DNA from: a virus
Strand: one strand, 5' to 3'
DNA: 38,484 bases
IMG/VR virus record: IMGVR_UViG_3300005288_000035
Location: 1-38,484 of that record
The notes below the pieces were generated by a model that saw nothing but the letters and a program-made list of their open reading frames with translations, was not told the DNA's origin and did not search any database. Positions within the stretch are counted from its first letter, which is position 1. Each line of letters opens with the position of its first letter. Positions 1 through 38,484 of the stretch are shown here, in pieces. Both the position numbers and the translations under genes were made by a program.

Positions 1-291
1 CCCCGAGAGGATGTCCCGACGCGACATGCCGCTGCCCGCGACAAAAGCGTTCGGGTCAAGCCACTCCGCGGACACGTCATAGACGGTCGGTGGCGTGGTC
101 GACTCTGAAGCGGTCAACGCCACAGTGAACGCGCCCGTGGTTTCGTTCGGGATGACCCTGATCGGGTCAGTGATGAACAACGTTTGCCCAGACGCGCTCG
201 CATCACGTGCAGTAAAAATCAGCACAGGCTGCTTCGCCCCGATCGGCAGATTCGCAAGGTTGCGCAGGAAGCCGGAAACTGTTTCAGCCAT
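1..291 (-). CDS. Tail protein, N-terminal part (cut by window edge)
   Basis: An open minus-strand frame starts at ATG 291 with a good ribosome site (GGAGG about five bases upstream) and runs 97 codons off the left edge without a stop. The visible part starts MAETVSGFLRNLANLPIGAK and is a compact, beta-rich, proline- and threonine-rich segment. It follows the other tail genes in the same direction, so a receptor-binding or tail-fibre protein is the likely role, which is inference from position. If the window ends were joined, the frame would stop after one more codon. That is more likely chance than a true circular junction. The divergent lipoprotein gene separates it from the preceding tail gene. 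Confidence 0.6.
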   Translation of the reverse strand, partial: MAETVSGFLRNLANLPIGAKQPVLIFTARDASASGQTLFITDPIRVIPNETTGAFTVALTASESTTPPTVYDVSAEWLDPNAFVAGSGMSRRDILSG

Positions 292-310
292 AAGGGCCTC
301 CAAATAGAAG

Positions 311-336
311 AAGCCCCCACGGAAGCGGAGGCTTTT
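311..336. terminator. Terminator-like hairpin between tail gene and lipoprotein
   Basis: AAGCC (311-315) pairs with GGCTT (330-334), with one mismatch and two more pairs inside, followed by TT on the plus strand and a pyrimidine-rich CTTCTTC on the minus strand. Its shape matches the hairpin before the tail-tube gene. It lies in the divergent gap upstream of both genes and may act in either direction. Confidence 0.4.
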
Positions 337-355
337 AATCGGTTCGCCGGGTTGG

Positions 356-368
356 TACACTCACGGCA
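356..368 (+). promoter_or_regulatory. Leaderless -10 element for the lipoprotein gene
   Basis: A TACACT hexamer (356-361) lies six bases before the ATG at 368, with no Shine-Dalgarno sequence between. This places the predicted transcript start at or next to the start codon, typical of leaderless genes in actinobacteria. A weak AT-rich -35 may lie near 333-338. The same geometry occurs before the repressor and prim-pol genes. Confidence 0.45.
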
Positions 369-790
369 TGAAGAAACTGGGGTGGGTCGGGGTTCTCGCA
401 AGCGTCATGCTGCTCGCAGGGTGTGCTGCGCCGGGTGGGCAGGCCTCGGAAGTGGCCCCGCCTGTAGCGGTGGACGAGCCAGCGCCGGCGCTCACCGCCG
501 AACCAGTCGAAGCGACTCCCGCAGAGGAAGAGTTCGACACCGCGATCCGCCGGATTCCCGGGCTCGAGAACGTCGATCAGGCTGACGCTCTGGCGGTCGG
601 GGAAGAGGTCTGCGCCCAACTGGATGCAGGCGTAGACCCGTCCACCATCACGGCAGTCGAAGCGACCGAGCGCATCAACAACTGGGATGCAATCGCCGTC
701 TCGGCTCTCACTCTCTGCACCGAGCACGTGGAGACCGTCCACGAGACATTCGGCGCGATCGTTCAGGCGGAGCTCGACGCCGCCAGTTGA
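368..790 (+). CDS. DUF732-like secreted lipoprotein (probable moron)
   Basis: This 140-residue protein has a clear lipoprotein signal: a Lys-Lys start, a hydrophobic stretch and the lipobox Leu-Ala-Gly-Cys with Cys19 as lipidation site. A Pro/Ala/Glu-rich linker follows (about 20-52). The C-terminal domain, with paired cysteines (Cys82 and Cys117) and the pattern ALAVGEEVCAQLDAG, resembles DUF732, a family of secreted actinobacterial proteins of unknown function. The gene is on the plus strand inside a minus-strand tail operon and overlaps the preceding tail gene tail-to-tail by 28 bases. With its apparent leaderless promoter it looks like a gene expressed from the prophage. A role at the cell surface, such as blocking superinfection, is inference. 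Confidence 0.8.
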   Translation: MKKLGWVGVLASVMLLAGCAAPGGQASEVAPPVAVDEPAPALTAEPVEATPAEEEFDTAIRRIPGLENVDQADALAVGEEVCAQLDAGVDPSTITAVEATERINNWDAIAVSALTLCTEHVETVHETFGAIVQAELDAAS

Positions 791-1809
791 GCCTCTAGCT
801 CCTCGATTCGCACCAACGCGGCCGCGAATTGGTCAGCGAGGATCTGAGTTCGGGCAAGCGCTAGTCGGTCATAAGCAACGCCCTCGATTTGTCCGTCAGC
901 GTCATAGGTCGTGAAGAGCTCCCCGCCTGCGGCGTGGACTTCCTCCGCGACCACACCAGGGACCCGACGAATCCCTAGCCCGTCAAAGGCTCGCTGTTGT
1001 GTGAGAGTCCACGGACGCGGCGCATCGTTCAGCTCAAAAGCCGTCGCCACCTCCCCTTCGTCGAGCCAGTCCTTCACTCGGACGCCGATGAGTGATTCCG
1101 ACAACACGGCCTCGCGTTGGTCGAGCTTGAACCGTGAGGCCGAACTGACTCGCTGCAGCAGGCCAGTCGTGGCATTCGCCACAACATAAGTCGTTCCGGT
1201 CGTGGTGTTCGTGCTGAGGTTGCTTAAAGTAGTCACCCCGCTCACTGAGAGGGTGCCAGCAACGGACGTTCCCCCAGCATTCGTCACCGATACCGAGTTC
1301 GAGCCTCCCTGCACTGTCACGCCACCCGGGCCAGCGGTCACCAGGCGATCGCTCACACCGAGTGCGAAGCCATCCGAAGCGCCGATCAGTTTCGCCGCGC
1401 CCACCTGCATCTGAGCAGCACCAGCGATCTGGGATAAGACGATCGGGTTCGCGCCCTCGATGGTGACCTTGCCGCCCGGCTTGACAGCCATGTCGCCCTT
1501 GAGCTCGGTGGCGCCCTCGATATGGAACGGGCCCTTTTGCGTGGTGTCGCCCTCGAAACGGGTCTCACCTGTTGCGGTGAGCTTGCCGGTGAACTTCGCG
1601 ATGTTCGTCCACTCGAACGTGCCCTCGCCTGTCAGCTTGCCCTCGATGACAACGCCACCCGAGGAGTCGACCAGGAGGACAGCGGTACCACCGACACGCA
1701 ACTGGCCTCGAGTGATGGACGAGAAGCCGAGCGGGTCAGCAGTCTCGAGCGCACGCAGACGGGCGAGGACATCAACCATCGGGTCATCGTTCAGATTGTC
1801 CAGAGTCAC
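763..1809 (-). CDS. Minor tail protein with S74-type chaperone domain
   Basis: A 348-residue tail-tip or fibre protein starting at GTG 1809, which overlaps the preceding stop as GTGA and has GGAGGTG upstream. Residues about 38-115 form short repeated beta strands (GKLTGEG, GKLTATG and similar), as in a beta-helix shaft. The C-terminal about 130 residues resemble the intramolecular chaperone domain of endosialidase-type fibres (Peptidase S74). A Ser-x-x-x-x-Lys motif at Ser223/Lys228 matches the autocleavage dyad, followed by a conserved GVVAEEV segment and a terminal coiled coil (about 315-342). Such domains trimerise the fibre and then cut themselves off. Cleavage here is inferred from the motif. 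Confidence 0.75.
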   Translation of the reverse strand: MTLDNLNDDPMVDVLARLRALETADPLGFSSITRGQLRVGGTAVLLVDSSGGVVIEGKLTGEGTFEWTNIAKFTGKLTATGETRFEGDTTQKGPFHIEGATELKGDMAVKPGGKVTIEGANPIVLSQIAGAAQMQVGAAKLIGASDGFALGVSDRLVTAGPGGVTVQGGSNSVSVTNAGGTSVAGTLSVSGVTTLSNLSTNTTTGTTYVVANATTGLLQRVSSASRFKLDQREAVLSESLIGVRVKDWLDEGEVATAFELNDAPRPWTLTQQRAFDGLGIRRVPGVVAEEVHAAGGELFTTYDADGQIEGVAYDRLALARTQILADQFAAALVRIEELEAQLAASSSA

Positions 1810-2906
1810 AGTTCTTGCACCTCCGGAGTCACCGTGCGAGACATGTCACCAGACACACCCAACACGTAGAACGTTTTCTGCCCGTCATCGAGCCACTCGT
1901 CATCACGGTTTTCCACGAGGACACGAGCACCCGGAACGCAGTCAGACAGCTTGAACAGTTCCTCACCGCCAGCATCGAATGCGTGCGTCAACTTGAACTC
2001 GTACTGCGCGACCGGGAACTCGTGCACACCCATCTCCGCAGTCGCCAACGAGTTCAGCTCTGCCTGCACGTCAGTCGCTTTCGCAGACCGTGAATCGTCC
2101 AGGTACGGAATCGTTGGCGTCACCGTTGCGCCAGCCTTGCCCACACGGATGTCCATCTCCGAGCCCTTGCCGACCATCAGCGCACCCGTCAACCGCCTGG
2201 CCGCATCCTTCACCTCGCGCAGGCCAGTGATGACCGGCTCCGGCACGTTCGTGGGGGCGTCGATGATCGCCCCGGGCAGCTTCGGAGAACCGAGAATGAC
2301 ATCCCAGAACAGCTTCCCGTTCACGTCCAACTTCGGCTGAAGGTAGAAGTCCACAGCGCCAGCCATCCGGCCAACCTCCGTGATCATGTCCTCCGCCTTC
2401 ATCAGCTGATAGTGAAACCATGTCTTGGAAATCGCGCCAGCAGAATCAGCCGGGAACCGCATCGGCAGAGTCCAGTTGCCCGGAACCGGCCGATACGATG
2501 CCGTCTTGATGACCGCCAATAGCAGCCCGCTCATGCTCTTCCCAACGACCTGAATCTGCGCCGTCGAGTTGTACTCATCCACGCCATACGCATGCCGTTT
2601 CGAGTAGATCAACCGCAGCTCAGAATGATCAACGGTCAGCACTCCCGTGTCCTTGTCATACTCGGTTCTCAGGATGATCCCCGCATACACAGGAACACCG
2701 TCATCCATCACCACAAGGACACGCGACCAGTCCTGGAACAAGTCCCGTGCCACTGATCGCGGCACCTTCGTGGCCTCATCCCGGAGCTGAAACTTGTGCT
2801 GCCCAGAACCCACCGCGGTAGACGATGTCCGCCACGAACCCGCAGCCGGAAAGACGTCATCCAACGAGTTGCCCGTCAGAAGGTCATAGATGCCAAAAGA
2901 CCACAT
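1806..2906 (-). CDS. Minor tail protein, baseplate hub / Tal-like
   Basis: A 366-residue protein starting at ATG 2906 behind AGGAGG. It opens with a tryptophan-rich segment containing YDLLTGNSL and carries strands typical of the hub (gp27-like) proteins of siphovirus tail tips. Order supports this: tape measure, distal tail protein, then this gene, then the fibre protein, the usual place for the tail-associated hub. No lysin domain is visible, and the length is short for a Tal with one. It starts 9 bases after the preceding gene's stop and its TGA overlaps the next GTG. Confidence 0.65.
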   Translation of the reverse strand: MWSFGIYDLLTGNSLDDVFPAAGSWRTSSTAVGSGQHKFQLRDEATKVPRSVARDLFQDWSRVLVVMDDGVPVYAGIILRTEYDKDTGVLTVDHSELRLIYSKRHAYGVDEYNSTAQIQVVGKSMSGLLLAVIKTASYRPVPGNWTLPMRFPADSAGAISKTWFHYQLMKAEDMITEVGRMAGAVDFYLQPKLDVNGKLFWDVILGSPKLPGAIIDAPTNVPEPVITGLREVKDAARRLTGALMVGKGSEMDIRVGKAGATVTPTIPYLDDSRSAKATDVQAELNSLATAEMGVHEFPVAQYEFKLTHAFDAGGEELFKLSDCVPGARVLVENRDDEWLDDGQKTFYVLGVSGDMSRTVTPEVQEL

Positions 2907-2915
2907 CCGAACCTC

Positions 2916-3686
2916 CTAAATGAACGTGTCTGGTGTGAACGGGGTGATGAGGCCAGCGCCGGCAGAAGCAGTGACCGAGATCGCCACCTGAGCGCCACCC
3001 TTCACCGCGATCGTGTCGCGACGAGACGTAGCACCAACCTGCAGAACGCCATCCAACTTCAGGCGCCCAGTCGCAGTGTTGTACTCGTGCACATGCCCCA
3101 TGGTGAGCGGCTGAGTCACAATGACTTTCTTGCCACCCGGGAGGTTCAACGTGTACCCCGAAGTCATGCTCGAGGTCGGCGTGATCACCAGCACCGGGGA
3201 CGCTTTGAAGTTGCCGTAGTGGAAGATCGTCACCGATGCTGCCGCTGCGGCCGTGTTCATGGCCCCGAATAGTTGCGGCTTCGCGAACTTCAGCTGCAGC
3301 AGGTAGTCGGCGCGCGTCCCCCATAGAACGGGCTCCCACTGAGGGGCTTCAGCCAAGCGCGCATCTGCCCAGAGGGGGCCGTTGGGGAGGTCAAACACAA
3401 CCCGCCCGCGCTCACCCCCCGCGAGAAGCCCGGTGAGCTCATGATTGCGGTGGAGCCACTCGCCAACAGACGGCGCAATGCACGGCCCCTCGATCGACAC
3501 GATGCGGCCAGAGCGAAACACTGGTACGTCGAACTCGCCATGAGCCTCGGGGATCTCGACAGTGCTAGAGCGAACTCCAACACCGCCGAGAACACCCGTC
3601 AGCCCCGCATCCTTGATGTAGAACCCGTCATTTCCCGCGCCACCCCAGAAGGTAAGCCCGCCAACGCGCACGCACGTTTCGCTCAC
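2916..3686 (-). CDS. Distal tail protein (Dit-like)
   Basis: A 256-residue protein starting at GTG 3686, which overlaps the tape-measure stop. The N-terminal part (about 1-130), with strands around GVRSSTVEIPEAHGEFDVPV, matches the ring-forming N-domain of siphovirus distal tail proteins. The C-terminal half is a beta-sandwich with the sequence SGYTLNLPGGKKVIVTQP near its middle, as in the Dit galectin-like part. It would form the ring that joins the tail tube to the tip. Position directly after the tape measure is the standard one. Confidence 0.7.
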   Translation of the reverse strand: MSETCVRVGGLTFWGGAGNDGFYIKDAGLTGVLGGVGVRSSTVEIPEAHGEFDVPVFRSGRIVSIEGPCIAPSVGEWLHRNHELTGLLAGGERGRVVFDLPNGPLWADARLAEAPQWEPVLWGTRADYLLQLKFAKPQLFGAMNTAAAAASVTIFHYGNFKASPVLVITPTSSMTSGYTLNLPGGKKVIVTQPLTMGHVHEYNTATGRLKLDGVLQVGATSRRDTIAVKGGAQVAISVTASAGAGLITPFTPDTFI

Positions 3687-6574
3687 GCGTTCCTCCTCAA
3701 TGACCAGTTCTGCCGGTTGTCGACAACATCAGCGATCTCGTTTGCATCCGGGCCGTTCGCTGTGACGTTCACCGTGGAGTTGATGACCTTTGAGCTCGAC
3801 ACCGAGGCCGGCTGCTCGTATCGAATGTCACGGCCGGACACGTGCCCAGCCGTGCCGCCCGACGCGAGCCGGCCAGCCGCCAAGTACTCGTCCAGCCGGT
3901 CAGCGTTGATCGCCTTCAGCAGTGGACGGTGCTTGTTCGCCATCGCCGCTCGAGTTACTTCCTCACCGTTCGACAGCCACGAGAGAATCGAATCTGACGT
4001 GCCCGTTCCCGGGCCGACGATCGTTCCGCCCTCCGCGTTGTAGGCAGCCTTCGCTTCACCCGGAGCGGCGCCTGAATCGATCGCCGCTTGGATGAGCACC
4101 TGTCGGTTGCGCGTCAGGTTGTCAAGAACGGCTGCAGCTTCCTCGGCCCCAATCAGCGCAACCTTCGTGCCGATGTCCTCCGGAGTGGCCAGCAGGCGCG
4201 CAATGTAGACGTCTGCCGCTTCCCCGGTGACGCCGAACTGCTCGAGCTGCAGCCGCAGCGCTTCTCGCCCGCGCTCGAGTGCCGCGTTCGACTCATCCTG
4301 CGAGCCGGTCTGCGTCAGGATCTGAGCAGCGGCCTCGTTGGCCGATGCCGCGATGCTGTCTAGCGCCGCCTCGTTGTCGCGTCCTGCCTGCGTTCCGATA
4401 TCCAGCGATGCAATGAACCCGTCAAGCGAACCTGTCGCCTCCACGTACTCATCCTTCTGAGCCTGCAAAGTCGTGGTCGCATCATCGACGGACTGCTCAA
4501 ACGATCGGTTGGCGGCATTCGCATCCAACGTCACCTTGCCGAAGTTCGCGATCTCCTCAGCCAGACCCGAGATGTCTTCGCTGGCCTGGCTCGCTACGCC
4601 CGCCATTTCGGAGAGGGTGTCGGTGTTCTTCTTCGCCGCCTCCTGCGCGAGCTTCGCCGCAGTCTTCCCCTTGCCCATTGCTAGGTTGAGAATGTCCTGC
4701 TCGGTCGACGCGTCCCCCGCTTCGGCAGCGATCTTCGTGAGTGCCGCCGAGTAGTCATCACCGAGGAGCTGCAGCAGCTTCTTCGCGTTCTCCTCGCCGC
4801 CGCCCATCATGTCCAACATGGCGTTGAACTGGTCGGTAGCTGCGGGCAGATCGTTCGTAGCCAAAGCCGCCAGGGTGCCACCAAGAGACTTGAACTGTGC
4901 CTCGTTCTTGGTGATCCCGTTCGCGAGATCCTTCACTGCAGGGATCCAGCCCAGAACAGCTTCCGTCGCACCCCACGCACCCTTGTTGACCGCGTACGTG
5001 AAGCCCTCAAGCCCGGAGTCAGTCAGCTTTCGCGCTGCCTCCGCCATGCCGTTCGTAGCATTCGTGGTGCCCTGCATACCGGAGAACAGTGCGTCGAGAT
5101 CCTTGCTCGAATCCCCAACGCCATTCAGGGCCGCATTCAGCTTCTCGACATCGGTTGCCGAGAGCTCACCGACGCGGCCGAGACCAGAGACGGCAGTGGA
5201 TGCGACCATGACGCCGGCAACCAACAGGCCACCCTTGCCGAGAGTCTTTGCGAGGTTCTTGCCGGTCATGTCCAGCTGGACCATTGCGGCCCGCGTCTGA
5301 ACCATCCGAGGAGCGAGCAACAGCAGCCCGCCGCCGAACAGCGCAACACCCGTGGTGAGCGCCGCGACAACCGAAACAACGGCCATCACGGGCTCCGGAA
5401 GATCGGCAATGAAGTCCGCGAAGTCAGCAGTACCCGCTGCGGCATCACTGATCGCGGGCAGCAACGTCTCACCGAATGAGATCGCTGCATCGTTGATCGA
5501 GCCCTGCGTCTTCTGCAGCTGCGCCTCAACAGTTGCGTAACGCTTCTCTGCCTCCGTCAACAGGGCAGTGTTCTCAGCCCACGACGCGTTGCCCATCTCG
5601 AGCGAATCACGCAGCAGGTCACCCGAGTTCGCCATGCCGAGCAGCGCGTTAGATACGCGAATGTCAGACTGGCCCAGATCGTCAAGAGTGGTGAACACGT
5701 CACCGCCAGCCGCATTCACACGGCCAAGCCCCTCCACGAATGTCGCCACGGCATCGGCCGGGTCGTCCTTGAAAGACTTCGAGAACTCCGCCGATGAGAC
5801 GCCTGCTACCTCGGAGAACAGCTCGAGCTTCTCGCCGCCCTGAGAGACGGACTTCGCCATGTCGGTCATGATGCGCGAGATGGCAGAACCACCAGCCTCG
5901 ACATCGATACCCACCGATGCAAGAGCGTTCGCGAAACCCAGAACTTCACCCTCAGTGAGGCCGATGATCTTTCCGGCACCAGCGATTCGCTGCGACATCT
6001 GAATGATGTCCCGCTCCGTCGACGCACCATCGTTACCGAGCGCAACAAGCGATGCGCCAAGACGGCCGACATCACCAGGCGCGGTCTGCATGATGTTCAT
6101 CAGCTGAGCCATCGACGTTGCCGCTTCATCAGCGGTCAGGTTCGTGGTCTCACCGAGATCCACCATGACTTTCGTGAAGTCCACAACTGAGTCAGCTTTC
6201 ACGCCCAACTGGCCGGCAGCCTCAGCCACCGCGGCAATCTCCGCGTGCGTGGCGGGCAGCTCGCGGGCGAGCCCTCGCAGGCCATCCTCGATCGCTGCCA
6301 ACTGCTCAGGGGTGCCGTCAACGGTCTTCGTGACGCCCGTCCAAGCCGACTGCCAATCAAGCGCAGCCTTCGAGGAAAGGGCCATGCCAGCCGCAAGAGC
6401 CAGCCCCATCTTCAGCGAGTCACCGCCGAGCTGGTGCATGGCCTCCCGCTGCTCCGCAAGACGCTTCGCGGCGTCATCTGTGGCATCCTTCGTGGCCCGC
6501 TTCATGCGGCTCACGCCCGCGACATAATCGCTGATCTGTGCACCAAACTTGACTGTTACGACGCGCTCTGACAT
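3683..6574 (-). CDS. Tape measure protein
   Basis: The largest gene, 963 residues, starts at ATG 6574 with GGAGG upstream. Residues about 80-340 match the TP901-type core, with the recognisable run of AEAAGQLG, LGETTNLTADEAA and RIMTDMAKSV. A hydrophobic segment near residues 390-425 (VVSVVAALTTGVALFGGG) can insert in a membrane, and long helical regions follow. Tape measures set tail length at about 1.5 angstroms per residue, so the tail should be near 140-145 nm; this is an estimate. It lies just after the frameshifted chaperones that assemble around it. Confidence 0.93.
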   Translation of the reverse strand: MSERVVTVKFGAQISDYVAGVSRMKRATKDATDDAAKRLAEQREAMHQLGGDSLKMGLALAAGMALSSKAALDWQSAWTGVTKTVDGTPEQLAAIEDGLRGLARELPATHAEIAAVAEAAGQLGVKADSVVDFTKVMVDLGETTNLTADEAATSMAQLMNIMQTAPGDVGRLGASLVALGNDGASTERDIIQMSQRIAGAGKIIGLTEGEVLGFANALASVGIDVEAGGSAISRIMTDMAKSVSQGGEKLELFSEVAGVSSAEFSKSFKDDPADAVATFVEGLGRVNAAGGDVFTTLDDLGQSDIRVSNALLGMANSGDLLRDSLEMGNASWAENTALLTEAEKRYATVEAQLQKTQGSINDAAISFGETLLPAISDAAAGTADFADFIADLPEPVMAVVSVVAALTTGVALFGGGLLLLAPRMVQTRAAMVQLDMTGKNLAKTLGKGGLLVAGVMVASTAVSGLGRVGELSATDVEKLNAALNGVGDSSKDLDALFSGMQGTTNATNGMAEAARKLTDSGLEGFTYAVNKGAWGATEAVLGWIPAVKDLANGITKNEAQFKSLGGTLAALATNDLPAATDQFNAMLDMMGGGEENAKKLLQLLGDDYSAALTKIAAEAGDASTEQDILNLAMGKGKTAAKLAQEAAKKNTDTLSEMAGVASQASEDISGLAEEIANFGKVTLDANAANRSFEQSVDDATTTLQAQKDEYVEATGSLDGFIASLDIGTQAGRDNEAALDSIAASANEAAAQILTQTGSQDESNAALERGREALRLQLEQFGVTGEAADVYIARLLATPEDIGTKVALIGAEEAAAVLDNLTRNRQVLIQAAIDSGAAPGEAKAAYNAEGGTIVGPGTGTSDSILSWLSNGEEVTRAAMANKHRPLLKAINADRLDEYLAAGRLASGGTAGHVSGRDIRYEQPASVSSSKVINSTVNVTANGPDANEIADVVDNRQNWSLRRNA

Positions 6575-6611
6575 TCGGGCCTCCGTCGTGTGTCGCTATT
6601 TGGTTGTGCCG

Positions 6612-7417
6612 CTAATCGCGGTATCGGACCCCCCAGCGGTGACCGTTACGGTTCACCGGGTAGTCCTTCTTGTCGTGCTTCTTGTAGAAGGCGTCGGCGG
6701 CGTCGTGCTGCGCCTTGTCCGCGTAGTCCACGAGGGGCTTGTCGAAGCCCTCGAACGCGAACTGATTCGCAGGGTCCAGAGCCTCGGCCATCGGGATTCC
6801 GTGCGGGCCGATCTCTCGCGCATCGACGCGTGACGCCAGCAGCATCGCGCGATCGTCTGGCGACCACTCGGATTCAGTGATCGACACTGAGCGCACCAAG
6901 CGGCCAGCATCGTCGTACTCGTACCGGGTTACCGTGAGCGGCGTCCAGCCCGCCAGGACGCGAGGCGAGACGCCTACTTCGCGGGCGAGCGCCGCTTCTT
7001 CACGGAAGCCGGCCGCAATGCTTTTTTTGCCTGCTCCAACCTCTGCTCAGGCAAGAAGTCGTGCAGGGCAAGCAGCGTGTCAGCGACGGCTTGAAAGTCA
7101 CGGGCCGAGATCGCTTTGAACAGCTTTGCCCACTGATCGATAGTGAGCGAGACGGGCTCGCCGTCAACGAGACGTACACCCGACTGCGGCGCCGCCACAC
7201 GAGCAGTTCCGTGGTAGTTGTGCCCGAAGTGGCGGTCAATCTGAGACTGTGGCCGCATCGGGTTGAGGGCCCGCGCGTCAGCCCAATCGGCAGAGTCGAG
7301 CTCGGTGAACTTCAGTGTCCACACCGAACCGCCAACGAGCACGTCAACGGTTTCGGAAGCAGGCTCAGCCGTGCGCTTCTCGAGCGCCGCATCCAGTGTT
7401 GCGTCAAGGTCATCCAT
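6612..7417 (-). CDS. Tail assembly chaperone GT (made by -1 frameshift)
   Basis: The long tail-assembly chaperone is made when ribosomes slip back one base on a seven-A run in the mRNA (7028-7022, read GCA AAA AAA G). Zero-frame codons from 7417 give 132 residues, then the -1 frame continues for about 136 residues to the stop at 6612. The -1 frame just after the slip reads AALAREVGVSPRVLAGWTPL, classic for the T domain of actinophage gpGT. The frame has no good start codon of its own, which supports the frameshift. The protein should bind the tape measure during tail assembly. Confidence 0.85.
6974..7417 (-). CDS. Tail assembly chaperone G
   Basis: The unshifted product has 147 residues from ATG 7417, preceded by GGGGATG; a TTG one codon upstream is less likely. 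It is rich in Asp and Ala, with SVWTLKFTELDSADWADARA in the first third, as in gpG-like proteins located between the tail-tube and tape-measure genes. Its end, after the slip site, is basic (KKRRSPAK). G and GT are expected in a fixed ratio set by the slippery sequence. Confidence 0.85.
   Translation of the reverse strand: MDDLDATLDAALEKRTAEPASETVDVLVGGSVWTLKFTELDSADWADARALNPMRPQSQIDRHFGHNYHGTARVAAPQSGVRLVDGEPVSLTIDQWAKLFKAISARDFQAVADTLLALHDFLPEQRLEQAKKALRPASVKKRRSPAK
7022..7030 (-). promoter_or_regulatory. Programmed -1 frameshift slippery site
   Basis: The mRNA reads GCAAAAAAAG, with A7 at 7028-7022 in register A AAA AAA, so both tRNA-Lys can re-pair in the -1 frame. The -1 frame is open for 136 codons past this point with chaperone-like content. 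Confidence 0.85.
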
Positions 7418-7448
7418 CAAAACATCCCCATGTCATCCCCATGAGGTG

Positions 7449-7490
7449 AAACCTGCCGGGGCGCATGGGGGAACACCCCGGCAGGGGTTT
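7449..7490 (-). terminator. Strong stem-loop just after the tail-tube gene
   Basis: CCTGCCGGGG (7452-7461) pairs perfectly with CCCCGGCAGG (7476-7485), with AAA/TTT flanks across a two-base bulge. It lies right after the tail-tube stop and before the chaperone gene. With no clear T-run it may be a weak terminator or an mRNA-stabilising hairpin that lowers expression of downstream tail genes. Confidence 0.55.
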
Positions 7491-7492
7491 CG

Positions 7493-7981
7493 CTAAGCGA
7501 CGAGAACGCCGCCGTGCACGGTGGGTGCGGTGATGTAGAGCGTCTGCGAGATCGTGTCGAGACCGTTCTCCGTGGGCGCATCCGGGCGCTGCACGCCGGC
7601 GATGTACGTGATGACATCTGCCTTCTGTGCGACCGTTGCGACAACCGAGTTGTCGACGCCGCGGCGGATGTTCAGCTGGCCTTCAGTGCCGGCCGCGAGA
7701 ACTACCGCAGCCGAACCCGGGTCTTCGGACGCGACGTACTTGACCTCGAGGGTTTCGGTCACCTTGCCCGGTCGCGACAGATCCTGCACGAGTGTCAGGC
7801 GCTTGTCATCGACAGTCGCCTGCGAAATGGACCAGTTGAACCCGTCCGGGGTGAAGCTGTACGTCAGCGCCTTGCCGGCGTTGATGATCGCCACCGACAG
7901 CGCATTGGCCGCCTTCGTGACCTGCGTGATCCGCCACTTGCCGTCGCTCTGTGTGGACGCTGGAACGTTTTCCAAAGCCAT
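7493..7981 (-). CDS. Major tail protein (tail tube)
   Basis: A 162-residue protein starting at ATG 7981 with AAAGGAG seven bases upstream. An upstream extension of the frame crosses a terminator and is not coding. The sequence is beta-rich with a central LVQDLSRPGKVTETLEVKYV and fits the tube-forming major tail protein by size and position, between the tail terminator and the G/GT chaperones. The cistron has its own flanking signals: a terminator upstream (8061-8086) and a strong hairpin downstream. This suggests separate, high expression. Confidence 0.8.
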   Translation of the reverse strand: MALENVPASTQSDGKWRITQVTKAANALSVAIINAGKALTYSFTPDGFNWSISQATVDDKRLTLVQDLSRPGKVTETLEVKYVASEDPGSAAVVLAAGTEGQLNIRRGVDNSVVATVAQKADVITYIAGVQRPDAPTENGLDTISQTLYITAPTVHGGVLVA

Positions 7982-8060
7982 GTGATTCTCCTTTGTTGAA
8001 AGTGCCCATCGGAGAAACCGAAGGACGTAAACCCACGGATGTGGGCAGTAGGTGGGCATG

Positions 8061-8086
8061 AAAAAAGCCCCACCGGAGTGAGGCTT
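8061..8086 (-). terminator. Intrinsic terminator upstream of the tail-tube gene
   Basis: On the minus strand, AAGCC-t-CAC pairs with GTG-g-GGCTT around a four-base loop and is followed by six T (8066-8061). It ends or reduces readthrough from the head-connector genes before the tail-tube gene. Confidence 0.75.
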
Positions 8087-8100
8087 GAGAAGTTGTGGGG

Positions 8101-8523
8101 CTAGGCCCGCCAGGACTGAAAAGTGAGGTCCATGTCGAGGTACCACATGGGCGGCTTCACTGCGTGGTCAGGCTCGACCAGAGCGGAGTCCGTCAACCGG
8201 ACAGCCCCACATCGACGGCCAGTAACGACTGGCACCTGACCCACAACGCCGTTCATGACGTACTGTGCGACAGTTCGTGCACTGTTAGCGGATATGCCAA
8301 CGCATCGTGCTTGGAACGTGTACTCGGCATCACTGTCAGGCAGCTGCAGGGCGGTGAAGCGATTGTCGTTCAACTCGTCAGGGCCACCGCCGTAGAGGAT
8401 CACGTATGACGCCCGCACAAGTCCGCCCGTGCTGTCGAGCAGTGCCGTGTCCTCCACCTTCACGGCGGCGGGAACAGCAGCCACAACGAGGGCTTTCATG
8501 CCTACGAAATGGTTCAGCATCAC
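8101..8523 (-). CDS. Tail terminator protein
   Basis: About 139-140 residues. The start is GTG 8523 or the adjacent ATG 8520, overlapping the stop of the preceding gene. The protein fits the tail-completion family (SPP1 gp17-like) by size, order and beta-strand pattern; LVEPDHAVKPPMWYLDMDL near the C-terminus matches the terminal strands of that fold. It would cap the tail tube and join it to the head. The assignment rests mainly on its slot between the gp10-like neck gene and the tail tube. Confidence 0.6.
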   Translation of the reverse strand: MMLNHFVGMKALVVAAVPAAVKVEDTALLDSTGGLVRASYVILYGGGPDELNDNRFTALQLPDSDAEYTFQARCVGISANSARTVAQYVMNGVVGQVPVVTGRRCGAVRLTDSALVEPDHAVKPPMWYLDMDLTFQSWRA

Positions 8524-8978
8524 AGCCCCGCTTTCTTCAGCGATTCCTCAACAGCAAGAGTGCCGCGCTTCTCAAGTTCTTCCCCGGCGAACTTCTCACC
8601 ACGAGGCCGAACACGTGCAGGCTTAGACCGGATGCCACCAGCCGACTCAGGGTCATCGAGAATACCCATCGACGGAAGCAAGCCGCCCTTGCCCGTCTTG
8701 CCGCCGTAACGCTTCAAGTTCGGGCCGACCTCCGCAGAGATAATGCCCTGGCCGAATGCCCCAAAGTCGCGCAGTTCGTAGTCGATCGTTGGTGCATACC
8801 GCCTGGCGATGCTCTTCGGCATCGTCTTGCGAGCATCCGCCGCCATCGACTTCTTCGTTTCCATCGCCGTCTGCTGAACAGACTTCACGACCTCACGATT
8901 GACGACGCCCTCAATGTCCGACAGATCAGCGATCAGGCCATACACCTCGTCAAGATTGAACTCAACGCCGTCAGCCAT
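8520..8978 (-). CDS. Neck protein, HK97 gp10-like
   Basis: A 152-residue protein starting at ATG 8978, overlapping the preceding stop as TGATG. It has an N-terminal helical region (VVNREVVKSVQQTAMETKKS) and a basic glycine-rich middle (KRYGGKTGKGG), typical of HK97 gp10 or minor-tail Z-type proteins that act at the head-tail junction. Its position in the connector block supports this. Confidence 0.6.
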   Translation of the reverse strand: MADGVEFNLDEVYGLIADLSDIEGVVNREVVKSVQQTAMETKKSMAADARKTMPKSIARRYAPTIDYELRDFGAFGQGIISAEVGPNLKRYGGKTGKGGLLPSMGILDDPESAGGIRSKPARVRPRGEKFAGEELEKRGTLAVEESLKKAGL

Positions 8979-9382
8979 CAGCTCAGCAACTCGATCGAGT
9001 ACCGGGCAGCAGTAGCCTGCGCCGTCGACGCCAAACCAGCCACACGGAACTCGCGGGCAACCATTGCAGGATTCCCCGAGGTTGGGTCAACCGCCGTGAT
9101 CCACGCCGTGTCATCGGTGCGAACCGAAGCGGCACCAGCAATCGGGAGCGACAGAATCAACGACTCATCCGCGAAGACCTGACCAACCGCAGCCTTGTCT
9201 GTCACCGCGTTCGAGGACGACGAGATCCGGCACTTGCCCGTGTAATGAGCGTCAACCGTTTCCGTCTGCTCGAGCGTCTCCGGATCCTCCGTGATGACCT
9301 TGCGGCCAACGATGCAGGCGTCAAGCATGCGGGACTCAGCAGCGGTACGACCGCGCCGTACCATTCCAAGATTCACCCGCAT
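8978..9382 (-). CDS. Head-to-tail stopper / head-closure protein
   Basis: A 134-residue protein starting at ATG 9382 with TAGGAGG upstream. Motifs such as HYTGKCRISS and the C-terminal REFRVAGL strand fit the small beta-barrel stopper proteins (SPP1 gp16-like) of actinophages, which close the connector channel. It is the second gene after the capsid, as expected. The family call rests on pattern and order. Confidence 0.6.
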   Translation of the reverse strand: MRVNLGMVRRGRTAAESRMLDACIVGRKVITEDPETLEQTETVDAHYTGKCRISSSSNAVTDKAAVGQVFADESLILSLPIAGAASVRTDDTAWITAVDPTSGNPAMVAREFRVAGLASTAQATAARYSIELLS

Positions 9383-9391
9383 GCTGACCTC

Positions 9392-9856
9392 CTACCACCA
9401 GGGGAAATAGACATCGGGAGTCGGGGTCGGTACCCACCCGTTGCTGGGCGGAGTCGAGTCAATACGCGTAGTGGCGACGACACCAAGACCGCTCAAGCCG
9501 ACGGGCTTCAAAGCCGCCAGCATGCGCTTCTCAGAAGCCGTCAGGTACGCGCCCGACTCATCGACCTTCCACGATTCCGTGTAGTCATCGATGCCACCCC
9601 GCGTCTGCGCCGCCCGGTTGTCGTACACCCGGGAAGCGCAATACAGAGTGACCATGACGGCCTCTTCAGGCACCGGGGGGATGAGAGCGCCGGCAGTGTC
9701 CATCCACGTCTGCCCTGATTCCTTACGAACCAGGGCAGACGCGAGACGGAGACACAATGCGGCGCGCTTGCCCTCTGGCGAGTCAGCCACAATGGCTTCA
9801 CCGATCCAGTCAGCAAGCTCCTCCACCCCGGCAAGAGTCGCCGGGGTGTCAGCCAC
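9392..9856 (-). CDS. Head-to-tail adaptor (connector)
   Basis: A 154-residue protein starting at GTG 9856, overlapping the capsid stop as TAGTG. The helical N-terminus (VEELADWIGEAIV, then ALCLRLASALVRKESGQTW) is characteristic of gp6/gp15-type adaptor proteins that form a ring under the portal. The C-terminus is proline-rich and ends in tryptophans (PFWW-like). Confidence 0.7.
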   Translation of the reverse strand: MADTPATLAGVEELADWIGEAIVADSPEGKRAALCLRLASALVRKESGQTWMDTAGALIPPVPEEAVMVTLYCASRVYDNRAAQTRGGIDDYTESWKVDESGAYLTASEKRMLAALKPVGLSGLGVVATTRIDSTPPSNGWVPTPTPDVYFPWW

Positions 9857-10752
9857 TACGGCGTAACGTCGAGCTTGACGGACACTGCGCGGTCGGCGTC
9901 GAGCGTGGTTGCACCGAAGAAGGTGTCAACAACGCTCTGGTCCTCGAGCTGCAGCGGGTTGTAGTGCTGGATCCAGCGCAGCGCGAATCCATCCTGCGCG
10001 ACGGTGGCCGACTTCGCGGCGCCCTCAGGCTGGCGAGACGGGCGCGTGACGTGAGCGAACGCGTCACGGTGGTACGCGATGCCGAAGTCAGACGCGAGCG
10101 CCTGGTCCGCGACGATCGTGAAGCCGAACAGGCGACCGATCGTTGCCTCGCGGAGAACCTCAGACGAGCCGGACTCGTTGACCTTCTGCAGCTGAGGCAG
10201 CGAGAGGATCGCGGCCTCAATGTCAGCACCAACCGCGAACGTGCGGCCGGCAGCGGTCACCTTGCGCTCGTTGAGCACCTGACGGGCCTTGATGAGCACC
10301 TGCGTGATGTTCGAGCCGTCCGGGGCGACCTCGGGGATCGAGGCGTCCGTGGCGATGGCCGACATCTGAGTGATGAGCGGCGCCGCGATGGCATCCACAA
10401 CAGACTCAGCCTGAGGCTTGAGAACCTGACGGGTCAGCTCCTCAAGAGTGAACGTCGCCCAGTCGTCCGGGAGACGAACCGCGTTGTAGAGCTGGTTCTC
10501 GAGGGTGACCGGGAACCATTCCTGCGCGAGGTCATTGAACCCGATAGCCGCACGCGCGTCACGGTTGGCCTTGGTGTAGACCTTCGCAGTGCCGGCGCTG
10601 ATCGGGCCGAGCACGTTGACGGTCTGACCGCGACCAGCGACGAACTCCTGCGAGAAGTCCTGACGGACGGTGCGCGGGAGGTTGGTCAGCCAGCGCAGGG
10701 ATGCGAGGGTTGCCTTCGCTGCCTGCTCGGGGGTGTAAAGGGTATGAGCCAC
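9856..10752 (-). CDS. Major capsid protein (P22 coat-like)
   Basis: A 298-residue protein with a GTG start at 10752 behind a strong AAGGAGG. It has the HK97 fold pattern of the P22-type coat family: an early segment with GQTVNVLGPISAGTAKVYT (E-loop-like) and a late DFGIAYHRDAFAHVTRPSR strand. It makes the icosahedral shell. It directly follows the scaffold gene, separated by an intrinsic terminator, so a dedicated promoter or processed transcript is likely. Confidence 0.88.
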   Translation of the reverse strand: MAHTLYTPEQAAKATLASLRWLTNLPRTVRQDFSQEFVAGRGQTVNVLGPISAGTAKVYTKANRDARAAIGFNDLAQEWFPVTLENQLYNAVRLPDDWATFTLEELTRQVLKPQAESVVDAIAAPLITQMSAIATDASIPEVAPDGSNITQVLIKARQVLNERKVTAAGRTFAVGADIEAAILSLPQLQKVNESGSSEVLREATIGRLFGFTIVADQALASDFGIAYHRDAFAHVTRPSRQPEGAAKSATVAQDGFALRWIQHYNPLQLEDQSVVDTFFGATTLDADRAVSVKLDVTP

Positions 10753-10776
10753 GGTGGGCCTCCTTCTTGGTTAAAC

Positions 10777-10807
10777 GAAAAAAGCACCACCTGTTGGCAG
10801 TGCTTTA
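10777..10807 (-). terminator. Intrinsic terminator between scaffold and capsid genes
   Basis: Minus-strand AAAGCAC (10806-10800) pairs with GTGCTTT (10787-10781) and is followed by a T-run. It overlaps the scaffold stop codon and lies about 25 bases before the capsid start. Confidence 0.75.
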
Positions 10808-11287
10808 GTTCCGGAAGACTTTCTCCGCGAACTTGTCGAGATCATCGATCTCACTGGTTGTCTGTGTCGGATCGCCGCCACCACGCAACTTCTCGCGCGG
10901 CTGCTGCGTCGGCGGCTTCTTGCCCCCGAACAGATCGAGAAGCTTCTCAGCGTCCTCGAGCAGTTCTTCCTCAGTTGAACCCTTCAGCCGGTCGATGAGG
11001 TCGGAATGCAGCCCGTGCTTCAGGCCGATCCGTAGGCGCAGGTTTTCCGCTTCCAGAGCGGGCACCTTCTTGCCGTTCTCATCCGCTCCCTGCGCCTTCG
11101 CTTCCGCGTCAGTGGCGCGCTTTCGCAGGTTCCGGTTCTCCGAGTTGACCTTGCGGATCTTCTCGCGCGCCTTCACAGCGTCGAAATCACCCGACTCGTC
11201 TGGCTCCTCGGCTTCCGTCTCGGCCTCCGGGGCCTCAACCTCTTCCGTCTCGACTTCCTCGGTTTCTGTAGTCTCATCGACTGGCAT
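10805..11287 (-). CDS. Scaffolding protein
   Basis: A 160-residue, very acidic protein starting at ATG 11287 with GGGAGGGC upstream. The long upstream extension of the frame has non-coding composition. The first 40 residues are almost all Glu, Thr, Asp and Ala; the middle is a coiled coil (KAREKIRKVNSENRNLRKRA and following); the end is basic. This is typical of phage scaffolds that guide capsid assembly and then leave. Position between MuF-like and capsid genes fits. Confidence 0.85.
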   Translation of the reverse strand: MPVDETTETEEVETEEVEAPEAETEAEEPDESGDFDAVKAREKIRKVNSENRNLRKRATDAEAKAQGADENGKKVPALEAENLRLRIGLKHGLHSDLIDRLKGSTEEELLEDAEKLLDLFGGKKPPTQQPREKLRGGGDPTQTTSEIDDLDKFAEKVFRN

Positions 11288-11358
11288 AGCAAGCCCTCCC
11301 GGGGCAATCAGGCCGCCACCAGGGCAGCTGTCCATCCCGACCAGAGCGGCCGGGAAAT

Positions 11359-12147
11359 CTACTTGTTGCGGCTCAGCGGAGAGTCGCGGAAGACGCCGTT
11401 GTTGCGCATCCGCCACAGCACCGTTTCCTGTGTGCGCTGCTCGCCGGCATCGTTGGCTTCCTGCGCCGCCTTCTCGTACTCCTCGATGAAACGGTTCTCC
11501 ATCTCGGACGGCTCCCAATCGCCGTAAACGATCTCTGCCGTGCAGCCACAATGGCCGTGATAGCGGAGACCGGATCCGGCGATGACGCTGGCATTCTGGG
11601 CCGATGCGTAGGCGGGGCCGCGGCTGGCGAGCATCGCGCAGAACGTGCACGGGTTGCCATCAGTGACACGACGCCAACCGACCGCACCGCGATCAGCCTT
11701 CGTGGTTTCGTGAATCATCATCCGGCCACCGGACATGACCTGCCGGCGCATGATGCCCGTGTACTTCTTCAATGCGGCGCCGTGAGCCGTGCGCCCGTCT
11801 GCGCCCTTCTTGACGAGCAGCTTCACTCGCACCGGGCCGGCGACCAGAAGCGTCTCGCTCATGGCCGCCGTGTCAAAGACAGGATTCACGATCGGGCCAG
11901 CAGGTGACCCGAGCTCGGCGTCACGGTACATCGGCACGTACGCATCAGCAGCAGCAACCGACTCATTGAAGTACTTCCGAGCCTGCAGTACGTTCCGCGC
12001 CAGCCACGCCGGGGTGCTGCGGTCGAGATCGGAAATGTCCAACCCCGACCACAGCGCCGTCGCAGCCGTCGCAGCGCGTGCGCCGATCGCCAGCTGTGCC
12101 TTGCGGTGAGCCTCAGTAAGTGCGCGCCCCTCAGCCGTTAGAGCCAT
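11359..12147 (-). CDS. MuF-like minor head protein
   Basis: A 262-residue protein. The start ATG 12147 overlaps the portal gene by 17 bases. The N-terminus is helical. The C-terminal domain carries the signature PCTFCAMLASRG (Cys167, Cys170) and HGHCGC (His197, His199, Cys200, Cys202), a predicted zinc site typical of actinophage MuF-like head morphogenesis proteins. These are packaged in small numbers near the portal. No protease domain is visible. Confidence 0.8.
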   Translation of the reverse strand: MALTAEGRALTEAHRKAQLAIGARAATAATALWSGLDISDLDRSTPAWLARNVLQARKYFNESVAAADAYVPMYRDAELGSPAGPIVNPVFDTAAMSETLLVAGPVRVKLLVKKGADGRTAHGAALKKYTGIMRRQVMSGGRMMIHETTKADRGAVGWRRVTDGNPCTFCAMLASRGPAYASAQNASVIAGSGLRYHGHCGCTAEIVYGDWEPSEMENRFIEEYEKAAQEANDAGEQRTQETVLWRMRNNGVFRDSPLSRNK

Positions 12148-13450
12148 TGGACTGCACATTCAGCGCGGAGGCCAACTGCTCCTCAGCCGATGGGTTCTCC
12201 TGCTTGTACTTGAGCCAGGATGCGGCGATATCGGGCGTGACACCGGGCACTCGATCCCAAAGCTTCTCAGCCGGGATGCCGAGCATCGTTGCCATCTTGC
12301 CCAAAGCGTCAGCAGCCTGTGACATCGAGCGGGACTCGAGGTCAGCCCAGTACATCGTCAGCGTGAAGTCCTCCGCGTCCTCCTTGCGCCCCTCAATGTG
12401 GGATGCAAGCCGCAGAGTCTGCACGTGAGAATCACCGAACCCGACCTTGCGCTCGCCAGCCTTCAGATCGAGCATCGCTCGAGCCTCCGTGATGGCATCC
12501 GCAGAAAGGTTGATCATCTTGCCCGTGAGTGCGTGCGCAGGCGTCTGCGACACGGCCGCGAGCGTCTCGATGTCCGTCTCGCCAGCCTTGATGAGCCCCT
12601 CAGGGGAAGTCTCATCGAGGGTGCCGAACTGCACGCCTTCCTCGCCCGTCAGGATGCTGTCCTGCCGCAACAGGAGCTTCACGCGCTGTTGCTCAGCCGG
12701 GTCAGTGGGCATGTCCAGACCAGTCGCGGTGCGAATCTTCCACGAGCTGTGGTGCTGAATCAGCAGCCGGTCGAACGTGGTCTTGTTGATGCGCTTAGCA
12801 ATCGGGATGAACGGCTCAACTTCGCCTGGAGTGCGGCCCTCGAGGTCAATCTGATTCGAGTAGCGAATCGCGGGCGTGACGCCTGCGCCGTGCAGATCAT
12901 GAGTGACGTACTGCAGTCGCCCGTCCTGATCAACGAGGGTGTAGACCGCCTCCTCATCCACTACGACATACCGGTTGCCGACGACCCGGATGTAATACAT
13001 CGGGTACTCGTCCTCAACGGGGTCAGCGTAAACGGCGTACATGTTCCGCGGCGAGTAGCCCCGGATCACGGCGCCGCTGTCGCCAGGCATGACCGTTGTG
13101 TACGCGTAGCCGTAGGCCAGCGCCGCACGGTGAATTGCCCGCTGGCGGGACGGCATCCGGTTCCGCTGCCACGGCAACCACAGCGCCTTCACGTCATCAC
13201 GCTCGGACGAACGCACGAGCTCCCCGACCAGCTGCTGCGCCACAGTAGTGACGACCAGCCCAAGCCAAGGAGTCTCCGCGAGATCCCGAAGATACTTCTC
13301 TTCCTGATCCGCATGGCCCGGAACACGAACCTGCTCCGGATTCCACCGGTACCAGTTGTCGATCAGGTCAAGCTTTGCGCGCTCAGCCTGATACCCGGGG
13401 ATCAGAACCTCACGGGCCAGAGTGACCACAGCTTCTTGGGACATCACCAT
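12131..13450 (-). CDS. Portal protein (SPP1 gp6-like)
   Basis: A 439-residue protein starting at ATG 13450, overlapping the terminase stop; a second ATG at 13444 is possible. Residues about 15-80 and the long middle match the SPP1 gp6-like portal family, with VSQTPAHALTGKMINLSADA and ARAMLDLKAGERKVGFGDSH marking the stem and crown transition. Twelve copies would form the channel for DNA entry and tail attachment. Confidence 0.9.
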   Translation of the reverse strand: MVMSQEAVVTLAREVLIPGYQAERAKLDLIDNWYRWNPEQVRVPGHADQEEKYLRDLAETPWLGLVVTTVAQQLVGELVRSSERDDVKALWLPWQRNRMPSRQRAIHRAALAYGYAYTTVMPGDSGAVIRGYSPRNMYAVYADPVEDEYPMYYIRVVGNRYVVVDEEAVYTLVDQDGRLQYVTHDLHGAGVTPAIRYSNQIDLEGRTPGEVEPFIPIAKRINKTTFDRLLIQHHSSWKIRTATGLDMPTDPAEQQRVKLLLRQDSILTGEEGVQFGTLDETSPEGLIKAGETDIETLAAVSQTPAHALTGKMINLSADAITEARAMLDLKAGERKVGFGDSHVQTLRLASHIEGRKEDAEDFTLTMYWADLESRSMSQAADALGKMATMLGIPAEKLWDRVPGVTPDIAASWLKYKQENPSAEEQLASALNVQSNGSNG

Positions 13451-15210
13451 ACCCGGCCACCCTTCTTCTTTCCGTTGTTCATGACGAGCCGGCGCACCAT
13501 GCGGGCACCAACCATGCAGATAGCGAGGTCGATCTTCTTCTTCGACTCGCGGCCGTCTTTCGCGATCGACACGAACCCCTGCACCGGATACCGGCGAGCG
13601 TTCAAAACGTGCCGCCTCAACCGGGCATCACCGTCGTGCGTGAACGACCCCGACTTGATCTCTTCGAGCGTGAAACCAACAGCAGAAGCAAACGAGCGGG
13701 CGTTGTCGCGAGCAGACATATCGAACATGACCGCATGCCCCTTGCCACCCTTCGTGCCGGAAGCCCAGACACGCAGCTTGTGCCGGTAGCGCAGATGCCA
13801 CTCGTCAAACAGTGGATCCCAGTAGCGATCCATCGTTTCGTCGTCCAGCGTGTGCGACGGGTCGCCGAAGAACGCAACAACCGAGTACTTCTCGAACGTC
13901 GCATCAACAACGCCGTCAACTTCCTCGCGAGGAGCCAACCAGCCGTCACCGCGCTTGCCAGGAGGGCGCTGCCACATCCCGATCGTGAACACATGCCCAT
14001 CGGACATGCGAACACCGATCAGGCCGGTAGCGTCATCTGACTTCGAGCAGTCCAAGAACATGGCGACTTCTTCGCCAGCCTCAACGACCTGCGCTTCATC
14101 CTTCAGCGGGTCGAACTCGGCGGGCTCAGTCCATGCGTCCTCAGCCGCGGTGATCTGGTTGTACCACTTGCGCCGCGACTCAGAAGGCGAGTTCACCGGG
14201 TTGGCGATCGACTTCTTGATACGGCCCTCAGCGTCCAACCACACCGCGTCACCACGCACAGCAGCAACAACAGAAGGCGCTGCATCGAGCGTCAGCGGCG
14301 CCTCAGGGGGTGCCTCGAGCGAGTCGTACATGACGCCGTACTCTTCGAACTTGGACTCGTCACCCAAGGTCGACTCGTACGCTTCACGCGCACGCTGGCC
14401 CACCGAATCTTCACCCGGACGGTACGCGTTGCAAATGTCGAGGATGCGCGCCTGAGTCTCAATCTCCGACTTCGCCGCGTTGCCCTCAATCGCGCCAGCC
14501 ATGTCATGGCCACCGTTGGAAGAGTTCCAGTTCTGCGTCTCATTGCGCACGATCTGCGTAGGCCGGCCGCCCTCAATCGCCATGACAGACGACGTGACAG
14601 CCTCAGTCTGGCGAGTATCGCCAAGACCCCACACATTCCGCTTGCCAACCTGGATGCCGTAGTGCTTTCGCGCCTCAGCCGAGATCAGCGACGGAAACAG
14701 CTTCATAGTGTTCTGCGTCTGAATCAACGACACAGCGACGATCTGCACCCACGCATTCGGCTGCTCGCGCCCAACAGGAGTGTCGCCATCCCAATGGCTG
14801 AATGTCACGTCCGCGAACATGCCCGCCATCGCCAAGCATGCGGCGATCGGGTCCTTGCCCCAGCCCTTCAGGCGCTGCAGCACGACCGTGTGGAACATGA
14901 ACTGCCCGGACTCATCGACGGCGAAATACCAGAGGATGAATCGCGTCTGCTCAGGCGTGAAAACCCACGGCTTACCGTGCTTGTCCTTCAGCCAATACCC
15001 GCACCAAGCGAGCACCTTCCATCCGAGAGTGTGCTTCGGGAGCTTCCACCCGTTCTCGTACTGCCACGTCGGGCCAATCTTGACCGGCTCCCACAACAAC
15101 CCAACGGGCGGGTAGGCATGCTCGAGCTGACCTTCGTACCAGCGGATGATCTCCGCAAAGTCGGCTTCAGCAGAAGTTATGAGAGTCGCAGCGTTACGCG
15201 CTCGCGCCAT
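13444..15210 (-). CDS. terL: Terminase large subunit
   Basis: A 588-residue packaging motor. ATG 15210 is chosen over the upstream frame because it overlaps the small-subunit stop region and drops a non-coding-like N-terminus. The ATPase domain has a non-classical Walker A, RLKGWGKDP (Lys119), common in actinophage terminases, and a VRNETQ segment at Glu224. The nuclease domain has LDCSKSDDATG (Asp387) and FFGDPSH (Asp450). It pumps DNA through the portal and cuts at genome ends. Confidence 0.93.
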   Translation of the reverse strand: MARARNAATLITSAEADFAEIIRWYEGQLEHAYPPVGLLWEPVKIGPTWQYENGWKLPKHTLGWKVLAWCGYWLKDKHGKPWVFTPEQTRFILWYFAVDESGQFMFHTVVLQRLKGWGKDPIAACLAMAGMFADVTFSHWDGDTPVGREQPNAWVQIVAVSLIQTQNTMKLFPSLISAEARKHYGIQVGKRNVWGLGDTRQTEAVTSSVMAIEGGRPTQIVRNETQNWNSSNGGHDMAGAIEGNAAKSEIETQARILDICNAYRPGEDSVGQRAREAYESTLGDESKFEEYGVMYDSLEAPPEAPLTLDAAPSVVAAVRGDAVWLDAEGRIKKSIANPVNSPSESRRKWYNQITAAEDAWTEPAEFDPLKDEAQVVEAGEEVAMFLDCSKSDDATGLIGVRMSDGHVFTIGMWQRPPGKRGDGWLAPREEVDGVVDATFEKYSVVAFFGDPSHTLDDETMDRYWDPLFDEWHLRYRHKLRVWASGTKGGKGHAVMFDMSARDNARSFASAVGFTLEEIKSGSFTHDGDARLRRHVLNARRYPVQGFVSIAKDGRESKKKIDLAICMVGARMVRRLVMNNGKKKGGRVW

Positions 15211-15553
15211 GAGGTTGCCCCCACCTGGACTGAGCCGCACTCCGCTGCTGGTTCGCCGCAGCCGGCGCCACCTCATCGGGCAGCTTCATGCTCGCCCAGA
15301 GTGATTTCTTCGTGGCACGGTGCTGGCGGATCTCCGAGATGATCGGGTTCGCCACGTCCTGCCCCTGTGACCCCTGAACGATCAGATCGGAACCGGCGAG
15401 TGCTTCCTCGAGCCGGTCAATCAGGTCAGCCTCACGGCAAATGTCTTCGAGAGTGTCGAGCTCATCGGCTCGCAACTCATACGCCCCTGTAGTCTCGCGC
15501 CACAGCTTCCGGCCTTTAGCCTCAAGCCCCTTAGGGGCAGCAACCTTCGCCAT
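15194..15553 (-). CDS. Terminase small subunit (P27-like)
   Basis: A 119-residue protein starting at ATG 15553 behind GGGAGGGC; the 29-codon upstream extension is tryptophan/arginine-rich and unlikely. It begins with a basic PKGLEAKGRKLW segment, then helices (ADELDTLEDICREADLIDRL) and a C-terminal KSLWASMKLPDE, as in the P27 (Terminase_4) family. It should recognise the packaging site and recruit the large subunit, which overlaps it by 17 bases. Confidence 0.85.
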   Translation of the reverse strand: MAKVAAPKGLEAKGRKLWRETTGAYELRADELDTLEDICREADLIDRLEEALAGSDLIVQGSQGQDVANPIISEIRQHRATKKSLWASMKLPDEVAPAAANQQRSAAQSRWGQPHGASA

Positions 15554-15593
15554 GATGCCCTCCCGGGGACGCTCGCGCGCCACCAGGGCGCAA

Positions 15594-16157
15594 CTACATG
15601 CTGGGAACCACCAGCGGGGCCAGCTTCGACGGCGAACCACCGAAGCGGGAGCCGGTCAAAGCGATGTAGCGGCCCACCGAGTAGAACTCGATATTGCGCA
15701 CCCCATCGCGAATCTTCCGGCCGGGAGCTTCATCAAGAAGCCCAAAAATGTGGATGCCATCACCCGACATCGACACCTCAGTGAACGTGTCCGGGTTCGC
15801 ATCAAGCACCTCCTGCGCCCACTCGGCAACAATGCCGTCAGAGATGCAGTGGTCGAGGTCGATGCAGCCAACGCCAGCGCCGAGAACGTAGCCGATGCCG
15901 GCCCCGACGCTGCTCGCTTTCGCTTCACGATGCGTCGCCCATGTGCTCGGGTCGGTCGAAGAGGCCGCGGTGCCAGCGACAGTAAACGGAACCTTTTTCG
16001 CGTTGAATCGCACGAAACGACGGCTAGACGCCATGACTTCGGGAAGTGAATTGGCCTTACGTGCGGCATAGACGCGGCACTTGGTAGAGCAGAACTTCGA
16101 TCCAGCGCGCACGAGCGTCAGTGTGCCGCCGCAGTATCCGCATCCCGTTTCGCTCAT
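15594..16157 (-). CDS. Short prim-pol (AEP domain) with zinc ribbon
   Basis: A 187-residue protein. The N-terminus has a zinc ribbon (Cys6, Cys9, Cys23, Cys27). The rest matches the bifunctional primase/polymerase N-terminal domain: the metal motif GCIDLDHC (Asp100, Asp102), SGDGIHIFG (Ser131, His136) and SVGRYIALTG (Arg163). No helicase domain follows. It is placed between HNH and terminase genes, not with the replication genes, and has its own leaderless-type promoter. A role in priming or in protecting or repairing DNA ends is inference. Confidence 0.8.
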   Translation of the reverse strand: MSETGCGYCGGTLTLVRAGSKFCSTKCRVYAARKANSLPEVMASSRRFVRFNAKKVPFTVAGTAASSTDPSTWATHREAKASSVGAGIGYVLGAGVGCIDLDHCISDGIVAEWAQEVLDANPDTFTEVSMSGDGIHIFGLLDEAPGRKIRDGVRNIEFYSVGRYIALTGSRFGGSPSKLAPLVVPSM

Positions 16158-16170
16158 GAGCCAAGTCTAG
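16158..16170 (-). promoter_or_regulatory. Leaderless -10 element for the prim-pol gene
   Basis: On the minus strand TAGACT is followed by six bases and the ATG at 16157, with no Shine-Dalgarno sequence. The -35 is weak. Same geometry as the lipoprotein and repressor genes. Confidence 0.5.
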
Positions 16171-16364
16171 CATTTGTTACGGATAAACCGCTAGAACAAG
16201 CGGAAGTTGGCTTGAGCGGGAAACGGCGACGCGATATGAGGCGTCAAGAATCACCATCGGGCACGGATCCCGTCAAGCGGCACGAAAAAGCCGCAGCGCG
16301 CATCCTCGGCGCATTCAAGCATGGCTGGAAAAACACCGAGGAAGCGCATGCAGGACGAGAATTG
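16158..16364. other. Non-coding stretch upstream of prim-pol
   Basis: About 207 bases separate the small gene at 16365 from prim-pol. No minus-strand gene is visible. A plus-strand frame starting with TTG near 16212 looks partly protein-like but runs antisense into the next gene, so it is not called. The promoter of prim-pol lies at its left edge. Confidence 0.4.
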
Positions 16365-16586
16365 CTATCCGGCGGTTACGCGATCTTCGGAGGAGGAGGC
16401 ACCCCCCACGTCCTCGGGCTGGGTCTCAGGCGATGCCTTGACGCTCTTGCTCCGAGTGGCCTTCACGGCCTCGATTGCTTCAGCATATCCCTCTGCGATG
16501 AGGTGTGCAGCTGCTCCGTCGCTGGTGTCGAGTGTGTCGCCTACTTCGTGGCCGCCTGCTGCGATGAGGATCTTTACTTGTGTCAT
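16365..16586 (-). CDS. Small conserved phage protein
   Basis: 73 residues, ATG 16586 overlapping the HNH stop as ATGA, with GGGAGA upstream. The first half (VKILIAAGGHEVGDTLDTSD, then AAHLIAEGYAEAIE) is a compact fold often seen in small actinophage proteins near packaging genes. The tail is disordered, rich in Ser, Glu and Gly. Function unknown. Confidence 0.65.
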   Translation of the reverse strand: MTQVKILIAAGGHEVGDTLDTSDGAAAHLIAEGYAEAIEAVKATRSKSVKASPETQPEDVGGASSSEDRVTAG

Positions 16587-16885
16587 GTTCGTCTCCCTGG
16601 GTGTTGTTCTTGTGGGCGCTGTTTGAGTAGCGCCGTGTTGGTGTTGCGTGCCGCTGTTTCGCGGGCTGTCTTGGCTTTGTGGCAGTCGTGACTGAGCCAT
16701 TGCATGTTGTCCAACGAGTGGTTGTCGCCGGCTGTGATGTGGTCACAGTCGGTGCCGATGCCGTCGCACTTGGGGGCGTGTGCTTCTGCTTCACACATGC
16801 CGCGTGCTCGAGCTTTGGCTGCTTGCCTGATCTGTGCCCAGTTGTCGGGTAGACGTTCACGCCTGTCACTGGTTCGCCATGCCAT
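16583..16885 (-). CDS. HNH endonuclease next to the terminase genes
   Basis: A 100-residue single-domain HNH nuclease with the beta-beta-alpha metal core DCDHITAGDNHSLDNMQWLS (Asp48-His49, Asn60) and a final CHK (Cys68, His69). Cys31 and Cys40 may add zinc ligands. In HK97-type phages an HNH protein beside the terminase is needed for cutting at cos during packaging, and this position suggests the same. The C-terminus is Arg/Gln-rich. Confidence 0.85.
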   Translation of the reverse strand: MAWRTSDRRERLPDNWAQIRQAAKARARGMCEAEAHAPKCDGIGTDCDHITAGDNHSLDNMQWLSHDCHKAKTARETAARNTNTALLKQRPQEQHPGRRT

Positions 16886-16888
16886 CAG

Positions 16889-17104
16889 TTACTCGCGCCC
16901 CCGATCGCGTGCACATGACAGTTCGCAGGCCAGCATTGCGCTGACGCTGGAGTATTGCGATGTGCAGTAGCCGCATTCGTATGGGGCGTGAGCGTGTTCA
17001 GTGTTGGTCGCGGGTTCTAGCGGGAGTGAGTAGCGGTCGCCGGCTTGCTTCAGCGCGTCGATCATGGCGTTGACATTTGTCTGCATCCATTGGCCGTCAG
17101 ACAT
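16889..17104 (-). CDS. Small putative zinc protein
   Basis: 71 residues from ATG 17104 (GGAGG upstream). The N-terminus is helical (MIDALKQAGDRY). The C-terminal third has CGYC and later ACELSC, four cysteines that could bind zinc. It overlaps the preceding gene by 8 bases. Function unknown. Confidence 0.6.
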   Translation of the reverse strand: MSDGQWMQTNVNAMIDALKQAGDRYSLPLEPATNTEHAHAPYECGYCTSQYSSVSAMLACELSCARDRGRE

Positions 17105-17246
17105 CAGCCCCAACCTCCGTCGCACTCACGAGCTGCCATGACCCCTCTTCGTCTGCAATGTCGAGCTCTGTCCGCCTGGCTAGTGGGTACTTGGCATCCC
17201 AGTAGGCGGGTGTTTGCGCAAGGTTCTCGGTCGCGTTGCCGGTCAT
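17097..17246 (-). CDS. Small hypothetical protein
   Basis: 49 residues from ATG 17246 with AAGGGAG upstream; acidic C-terminal half (RRTELDIADEEGSWQL). It is part of the chain of overlapping small genes before the HNH gene. No family recognised. Confidence 0.55.
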   Translation of the reverse strand: MTGNATENLAQTPAYWDAKYPLARRTELDIADEEGSWQLVSATEVGADV

Positions 17247-17248
17247 GG

Positions 17249-17443
17249 TCACTCCCTTGTGAAACCGATGATGCGGGCGTTGATGGTGGGTTGTTCGGGC
17301 TCGTGGTTGCTGAGCTCTGTACGTGATTCGGCGCCTTGTTTCTCGGCGTCTTTGTCGCCTGGGTGGTTGTGGTCTTGTCTCCATGCGAGAACGTCTTTGC
17401 GACTTGCCCTGATGGCTGAACCGCAACCGCACCACTCACGCAT
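17249..17443 (-). CDS. Small hypothetical protein with CGC motif
   Basis: 64 residues from ATG 17443, overlapping the stop of the preceding small gene (ATGCGTGA). The N-terminus REWCGCGS has two cysteines, followed by a basic helix and a charged, His/Asp-rich stretch. Function unknown. Confidence 0.55.
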   Translation of the reverse strand: MREWCGCGSAIRASRKDVLAWRQDHNHPGDKDAEKQGAESRTELSNHEPEQPTINARIIGFTRE

Positions 17444-17603
17444 CGTGTCGCCATTCCCAGAACGCGTAGTGTCCTGTTGGATTGCGACGGTGAAGCGTCC
17501 ATGTCCACAGGCAGAGTGGGCAATCCCATTTGGCCCCGGCTGCTCGTCGTCGTAGCCAGATGCGGAAGTTGCTCGGCGGGTGACACCAGTGCTGCCAGCC
17601 CAT
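17436..17603 (-). CDS. Tryptophan-rich small zinc protein
   Basis: 55 residues from ATG 17603 behind AAGGAG (seven-base spacing). It has a WDCPLCLWTWTLHR core with CPLC and an earlier Cys-His pair (WCHPP), suggesting a single zinc knuckle, and seven or more tryptophans. Translationally coupled to the next gene. Function unknown. Confidence 0.65.
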   Translation of the reverse strand: MGWQHWCHPPSNFRIWLRRRAAGAKWDCPLCLWTWTLHRRNPTGHYAFWEWRHDA

Positions 17604-18082
17604 GCCGTCGCTCCTTCATAAGTTGTTGGCCTCGATACAACCCGTCGAGACTCGCGCGCTGTTCTTTTGTGGGGTCTGCTTGTGCCTTGCTGCGCAGTCA
17701 GCGTGAGAACGGGTCAGCGTTCAGGCGTTCGCCCGTGGGCCGCGAATGTGCAGCGACTTAGCGGGGGAACATGCTTAGGGGACGCAAGAGTAGAGCGGAT
17801 GCCACGCCTCGGCACCATGTCTTCCCTGCTACGGGAACGTCGCTCTACTCTCGCTTGGTCAACTACCAGTGACCCGATGGACTGCCTTCTGCGTTCTTGC
17901 CCGCTCCGGCTGTTCTGTGAAGTACACCGGCAGAGGCATGACCGCTCCGTGAGCGATCGGTATTGTGCATGCCGGGAATCGCACCGTGTCCCCATATGAG
18001 GCCGGTTGCTTGCTCGTTGACCTTGCTCTCCTCGGTGAGCTCCCGAGTCAATGGACGGCACCCGTGGGCCGTTGGCAAGTCT
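17604..18082. other. Gene-poor stretch near packaging genes
   Basis: About 480 bases without a convincing gene on either strand, unusual in this compact genome. It contains the three-way-junction fold at 17787-17851. A minus-strand frame upstream of 17603 has some protein-like codons (DPTKEQRASL) but no start and may be a relic. Being between the DUF3310 gene and the HNH/terminase block, it is a reasonable place for cos. This is inference. Confidence 0.4.
17787..17851. ncRNA. Candidate three-way-junction structured element
   Basis: An 11-base perfect outer stem, AGAGTAGAGCG (17787-17797) with CGCTCTACTCT (17841-17851), encloses two hairpins: TGCC/GGCA (17800-17803 with 17811-17814) and TTCCC/GGGAA (17822-17826 with 17833-17837). 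The fold is possible on either strand. It could be a small RNA or a DNA site for packaging or regulation. No known family was recognised. Confidence 0.4.
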
Positions 18083-18301
18083 TTACTTCGCGGCCCGTTT
18101 GTCGAGCTCGCGTTGGATGTACCAGATCGCTTTGCGCAGATCCTCGTCGGCGTTCGCTTTCAGGTCTGCCCGCCACACGTACTTGACGGCGTTGCCGAGG
18201 TTGAAGCCCATGTGCTCTGTTATCTGGATGCACTCGATTCCGCTTGGGTGCGAGATGTAGTGCTGCGGGTGGTTCACTGCGTCGTGAGTTGGCGTTGCCA
18301 C
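18083..18301 (-). CDS. DUF3310 protein
   Basis: 72 residues from GTG 18301, with AGGGAGC upstream. It has the DUF3310 signature: NHPQHYISHPSGIECIQITE followed by LGNAVKYVWRADLK and EDLRKAIWYIQREL. DUF3310 is a phage family related to the T7 gp1.7 nucleotide kinase; activity of this short form is not proven. It follows the phosphoesterase gene by 11 bases. Confidence 0.85.
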   Translation of the reverse strand: MATPTHDAVNHPQHYISHPSGIECIQITEHMGFNLGNAVKYVWRADLKANADEDLRKAIWYIQRELDKRAAK

Positions 18302-18312
18302 GTTGCTGCTCC

Positions 18313-19608
18313 CTAGAGGACTTCGTAGTGCGAGATCATCCGCTTGTTGTGCCGGCCGATGACGAATGAGGTTGTGCCTTGCGTGGAGAACCGCCCGGTG
18401 GCATCCGTGAATGACTTCGAGCCCGGGTCGACCGTCGCGCATTGCACGCGGTGGTAGTTGCCCATGTCTTCGTTCAACGCGGTGTGCCGGTGTGCGGTGA
18501 CCCACAGTTCGGGGCGGAAGTTCTTGGTGGTGTGCAACCATGCTGATTGCTTGGCCAACCAGTTCTCTTCGGAGCCGGTGATCTTGTGCCCGTGTGCAGC
18601 AGCAACGTTGACGCCGGAGAGGTTCGCGGTGGTGATCATCTCGTCGCGCGGGATGACCCACTCGACATGCGACAACGCCGGGTGCAGGGTGCACACGGTT
18701 TTGAGCATGTCGGCGAGGAACCCGGTCGAGTTGTCCGAGTCGTCGGTGATCTGCTTCCCACCTTCGCGCTGCCATTGCCCGTGGTTGCACAGGCATGTCA
18801 GGTAGGTGGCTTTGTCGACCAGTGGGGCGAGTGCTTTGATGCCCGTCAGGTTGAGCTCGATCGCCAGGTTCAGCTGGTCGCGCAGGTTGAGGTCTGTGGT
18901 TGCTCGCTGCGACGTGTAGTGCCCGGTGACCATTTCGGTGTGGTCGCCCATGTTGCCGAACGCGACACCTTCAATGTTGACGCCCTGTTTGCGGAGCAGG
19001 CGGATGCGTTTCTCGGCCTCTTCGAAGCCGTCGAGGATGCGCTGCGTGGTGCCCGGTGTGCCGTCTCCGTCACCCTTGCCGAGCTGCCAGTCTGCCCAGC
19101 CGAGGAACATCGTCACAGGCTCGCTCAGTGGCTTGCCTGTGGCTTTCGTGGCGGGCCTCCACCGTCGCAGTGAAGCGAGGATGTCAGGAACGTCAACGAG
19201 GGCTGATGCCTTGCGGCGGAATGATGCCCGGTACGAGAACAGGTTCACGACATCGCGTGTGCCGTCCTCGAGCGCTTTGGACTGCTGCCAGGTTGCGCAA
19301 CGAACGGTGTCGTCAACGATCTCGAACTCATCTGGCGGGAGATCGAACCGTGCGAACACGGCTGACCAGTCGCTGATCTTCTCTTGCGTCTGCACGTCGA
19401 TGAACTCGCCACCGTCAACGCCGCGGTCAACTTTGCCGGTGATGATGACCGGCTCGGCCTTGACCGGCTTCTCAGCGGGCGCGATCTCGAGCTTTGCCTT
19501 GTGCCGGCGAACGCTCGTCTCGCTCGTGTCCCACTTGGCGGCAATCTCCACGTTCGTCATCTTCGACTGCAGATCGTTCACGTACTGGCTGTCGTCTAGC
19601 AGCGCCAC
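18313..19608 (-). CDS. HTH + metallophosphoesterase protein
   Basis: 431 residues from GTG 19608, first gene after the early terminator. Residues about 17-40 form a helix-turn-helix (NVEIAAKWDTSETSVRRHKA). From about 165 the protein has a calcineurin-type phosphoesterase pattern: ADWQLGK (Asp173), GNMGDHTE (Gly221-Asp222), CNHGQW (Asn275-His276), AHGHK (His339, His341) and TAHRHT (His373, His375). It may cut or process DNA while bound through the HTH. Related proteins occur in actinophages without known role. Heading the late block, it could link replication and packaging. Confidence 0.8.
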   Translation of the reverse strand: MALLDDSQYVNDLQSKMTNVEIAAKWDTSETSVRRHKAKLEIAPAEKPVKAEPVIITGKVDRGVDGGEFIDVQTQEKISDWSAVFARFDLPPDEFEIVDDTVRCATWQQSKALEDGTRDVVNLFSYRASFRRKASALVDVPDILASLRRWRPATKATGKPLSEPVTMFLGWADWQLGKGDGDGTPGTTQRILDGFEEAEKRIRLLRKQGVNIEGVAFGNMGDHTEMVTGHYTSQRATTDLNLRDQLNLAIELNLTGIKALAPLVDKATYLTCLCNHGQWQREGGKQITDDSDNSTGFLADMLKTVCTLHPALSHVEWVIPRDEMITTANLSGVNVAAAHGHKITGSEENWLAKQSAWLHTTKNFRPELWVTAHRHTALNEDMGNYHRVQCATVDPGSKSFTDATGRFSTQGTTSFVIGRHNKRMISHYEVL

Positions 19609-19632
19609 GATGCCCCGCTTCCGTGAGAGTGT

Positions 19633-19726
19633 TTCCCCTGCTGCTGAGTCGCTGACCGCTGTCGTTGAGGGCTCAGCAGTCGCTGGCCTGACTAGAAGGT
19701 GGAGCGGTTTGGCTCGAGCAGGGGAA
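19633..19726 (-). promoter_or_regulatory. Late-region leader with nested inverted repeats
   Basis: TTCCCCTGCT (19633-19642) matches AGCAGGGGAA (19717-19726) as an inverted repeat. Inside it CTGCTGAG (19641-19648) pairs with CTCAGCAG (19672-19679). Upstream on the minus strand TTGCAT (19758-19753) and TAAAAG (19734-19729), 18 bases apart, are a possible promoter. The repeats may be operators or a folded 5' leader of the late transcript. Confidence 0.4.
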
Positions 19727-19756
19727 GTCTTTTAGGGCGAGTTGCCCCGGGAATGC

Positions 19757-19790
19757 AAAAAGGGCCCCGATCCGAAGATCAGGGCCCTTT
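19757..19790. terminator. Strong bidirectional terminator between early and late blocks
   Basis: AAAGGGCCC pairs with GGGCCCTTT, then one mismatch and GATC/GATC around a four-base loop (TTCG on the minus strand). T-runs follow on both strands, longer on the minus. It should end the early operon before the late block. Confidence 0.9.
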
Positions 19791-19856
19791 CCGTAAGTTG
19801 ACGCAGTTGTAGTGCGCACCTAAGTATCGCACGGCTTTAAGAACGTCGCAACCTTT

Positions 19857-20318
19857 TTATCCCGCGTGTTTCACCTCCGCTTCATACACCCACCGATCGT
19901 GCTCCGAATCGATCCCTGCGCGCAGGTAAACCGCGACTGGTTCGGAGCCTGCCTGCGTGATGAGCGTGTCGGGCGCATACTCGGCAAGACGCGGCGGGAC
20001 TTGGAACACCCTGCGTGCAGGTGGCTGGGCATGATCCCCTCGTCCAATCGACTCAATGCGACCGTCAAGGATCCCACCGTGCAGCGCGACTCCCTCGGTT
20101 GGGTCGGGTGCCCATTCGCCGATGAATTCGCGCATCATCGCGTCATCAGTTCGCCCCTCGCTGATGTGCACACTTTGTGGGCGAATGACGAACCCGTATG
20201 GCGCCCCTGTCGCGATGATCTCCTTTCGGAGCGCGTCGGCGACGGCACCTTTCCGGCCTGCGTCAAGATCCAACGTGCTGACGAACGCCTTCACGCTCAA
20301 CGGGTTGGTGATGATCAA
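19857..20318 (-). CDS. Hypothetical early protein
   Basis: 153 residues. TTG 20318 is chosen because AAAGGAGG lies 8 bases upstream and it overlaps the preceding stop as TTGA. Last gene of the early operon. It has a short basic-acidic N-terminal domain and a C-terminal segment with AVYLRAGIDSEHDRWVYEAE. No family recognised. Confidence 0.6.
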   Translation of the reverse strand: MIITNPLSVKAFVSTLDLDAGRKGAVADALRKEIIATGAPYGFVIRPQSVHISEGRTDDAMMREFIGEWAPDPTEGVALHGGILDGRIESIGRGDHAQPPARRVFQVPPRLAEYAPDTLITQAGSEPVAVYLRAGIDSEHDRWVYEAEVKHAG

Positions 20319-20917
20319 CAGGACACCTCCTTTTGCTCCAACTCGTACGCCAACTCTCTCGCTGTCCACACTTTTTCACACGCCCGGCAGAGAGCAGTCG
20401 CACTCCCAACGGGATCGTCGGGCCGGTACTTGACCACGAGTGGCCGGTAGTACTCAGCCCCGTCACGCCACCACGATTTCGCGTCACACACTGGGCACGG
20501 GTCAGGAAGATCCTTCTCCCGCGGGCGGTCGAACATGGCGGTGATCATGCGCGCCCACCCGTTGAGCTGACCGATGTAGAACTCGTCAGCTCCGTTCGGT
20601 CTGCCAATGTAGGCGGCATGCCAGGCGAGCAGGTCAGGCACCGACTCGCGAACAGGTTTCACTCCGACGATGCGGCACCAGTCACCAATTGCGGCGGTGA
20701 TCTTCAGCGACTCGTACAGCGCCCCGACATCGAGCGGTGACCCCTCAGATGGCAACGATGCGCCACCTGTTGAGCCGCCCATGCTTGACCGGATTGCTGT
20801 CTCGAGCTGCACCAACAACGAATCCTGAACGACGATCGCAACAGTTCCGTCGTCCTGGATGACCTTCGACCGGGACTCCTTCGTGAGCACTTCGACCGCT
20901 TCCAATAGGTCAGTCAC
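20315..20917 (-). CDS. Zinc-ribbon early protein of an actinophage family
   Basis: 200 residues from GTG 20917 with GAGGAGG upstream. The N-terminal helix (TDLLEAVEVLTKESRSKVIQ) and the body, ending in a zinc ribbon (CPVCDAKSWW, then CRACEKVW), resemble proteins common in early regions of Microbacterium phages. Function unknown; nucleic-acid binding is possible. Confidence 0.65.
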   Translation of the reverse strand: MTDLLEAVEVLTKESRSKVIQDDGTVAIVVQDSLLVQLETAIRSSMGGSTGGASLPSEGSPLDVGALYESLKITAAIGDWCRIVGVKPVRESVPDLLAWHAAYIGRPNGADEFYIGQLNGWARMITAMFDRPREKDLPDPCPVCDAKSWWRDGAEYYRPLVVKYRPDDPVGSATALCRACEKVWTARELAYELEQKEVSC

Positions 20918-21167
20918 TCGGTGCCTCCTCTCGATACGGGCTCTCGTTGGGCTTGCGGATGAGGCCAGAGTGAGCCGGGATGAGCGCGCTGTGCGATGGG
21001 AACAGGTCTGACGCGGCCACCAACTCGGCTGCGTCCTCGGCCCCGTCCGCAAACTCCTCCAATTTGTCGAGCACGGCCTGCGCTTGCTTGATCTGCTGTT
21101 GCAGCGCCTCGGCAGCCTGCCCCGCCATGTTGCGCAGTCGGTACATCACGTCGACGATGTCACTCAT
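20910..21167 (-). CDS. Small coiled-coil protein
   Basis: 85 residues from ATG 21167 with GAGGAGG upstream. Residues about 15-50 are a long heptad-like helix (AAEALQQQIKQAQAVLDKLE). Overlaps its neighbour by 8 bases. Function unknown. Confidence 0.6.
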   Translation of the reverse strand: MSDIVDVMYRLRNMAGQAAEALQQQIKQAQAVLDKLEEFADGAEDAAELVAASDLFPSHSALIPAHSGLIRKPNESPYREEAPSD

Positions 21168-21319
21168 TCGTCGCCCTCCTCTTCCTTCTCTCGCATCCCC
21201 CATACGGCGAACACTTTCCCTTCCCAGTACGCGGTGTGCGTGTCCCCGTCGTGCAATGGTGGGAGCCCGCATGTGTGACCGGGGGCCATTGACTGGGCGG
21301 CGCAGGTCGCGTCAGTCAC
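21164..21319 (-). CDS. Small hypothetical protein
   Basis: 51 residues from GTG 21319 within a start-associated repeat (AAGGAGG upstream). Two cysteines and three histidines early on, an acidic KEEEGDE end. Function unknown. Confidence 0.55.
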   Translation of the reverse strand: MTDATCAAQSMAPGHTCGLPPLHDGDTHTAYWEGKVFAVWGMREKEEEGDE

Positions 21320-21534
21320 GGTCGCCCTCCTTCGTTGAATCTGTCGGTTCGGGGGGCCGCAGCGTACGGGTGACAGGTGCCGCACGGCTTCACGCCGAGC
21401 TGCGCTGACGTGGCGGCAACCTCAGCGATGCTCTTGCTCTGCGCCCATAGCCAGGGGGCCGCGCGCGTGCCCTTCACATCGCACTCGATCCGATGCACTG
21501 TTGCCCCGCCGTTCGTTCTCACAAGCTCAGCCAC
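21316..21534 (-). CDS. Small protein with CGTC motif
   Basis: 72 residues from GTG 21534, chosen because GGGAGG is well spaced there; the ATG at 21540 sits directly on the ribosome site. It has a DNA- or RNA-binding-like strand pattern and a PCGTCHPYA motif, possibly half of a zinc site with Cys in RIECDV. Its C-terminus is encoded by a start-associated repeat. Confidence 0.55.
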   Translation of the reverse strand: MAELVRTNGGATVHRIECDVKGTRAAPWLWAQSKSIAEVAATSAQLGVKPCGTCHPYAAAPRTDRFNEGGRP

Positions 21535-22009
21535 GGTCATCCTCCCTCGTTGAATCGGTCGGTTCAGGGTTTGCCCGGTATGGGTTGAGGATCGCCTGCG
21601 TCTTGCAGGGCCACGCGGTCTTGTCGTAGTCGCAGATCTCGTACGGGCCGCGATCGTTCTCGCCATGCTTCTCGCGGTGCAGAGCCCGCACCTGCTCGAT
21701 GACGGCCAGTGCACCGGCTGCGGCGGCGAAGCTCCCAAGCGCGTTGCGGCGCTGGGTCTCGACTTCAGCCAGTGCTGCGTCACGCTCGGCCTCGGCTTTG
21801 CGAACTGCGATCTGCCAGTTCGTGATGGCTGCCTTTGTGCGCTTCATTGCCCGGTCGTGTCCACGCTGGTACTCGGTTGCACTCCGGGCGTCAGCGGCTT
21901 CGAGGGCGTCGGCCAGCCTGTTCCCGAGTTCGTCCTCGCTGCGTTCATCCGGCCAGCAGAACGTTTGCCGTGCCTCCGCGATCAGTGCGGCGTTCTTGGC
22001 GTCACTCAT
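21527..22009 (-). CDS. Hypothetical coiled-coil protein
   Basis: 160 residues from ATG 22009 with AAAGGAGG upstream. Long central helix (about 50-95, KAEAERDAALAEVETQRRNA) and a C-terminal ICDYDKTAWPCKTQ with two cysteines. Part of the early operon; function unknown. Confidence 0.6.
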   Translation of the reverse strand: MSDAKNAALIAEARQTFCWPDERSEDELGNRLADALEAADARSATEYQRGHDRAMKRTKAAITNWQIAVRKAEAERDAALAEVETQRRNALGSFAAAAGALAVIEQVRALHREKHGENDRGPYEICDYDKTAWPCKTQAILNPYRANPEPTDSTREDDRG

Positions 22010-22427
22010 TGGGAACCTCCTTTCGGCATGGCGCTTGATCCCAGCGGATGTTGATGCCGAGTACGTTGATGCAGGTGTCGCACACGTAGCTGCGTTGGTG
22101 CATCACCTTGCGGTGCTCGCCGCTCGAATACTTGTCGCCCTCAGGCTCGATATCCGTTGCCGCCTCCTGTGCGGAGAGGGCGAGGTGAGCGATCACGGCA
22201 TCTGCAACCATCCCGGAGTTGATCGCACCTTCGATGCCCCCGACGTCGTGCAGCGCTTCCATCAGCGCTTCCCGGTCGACAGCCCATCCAGCCGGTTGCG
22301 CGTCCAACAGTGCAAGCATCGCCGGTGCATCTTCATGTGCGAGCGCGTCGGCGTCACGCATCCCGAAGTTGTACGTCCGGCAGTTCGCGATCCGTTTGCG
22401 GATTGCGTCACGGTCAATCGTGTTCAT
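22002..22427 (-). CDS. Hypothetical early protein
   Basis: 141 residues from ATG 22427 with GAGGAGG upstream. The middle (VADAVIAHLALSAQ) resembles the N-terminal part of the protein at 31028-31822 (IADAVITHLAAL), suggesting related families. The C-terminus has CDTC and a later Cys, a possible metal site. Function unknown. Confidence 0.6.
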   Translation of the reverse strand: MNTIDRDAIRKRIANCRTYNFGMRDADALAHEDAPAMLALLDAQPAGWAVDREALMEALHDVGGIEGAINSGMVADAVIAHLALSAQEAATDIEPEGDKYSSGEHRKVMHQRSYVCDTCINVLGINIRWDQAPCRKEVPNE

Positions 22428-22603
22428 CGTTTCTCCTCCTCGGAAACGTTTGAGGCCCTGACCGTTTGAACGGGCAGAGCCTCAAGGGTGGGGAACGGCG
22501 GCATCACGAGCCGCCACAGATGTTTGGATTGGTCGAGCGTCAATCCGAACTTGGTCGCCGCGGCAGTGAATGACACGCGAGCATCGTTGAGATCACGAGC
22601 CAT
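22424..22603 (-). CDS. Small hypothetical protein
   Basis: 59 residues from ATG 22603 with AGGAG upstream, mostly helical (DLNDARVSFTAAATKFGLTL). Ends with the acidic-basic VSEEEKR. Overlaps both neighbours. Function unknown. Confidence 0.6.
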   Translation of the reverse strand: MARDLNDARVSFTAAATKFGLTLDQSKHLWRLVMPPFPTLEALPVQTVRASNVSEEEKR

Positions 22604-22757
22604 CGTTGGCTCCTGTCTCTCGGTTCCATTCGGCCTTCGTTGCGATGCGGTTGCATCCGGCGCACATAAATACTGGGGTGCCATCGAGTAATGGCATCGC
22701 CGGGTAGCCGAACTGTGATTCGCAGTGGGGGCATCTTGCGTGTGGCTGATCGCTCAT
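22593..22757 (-). CDS. Zinc-ribbon miniprotein
   Basis: 54 residues with a classic four-cysteine ribbon: RCPHC near the start and MCAGCN about 20 residues later. ATG 22757 has no clear ribosome site but follows the SSB stop by three bases, so it is probably translated by coupling. Likely a nucleic-acid-binding accessory protein; function unknown. Confidence 0.65.
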   Translation of the reverse strand: MSDQPHARCPHCESQFGYPAMPLLDGTPVFMCAGCNRIATKAEWNRETGANDGS

Positions 22758-22760
22758 GGC

Positions 22761-23204
22761 CTAGAAGGGGGTCTCGTCCGTGTAGCTACCCGGCGTGTTC
22801 CAGACGTCGCCTGACGCGCTCTCAGCGGCAGGGGTAGACGGTGCCCACTCGGGAGCGGTAGACGCGCCCCGTGCCCCGCCAGCGCCTTGCTGGCCCTCAG
22901 CGAGCTCCACCCGGTCAGCCCACACAACGAGGTCGTAGTACTTCTTGCCCTCGTGCTCGCGTGTTTCCGTCACCTCGCGCCCCGACACCTGGACTCTCTG
23001 CCCCTTGGTGAACTGCGTCAGGTCGATACCTGCGTCACGGGATACCTTCACTGTGCGGAACGTACGGCCGATCGTGTCGTAACCGCTGCCGTCCTCGCGC
23101 TTCTTGCTGTGCGGTTCGGCGGTCTTCATGCCCCACGACGGGTGCTCGGGGCTGTTCTTGTTCCAGTCCTCAACGAATGCGGACTTGATCTCGATGATTG
23201 CCAT
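22761..23204 (-). CDS. Single-stranded DNA-binding protein
   Basis: 147 residues from ATG 23204 with AAGGAG upstream. OB-fold pattern with FRTVKVSRDAG and KGQRVQVSGREVTETREHEG, as in SSB, then a Gly/Ala/Pro-rich linker and an acidic tip ending DETPF, which matches the SSB tail that binds partner proteins. It follows the helicase and RHH genes, completing a replication cassette. Confidence 0.85.
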   Translation of the reverse strand: MAIIEIKSAFVEDWNKNSPEHPSWGMKTAEPHSKKREDGSGYDTIGRTFRTVKVSRDAGIDLTQFTKGQRVQVSGREVTETREHEGKKYYDLVVWADRVELAEGQQGAGGARGASTAPEWAPSTPAAESASGDVWNTPGSYTDETPF

Positions 23205-23396
23205 TTACTTACTCCTTCGTTTCATCTCTCGCGGACGCCGGATTGACGCCCGCCCCATGTCTTCCGGCGCAGCAGGGAGCATCCACCGGATGTACTCCTG
23301 CACCGAGATTCCCCACGCGTCTGCTTGTGCGTGGATCGTCGCCCACTGCTCCCACTCGAGCAGCACGCGAACCGGATACTTCTTCACGGCGGTCAT
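23205..23396 (-). CDS. Ribbon-helix-helix DNA-binding protein
   Basis: 63 residues from ATG 23396, overlapping the helicase stop as ATGA. VKKYPVRVLLEWEQWATIHA forms a strand and helix, then GISVQEYIRWML, fitting the Arc/MetJ-type fold; the tail is basic (RRPREMKRRSK). It could regulate the early operon or help at the origin. Role is inference. Confidence 0.65.
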   Translation of the reverse strand: MTAVKKYPVRVLLEWEQWATIHAQADAWGISVQEYIRWMLPAAPEDMGRASIRRPREMKRRSK

Positions 23397-24577
23397 GCCG
23401 GCATCGCCGCGGGGATCCACGGCCACTCGTTGCCGCGCACCATGTGGGTAGGCCAGTCGCGCTGGTCACGGTCGCCACGCCACCGGACGATGTTCACCAT
23501 GTCCTTGTCTTCCGGGTGCGGGGCGAGCCCGAATCCGAACTCCGGCCAGCCGAGCAGCGCGGATGATCCTCGCGGCCGCAAGTCACGGTCGCCGCCGAGT
23601 CCCTTCGCGTGGCCTGCGTGCGCTTCCATCACCAGTGCAACATCACGCTCACGCAGCGAGTCCAACGCGACGATCAGCGGGGCTGCGTCATCGTCAGAGT
23701 TGATCGCCCGCGGCACGAGCTTGTACAGCGGGCCAATGAACACGATGTCGGGCTTGTGCACGTCGATCAGTCGGTGGATCTCGCCCAGGTGCGACCCGTG
23801 CGTGATGTCGATTCGCTTGCCGGCCACGATGTGAATCGCAACAGCCGGATCGATCGAGCCGTAGTGCGTGGCCTGCTTGACCGTCCACCGAACTGCCCTG
23901 CGCCACTGCCTTTCGGTGTTCTCCGCGTCGACCACGAGCACCCGAACCGGCTTGATCGGGGTGAACTTCAGCGGATGCAAACCGGCCGCAGCGAGCACAG
24001 CCAACTGCCGAACGAATGTCGTCTTGCCCGCACCCTCGCCACCAGTCACGATCAGCCGGTCACGCCGCTCGAGCAGCCCGTCAATCACCCAGTCGTATGT
24101 GTCCTCACCTTCCAGGATCTCGGCCAGCGTCTTCGTTGCGAGCTCACCGGATGCTGCCCCATCGATCAGGGCGTTCAGCGACGATGCGGCCAATGACGCA
24201 ACATCGACAGGTTCGGCGCCGGCGCTCACCTGCTCGCTGATCACCGAAGTCAGGTCACGCAGCGCACGCCGCACCGAATCCGCACGAACCGTTCGCGCAT
24301 ACTCCGGAGCAGAGAACGCAGACACGTCAGCCGTAGCCCACGTGAACACGACGCCCTCAGGCAAGCCGATGACGCCCCACTTGGGGAACATCGCCCCGAC
24401 CGTCAGCTGGTCGACCGGCTGGCCCAATGCGACCATCCCGCCGATGCCATCGAAGATCGCACCGAGCCGACCATCCGAGAAGTCACCACCCGCCACCAGG
24501 CCGCGCGTGAACCCGAACTGCCGCGAATCCTTGATGACCGCACCGAGCAACCACTGTTCAGCGTGCGATCCGGTCAC
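23393..24577 (-). CDS. Replicative helicase, DnaB/RepA-like
   Basis: 394 residues from GTG 24577, overlapping the initiator stop as GTGA, with GAGGTGA upstream. An N-terminal helical region (EQWLLGAVIKDSRQ) resembles the DnaB N-domain. The RecA-like ATPase core has Walker A GGEGAGKTT (179-187), VVDAEN (Asp217, Glu219), Walker B DIVFIGP (from Asp277) and HAGH late. It is short for DnaB but normal for RepA-type phage helicases. It should unwind DNA at the origin set by the upstream initiator. Confidence 0.85.
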   Translation of the reverse strand: MTGSHAEQWLLGAVIKDSRQFGFTRGLVAGGDFSDGRLGAIFDGIGGMVALGQPVDQLTVGAMFPKWGVIGLPEGVVFTWATADVSAFSAPEYARTVRADSVRRALRDLTSVISEQVSAGAEPVDVASLAASSLNALIDGAASGELATKTLAEILEGEDTYDWVIDGLLERRDRLIVTGGEGAGKTTFVRQLAVLAAAGLHPLKFTPIKPVRVLVVDAENTERQWRRAVRWTVKQATHYGSIDPAVAIHIVAGKRIDITHGSHLGEIHRLIDVHKPDIVFIGPLYKLVPRAINSDDDAAPLIVALDSLRERDVALVMEAHAGHAKGLGGDRDLRPRGSSALLGWPEFGFGLAPHPEDKDMVNIVRWRGDRDQRDWPTHMVRGNEWPWIPAAMPA

Positions 24578-25380
24578 GATGTCACCTCGGGGCCGCGCAT
24601 CCAGGCCGGGGTTTCCCGCGGGGCGTTCATCCAGTCGGCAGGCTTAGACGCAGATGGAGCAGCGGGTGCAGCGATCGCGCCTGGCAGCTCGTCCGACCAC
24701 CGCTCGCCGTTGATCCACGCGCCAAGGGCGGGAACGTACTTCTTCTCGGTGGTCGCAGCGTATGCATCCCCGAACTTGGAGATCGTTGCCGCGAGTGCAT
24801 GAGCAGATTCGAGCGGTTTGCCCTTGAGCCGCAGCTTGAACTTGTCGAGTGCCTGCTTGCGCTCAACCTTCTTCGGCCAGTGCGCCCATGCCTGATCGAA
24901 AACCCCCTCAAGCACCGAAGGTGCGGGTGTTTTATCTGTCTCTGTCTCTGTCTCTGTCTCTGCTACGTTTTCGCCACCCTTTTCGCTTAGCGACTTGCTA
25001 GCGACTCGCTTAGCGGCTTGCTTAGCGACTTGCGCCTTCGCGACACCGCCCCGCCTCCCGTTCTCAATGTTTGCAAGGGATCGGCGTTCGATCTCCTCGC
25101 GCGTCTCGTTCATGTCCGCGTAGCCGTGCAACAGGAACGTTCCGTCATCCAAGTCAATGAGGGATGGCGCCTCGTCATCATTCGCCAAGAGTTCGCTTAG
25201 CGCTTCGCTAGCGACTCGCTTAGCGAATCGCTCGGGAATGATGCCGTCCGTCTTGTATTTCCGCGCGTACAGGATCATCTCAATGTGGGCGCGGAAGGCA
25301 GTGTCAGATAGCCGGCTGATCTTCGGGTGATCTGCGTAGTCGAGATCCAGGCGCGCAAACAGCCGCTTGTCCTTAGCCAC
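24574..25380 (-). CDS. Replication initiator with embedded iterons
   Basis: 268 residues from GTG 25380, overlapping the preceding stop as TAGTG. The N-terminal part (about 1-100), with HPKISRLSDTAFRAHIEMIL, fits the winged-helix domain of phage replication proteins. The C-terminal part (about 155-240) has WPKKVERKQALDKFKLRLKG and ALGAWINGERW, as in DnaD/initiator C-domains that contact the helicase. The linker holds a Glu-Thr repeat encoded by a tandem hexamer. Two clusters of phased DNA repeats lie in the gene, so it probably carries the origin, as lambda O does. Confidence 0.75.
   Translation of the reverse strand: MAKDKRLFARLDLDYADHPKISRLSDTAFRAHIEMILYARKYKTDGIIPERFAKRVASEALSELLANDDEAPSLIDLDDGTFLLHGYADMNETREEIERRSLANIENGRRGGVAKAQVAKQAAKRVASKSLSEKGGENVAETETETETDKTPAPSVLEGVFDQAWAHWPKKVERKQALDKFKLRLKGKPLESAHALAATISKFGDAYAATTEKKYVPALGAWINGERWSDELPGAIAAPAAPSASKPADWMNAPRETPAWMRGPEVTS
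24936..24962 (-). repeat. Tandem hexamer repeat in the initiator linker
   Basis: Four and a half copies of CTGTCT (plus strand) keep the reading frame and encode Glu-Thr repeats. Changes in copy number would lengthen or shorten the linker by two residues without a frameshift. Confidence 0.9.
24985..25027. repeat. Iteron cluster A (candidate origin)
   Basis: Four copies of GCTTAGCG or GCTAGCG at 24985, 24997, 25008 and 25020, spaced 12, 11 and 12 bases, about one helical turn. The 11-base step is not a multiple of three, so protein repeats alone do not explain it. Confidence 0.6.
25195..25225. repeat. Iteron cluster B (candidate origin)
   Basis: Three copies of GCTTAGCG or GCTAGCG at 25195, 25207 and 25218 (spacing 12, 11), with a weaker match near 25230. 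Same word and spacing as cluster A, about 170 bases away. Confidence 0.6.
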
Positions 25381-25574
25381 TACACACCGCCGAGAAGGTG
25401 CTGCACGCGCCGCACGTCGAGCCCAGAGGCTTCCACGATCTGCGGAACGGTTACCCCGTACGTGAATGCCAACTGCACGTAGAGGCGGTGCTGCTTGAGG
25501 TTGTTCGGCTCTCTTCGGAGCATTGTCAGATGCGTCACGGCAGCAGCCGTGCGCCCGTTGATAGAATCGGGCAT
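25380..25574 (-). CDS. Small HTH protein
   Basis: 64 residues from ATG 25574 with GGAGGG upstream. The C-terminal half has a helix-turn-helix pattern (VTVPQIVEASGLDVRRVQHL). It precedes the initiator and overlaps it, so it may control replication timing or be an initiator accessory. Role is inference. Confidence 0.65.
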   Translation of the reverse strand: MPDSINGRTAAAVTHLTMLRREPNNLKQHRLYVQLAFTYGVTVPQIVEASGLDVRRVQHLLGGV

Positions 25575-25877
25575 AGTCCCTCCATTGATTGATAGTCAGG
25601 GTTCGGATTGAGAAGCGGCCTTCGTGTTAGAGCACTGGGCCGCTTCGCCCGTTTATCGGGGCTAGGACCAGCGTGGACTATCGAAGATTTCTTCACAAGC
25701 GACCCTGTGTAGAGCGCTGTGGACAGCACCGAGAAACGCCGGGTGCCATTTGTGCAGAAGGTGTGGAATACCTGTTGAAACGCAAATTCTTTGGTCAGGA
25801 AAGAGCCATTGATCAGCGTTTTCCGCGGGGCCGGGCGAGTCGCGAAAATTGTTTGGCCTGTGGAACACAGTTTCGGT
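25575..25877. other. AT-richer gap upstream of replication genes
   Basis: About 300 bases with no convincing gene; weak frames exist on both strands without ribosome sites. Several words resemble the actinobacterial DnaA box (TGTGGACAA), the best being TGTGGACAG near 25719-25728, with TGTGGAATA and TGTGGAACA nearby. It could help replication start or hold a promoter for the replication genes. Confidence 0.35.
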
Positions 25878-26570
25878 TCAACACAGGCCCGCGAAACGGT
25901 CCAACTTGTGCAGGGCATCCCCGTTGGCCTCGAACACAGCGCGCGCGAATCCCATCGGTGTTGCTGATCGGAAGTTCGCACGCTCAGGCCCAGGTGGCGC
26001 TGCGTGGATGCGGTTGTCCGGTTCGCCCAACGTGTCGTCTGCGTTCCGGGCCGGCATGACGAAACCGCCACCAACCCAAAGGCACGTCTTCTTCGTGTAG
26101 TTGTCGGCTGGCTCGAACCCTGTGTAGTCGTGCGGGTTGAACGTGTGCGACGGCTTACCGAAAATGGACGACAGCACACTGACTGGGTTCTCCACGAAGT
26201 ACGGTGCGCCACTGAGCCGGCCAACGGTGCGGCACTGCTCAGCGACGATCGCCGCCTTCGACTGGAACTGCGCATCAGCTTCACGCTTTGACTGGAACCA
26301 GCGCGAACCGCTCACGGCCATGTCGGTGCACGGTGGGAAACCAAACACGGCCGCGATCTCGCGGGTGCGGATCGCCTCCGACAGGGCAGGCATGGCGCCC
26401 TCGATCGTTGCGGCCAGCCTGGTCACGACGGCGCCATTCTCGAGCACCTCGATGCTGTCCACGCCATGCTGCGGGTCGACCAGAATCACGTCATAGCCAG
26501 CATCCGACCACGGCGCCGTCATGTTGCCAGTCAGGTCGCACAGGCTGATGACAACTCTCGGGCCACTCAC
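25878..26570 (-). CDS. DNA C5-cytosine methyltransferase-like protein
   Basis: 230 residues from GTG 26570, overlapping the preceding stop. Motif I (ISLCDLTGNMTAPWSDAGYD, then VDPQHG), motif IV GFPPCTDMAVSG with candidate catalytic Cys81, and an ENP motif (127-129) in place of ENV. It is much shorter than typical C5 methyltransferases and lacks a clear target-recognition region. It may protect phage DNA from host enzymes; target unknown. No restriction partner is nearby. Confidence 0.65.
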   Translation of the reverse strand: MSGPRVVISLCDLTGNMTAPWSDAGYDVILVDPQHGVDSIEVLENGAVVTRLAATIEGAMPALSEAIRTREIAAVFGFPPCTDMAVSGSRWFQSKREADAQFQSKAAIVAEQCRTVGRLSGAPYFVENPVSVLSSIFGKPSHTFNPHDYTGFEPADNYTKKTCLWVGGGFVMPARNADDTLGEPDNRIHAAPPGPERANFRSATPMGFARAVFEANGDALHKLDRFAGLC

Positions 26571-27154
26571 CCTTCCGCCCCACTCTCAGCCGCTACCCCT
26601 GCAGCTTCGACGCGTCGATATTCGGCCATGATGGCGTCGATGATTGGCGTGCTTGCGTGGGCTGTTCGTGCTGCGATCCCGAGCGCTTTGATTGCGTCCA
26701 GGTGGTCGCCGGCCAACTTGAGCTCAGCTACCCAGTCGCGCCCGGATGTGTCGGTGGGCTGCGGGGCTGCGGTCGGGAGGGGCTGGACGGTGAACTTTTC
26801 GCGCTTGCCACGGGTTGTCTGGATGAGAACTGTTGTGGCCTGGGCAATGTGCGACACCGCGCGGAGTCGGATGCCGCCCGGAACGTCACGCCCGAACTTC
26901 ACGGTTGGATCGCGGTACAGCTCCACGCGGCGGCCAATGAAGTCGTCACTGTCTTCCGTGCCCCACACGTCGTTGAGAAGCTGGATGACCGTGTTTGGTG
27001 GGCGCCAGCACTTCCCCTCGCCTTCGAGCAGGTCGATGTCGTATGGGCCTTCCTTTGTGCCATCACGAACGCCTGCGATGGTGAAAACGCGGGATGCCAC
27101 CGCGAAATCGTCTGCATTCCATTGGTCCGTGTTGCGCTTGGGTGCAACTCTCAT
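26567..27154 (-). CDS. Recombination-module protein of unknown role
   Basis: 195 residues from ATG 27154, overlapping the nuclease stop as ATGA. The N-terminal 110 residues (GKCWRPPNTVIQLLNDVWGT and YRDPTVKFGRDVPGGIRLR) match a widespread phage family of unknown function found beside recombination genes. The C-terminal part is helical. Its place after a RecE-like nuclease and the lack of any recognised annealase raise the idea that it is the partner. Confidence 0.65.
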   Translation of the reverse strand: MRVAPKRNTDQWNADDFAVASRVFTIAGVRDGTKEGPYDIDLLEGEGKCWRPPNTVIQLLNDVWGTEDSDDFIGRRVELYRDPTVKFGRDVPGGIRLRAVSHIAQATTVLIQTTRGKREKFTVQPLPTAAPQPTDTSGRDWVAELKLAGDHLDAIKALGIAARTAHASTPIIDAIMAEYRRVEAAGVAAESGAEG

Positions 27155-28002
27155 TGTTCGTACTCCGTCTCGTTCATGTCGTAGTCGCGCAACCAGAAGG
27201 GGGCTTCGAGGGTTACGACGTCGTCTGAATAGGTGGGCCATTCGCCAGTGGTGATGCCGTGTGCGTATCGGCGTTTTGCCTCGCGCACGTCGCGGATTGC
27301 TCGCAGTTCGTATTCGAAGTCGAGCTCGTAGACGCCCACCCCGATTCCATGGAGGCGGGCAGTTTCGACGGCCACGAAGTAGAACCGTTCGAACCGTTCG
27401 CCTGTTGCGCGGGTGTGTACGTCGCGGTAGAACTCCTGTTGGATGTCGTACCTGTATGTTGCGACTGACTTCCCGAATCCGCGGGGGGAAGCATCGGCCG
27501 CGGACTTGAGGTCGATCATTGCGTTGCCGCTGATCCGGTCGAAACGTGCCCGGAGGTCGATGTCGAACTCGTCATCGTGGGCGAATGCTGATGCCTCCGA
27601 GATGCCGTCGCTTTCGAACAACGGCCCCGCGAACTTGTGAACAAGGACGGCTTCAGCGGATGCGTTCACCTGGTCAAGCTCGGACTTCTTCAGCGGGATC
27701 AGCCCGGCAGCACGCGACTCCGTGATGAACGCGCGTGCAGCATCCGTCCCCGTCGTGCCCGTCTTTGAGAGCACGTCGACCGGGATCTCAACAACGCCCA
27801 TGCCGATACCGAGTACCTTCGCGTGGATTGCGTGCCCCACGTCGAAGGCTTTCTTGTCGGTGCGGTTGCCATCAAGGATCTGATGCTTGAACAGTGCCGG
27901 CGTGTCCTTGATGAGTGTCTTCGCGCCGGTAGACGACAAAGCCGGATGCGCGTGGTACTCCGCTTCCGGCATGTCGAGGATGAGTCTGGTTTCAAGCGTC
28001 AC
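27151..28002 (-). CDS. RecE-like exonuclease (PD-(D/E)XK)
   Basis: 283 residues from GTG 28002 with GGGAGG upstream. The N-terminus (MPEAEYHAHPALSSTGAKTL) and motif GHAIH at about 56-60 mark the phage exonuclease VIII-like family. The core has a conserved Glu (Glu136), Asp155, DLKS (Asp164, Lys166) and a Tyr-x-x-Gln helix. It should resect 5' ends to make single strands for recombination. Confidence 0.85.
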   Translation of the reverse strand: MTLETRLILDMPEAEYHAHPALSSTGAKTLIKDTPALFKHQILDGNRTDKKAFDVGHAIHAKVLGIGMGVVEIPVDVLSKTGTTGTDAARAFITESRAAGLIPLKKSELDQVNASAEAVLVHKFAGPLFESDGISEASAFAHDDEFDIDLRARFDRISGNAMIDLKSAADASPRGFGKSVATYRYDIQQEFYRDVHTRATGERFERFYFVAVETARLHGIGVGVYELDFEYELRAIRDVREAKRRYAHGITTGEWPTYSDDVVTLEAPFWLRDYDMNETEYEQ

Positions 28003-28108
28003 GTCCCGCCTCCCATCGTTCTTCGAGTTCCGCAACGTCCACGCGTTCGTGATCTGTTGGTTCGTACGCTTCGGTGTCGTCGTAATAGGCAGGGTTCGTG
28101 TGCGTCAT
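27992..28108 (-). CDS. Acidic miniprotein
   Basis: 38 residues from ATG 28108, overlapping the preceding stop as ATGA; it ends inside the start of the nuclease gene. Rich in Asp, Glu and Tyr (AYYDDTEAYEPTDHERVDVA). The nuclease ribosome site lies within it, so its translation may control nuclease expression. Confidence 0.55.
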   Translation of the reverse strand: MTHTNPAYYDDTEAYEPTDHERVDVAELEERWEAGRDA

Positions 28109-28239
28109 TTCTCACACTCGTGCTCGTCGGCCTCGCGTTGTGCAGCCTTGGAATCGTCCTCGTGTTCGCGACCTTCCCAGCGGCATTCGTCGCAGGTCGC
28201 GTAGTAGGTGCGGTAGTCATCGACATATGCGGCGCTCAT
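28105..28239 (-). CDS. Zinc-binding miniprotein
   Basis: 44 residues from ATG 28239 with GAGGAG upstream, overlapping the RusA stop. It has CDEC followed by His and a final HEC, a plausible zinc knuckle, with many acidic residues. Function unknown. Confidence 0.6.
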   Translation of the reverse strand: MSAAYVDDYRTYYATCDECRWEGREHEDDSKAAQREADEHECEK

Positions 28240-28646
28240 CGGATCTCCTCGATCGTGAATGTGAAGCAAGATGCCCGCTCCCGTTTCTGTACGAACCGGA
28301 TGGCGGGCATTTCTTTCTTCATGAATTGGGGTGTGTCGTCGGCCACAACTTCGGCGTCAACGAGGCCATCGCAAAGTGCTTTGAGCACGGGGACAATGTT
28401 TTCCTCGTCGCGTTTGCGGCGATCGTTGACCCACCAGATGAGCTCGACTCTGCAGCGCCCCAGATCGGGGATGCGTCGAGCCAACGCGTGCATGGTGGAT
28501 CGGATCTCTTTCGTGATCTTCGCCTCAGCCATACGGTGCAGCCGGTAGTTCAGCGACAGGGGTGCTTTCGTCCAGTCGAACGTGAACGTTGTACTGAACG
28601 GTTCCGGGGGTGCTTGCGTGCAACCGTTCCCGTTCCAGGCGCTCAT
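28236..28646 (-). CDS. RusA-like Holliday junction resolvase
   Basis: 136 residues from ATG 28646, overlapping the preceding stop. The C-terminal core RDEENIVPVLKALCDGLVDA with Asp80, Asp97 and later VVADDTPQFMKKE is the RusA signature. It cuts four-way DNA junctions made by replication or recombination. Coupled by 4-base overlaps to both neighbours. Confidence 0.85.
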   Translation of the reverse strand: MSAWNGNGCTQAPPEPFSTTFTFDWTKAPLSLNYRLHRMAEAKITKEIRSTMHALARRIPDLGRCRVELIWWVNDRRKRDEENIVPVLKALCDGLVDAEVVADDTPQFMKKEMPAIRFVQKRERASCFTFTIEEIR

Positions 28647-28906
28647 GCGATCGCCTCGTCGCTTGTTAGTGGGATGCCCAGCGCCCGCAGCGTCTGACGC
28701 AACAGGTCACTTACGCTTCCCGGCCCCTCGTTGGGAAATGCTGTGAGCTTGAGATTCGAAACCGCGATCAGGTTCGCAACCCGCTGCTGTTCAGCGAGGT
28801 AGAGAGTGGCCGAAACTTGAGCCTCCATCAGCGTGCGCTCATCGCGATACTGCCGATCCGCGAACAGGATCGCTTCAGCTTCTGCCTTGTGGTCGATGTC
28901 GTTCAT
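28643..28906 (-). CDS. Hypothetical protein
   Basis: 87 residues from ATG 28906 with AGGAGAG upstream. Helical, with a possible helix at RTLMEAQVSATLYLAEQQRV. Overlaps RusA. Function unknown. Confidence 0.55.
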   Translation of the reverse strand: MNDIDHKAEAEAILFADRQYRDERTLMEAQVSATLYLAEQQRVANLIAVSNLKLTAFPNEGPGSVSDLLRQTLRALGIPLTSDEAIA

Positions 28907-29124
28907 GCTGTTTCTCTCCTAACGTGCGCCTCATACGCACTCTTGACTGCCAACCGGGATGATTCGTCGGTGCCCATGGATTCGATGTCGAGCCCGAGGC
29001 AGGCGCACCACCCGTAGATGCGGTCAACCGTTTTGCGTGACTTGAACTCGTGCACGACAACGGGTGCGTGTTGGGCGATGATGCGGGCGGTGATGCTGTC
29101 GATCGTTGCGTCCGTGATGGTCAT
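28903..29124 (-). CDS. Hypothetical protein
   Basis: 73 residues from ATG 29124, overlapping the preceding stop. Basic middle (VVVHEFKSRKTVDRIYGW) with CAC motif. Function unknown. Confidence 0.55.
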   Translation of the reverse strand: MTITDATIDSITARIIAQHAPVVVHEFKSRKTVDRIYGWCACLGLDIESMGTDESSRLAVKSAYEAHVRRETA

Positions 29125-29573
29125 GCGCCCACCACTTCATCTACGCGGTCGGGGGCGAGAAGTGAGCCGCATTCCCACTCGTAAACAGGCACCGTCTCAG
29201 TGCGTTCTTCGGTGGCTTCCTGCGCTGGGTGGACAACCTCTTCCGTGCCGACCAGCTTGCGCTCACAGACAGCGTCGCGATCGGCATAGATCGTGGCGTC
29301 GAAGTAGCCGAAGATGCCGGACTGCTTGAAGTAGAAATCGCTGCCGTTGGGCTTCTTCTCCCATGTCCCACCGAGGGCGCGGGTGATCTTCCGCACTGCG
29401 GCTTTCTGCTCGATCGCGTCCCTCACAAAGATGCCGACATGGATGTTGAGGTCGCGCCCGGACGGGTTGATGGAGATTTGGTCAGCCTTCGTGCCGAGGT
29501 TCAACTCTTCGCCGTGAGCGTCGAGGAAGTCGGCCAGACTGCGGAGCGCCTGCGGGTAAGTGGTCTTCGTCAT
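29121..29573 (-). CDS. Hypothetical early protein
   Basis: 150 residues from ATG 29573 with AAAGG upstream. It begins with a helix (YPQALRSLADFLDAHGEELN) and has a mixed alpha/beta body with GGTWEKKPNGSDFYFKQSGI. It looks like a conserved actinophage early protein. Function unknown. Confidence 0.6.
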   Translation of the reverse strand: MTKTTYPQALRSLADFLDAHGEELNLGTKADQISINPSGRDLNIHVGIFVRDAIEQKAAVRKITRALGGTWEKKPNGSDFYFKQSGIFGYFDATIYADRDAVCERKLVGTEEVVHPAQEATEERTETVPVYEWECGSLLAPDRVDEVVGA

Positions 29574-29749
29574 GATGTTGCCTTTCGGGTGTTGAGTGTC
29601 GCGAGGATGACCATCACGGCGACGGTCAGCAAACCCATGCCTGCGATCATCAGGTGGTCGGAAAAGTAAGGGCCGGCACCGTATAGAACGGAACCGGCCA
29701 GGATGAGGGTGAGCAGGCTGCGCTCAGGAGGGGTGAGTTTGCGTTTCAT
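29570..29749 (-). CDS. Small two-helix membrane protein
   Basis: 59 residues from ATG 29749 with AGGGGCG upstream. Basic N-terminus (KRKLTPPER) then two hydrophobic helices around LTLILAGSVLYGAG and AGMGLLTVAVMVILATL. It sits in the early operon, far from any lysis gene, so holin function is unlikely. Overlaps the next start as ATGA. Confidence 0.65.
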   Translation of the reverse strand: MKRKLTPPERSLLTLILAGSVLYGAGPYFSDHLMIAGMGLLTVAVMVILATLNTRKATS

Positions 29750-30174
29750 TGGGTCGCCCCTGATCCCTCGGCGATGCCGCCGTCGACCATTTCGAAGTCA
29801 CTGCCGCACTCCGCGAATAGTTCAGCGCTCGTCATCCCGAGCTGGTACCTGCCTTCACTCATCCATGCGGGATATCCGACGTGATACCAGAGGCCGTCTT
29901 CGTGGAGCACCAGAGGGAGTTTCCCTTGGTACTTCACCACTGAGTAGACATTGGTCGGGAACGGCCGTGTCGCCTTCTCGATTATGGCGAGGGTGAAGCC
30001 GCTCCTCTCCAGCCAATCGATGCGTGGCTTGTATGGCGGAAGAGGTGTAGCAATGGCTAAGTGTCGGGTAGGCCCACCCTCGTTTTGATCCACCACGAGG
30101 CCGCGATAGTAGACGCAGGCCGCGCCCTCCTCTTTGATGGCTTCCACCAGATCGCCAACGTTGTACTCAGCCAC
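29746..30174 (-). CDS. Hypothetical early protein
   Basis: 142 residues from GTG 30174 with TTAGGAG upstream. Starts AEYNVGDLVEAIKEEGAAC; the body is beta-rich with YVHY/YPAW segments (LWYHVGYPAWMSEGRYQL). Function unknown. Confidence 0.6.
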   Translation of the reverse strand: MAEYNVGDLVEAIKEEGAACVYYRGLVVDQNEGGPTRHLAIATPLPPYKPRIDWLERSGFTLAIIEKATRPFPTNVYSVVKYQGKLPLVLHEDGLWYHVGYPAWMSEGRYQLGMTSAELFAECGSDFEMVDGGIAEGSGATQ

Positions 30175-30583
30175 GGTCGCTCCTAAGCCAGTCGGCCAGA
30201 GGAACGAGTACCCACGGCGTCTTCTTCTCTGTTCGAACCTCGTGCATCTGCGTGAAACAGTTCAGGCAACAAATGCCCTCACGCCCCGTTTCGGCAGCCC
30301 ATGCACCAGTCGCCGCCAGCCATGCTTCGCGGCTATCTACATTCCAGACCGCGTTCCGATTCCCGCACTTGTGGCAGAATCCCTCGGGATGCATGTCAGG
30401 CCACCCAGCCAGACGCTGCTCGACAATCCACGCCGGGTTAACATGCGCACCCTCACCCCACTCGCGGCCACCCCCCTCGTAGCGCTGGTGCAGCCCGTCA
30501 TGGCCACCGTCGAGCCCGCGCACACAGGGGTTGTCGTCTTCCTGTTCTTCGTCCAGCCACGTCCTACGCCCACACTCAGCCAT
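30167..30583 (-). CDS. Zinc-ribbon protein
   Basis: 138 residues from ATG 30583 inside a start-associated repeat. A zinc ribbon is formed by FCHKCGNRNAVWN and later CCLNCFTQMHE. The N-terminal third is Gly/Glu/Asp-rich. Probably nucleic-acid binding; function unknown. Confidence 0.65.
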   Translation of the reverse strand: MAECGRRTWLDEEQEDDNPCVRGLDGGHDGLHQRYEGGGREWGEGAHVNPAWIVEQRLAGWPDMHPEGFCHKCGNRNAVWNVDSREAWLAATGAWAAETGREGICCLNCFTQMHEVRTEKKTPWVLVPLADWLRSDRG

Positions 30584-31031
30584 GGTCGGCCTCCTTCGTT
30601 GAATCGGTCGGTTTTGGGTCGATGCTGAAAGTCCCATCGGCAGCGAAGATCGCCTTGAGATCCGCAATGTTCTTCCCCTCAAGCGGCACCCAGCATGAAC
30701 ACGGCGTGGCCATGGAGTCCTTGCCGCCACAATCCGGGCAATCCCACGGCGGGCAGAACCCGCAATGAGTAGGGGCAAGCCCATCCGGGGTGACGGGAAT
30801 GTTGCAGCCCTGACAGAACGTCGGCGTGAACCACTCCTGGCGCATCGCCTCAACCGTGTAGAGGTGCGCATTCGGCCCGAAGCCGTCATTGCGCTCCTGT
30901 GCTGCAGATGCACCCCTAAGTGCTTCAATCGCCCGGAACTCGACAGGCTCGCCATCAATGAACTCGGCAACCTCGTTCCCCTGCTTGGCCAACTCCGCAA
31001 TAAGGTCGGCGTAATCTTCGAAGCCGCTCAC
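30576..31031 (-). CDS. Cysteine-rich early protein
   Basis: 151 residues from GTG 31031, overlapping the preceding stop as GTGA. Two or three zinc knuckles follow the N-terminal helix: CQGC, CGFC, CPDCGGK and later PCSCW. The C-terminus ends PTDSTKEADHG, encoded by a start-associated repeat. Function unknown. Confidence 0.65.
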   Translation of the reverse strand: MSGFEDYADLIAELAKQGNEVAEFIDGEPVEFRAIEALRGASAAQERNDGFGPNAHLYTVEAMRQEWFTPTFCQGCNIPVTPDGLAPTHCGFCPPWDCPDCGGKDSMATPCSCWVPLEGKNIADLKAIFAADGTFSIDPKPTDSTKEADHG

Positions 31032-31822
31032 TTGTTTGCCTTCCACAGGGGACTGGCTTCGAGGATGCCGCGCATCTGCCCGACGATCCACATGAAGTCC
31101 TTGTCGCGGTGGTTGTCCTCGACCCGCGCGGCCTGCTTCATCGTCGCCAGTGCTGCGTCACGTTCGGCCAGCGCATCGTTCCAACGGCGGTAAACGTCGG
31201 CGAGCGTCAACGCCGCCTCTATGTCCATGCCGGTGGTAGCGCAGAGCTCGTGCAGCTGACGCGTCGCCTTCACCTCCGGCAGTTCGGCCTCAAGCCTCCC
31301 AGCCAACTCCTCGAAGAAGATGCGTGCAGTCGCGGCCATCATGCTCGCGTCACCACCCATTGCCAACTCTTCCGCGAACGACTCCTCGAGGCCCTTGAGC
31401 TGCTCGTCAGTGATCTGCATTGTTGTCTCCTTCGTGTTGTTGGTGGTGTTGTTGGCGAGTGCCGCCAGGTGGGTGATTACGGCATCCGCGATCGGGCCTG
31501 CTTCGATGTGCGCCAGCGCCTGCCCTTTCTCCCAATCGCTGCGAGGTTTCGTGGGGTACTCGGCGGTCTCGTTCCAGAAGCCGTCCGGGCGCAATGCTCT
31601 TGCGATCACGCCCACCAGCTCATTGCGGTCTCCGGTGACGGTCTCGAACGGTTCGATCAGCCAGCCCAGCAACTCAGCAGTTTCATCGAGGGAATCAAGT
31701 TCGTAGCCTTGATCGCCGAGGAAGTTGCACACCGCTTCAAGCAGCTCAGATCGGCGGGTCTCCATCTGCTCGGGCGTTTCCGGTTCGTCCTGCTTGAGTG
31801 CACAAAAATCTGTTTCGCTCAT
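31028..31822 (-). CDS. Hypothetical protein, likely fusion of two ORFs
   Basis: 264 residues from ATG 31822 with AGGGAG upstream. An internal ATG at 31420 has an excellent ribosome site (GAAGGAG, seven-base spacing) and would give a separate 130-residue protein starting MQITDEQLKGLEESFAEELA. The link is an Asn/Thr-rich low-complexity stretch (ANNTTNNTKETT). This looks like two genes joined in frame after loss of a stop, with the downstream start kept. Both products may be made. Functions unknown. Confidence 0.55.
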   Translation of the reverse strand: MSETDFCALKQDEPETPEQMETRRSELLEAVCNFLGDQGYELDSLDETAELLGWLIEPFETVTGDRNELVGVIARALRPDGFWNETAEYPTKPRSDWEKGQALAHIEAGPIADAVITHLAALANNTTNNTKETTMQITDEQLKGLEESFAEELAMGGDASMMAATARIFFEELAGRLEAELPEVKATRQLHELCATTGMDIEAALTLADVYRRWNDALAERDAALATMKQAARVEDNHRDKDFMWIVGQMRGILEASPLWKANK

Positions 31823-31825
31823 CTT

Positions 31826-31954
31826 TCAACTCCCTTTCTCTACGTTTTCTCGCTTTGTCAGCCACCACCCGATCAGCGCCCCTAGGCGTCCAGCGGCGGC
31901 CATGAACAACCCCACGATGCAGGCTTGCCAGAACAGGGGCAGATCGCTCAGCAT
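31826..31954 (-). CDS. Small membrane protein
   Basis: 42 residues from ATG 31954, overlapping the preceding stop. One hydrophobic helix (FWQACIVGLFMAAAGRLGAL) followed by a basic end. Weak ribosome site; probably coupled. Function unknown. Confidence 0.55.
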   Translation of the reverse strand: MLSDLPLFWQACIVGLFMAAAGRLGALIGWWLTKRENVEKGS

Positions 31955-32106
31955 CCGCGCTCTACGTGTTCTTGCCCACATTCGGGGCAGGTGAATCCGT
32001 GCTCGAACGTTTCGAAGTCCGACCAGTAATCGACGGTGCCGGAGTGACCACACGGGCAGTCGATGAGTGCGGTGTCCCATTCGAGACGGTTGTTACTACT
32101 GATCAC
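31948..32106 (-). CDS. Zinc-ribbon miniprotein
   Basis: 52 residues from GTG 32106 with AAGGAG upstream, overlapping the preceding stop. Four-cysteine ribbon: CPCG near residues 17-20 and CPECG at 40-44, with DYWSDFETFEHG between. Function unknown. Confidence 0.65.
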   Translation of the reverse strand: MISSNNRLEWDTALIDCPCGHSGTVDYWSDFETFEHGFTCPECGQEHVERGC

Positions 32107-32419
32107 GCGCCCGTCTCCTTGCCTTCACGACAGCGCGCACACCGTTACTTCCCATCGAGCGGCCCCCGTACTCGCCCAACTCGGCATCAGCGACCCACCC
32201 AGACGGCTTCGACCACAAGAACGTGCGCACCGTCTCCACGCCATCAGCCGCGACAACAACACACGCCGTCAACCGGCCCCGTGTGCGATGCCAGGACTGC
32301 GTACGATCCGACCAAAACGTGTCACGCGGGCGAGTCACCGCCTCCCGAATCTCCGCACCATCAAGCGCCATATCCAACGCCCGATCGATCGCATGCTTCG
32401 TCATCTCGAACGCCGACAT
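32096..32419 (-). CDS. DUF4258-like small protein
   Basis: 107 residues from ATG 32419 (or GTG 32422), overlapping the preceding small gene as TGATG. The pattern MTKHAIDRALDMALDGAEIR, then a strand-rich RGRLTACVVVAADGVETVRT, resembles the DUF4258 family, related to RelE-like RNases. No antitoxin is evident. Function unknown. Confidence 0.55.
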   Translation of the reverse strand: MSAFEMTKHAIDRALDMALDGAEIREAVTRPRDTFWSDRTQSWHRTRGRLTACVVVAADGVETVRTFLWSKPSGWVADAELGEYGGRSMGSNGVRAVVKARRRARDQ

Positions 32420-32589
32420 CACACAGCCCGTGCCTTAGCTCTCAGATGGCAGACGCACGCACCATGAGGCCTGCCACACGCAACAGCGTTAGGGCCACCA
32501 GAACAACGTGCACAACACTTCGGGCGTGGCTCCTTCGGGTACGTCGTCGCAGCACCCGCACTCCCCGCAGACAACGACGGCCACACCAT
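32419..32589 (-). CDS. Cysteine-rich miniprotein
   Basis: 56 residues from ATG 32589, overlapping the preceding stop as TGATG, which supports this start. The C-terminal half has CCARC, ACG and CVCH, a likely zinc fold. A shorter 35-codon overlapping frame also looks plausible, so the exact gene is uncertain. Confidence 0.45.
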   Translation of the reverse strand: MVWPSLSAGSAGAATTYPKEPRPKCCARCSGGPNAVACGRPHGACVCHLRAKARAV

Positions 32590-32861
32590 CAGGCACCCCC
32601 GAGGATTGCGTCAGCGAGGTCGAGCGCCTTCTCGAATGCGGCCGGCTCGTCATGCGAACCTTCTGCATCGCCGAGAGCGCCACTGAGGATCGCGAACTGC
32701 ACGTCGATCGTGCGGTGCAACGTCGAGTACAGGTCGTAGTGCCAGGGCAGCGCGTTCGGGAGCCCAATGTTCCGCAACTGCCCTTCCCAGTCCGGCCCAG
32801 CTGCAGCCTTCTCCGCCTCGAGCACCCAGATGGCTGCTTCCAACTTCTCTACGGGGGTCAT
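32589..32861 (-). CDS. Hypothetical helical protein
   Basis: 90 residues from ATG 32861 with CGGAGGTG upstream. Helical N-terminus (PVEKLEAAIWVLEAEKAAAG), then YDLYSTLHRTIDVQFAILSG. A related shape occurs in early actinophage proteins of unknown function. Confidence 0.6.
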   Translation of the reverse strand: MTPVEKLEAAIWVLEAEKAAAGPDWEGQLRNIGLPNALPWHYDLYSTLHRTIDVQFAILSGALGDAEGSHDEPAAFEKALDLADAILGGA

Positions 32862-32998
32862 GCCGCACCTCCGAGCTTGGACATGAGCGCTGCAGATGTC
32901 GCGAACAGTACGGCGAGAGCGGCAACAGCCACATACCAGCCGAGGACACCCCACGTGCGATCAGTGACGACCGGGATGTGGGTGGCGCGGCGGATCAC
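32858..32998 (-). CDS. Small membrane protein
   Basis: 46 residues from GTG 32998, overlapping the preceding stop as GTGA. One hydrophobic helix (VLGWYVAVAALAVLFATSAA) with a basic start. Forms a pair with the next membrane protein. Confidence 0.55.
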   Translation of the reverse strand: MIRRATHIPVVTDRTWGVLGWYVAVAALAVLFATSAALMSKLGGAA

Positions 32999-33180
32999 GA
33001 GAGCACCGACAGCGCGCCACAGATGATGAGGCAGTAGATGAGCGAGAGGCACAGGACGCGGGCTGCGAACGCCGGCGTGATGACCTCACGCGTCTTCCCG
33101 ATGCTCAGCACCACGTTGAATGCCCCGAGGAACATCAGGGCGAGCATGACCCAGAGGCCAATGATTACAACTGTCTGCAT
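32995..33180 (-). CDS. Small two-helix membrane protein
   Basis: 61 residues from ATG 33180 with GAAGGAG upstream. Two hydrophobic helices: VVIIGLWVMLALMFLGAFNV, and LCLSLIYCLIICGALSVL. Holin-like in shape but in an early operon with no endolysin near. Function unknown. Confidence 0.6.
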   Translation of the reverse strand: MQTVVIIGLWVMLALMFLGAFNVVLSIGKTREVITPAFAARVLCLSLIYCLIICGALSVLS

Positions 33181-33295
33181 TGCTTTTCTCCTTCGAAATC
33201 AGCCACACGAGTGGCAAGTTGATGGGGGGTGGTGCTTAGTGACGCCGCCCGGTTCTACGCCAGGACAACCGATCGCAGGCTCGGCGCCGATGGTG

Positions 33296-34048
33296 CTACT
33301 CGATAAGCCACTGGCCGGCGTCTACCTCTGAGAGAAGCGTCACGGAGGACCTGAACCCTCGGTTTTGACGGGCGGAAGTAGTCGCCTTGAGGCTGCGGCC
33401 CAGCGCCAACGCCTTCTGAAAGTCGGTGATGGAGCGATCTTCGAGCACGGCCAAGTCGGCGGAGGTGTATTCATATCCACTACGCGTGGCCACCTCTGCC
33501 GTGATGTCTTGCAGCCGCCTGCCTCGCTCGATGACGCGAGCATGTAGCCCGGCAGCACTAGCCCCCTGCTTCGCCTTCTCAACGCCACACGGACGGCAAT
33601 AGGACGCCGTCCTACCGTCGCTAGACACTGAAAACCATTCACCGGCCTTCAACAGCCCGCACTTGGGGCAGGTTTTGGCTACAACGGTGCGCTTCCCGAT
33701 GCCGACTTGATGTCGTCTAGCGCCCAGGAGCGAGCGCCGATAGCGGACGGCGTTGGCGCTTCGATCGGGGAAAGCTGCCTCGTACTCGGCGTCGGGCACA
33801 CGCCGATCACCGAACTCGCGGATCCTGTCGTCTTCGTCTTTGGTCCAGCGGCCGCTGAAATTCCGCTTGTCGCCATTGCGCACCATCCGGCGCATTACCG
33901 TGACCATCGGCACGGATCGGCCCAGCTTCTTGGCGACGGCTTGTCGCGGCTCCCCCATCGTCGCAGCGACCATCTCAAGTTCTTTGTCGGTGATTATGTT
34001 CTGCGGGGTAATGGTCAGCGCCCGCTTCTGTGCCGCACTCTGTGGCAT
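33296..34048 (-). CDS. SANT/Myb-like DNA-binding protein with HTH and zinc ribbon
   Basis: 250 residues from ATG 34048 with AAAAGGAGG upstream; the upstream frame crosses a stem-loop. Three DNA-binding modules appear in order: an N-terminal helical HTH-like region (23-58, EMVAATMGEPRQAVAKKLGR), a Myb/SANT-like unit (about 67-110, GRWTKDEDDRIREF, Trp68), and a zinc ribbon (Cys127, Cys130, Cys151, Cys154). It may regulate transcription or bind the origin. Its leader contains one of two covarying stem-loops. Confidence 0.7.
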   Translation of the reverse strand: MPQSAAQKRALTITPQNIITDKELEMVAATMGEPRQAVAKKLGRSVPMVTVMRRMVRNGDKRNFSGRWTKDEDDRIREFGDRRVPDAEYEAAFPDRSANAVRYRRSLLGARRHQVGIGKRTVVAKTCPKCGLLKAGEWFSVSSDGRTASYCRPCGVEKAKQGASAAGLHARVIERGRRLQDITAEVATRSGYEYTSADLAVLEDRSITDFQKALALGRSLKATTSARQNRGFRSSVTLLSEVDAGQWLIE

Positions 34049-34078
34049 CAGATGGCCTCCTTTTGGTCTATGACTGCT

Positions 34079-34116
34079 GGGTGCCGGTGGGTCGATCTGT
34101 GAGCGCACCCACCGGC
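34079..34116 (-). promoter_or_regulatory. Covarying stem-loop 1 in the SANT gene leader
   Basis: GCCGGTGGGT (34083-34092) pairs perfectly with ACCCACCGGC (34107-34116) around CGATCTGTGAGCGC. A competing helix GGGTGC/GCACCC (34079-34084 with 34105-34110) is also possible. See stem-loop 2 for its twin. Confidence 0.6.
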
Positions 34117-34125
34117 GGGGTGGGG

Positions 34126-34428
34126 CTAGAACGCGTCGGACACGACACGCGATAACGCGCTCGCAAGGTCGGTTGCGTTCAGTTCGGGGCCGTCAGTGGT
34201 CGTGAACTTCACGGTTACTGGCGAAGGGTCTGCGGCCATCTCCGCTTCGGTTGCGAGGACGAGCCGGTACATCTCCTTGGTTGGATCCACCTGTTCGGTG
34301 CCCGACAGGAACGCGTAGTACTCGCGCGCCTTCTCGAGCACTGCGTCCGGCCCGAGGTTGGTGCTCATTGCGATCCGCGCCGCTGTCGTGAGCGCTTCGA
34401 TCCGCAGTGCTTCGTCATCCGTTGCCAT
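34126..34428 (-). CDS. Hypothetical early protein
   Basis: 100 residues from ATG 34428 with GAAGGAG upstream. Helical start (ALRIEALTTAARIAMSTNLG), then a segment with VTVKFTTTDGPELNA. Its leader contains stem-loop 2. Function unknown. Confidence 0.6.
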   Translation of the reverse strand: MATDDEALRIEALTTAARIAMSTNLGPDAVLEKAREYYAFLSGTEQVDPTKEMYRLVLATEAEMAADPSPVTVKFTTTDGPELNATDLASALSRVVSDAF

Positions 34429-34450
34429 GTGTTTCTCCTTCTTTATTGGT

Positions 34451-34488
34451 GAGTGCCAGTGAGCCGATCTGCGAGCGCACTCACTGGC
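34451..34488 (-). promoter_or_regulatory. Covarying stem-loop 2 in an early gene leader
   Basis: GCCAGTGAG (34455-34463) pairs with CTCACTGGC (34480-34488), enclosing CCGATCTGCGAGCGCA. The loop is almost the same as in stem-loop 1, but two stem pairs differ with both bases changed (G-C to A-T). The competing helix GAGTGC/GCACTC is kept too. Confidence 0.6.
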
Positions 34489-34500
34489 TGGTGCCGTCAA

Positions 34501-34802
34501 CGCTGGGGTCCACCTGCATCCCGCTTACGTCGCTCCATGAGCACCCGAAACTTTGTTGCCCGCCCCGAACGTGACTGCGCTCACATGAACCCTGCGCAGC
34601 CCCGAAAACCTCAAGGGCGGTAATACCGCTCGCAGTCCTCATAGCCGGGAGGTGGTGTCTCCGGGCTGTCCCCGATATCCGCAGATCAGACGGGCTGTTA
34701 CTCCTGCAAGTGCTGTTCAGTTATGAAGTGCTGCGACTGCCCGACAGAAGGCAAAGGCGTCGCCAGAGCCCCTGTGCTAGCGGGCAAGAAAATGGGGGGT
34801 GG
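34501..34802. other. Gene-free stretch in the early operon
   Basis: No convincing gene. A hairpin at about 34638-34662 (AGCCGGGAG with CTCCGGGCT, one mismatch) is visible. A plus-strand frame from 34725 begins with a Cys-rich KCCDCP motif but has no ribosome site and runs antisense to early genes, so it is not called. Confidence 0.35.
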
Positions 34803-34892
34803 TTACTCCCGGAAGAGGAGGAAGGCCAAGAAGGCGATGAGCGCGAATGTGCCCAAGGTGATCACCAGCAGAACAACGTCAGACGCGGTCAC
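34803..34892 (-). CDS. Single-helix membrane miniprotein
   Basis: 29 residues from GTG 34892, overlapping the preceding stop as GTGA. Almost entirely one hydrophobic helix (VVLLVITLGTFALIAFLAF) ending LFRE. Function unknown. Confidence 0.5.
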   Translation of the reverse strand: MTASDVVLLVITLGTFALIAFLAFLLFRE

Positions 34893-35059
34893 GACGCCAC
34901 CGCCCAGAGGATCTGGCGAGCCAGCGTCAACGCCGACTCCTTATCGAGGAAGACCATCGGCACGTCCTCCGGGTCACACAAAACAAGCCGGAACTCGCCC
35001 TCGGACTCCCCCGTGGTTACGAGAACGCCCTCCCACGGGCCGTTATCGACGTACGTCAT
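34889..35059 (-). CDS. Small hypothetical protein
   Basis: 56 residues from ATG 35059, overlapping the HNH stop as ATGA. Beta-rich (VLVTTGESEGEFRLVLCDPE) then a helix (SALTLARQILWAVAS). Function unknown. Confidence 0.6.
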   Translation of the reverse strand: MTYVDNGPWEGVLVTTGESEGEFRLVLCDPEDVPMVFLDKESALTLARQILWAVAS

Positions 35060-35547
35060 GAGGTCACCCCCGCGAGGAGTTCCTTGTAGCGGGCGCCGAT
35101 GCCGTGGCGGATCTTGGAAACCGTCTGATCGGCAATGCCGAACTCAGCGGCGAGATCCTTGGCCAGCTCCCCCGCGGTGACACGGGCGTGAATCTCAATG
35201 ACCTGCTCGTCACTGATGATCTTGGCGCGGCCAGCTCGTGCGGCAGACAGCGACCCCTCCAGGCGGCCCTTCATGTAGGCATCGCGCATATTGTCAGAGC
35301 GACTGCCACAGAAGAGGTGGAGCGGGTTCACGCAAACCCGGTTGTCGCACTTGTGGCAGATCATCATGCCGGCGTCGATCTGCCCGTGCGTGATGAGCCA
35401 CGATGCGCGGTGAGTGTCGACGGCCTTGCCATCGAGCTTGACCTTGCCGTAGCCGGTCGGGCTGACTGCGCCCTGCCACTCGAAACAGCCAGTGGCTTCG
35501 TTGAGCTTCGTTCTCGCATAGAAGGAAGCGAGGAATGCGGGGGTCAT
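35056..35547 (-). CDS. HNH endonuclease with C-terminal HTH
   Basis: 163 residues from ATG 35547 with AGGTGG upstream. HNH_3-type nuclease: THRASW (His46), ICHKCDNRVCVNPLHLF (His65, Asn74, His77) and Asn86. Residues about 113-148 form a HTH (IADQTVSKIRHG) that can bind DNA. Typical of free-standing homing endonucleases that spread among phages. No intron is visible here. Confidence 0.8.
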   Translation of the reverse strand: MTPAFLASFYARTKLNEATGCFEWQGAVSPTGYGKVKLDGKAVDTHRASWLITHGQIDAGMMICHKCDNRVCVNPLHLFCGSRSDNMRDAYMKGRLEGSLSAARAGRAKIISDEQVIEIHARVTAGELAKDLAAEFGIADQTVSKIRHGIGARYKELLAGVTS

Positions 35548-35756
35548 GGGGCCACCTGCCCAATGAGTCGGGCCTTGACGAACGCCTTGTAGCCGGACTC
35601 GGGGATGCGCTTCTTAGAGCGCCCCTCCCCCAGCTCCAGGATCGGGCCGAACTCCCCCGCGTGCATGTGGTCATACACGTAGTCAGTGCTGACCTTCAGG
35701 AGCTTGGCGACCACGGAGACGGGGAGGTATTCCTCAACCTCAGTCTCGGCGGTCAT
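35544..35756 (-). CDS. Excisionase-like (MerR-type HTH) protein
   Basis: 70 residues from ATG 35756, overlapping the Cro-like stop as ATGA. LPVSVVAKLLKVSTDYVYDH then EFGPILELGEGRSKKRIPES fits winged MerR-like excisionase domains. It would direct the integrase toward excision and is expressed with the early genes, as expected for Xis. A transcription factor is an alternative. Confidence 0.65.
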   Translation of the reverse strand: MTAETEVEEYLPVSVVAKLLKVSTDYVYDHMHAGEFGPILELGEGRSKKRIPESGYKAFVKARLIGQVAP

Positions 35757-35968
35757 GATTCCACGTCCGTCACTCTGAAGAAGTGGTCGAACGGGTATGG
35801 GTAGGCCAGGAGGAATGCTGCGATGATTCGCGGCCCCGGTTCGGCTTTCCCGTTGATGAGTCTGGATGCGGTGGACTCGGCCACCTTCAGGTCTGCCGCG
35901 AAGTCCTTGACGGTTCTTCCGGCTCTGGCTCGAGTGACGTTCTCCTCGATGATTTCTAGTGTTGGCAC
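35753..35968 (-). CDS. Cro-like HTH regulator
   Basis: 71 residues from GTG 35968, with AAGGTGG upstream; an earlier TTG is less likely. HTH at residues 19-41 (TVKDFAADLKVAESTASRLI), then PRIIAAFLLAYPYPFDHFF. First gene of the early transcript, divergent from the repressor. It should turn off repressor synthesis in lytic growth. Its C-terminal half resembles the protein at 36447-36701. Confidence 0.8.
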   Translation of the reverse strand: MPTLEIIEENVTRARAGRTVKDFAADLKVAESTASRLINGKAEPGPRIIAAFLLAYPYPFDHFFRVTDVES

Positions 35969-36150
35969 TTGTCCACCTTGTGTGTTCACACGCAATGTTG
36001 CGTTGTGCCAAATCTAGGACACTCAACGGGCTTGCGCAAGCACAACTTGTTAATGCGCATTAACAATAGATGGACGCGCAAAATCCGCAGATTCTTGCGG
36101 GCTCGTCAACGGAGCTTGCCGGCTTGCGTGTGCGCATGTAGTGTTTGCGC
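35969..36150. promoter_or_regulatory. Immunity switch: divergent promoters and operators
   Basis: Minus-strand early promoter: TTGCGC (36039-36034) and TAGATT (36016-36011), 17 bases apart. Plus-strand repressor promoter: TTGCCG (36116-36121) and TAGTGT (36139-36144), 17 bases apart, ending six bases before the repressor ATG. Between lie a 20-base perfect palindrome TTGTTAATGCGCATTAACAA (36047-36066), CTTGCGCAAG (36031-36040) and TGCGCAT words at 36131 and 36145. Confidence 0.75.
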
Positions 36151-36450
36151 ATGAACAAATACCAATGGTGGGACTATGTCCAGCGCGTTACAAATAATGC
36201 TGGCGGAGTCGAAATCGCACGGAAGGTGGAGTTCGATCCGTCAGCTGTCAGCCGCTGGAAAAAGGGCGAGAATCCCCGCTGGGACTTCGTCCTAAAATTT
36301 GCCGAGGCCTACGATCGCAACGTACTTGAGGCCCTCACGGCGGCCGGCTTCATAACCAAGGAGCAAGCCGACCTCCGAGAAGTCAAGGTAGGCGTAGAGG
36401 ACATCGACACGATCGCGCTACTCGAGGAAGTCATACGCCGCTTGCGCTAG
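36151..36450 (+). CDS. Immunity repressor (XRE-type, leaderless)
   Basis: 99 residues from ATG 36151. HTH at about 18-40 (GGVEIARKVEFDPSAVSRWK), then a helical segment NPRWDFVLKFAEAYDRNVLE and an acidic end that may dimerise. No peptidase domain, so SOS-type self-cleavage is unlikely. Its promoter overlaps the operators, so it probably controls itself. It maintains lysogeny by blocking the early promoter. Confidence 0.85.
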   Translation: MNKYQWWDYVQRVTNNAGGVEIARKVEFDPSAVSRWKKGENPRWDFVLKFAEAYDRNVLEALTAAGFITKEQADLREVKVGVEDIDTIALLEEVIRRLR

Positions 36451-36701
36451 CCAGGGACCCTGACCGTAAAAAGGTCGGAGAACTGCAGCGGGAATGCCAG
36501 CAGGGATGCAGCAATGAATAGGGTCGACGGCTTTGCCGACCCTGCGAGCACTGGCTCAAGGTTGACCGCCTCGTTTCCGAGTCGTTCGACTATCTCTTCA
36601 CGGCAGATTCTCTCTTGCACCAAACGCCAGCCATCACCATTGATACCAATGCCCAATTGTTCTTCCCCATGTGATCGGCCCCGCAATAGGGGGGCTGTCA
36701 C
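36447..36701 (-). CDS. Cro-like paralogue convergent with the repressor
   Basis: Up to 84 residues from GTG 36701; a TTG near 36648 with GGGGAAG upstream is possible. The C-terminal half matches the Cro-like protein: LAGSAKPSTLFIAASLLAFP against INGKAEPGPRIIAAFLLAYP, and both end with a DLF/HFF segment. The HTH part is less clear. It overlaps the repressor 3' end by four bases. Transcribed antisense, it could act as a second regulator. Confidence 0.5.
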   Translation of the reverse strand: MTAPLLRGRSHGEEQLGIGINGDGWRLVQERICREEIVERLGNEAVNLEPVLAGSAKPSTLFIAASLLAFPLQFSDLFTVRVPG

Positions 36702-36758
36702 TGCATGTTAGCCCGGACAGGCGACATGAAATTGTGCACGCGCAAGAATAAGTCGACA

Positions 36759-36778
36759 TGTCCTCATTAATGAGGACA
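36759..36778 (+). promoter_or_regulatory. Palindromic operator upstream of integrase
   Basis: A perfect 20-base palindrome TGTCCTCATTAATGAGGACA lies about 20 bases before the integrase start. It differs from the immunity operator, so a different regulator may bind here to control integrase. Confidence 0.55.
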
Positions 36779-36797
36779 GATGAAATGAGGAGTGGAA

Positions 36798-38051
36798 ATG
36801 GGCAGGAACGCGAAGGGCGCCGGCTCGGTTTCGAAGGTCGCCACCGGGTACCGCGGCTACATCACCGAGGATGGCAAGCGGAAGTACACGCCCATTTTCA
36901 AGACGAAGGCTCTAGCCGCGACTGCGGTCCGCGAACTCGCCAACCGCAAGGACAAGGGAACCCTGGTCATGGGCCGGGACTGGACGCTCGAGGAATGGAT
37001 GCGGCACTGGTTGTCGATCACCGAGCTCAAGCCCGGAGTGATGGCCGACTACCTGTGGTCACTGGAGGCATACATCGCGCCCCAGCTGGGCAAAACGAAG
37101 CTCTCGAAACTGAAGGTCGAGATGCTCGAGAAGATGTACGCCGACATGGCATCCGGGAAGATCAGCAAGAGCGGCAAGCCGCTGGGGGCCAGCTCGATCG
37201 GCAACGTGCACGCGAACATCAAAGCGGCACTGAATGTCGCTGTGGCCCGCGGGCGCGTTGGAAACAACGTTGCCCTGCACGCCGCGATCCCCCAGCGCCC
37301 GAAGGCGGCCACCACATCATTCAGTGAGGCTGACGCTCGGGCAGTGCTGCAGGCGGCAAGGGGCGACCGCCTCGAAGCGCGCTGGAGCCTAGCCCTCATG
37401 TACGGCCTGCGCCCCGCTGAGGCCCTTGGATTGACGTGGGCAGACGTAGACCTGGTGAACGGCTCGATACGCGTCCACGGGCAGCTACAGCGCGTCAAGG
37501 GCATGGGTGTGGTCTACCTGCCGATCCCGAAGACGGAAGCGGGCGATCGAATCATCAAGCTCGCCCCCGTCGTCGTAGATCAGCTCAAGGCGACGCTCGA
37601 GCAGCAGAGGTTCGATCAGGCCAGGAACGCATCGACGTACGAAGACTGGGAGTACAACGGGAAGCCGGTCGGCTTGGTGTTCACCCGCCCCAACGGCCGG
37701 CCGATTGAACCGCGGCTGGACTCCCAGTATTGGAAGAGGTTGCTCGCATCCACGGGGCTTGAACATGCGCGGCGATATCAGCTGCGACACACAGCCGCGA
37801 CCCTCATGCTCGACATGGGTAACGATGTCGTCGTGGTTGCCGCGACCCTCGGCCACGCCAATCCCTCGTTCACGTATGACACGTACGTGCACCCGCTCGA
37901 GGAGCGCAAGAAGGAGCTCGGGGAAATGATGGGGGCCCTTGCTAAGCCGAAGGTGATCGAGACCGCGGAGGATGATTCTGCACCCTATCCTGCACCCTAT
38001 GCGACCGCCAATGACCGGAGTCCAGCGGAACAAGGAACTTCGAAACGTTGA
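36798..38051 (+). CDS. int: Tyrosine integrase
   Basis: 417 residues from ATG 36798, chosen because GAGGAG lies five bases upstream; GTG 36792 is possible. N-terminal arm-binding domain with YRGYITEDGKRKY, core-binding domain (about 60-170), then catalytic residues Arg205 (GLRPAEA), Lys245 (PIPKTEAG), Arg330 (YQLRHTAA, with Tyr327 where His is usual), His353 (LGHANP) and Tyr363 (DTYVHP). It recombines attP with a host tRNA-Gly site. The end of the gene contains arm-type repeats. Confidence 0.92.
   Translation: MGRNAKGAGSVSKVATGYRGYITEDGKRKYTPIFKTKALAATAVRELANRKDKGTLVMGRDWTLEEWMRHWLSITELKPGVMADYLWSLEAYIAPQLGKTKLSKLKVEMLEKMYADMASGKISKSGKPLGASSIGNVHANIKAALNVAVARGRVGNNVALHAAIPQRPKAATTSFSEADARAVLQAARGDRLEARWSLALMYGLRPAEALGLTWADVDLVNGSIRVHGQLQRVKGMGVVYLPIPKTEAGDRIIKLAPVVVDQLKATLEQQRFDQARNASTYEDWEYNGKPVGLVFTRPNGRPIEPRLDSQYWKRLLASTGLEHARRYQLRHTAATLMLDMGNDVVVVAATLGHANPSFTYDTYVHPLEERKKELGEMMGALAKPKVIETAEDDSAPYPAPYATANDRSPAEQGTSKR
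37979..38000 (+). repeat. attP arm-type repeat, left pair
   Basis: TGCACCCTAT occurs twice with 12-base period (37979-37988, 37991-38000), inside the end of the integrase gene. The same word pair occurs on the other side of the tRNA core. Confidence 0.7.
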
Positions 38052-38097
38052 TTTCCTGCGGGATTCCGACGCCCAGCGGCATCCATCGGCGCTACAT

Positions 38098-38150
38098 GAT
38101 CTGTCTTCCAAACAGATGATGCGAGTTCGATTCTCGTCAGCCCCTCTCCA
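38098..38150 (+). other. attP core: 3' half of tRNA-Gly(TCC)
   Basis: Anticodon arm ATCTGT-CTTCCAA-ACAGAT (38099-38117) with anticodon TCC, T-arm GCGAG-TTCGATT-CTCGT (38121-38137) and an acceptor-like end CAGCCCCT. The 5' half of a tRNA is absent, so this is the phage copy of the attachment core used to rebuild the host gene on integration. Confidence 0.8.
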
Positions 38151-38157
38151 ATAGATA

Positions 38158-38187
38158 AAGGCCTCCAGCTGGTTAGCTGGGGGCCTT
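38158..38187 (+). terminator. Terminator after the attachment core
   Basis: AAGGCC (38158-38163) pairs with GGCCTT (38182-38187), then a wobble and CCAGCT/AGCTGG around GGTT, followed by CTTCTTT. It ends plus-strand transcripts of integrase or tRNA. Confidence 0.85.
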
Positions 38188-38198
38188 CTTCTTTGCTC

Positions 38199-38220
38199 TG
38201 CACCCTATTCTGCACCGTAT
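38199..38220 (+). repeat. attP arm-type repeat, right pair
   Basis: TGCACCCTAT and TGCACCGTAT (38199-38208, 38211-38220), same period and near-identical words as the left pair. This suggests an intact attP with both arms. Confidence 0.7.
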
Positions 38221-38484
38221 CGTTTCCGGGCACAAAGAAAGAGGCGGCCCCGCGCACTGGCCCTGGTGTGGGCTGTGCTGCGGGTAGCCGCCTCTTCTGG
38301 ACATGGTGGGTCTCCCCATCGTGCTCCCCTATCTGTCACCTTCTGCCGTGCGCACTCCAAACTGCGCCGTTGATCAAGCCGGTGTGCCTGTGTCTTCTTA
38401 GTGGGCATTGGGTGTTACTCATTGCCGGGTTCCTATCTCTCGTTCGACCCCCTCCATACGGTGGCCGTTCGTCGTGATTTAGAG
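38221..38484. other. Right end with long hairpin, no gene
   Basis: AAGAGGCGGC (38239-38248) pairs perfectly with GCCGCCTCTT (38287-38296), with additional CCCGC/GCGGG pairs inside. It looks like a terminator or attachment-region structure. No convincing gene follows to the window end. Confidence 0.5.

Follow-up and report, generated by a model that had tools for sequence, protein, structure and literature searches.

The nut sites of phage lambda are composed of boxA and boxB and are bound by N, an arginine-rich phage protein, with nutR following the short first gene of its operon. The put elements of the enterobacterial phage HK022 are about 70 nt in length, consist of two stem-loops, and are located downstream of PL and PR, where they suppress termination and pausing by direct contact with RNA polymerase and need no phage protein (PMC9378689). 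Repeats described in actinobacteriophages include: (i) the SAS/ESAS sequences of Cluster K mycobacteriophages and Cluster EF Microbacterium phages; and (ii) the EG, EC, and EI repeats. These are cluster-specific, occur at about 5 to 19 copies per genome, and have either conserved arms or a 13-bp SAS at the ribosome-binding site (PMC3203893, PMC7302621).

Here, an IMG/VR virus record of 38,484 bases (the window, i.e., the whole stretch of DNA analyzed) was found to carry two hairpins, A and B. They belong to a family of cis-encoded RNA hairpins, present in phages as well as prophages, that had not been described before. Similar to put, the hairpin is an RNA encoded in cis in temperate-phage early operons, with two copies in this genome and a bulged shape of the kind that matters for put (PMC9378689). 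It differs in being a single 34-nt hairpin (plus ACK) present in one or two copies on one strand in actinophages. No second stem-loop as in put was conserved across the family members. The hairpin is positioned early in the window and in many carriers, both copies of the window are on one strand, and some copies of other phages are found in late operons. The likeness to lambda nut is that of a short fixed-tip hairpin in an early operon; however, a conserved boxA-like flank is absent, the apex is larger and bulged, and no N-like protein was recognized. By the features tested, the sequence places the hairpin in neither the put nor the nut class. With the SAS/ESAS-type repeats it shares the character of a small repeated motif in actinophage intergenic gaps, partly in the form of inverted repeats, whereas its arms are free, its loop is fixed, it occurs at one or two copies per record, and it is common to unrelated phages. 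The coat-protein operators of RNA phages (MS2/PP7 type) and other bulged-hairpin protein sites also have a bulged purine a few pairs below a small conserved loop, but the sequence and loop are different here and the start codon is not covered.

The window is a temperate tailed phage, in which a leftward early operon begins beside the repressor and integrase genes and continues as a single gene run, in which early and replication genes come first and a P22-like coat protein and the tail genes last (Table 1). The integrase is 86% identical to that of a prophage (L340) in a genome of the same family as Microbacterium sp. CBA3102, which makes a host among the Microbacteriaceae very probable. The first-pass annotation had placed twin stem-loops in the early leaders of two minus-strand genes starting at 34048 and 34428; both starts were correct, and the hairpins were confirmed on the minus strand at a spacing of 372 nt near the beginning of the early operon, 1.5 to 1.9 kb into it, and are followed by about 33 kb of genes on the same strand. 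When scanned with a covariance model built from relatives, the window had no other credible site (next match E ~1). Of the two flanking proteins, P0001 gave profile matches to a D5-like regulator (N-terminus) and to endonuclease VII/HNH (zinc-ribbon part) and no match in Pfam. Protein-based searches of IMG/VR found no relatives of P0001 or P0002, and the 1-kb hairpin region had no BLAST match among cultured phages. P0002 and the ORF downstream of the hairpin in another carrier (G003) were alike by eye (KARKFYGFLSG versus KAREYYAFLSG). The earlier suggestion that P0001 binds the hairpins is unlikely to hold as a general rule, because this protein has no IMG/VR relative while the hairpin spans dozens of phages.

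Table 1. Features of the window, from the integrase leftward. Covariance-model (CM) E-values are rough, and sites from related phages are non-independent.
Feature	Position	Strand	Remarks
Integrase	36798-38051	+	
Repressor-like HTH	36151-36450	+	
25-nt imperfect inverted repeat (72%)	36032-36081		Between divergent HTH genes; likely repressor operator
HTH	35753-35968	-	
Possible 13-codon arginine-rich ORF, MERRKRDAGGPQR	34497-34538	-	Ends 8 nt upstream of hairpin B; may be chance and is no evidence for a gene
TGA triplet	34497..34499	-	8 nt before hairpin B stem; closes short open frame, with no longer gene ending there
Hairpin B, GCCAGTGAGT-GCGCTCGCAGATCG-GCTCACTGGC	34455-34488	-	10-bp stem, 14-nt apical motif GCGCUCGCAGAUCG; leader of ORF 34126-34428; CM E=7.6e-13
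P0002, 100-aa ORF	34126..34428	-	Between the two hairpins
TAG stop of upstream ORF	34126..34128	-	9 nt before hairpin A stem
Hairpin A, GCCGGTGGGT-GCGCTCACAGATCG-ACCCACCGGC	34083-34116	-	10-bp stem, 14-nt apical motif GCGCUCACAGAUCG; leader of ORF 33296-34048; CM E=6.5e-12
P0001, 250-aa ORF	33296..34048	-	Downstream of hairpin A

At least 74 distinct sites of the hairpin family were collected, mostly from IMG/VR phages and prophages, of which one or two are perhaps coding chance matches. Loop pattern scans of viral contigs revealed at least about 50 further sites with complementary 10-bp stems of differing sequence, and prophages of Leucobacter and Microbacterium genomes were also found to carry the hairpin. 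The carriers are phages and prophages mostly or wholly of Actinobacteria, with a host assigned for a minority of those from IMG/VR. In the family consensus, U-GCGCUC-RCN-GAUCG is enclosed by a 10-bp stem with ACK immediately 3′ of it, and the third triloop base was A, G, and C at 62, 9, and 3 of the 74 sites, respectively. Among 43 distinct sequences, the stem was paired in 98.7% of cells, and two-sided changes were detected at nine of the ten stem pairs (102 cells versus a shuffled mean of 20). Eight pairs vary readily, each with two-sided changes in 8 to 20 of the 43 sequences, compared with 3 for the outermost pair and 4 for the next-to-closing pair. The stem covariation score was 0.551, versus 0.121 when shuffled and 0.04 to 0.10 when slid, and was reached by none of 500 shuffles. 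The first-pass annotation had taken covariation within one genome as strong evidence of selection on pairing; the two sites of the window alone are weak evidence for it, and it is the 43 distinct members that make the case strong. Since the members had been found by their loop, the invariance of the loop was tested separately by a scan in which one common stem was specified and the loop was left open. This stem-only scan identified 30 contigs: the loop was TGCGCTC-RC-(A, G or C)-GATCGG in 10 of them and unrelated in the remaining 20, and intermediate loops were not observed. The loop conservation is genuine, with an almost invariant tip on a stem whose sequence varies freely. In a predicted fold, the apex can form U·G, a bulged G, C-G, G-C, a C/U mismatch, U-A, C-G, and an RCN triloop; the bulged-G/triloop tip is a prediction and not a covariation result, because the inner apex pairs are invariant.

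When hairpins A and B were compared, the differences first noted between them were recovered, with one loop base differing and two stem pairs changed from G-C to A-U on both sides. In addition, the closing pair was changed from U-A to U·G, and pairing is kept only on the minus-strand RNA. Folding z-scores against shuffles for hairpins A and B were -3.6 and -2.1 on the minus strand and -1.8 and -1.6 on the plus strand, respectively. Across the family, G·U outnumbered A·C by 16 to 3 at stem pairs 3 to 9 (two-sided p ~0.004, relatedness ignored), and the closing pair was U·G in 53 of 55 sites. These combinations are tolerated only by the RNA of the gene-carrying strand (minus in the window) and therefore point to that RNA as the functional molecule. 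The competing helix noted earlier (GGGTGC/GCACCC and GAGTGC/GCACTC) exists in the letters of both hairpins, but was not found to be a selected alternative pairing, as 70.9% of its cells were paired across the family versus 71.7% in shuffles, and its covariation score of 0.138 (0.152 shuffled) was matched by 378 of 500 shuffles. The GTGC/GCAC core of this helix follows from bases that are each conserved separately. The proposed two-state switch was rejected, since the competing helix lacks covariation and pairs no better than chance. The other suggestion, of an RNA site bound by a factor, fits the architecture of a fixed apical motif on a free stem. Overall, the hairpin is near certain to be a real element and is very probably a genuine RNA control element.

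The position of the hairpin was examined with gene calls from a simple caller that we wrote for the carriers. One or two copies per record were present in all 44 whole records searched. The window shares with about a dozen other temperate carriers a location of the element near the start of a long operon and close to the immunity region, and host prophages with the element had it at the same early location. In other phages it was found after the major capsid gene, near the operon end, or elsewhere in a polycistronic run, including six records with the hairpin directly behind a major capsid gene or within that structural neighborhood. In the records examined, it was nearly always on the same strand as the flanking genes. 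The downstream genes were diverse and unrelated between phages, and no protein family was shared by more than 13 of the 44 carrier records by BLAST, which would miss short basic peptides. The element is not fixed in hosts, as matches were limited to 7 of 300 Microbacteriaceae genomes and, in a Leucobacter genus sample, to 6 of 54 genomes. A stop triplet was detected 6, 7, or 8 nt before the stem at 10, 17, and 10 sites, respectively (37 of 74), versus about 2 sites per position further upstream. For 44 of the 74 sites, the upstream stop ended an open frame of at least 40 codons or one running off the locus. These stops were TAG in 23 of 44 cases, compared with 25% of stops followed by a gap of at least 40 nt in the same genomes (p ~3e-4; the stop-codon p-values ignore shared ancestry). 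The spacing to the stop codon and the over-representation of TAG are new here. About a third of the sites, including hairpin B, had no ORF ending nearby and were located in leaders. A short frame encoding MTRG(C/R)SWWGGTGTG stops 6 nt before the hairpin in two phages of Leucobacter (G015 and G035), which may be chance.

Searches of known RNAs and phages were consistent with the novelty of the family. Rfam 15 gave no match at E<=5 in window positions 33000-35500 except for two unrelated chance matches, only tRNAs were found in seven prophage loci, and the loop sequence was absent from the literature searched. Among 50,697 records of cultured or deposited phages, MT835599.1 (from a faecal metagenome) was the only genuine carrier, although members with a varied core would escape such searches. 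Short-query BLAST matches to the Gordonia phages TinaLin and Banquo were rejected, as they sit at a coding junction and TinaLin has no element by the model; other cultured-phage matches were inside genes, and those of the model to Dagobah and a Bifidobacterium phage were weak, partial, or unlike the motif. A plasmid search did not reveal the element, and genome-wide matches to the bare core in proteobacteria and other phyla were discarded as unpaired and coding. A class-wide pattern scan of 395 genomes identified mainly unrelated loops and no universal host copy; thus, the core was not copied from rRNA, tmRNA, or RNase P. The hairpin is absent from the long leader, with a terminator, of Microbacterium phage Footloose, the closest cultured relative that was found. 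Footloose (L347, NC_073460.1) also has an unannotated 166-nt leader at 25378-25541, which was 83 to 84% identical in the uncultured carriers G019, G032, and G038, with shorter pieces in G011, and which lies in the early region in each phage; this leader is a candidate for a second conserved phage RNA. At 25670-25740 of the same genome, an unannotated tRNA-like sequence has a T-arm and acceptor-like stem, apparently without a D-arm, and is common (84 to 88%) to the otherwise different Microbacterium phages Count and Camille.

The regions that follow the element were variable. Many members had an RBS and start codon 25 to 45 nt after the hairpin. Tandem terminator-like hairpins followed it in L214, L223, L244, L247, and L175, and several hundred nt of untranslated RNA preceded the next gene in L334, L336-L339, and L239. 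Terminator-like hairpins were detected in 8 of 21 longer element gaps versus 61 of 368 control gaps (p ~0.02, lengths unmatched), which is a modest excess with several of the leaders related; no terminator was found near the element in the window by the scan. The element itself was rejected as an intrinsic terminator, as its stem has no U-tract following (T ~14% in the first 8 bases past the stem, 74 sites). Across the 74 sites, no conserved flank was found beyond C at -2 and ACK at +1 to +3, no boxA-like sequence was seen, and the flanks were not AU-rich. Two further regions were noted after the hairpin. In the Microbacteriaceae prophages L336 (9875-10195), L337, L338, L339, L334, and L239, the 300- to 500-nt untranslated leader after the hairpin has common modules (TACATAGCT; CCCGGTCCCAAAGG; and CACACTTCCTCA..GTGGAG), and most of these leaders have a tRNA-like T-arm directly before the next gene, for which there was no ARAGORN tRNA call and no Rfam match. 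A Microbacterium subgroup (L214, L223, L244, L247, and L217) has a second structured segment within the roughly 70 nt that follow the hairpin and before the tandem terminators, composed of a GG-stem, TTCTGAG or TTTCTTGAG, a variable hairpin, and CTCCC, with an outer stem that appears to covary.

We tentatively favor, with somewhat less than even confidence, a role of the hairpin in elongation control, as an antitermination or anti-polarity element of the put or nut kind, which would be read either by a factor of the host or by a small phage protein that escaped detection. The hairpin would fold on the nascent early transcript, in the ribosome-free stretch after the stop and before the next RBS; its apical motif would be recognized by one of these or by RNA polymerase itself; and the elongation complex would become refractory to termination, whether intrinsic or Rho-dependent, both in the untranslated stretch and further along the operon, as happens with lambda nut sites and HK022 put RNAs. 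The stem would serve as a scaffold only, so its sequence would drift with compensation. This reading of the nascent RNA fits because: (i) the stem is free and the tip fixed, in a ribosome-free gap of an early operon and with no common phage protein; and (ii) untranslated or terminator-bearing RNA follows the element in several phages. Counter to antitermination are the copies after the major capsid gene or near the operon end, where such a role is less obvious, as well as the modest terminator excess, the window without a nearby terminator, the lack of a boxA-like flank or a second put stem-loop, and the terminator-bearing leader of Footloose in which the hairpin is missing. A more specific proposal, that the hairpins constitute a new antiterminator or anti-polarity class of unrelated actinobacteriophages, read by the elongation machinery of the host and not by a phage protein just behind the last translating ribosome, as an actinobacterial counterpart of HK022 put that has another architecture, is rather doubtful.

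A live alternative is that the hairpin is the site, between two genes, at which an RNase or RNA-binding protein of the host cleaves or shields the polycistronic mRNA, and that the relative levels of the up- and downstream messages are set in this way. Such processing or stabilization would suit an element often tied to upstream stops and not to downstream starts, its major-capsid neighborhood in six records, and the TAG excess over gapped controls (23 of 44 versus 25%), and a host factor would account for the missing shared phage protein. We consider it unlikely, as about a third of the sites, hairpin B among them, lie in leaders with no upstream ORF end, so guarding of an upstream message is not the general role, and, for RNase III, the stem (10 bp, with a further 4 bp in an interrupted apex) is on the short side and its flanks are not AU-rich. 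A translational operator, at which a bound protein would block downstream initiation in the manner of phage coat proteins, perhaps for autoregulation, is quite improbable: although the next start codon is 25 to 45 nt past the hairpin in many members and the form, a bulged hairpin whose tip is conserved, is reminiscent of known RNA operators, the RBS is left free, many copies are hundreds of nt ahead of any gene, and the downstream genes are unrelated between phages and share no common protein family. Frameshift and read-through stimulators have a spacing close to 6 to 8 nt, and the spacing observed here, together with the TAG excess, would be in line with a recoding signal about 7 nt past the stop that promotes read-through or acts on the terminating ribosome. 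This function is very improbable, and read-through coding was rejected, because all three frames are used (spacers of 6, 7, and 8), all three stop codons occur, and the in-frame extensions past the stop are mostly short (median ~22 codons) and unrelated. The remaining possibility, a site acting as DNA (an operator of one regulator, as first suggested, a cruciform, or a replication or recombination site), is hardly credible, since an inverted repeat around a conserved center at few copies per genome would be compatible with it, but the strand-specific G·U tolerance (16 versus 3 A·C), the asymmetric U·G closing pair, the nearly fixed orientation to the flanking genes in the records examined, and the free stem bases, which leave a DNA reader only the 14-nt center, all disfavor it.

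The fixed tip and compensated stem in dozens of unrelated phages reveal a strong functional constraint. The family supplies a covariance model for annotation and a bait to capture the reading factor, and it offers a test of whether RNA-driven antitermination occurs in phages of Actinobacteria. Furthermore, the stop-codon spacing provides a handle on the coordination of translation and elongation control in phage operons.
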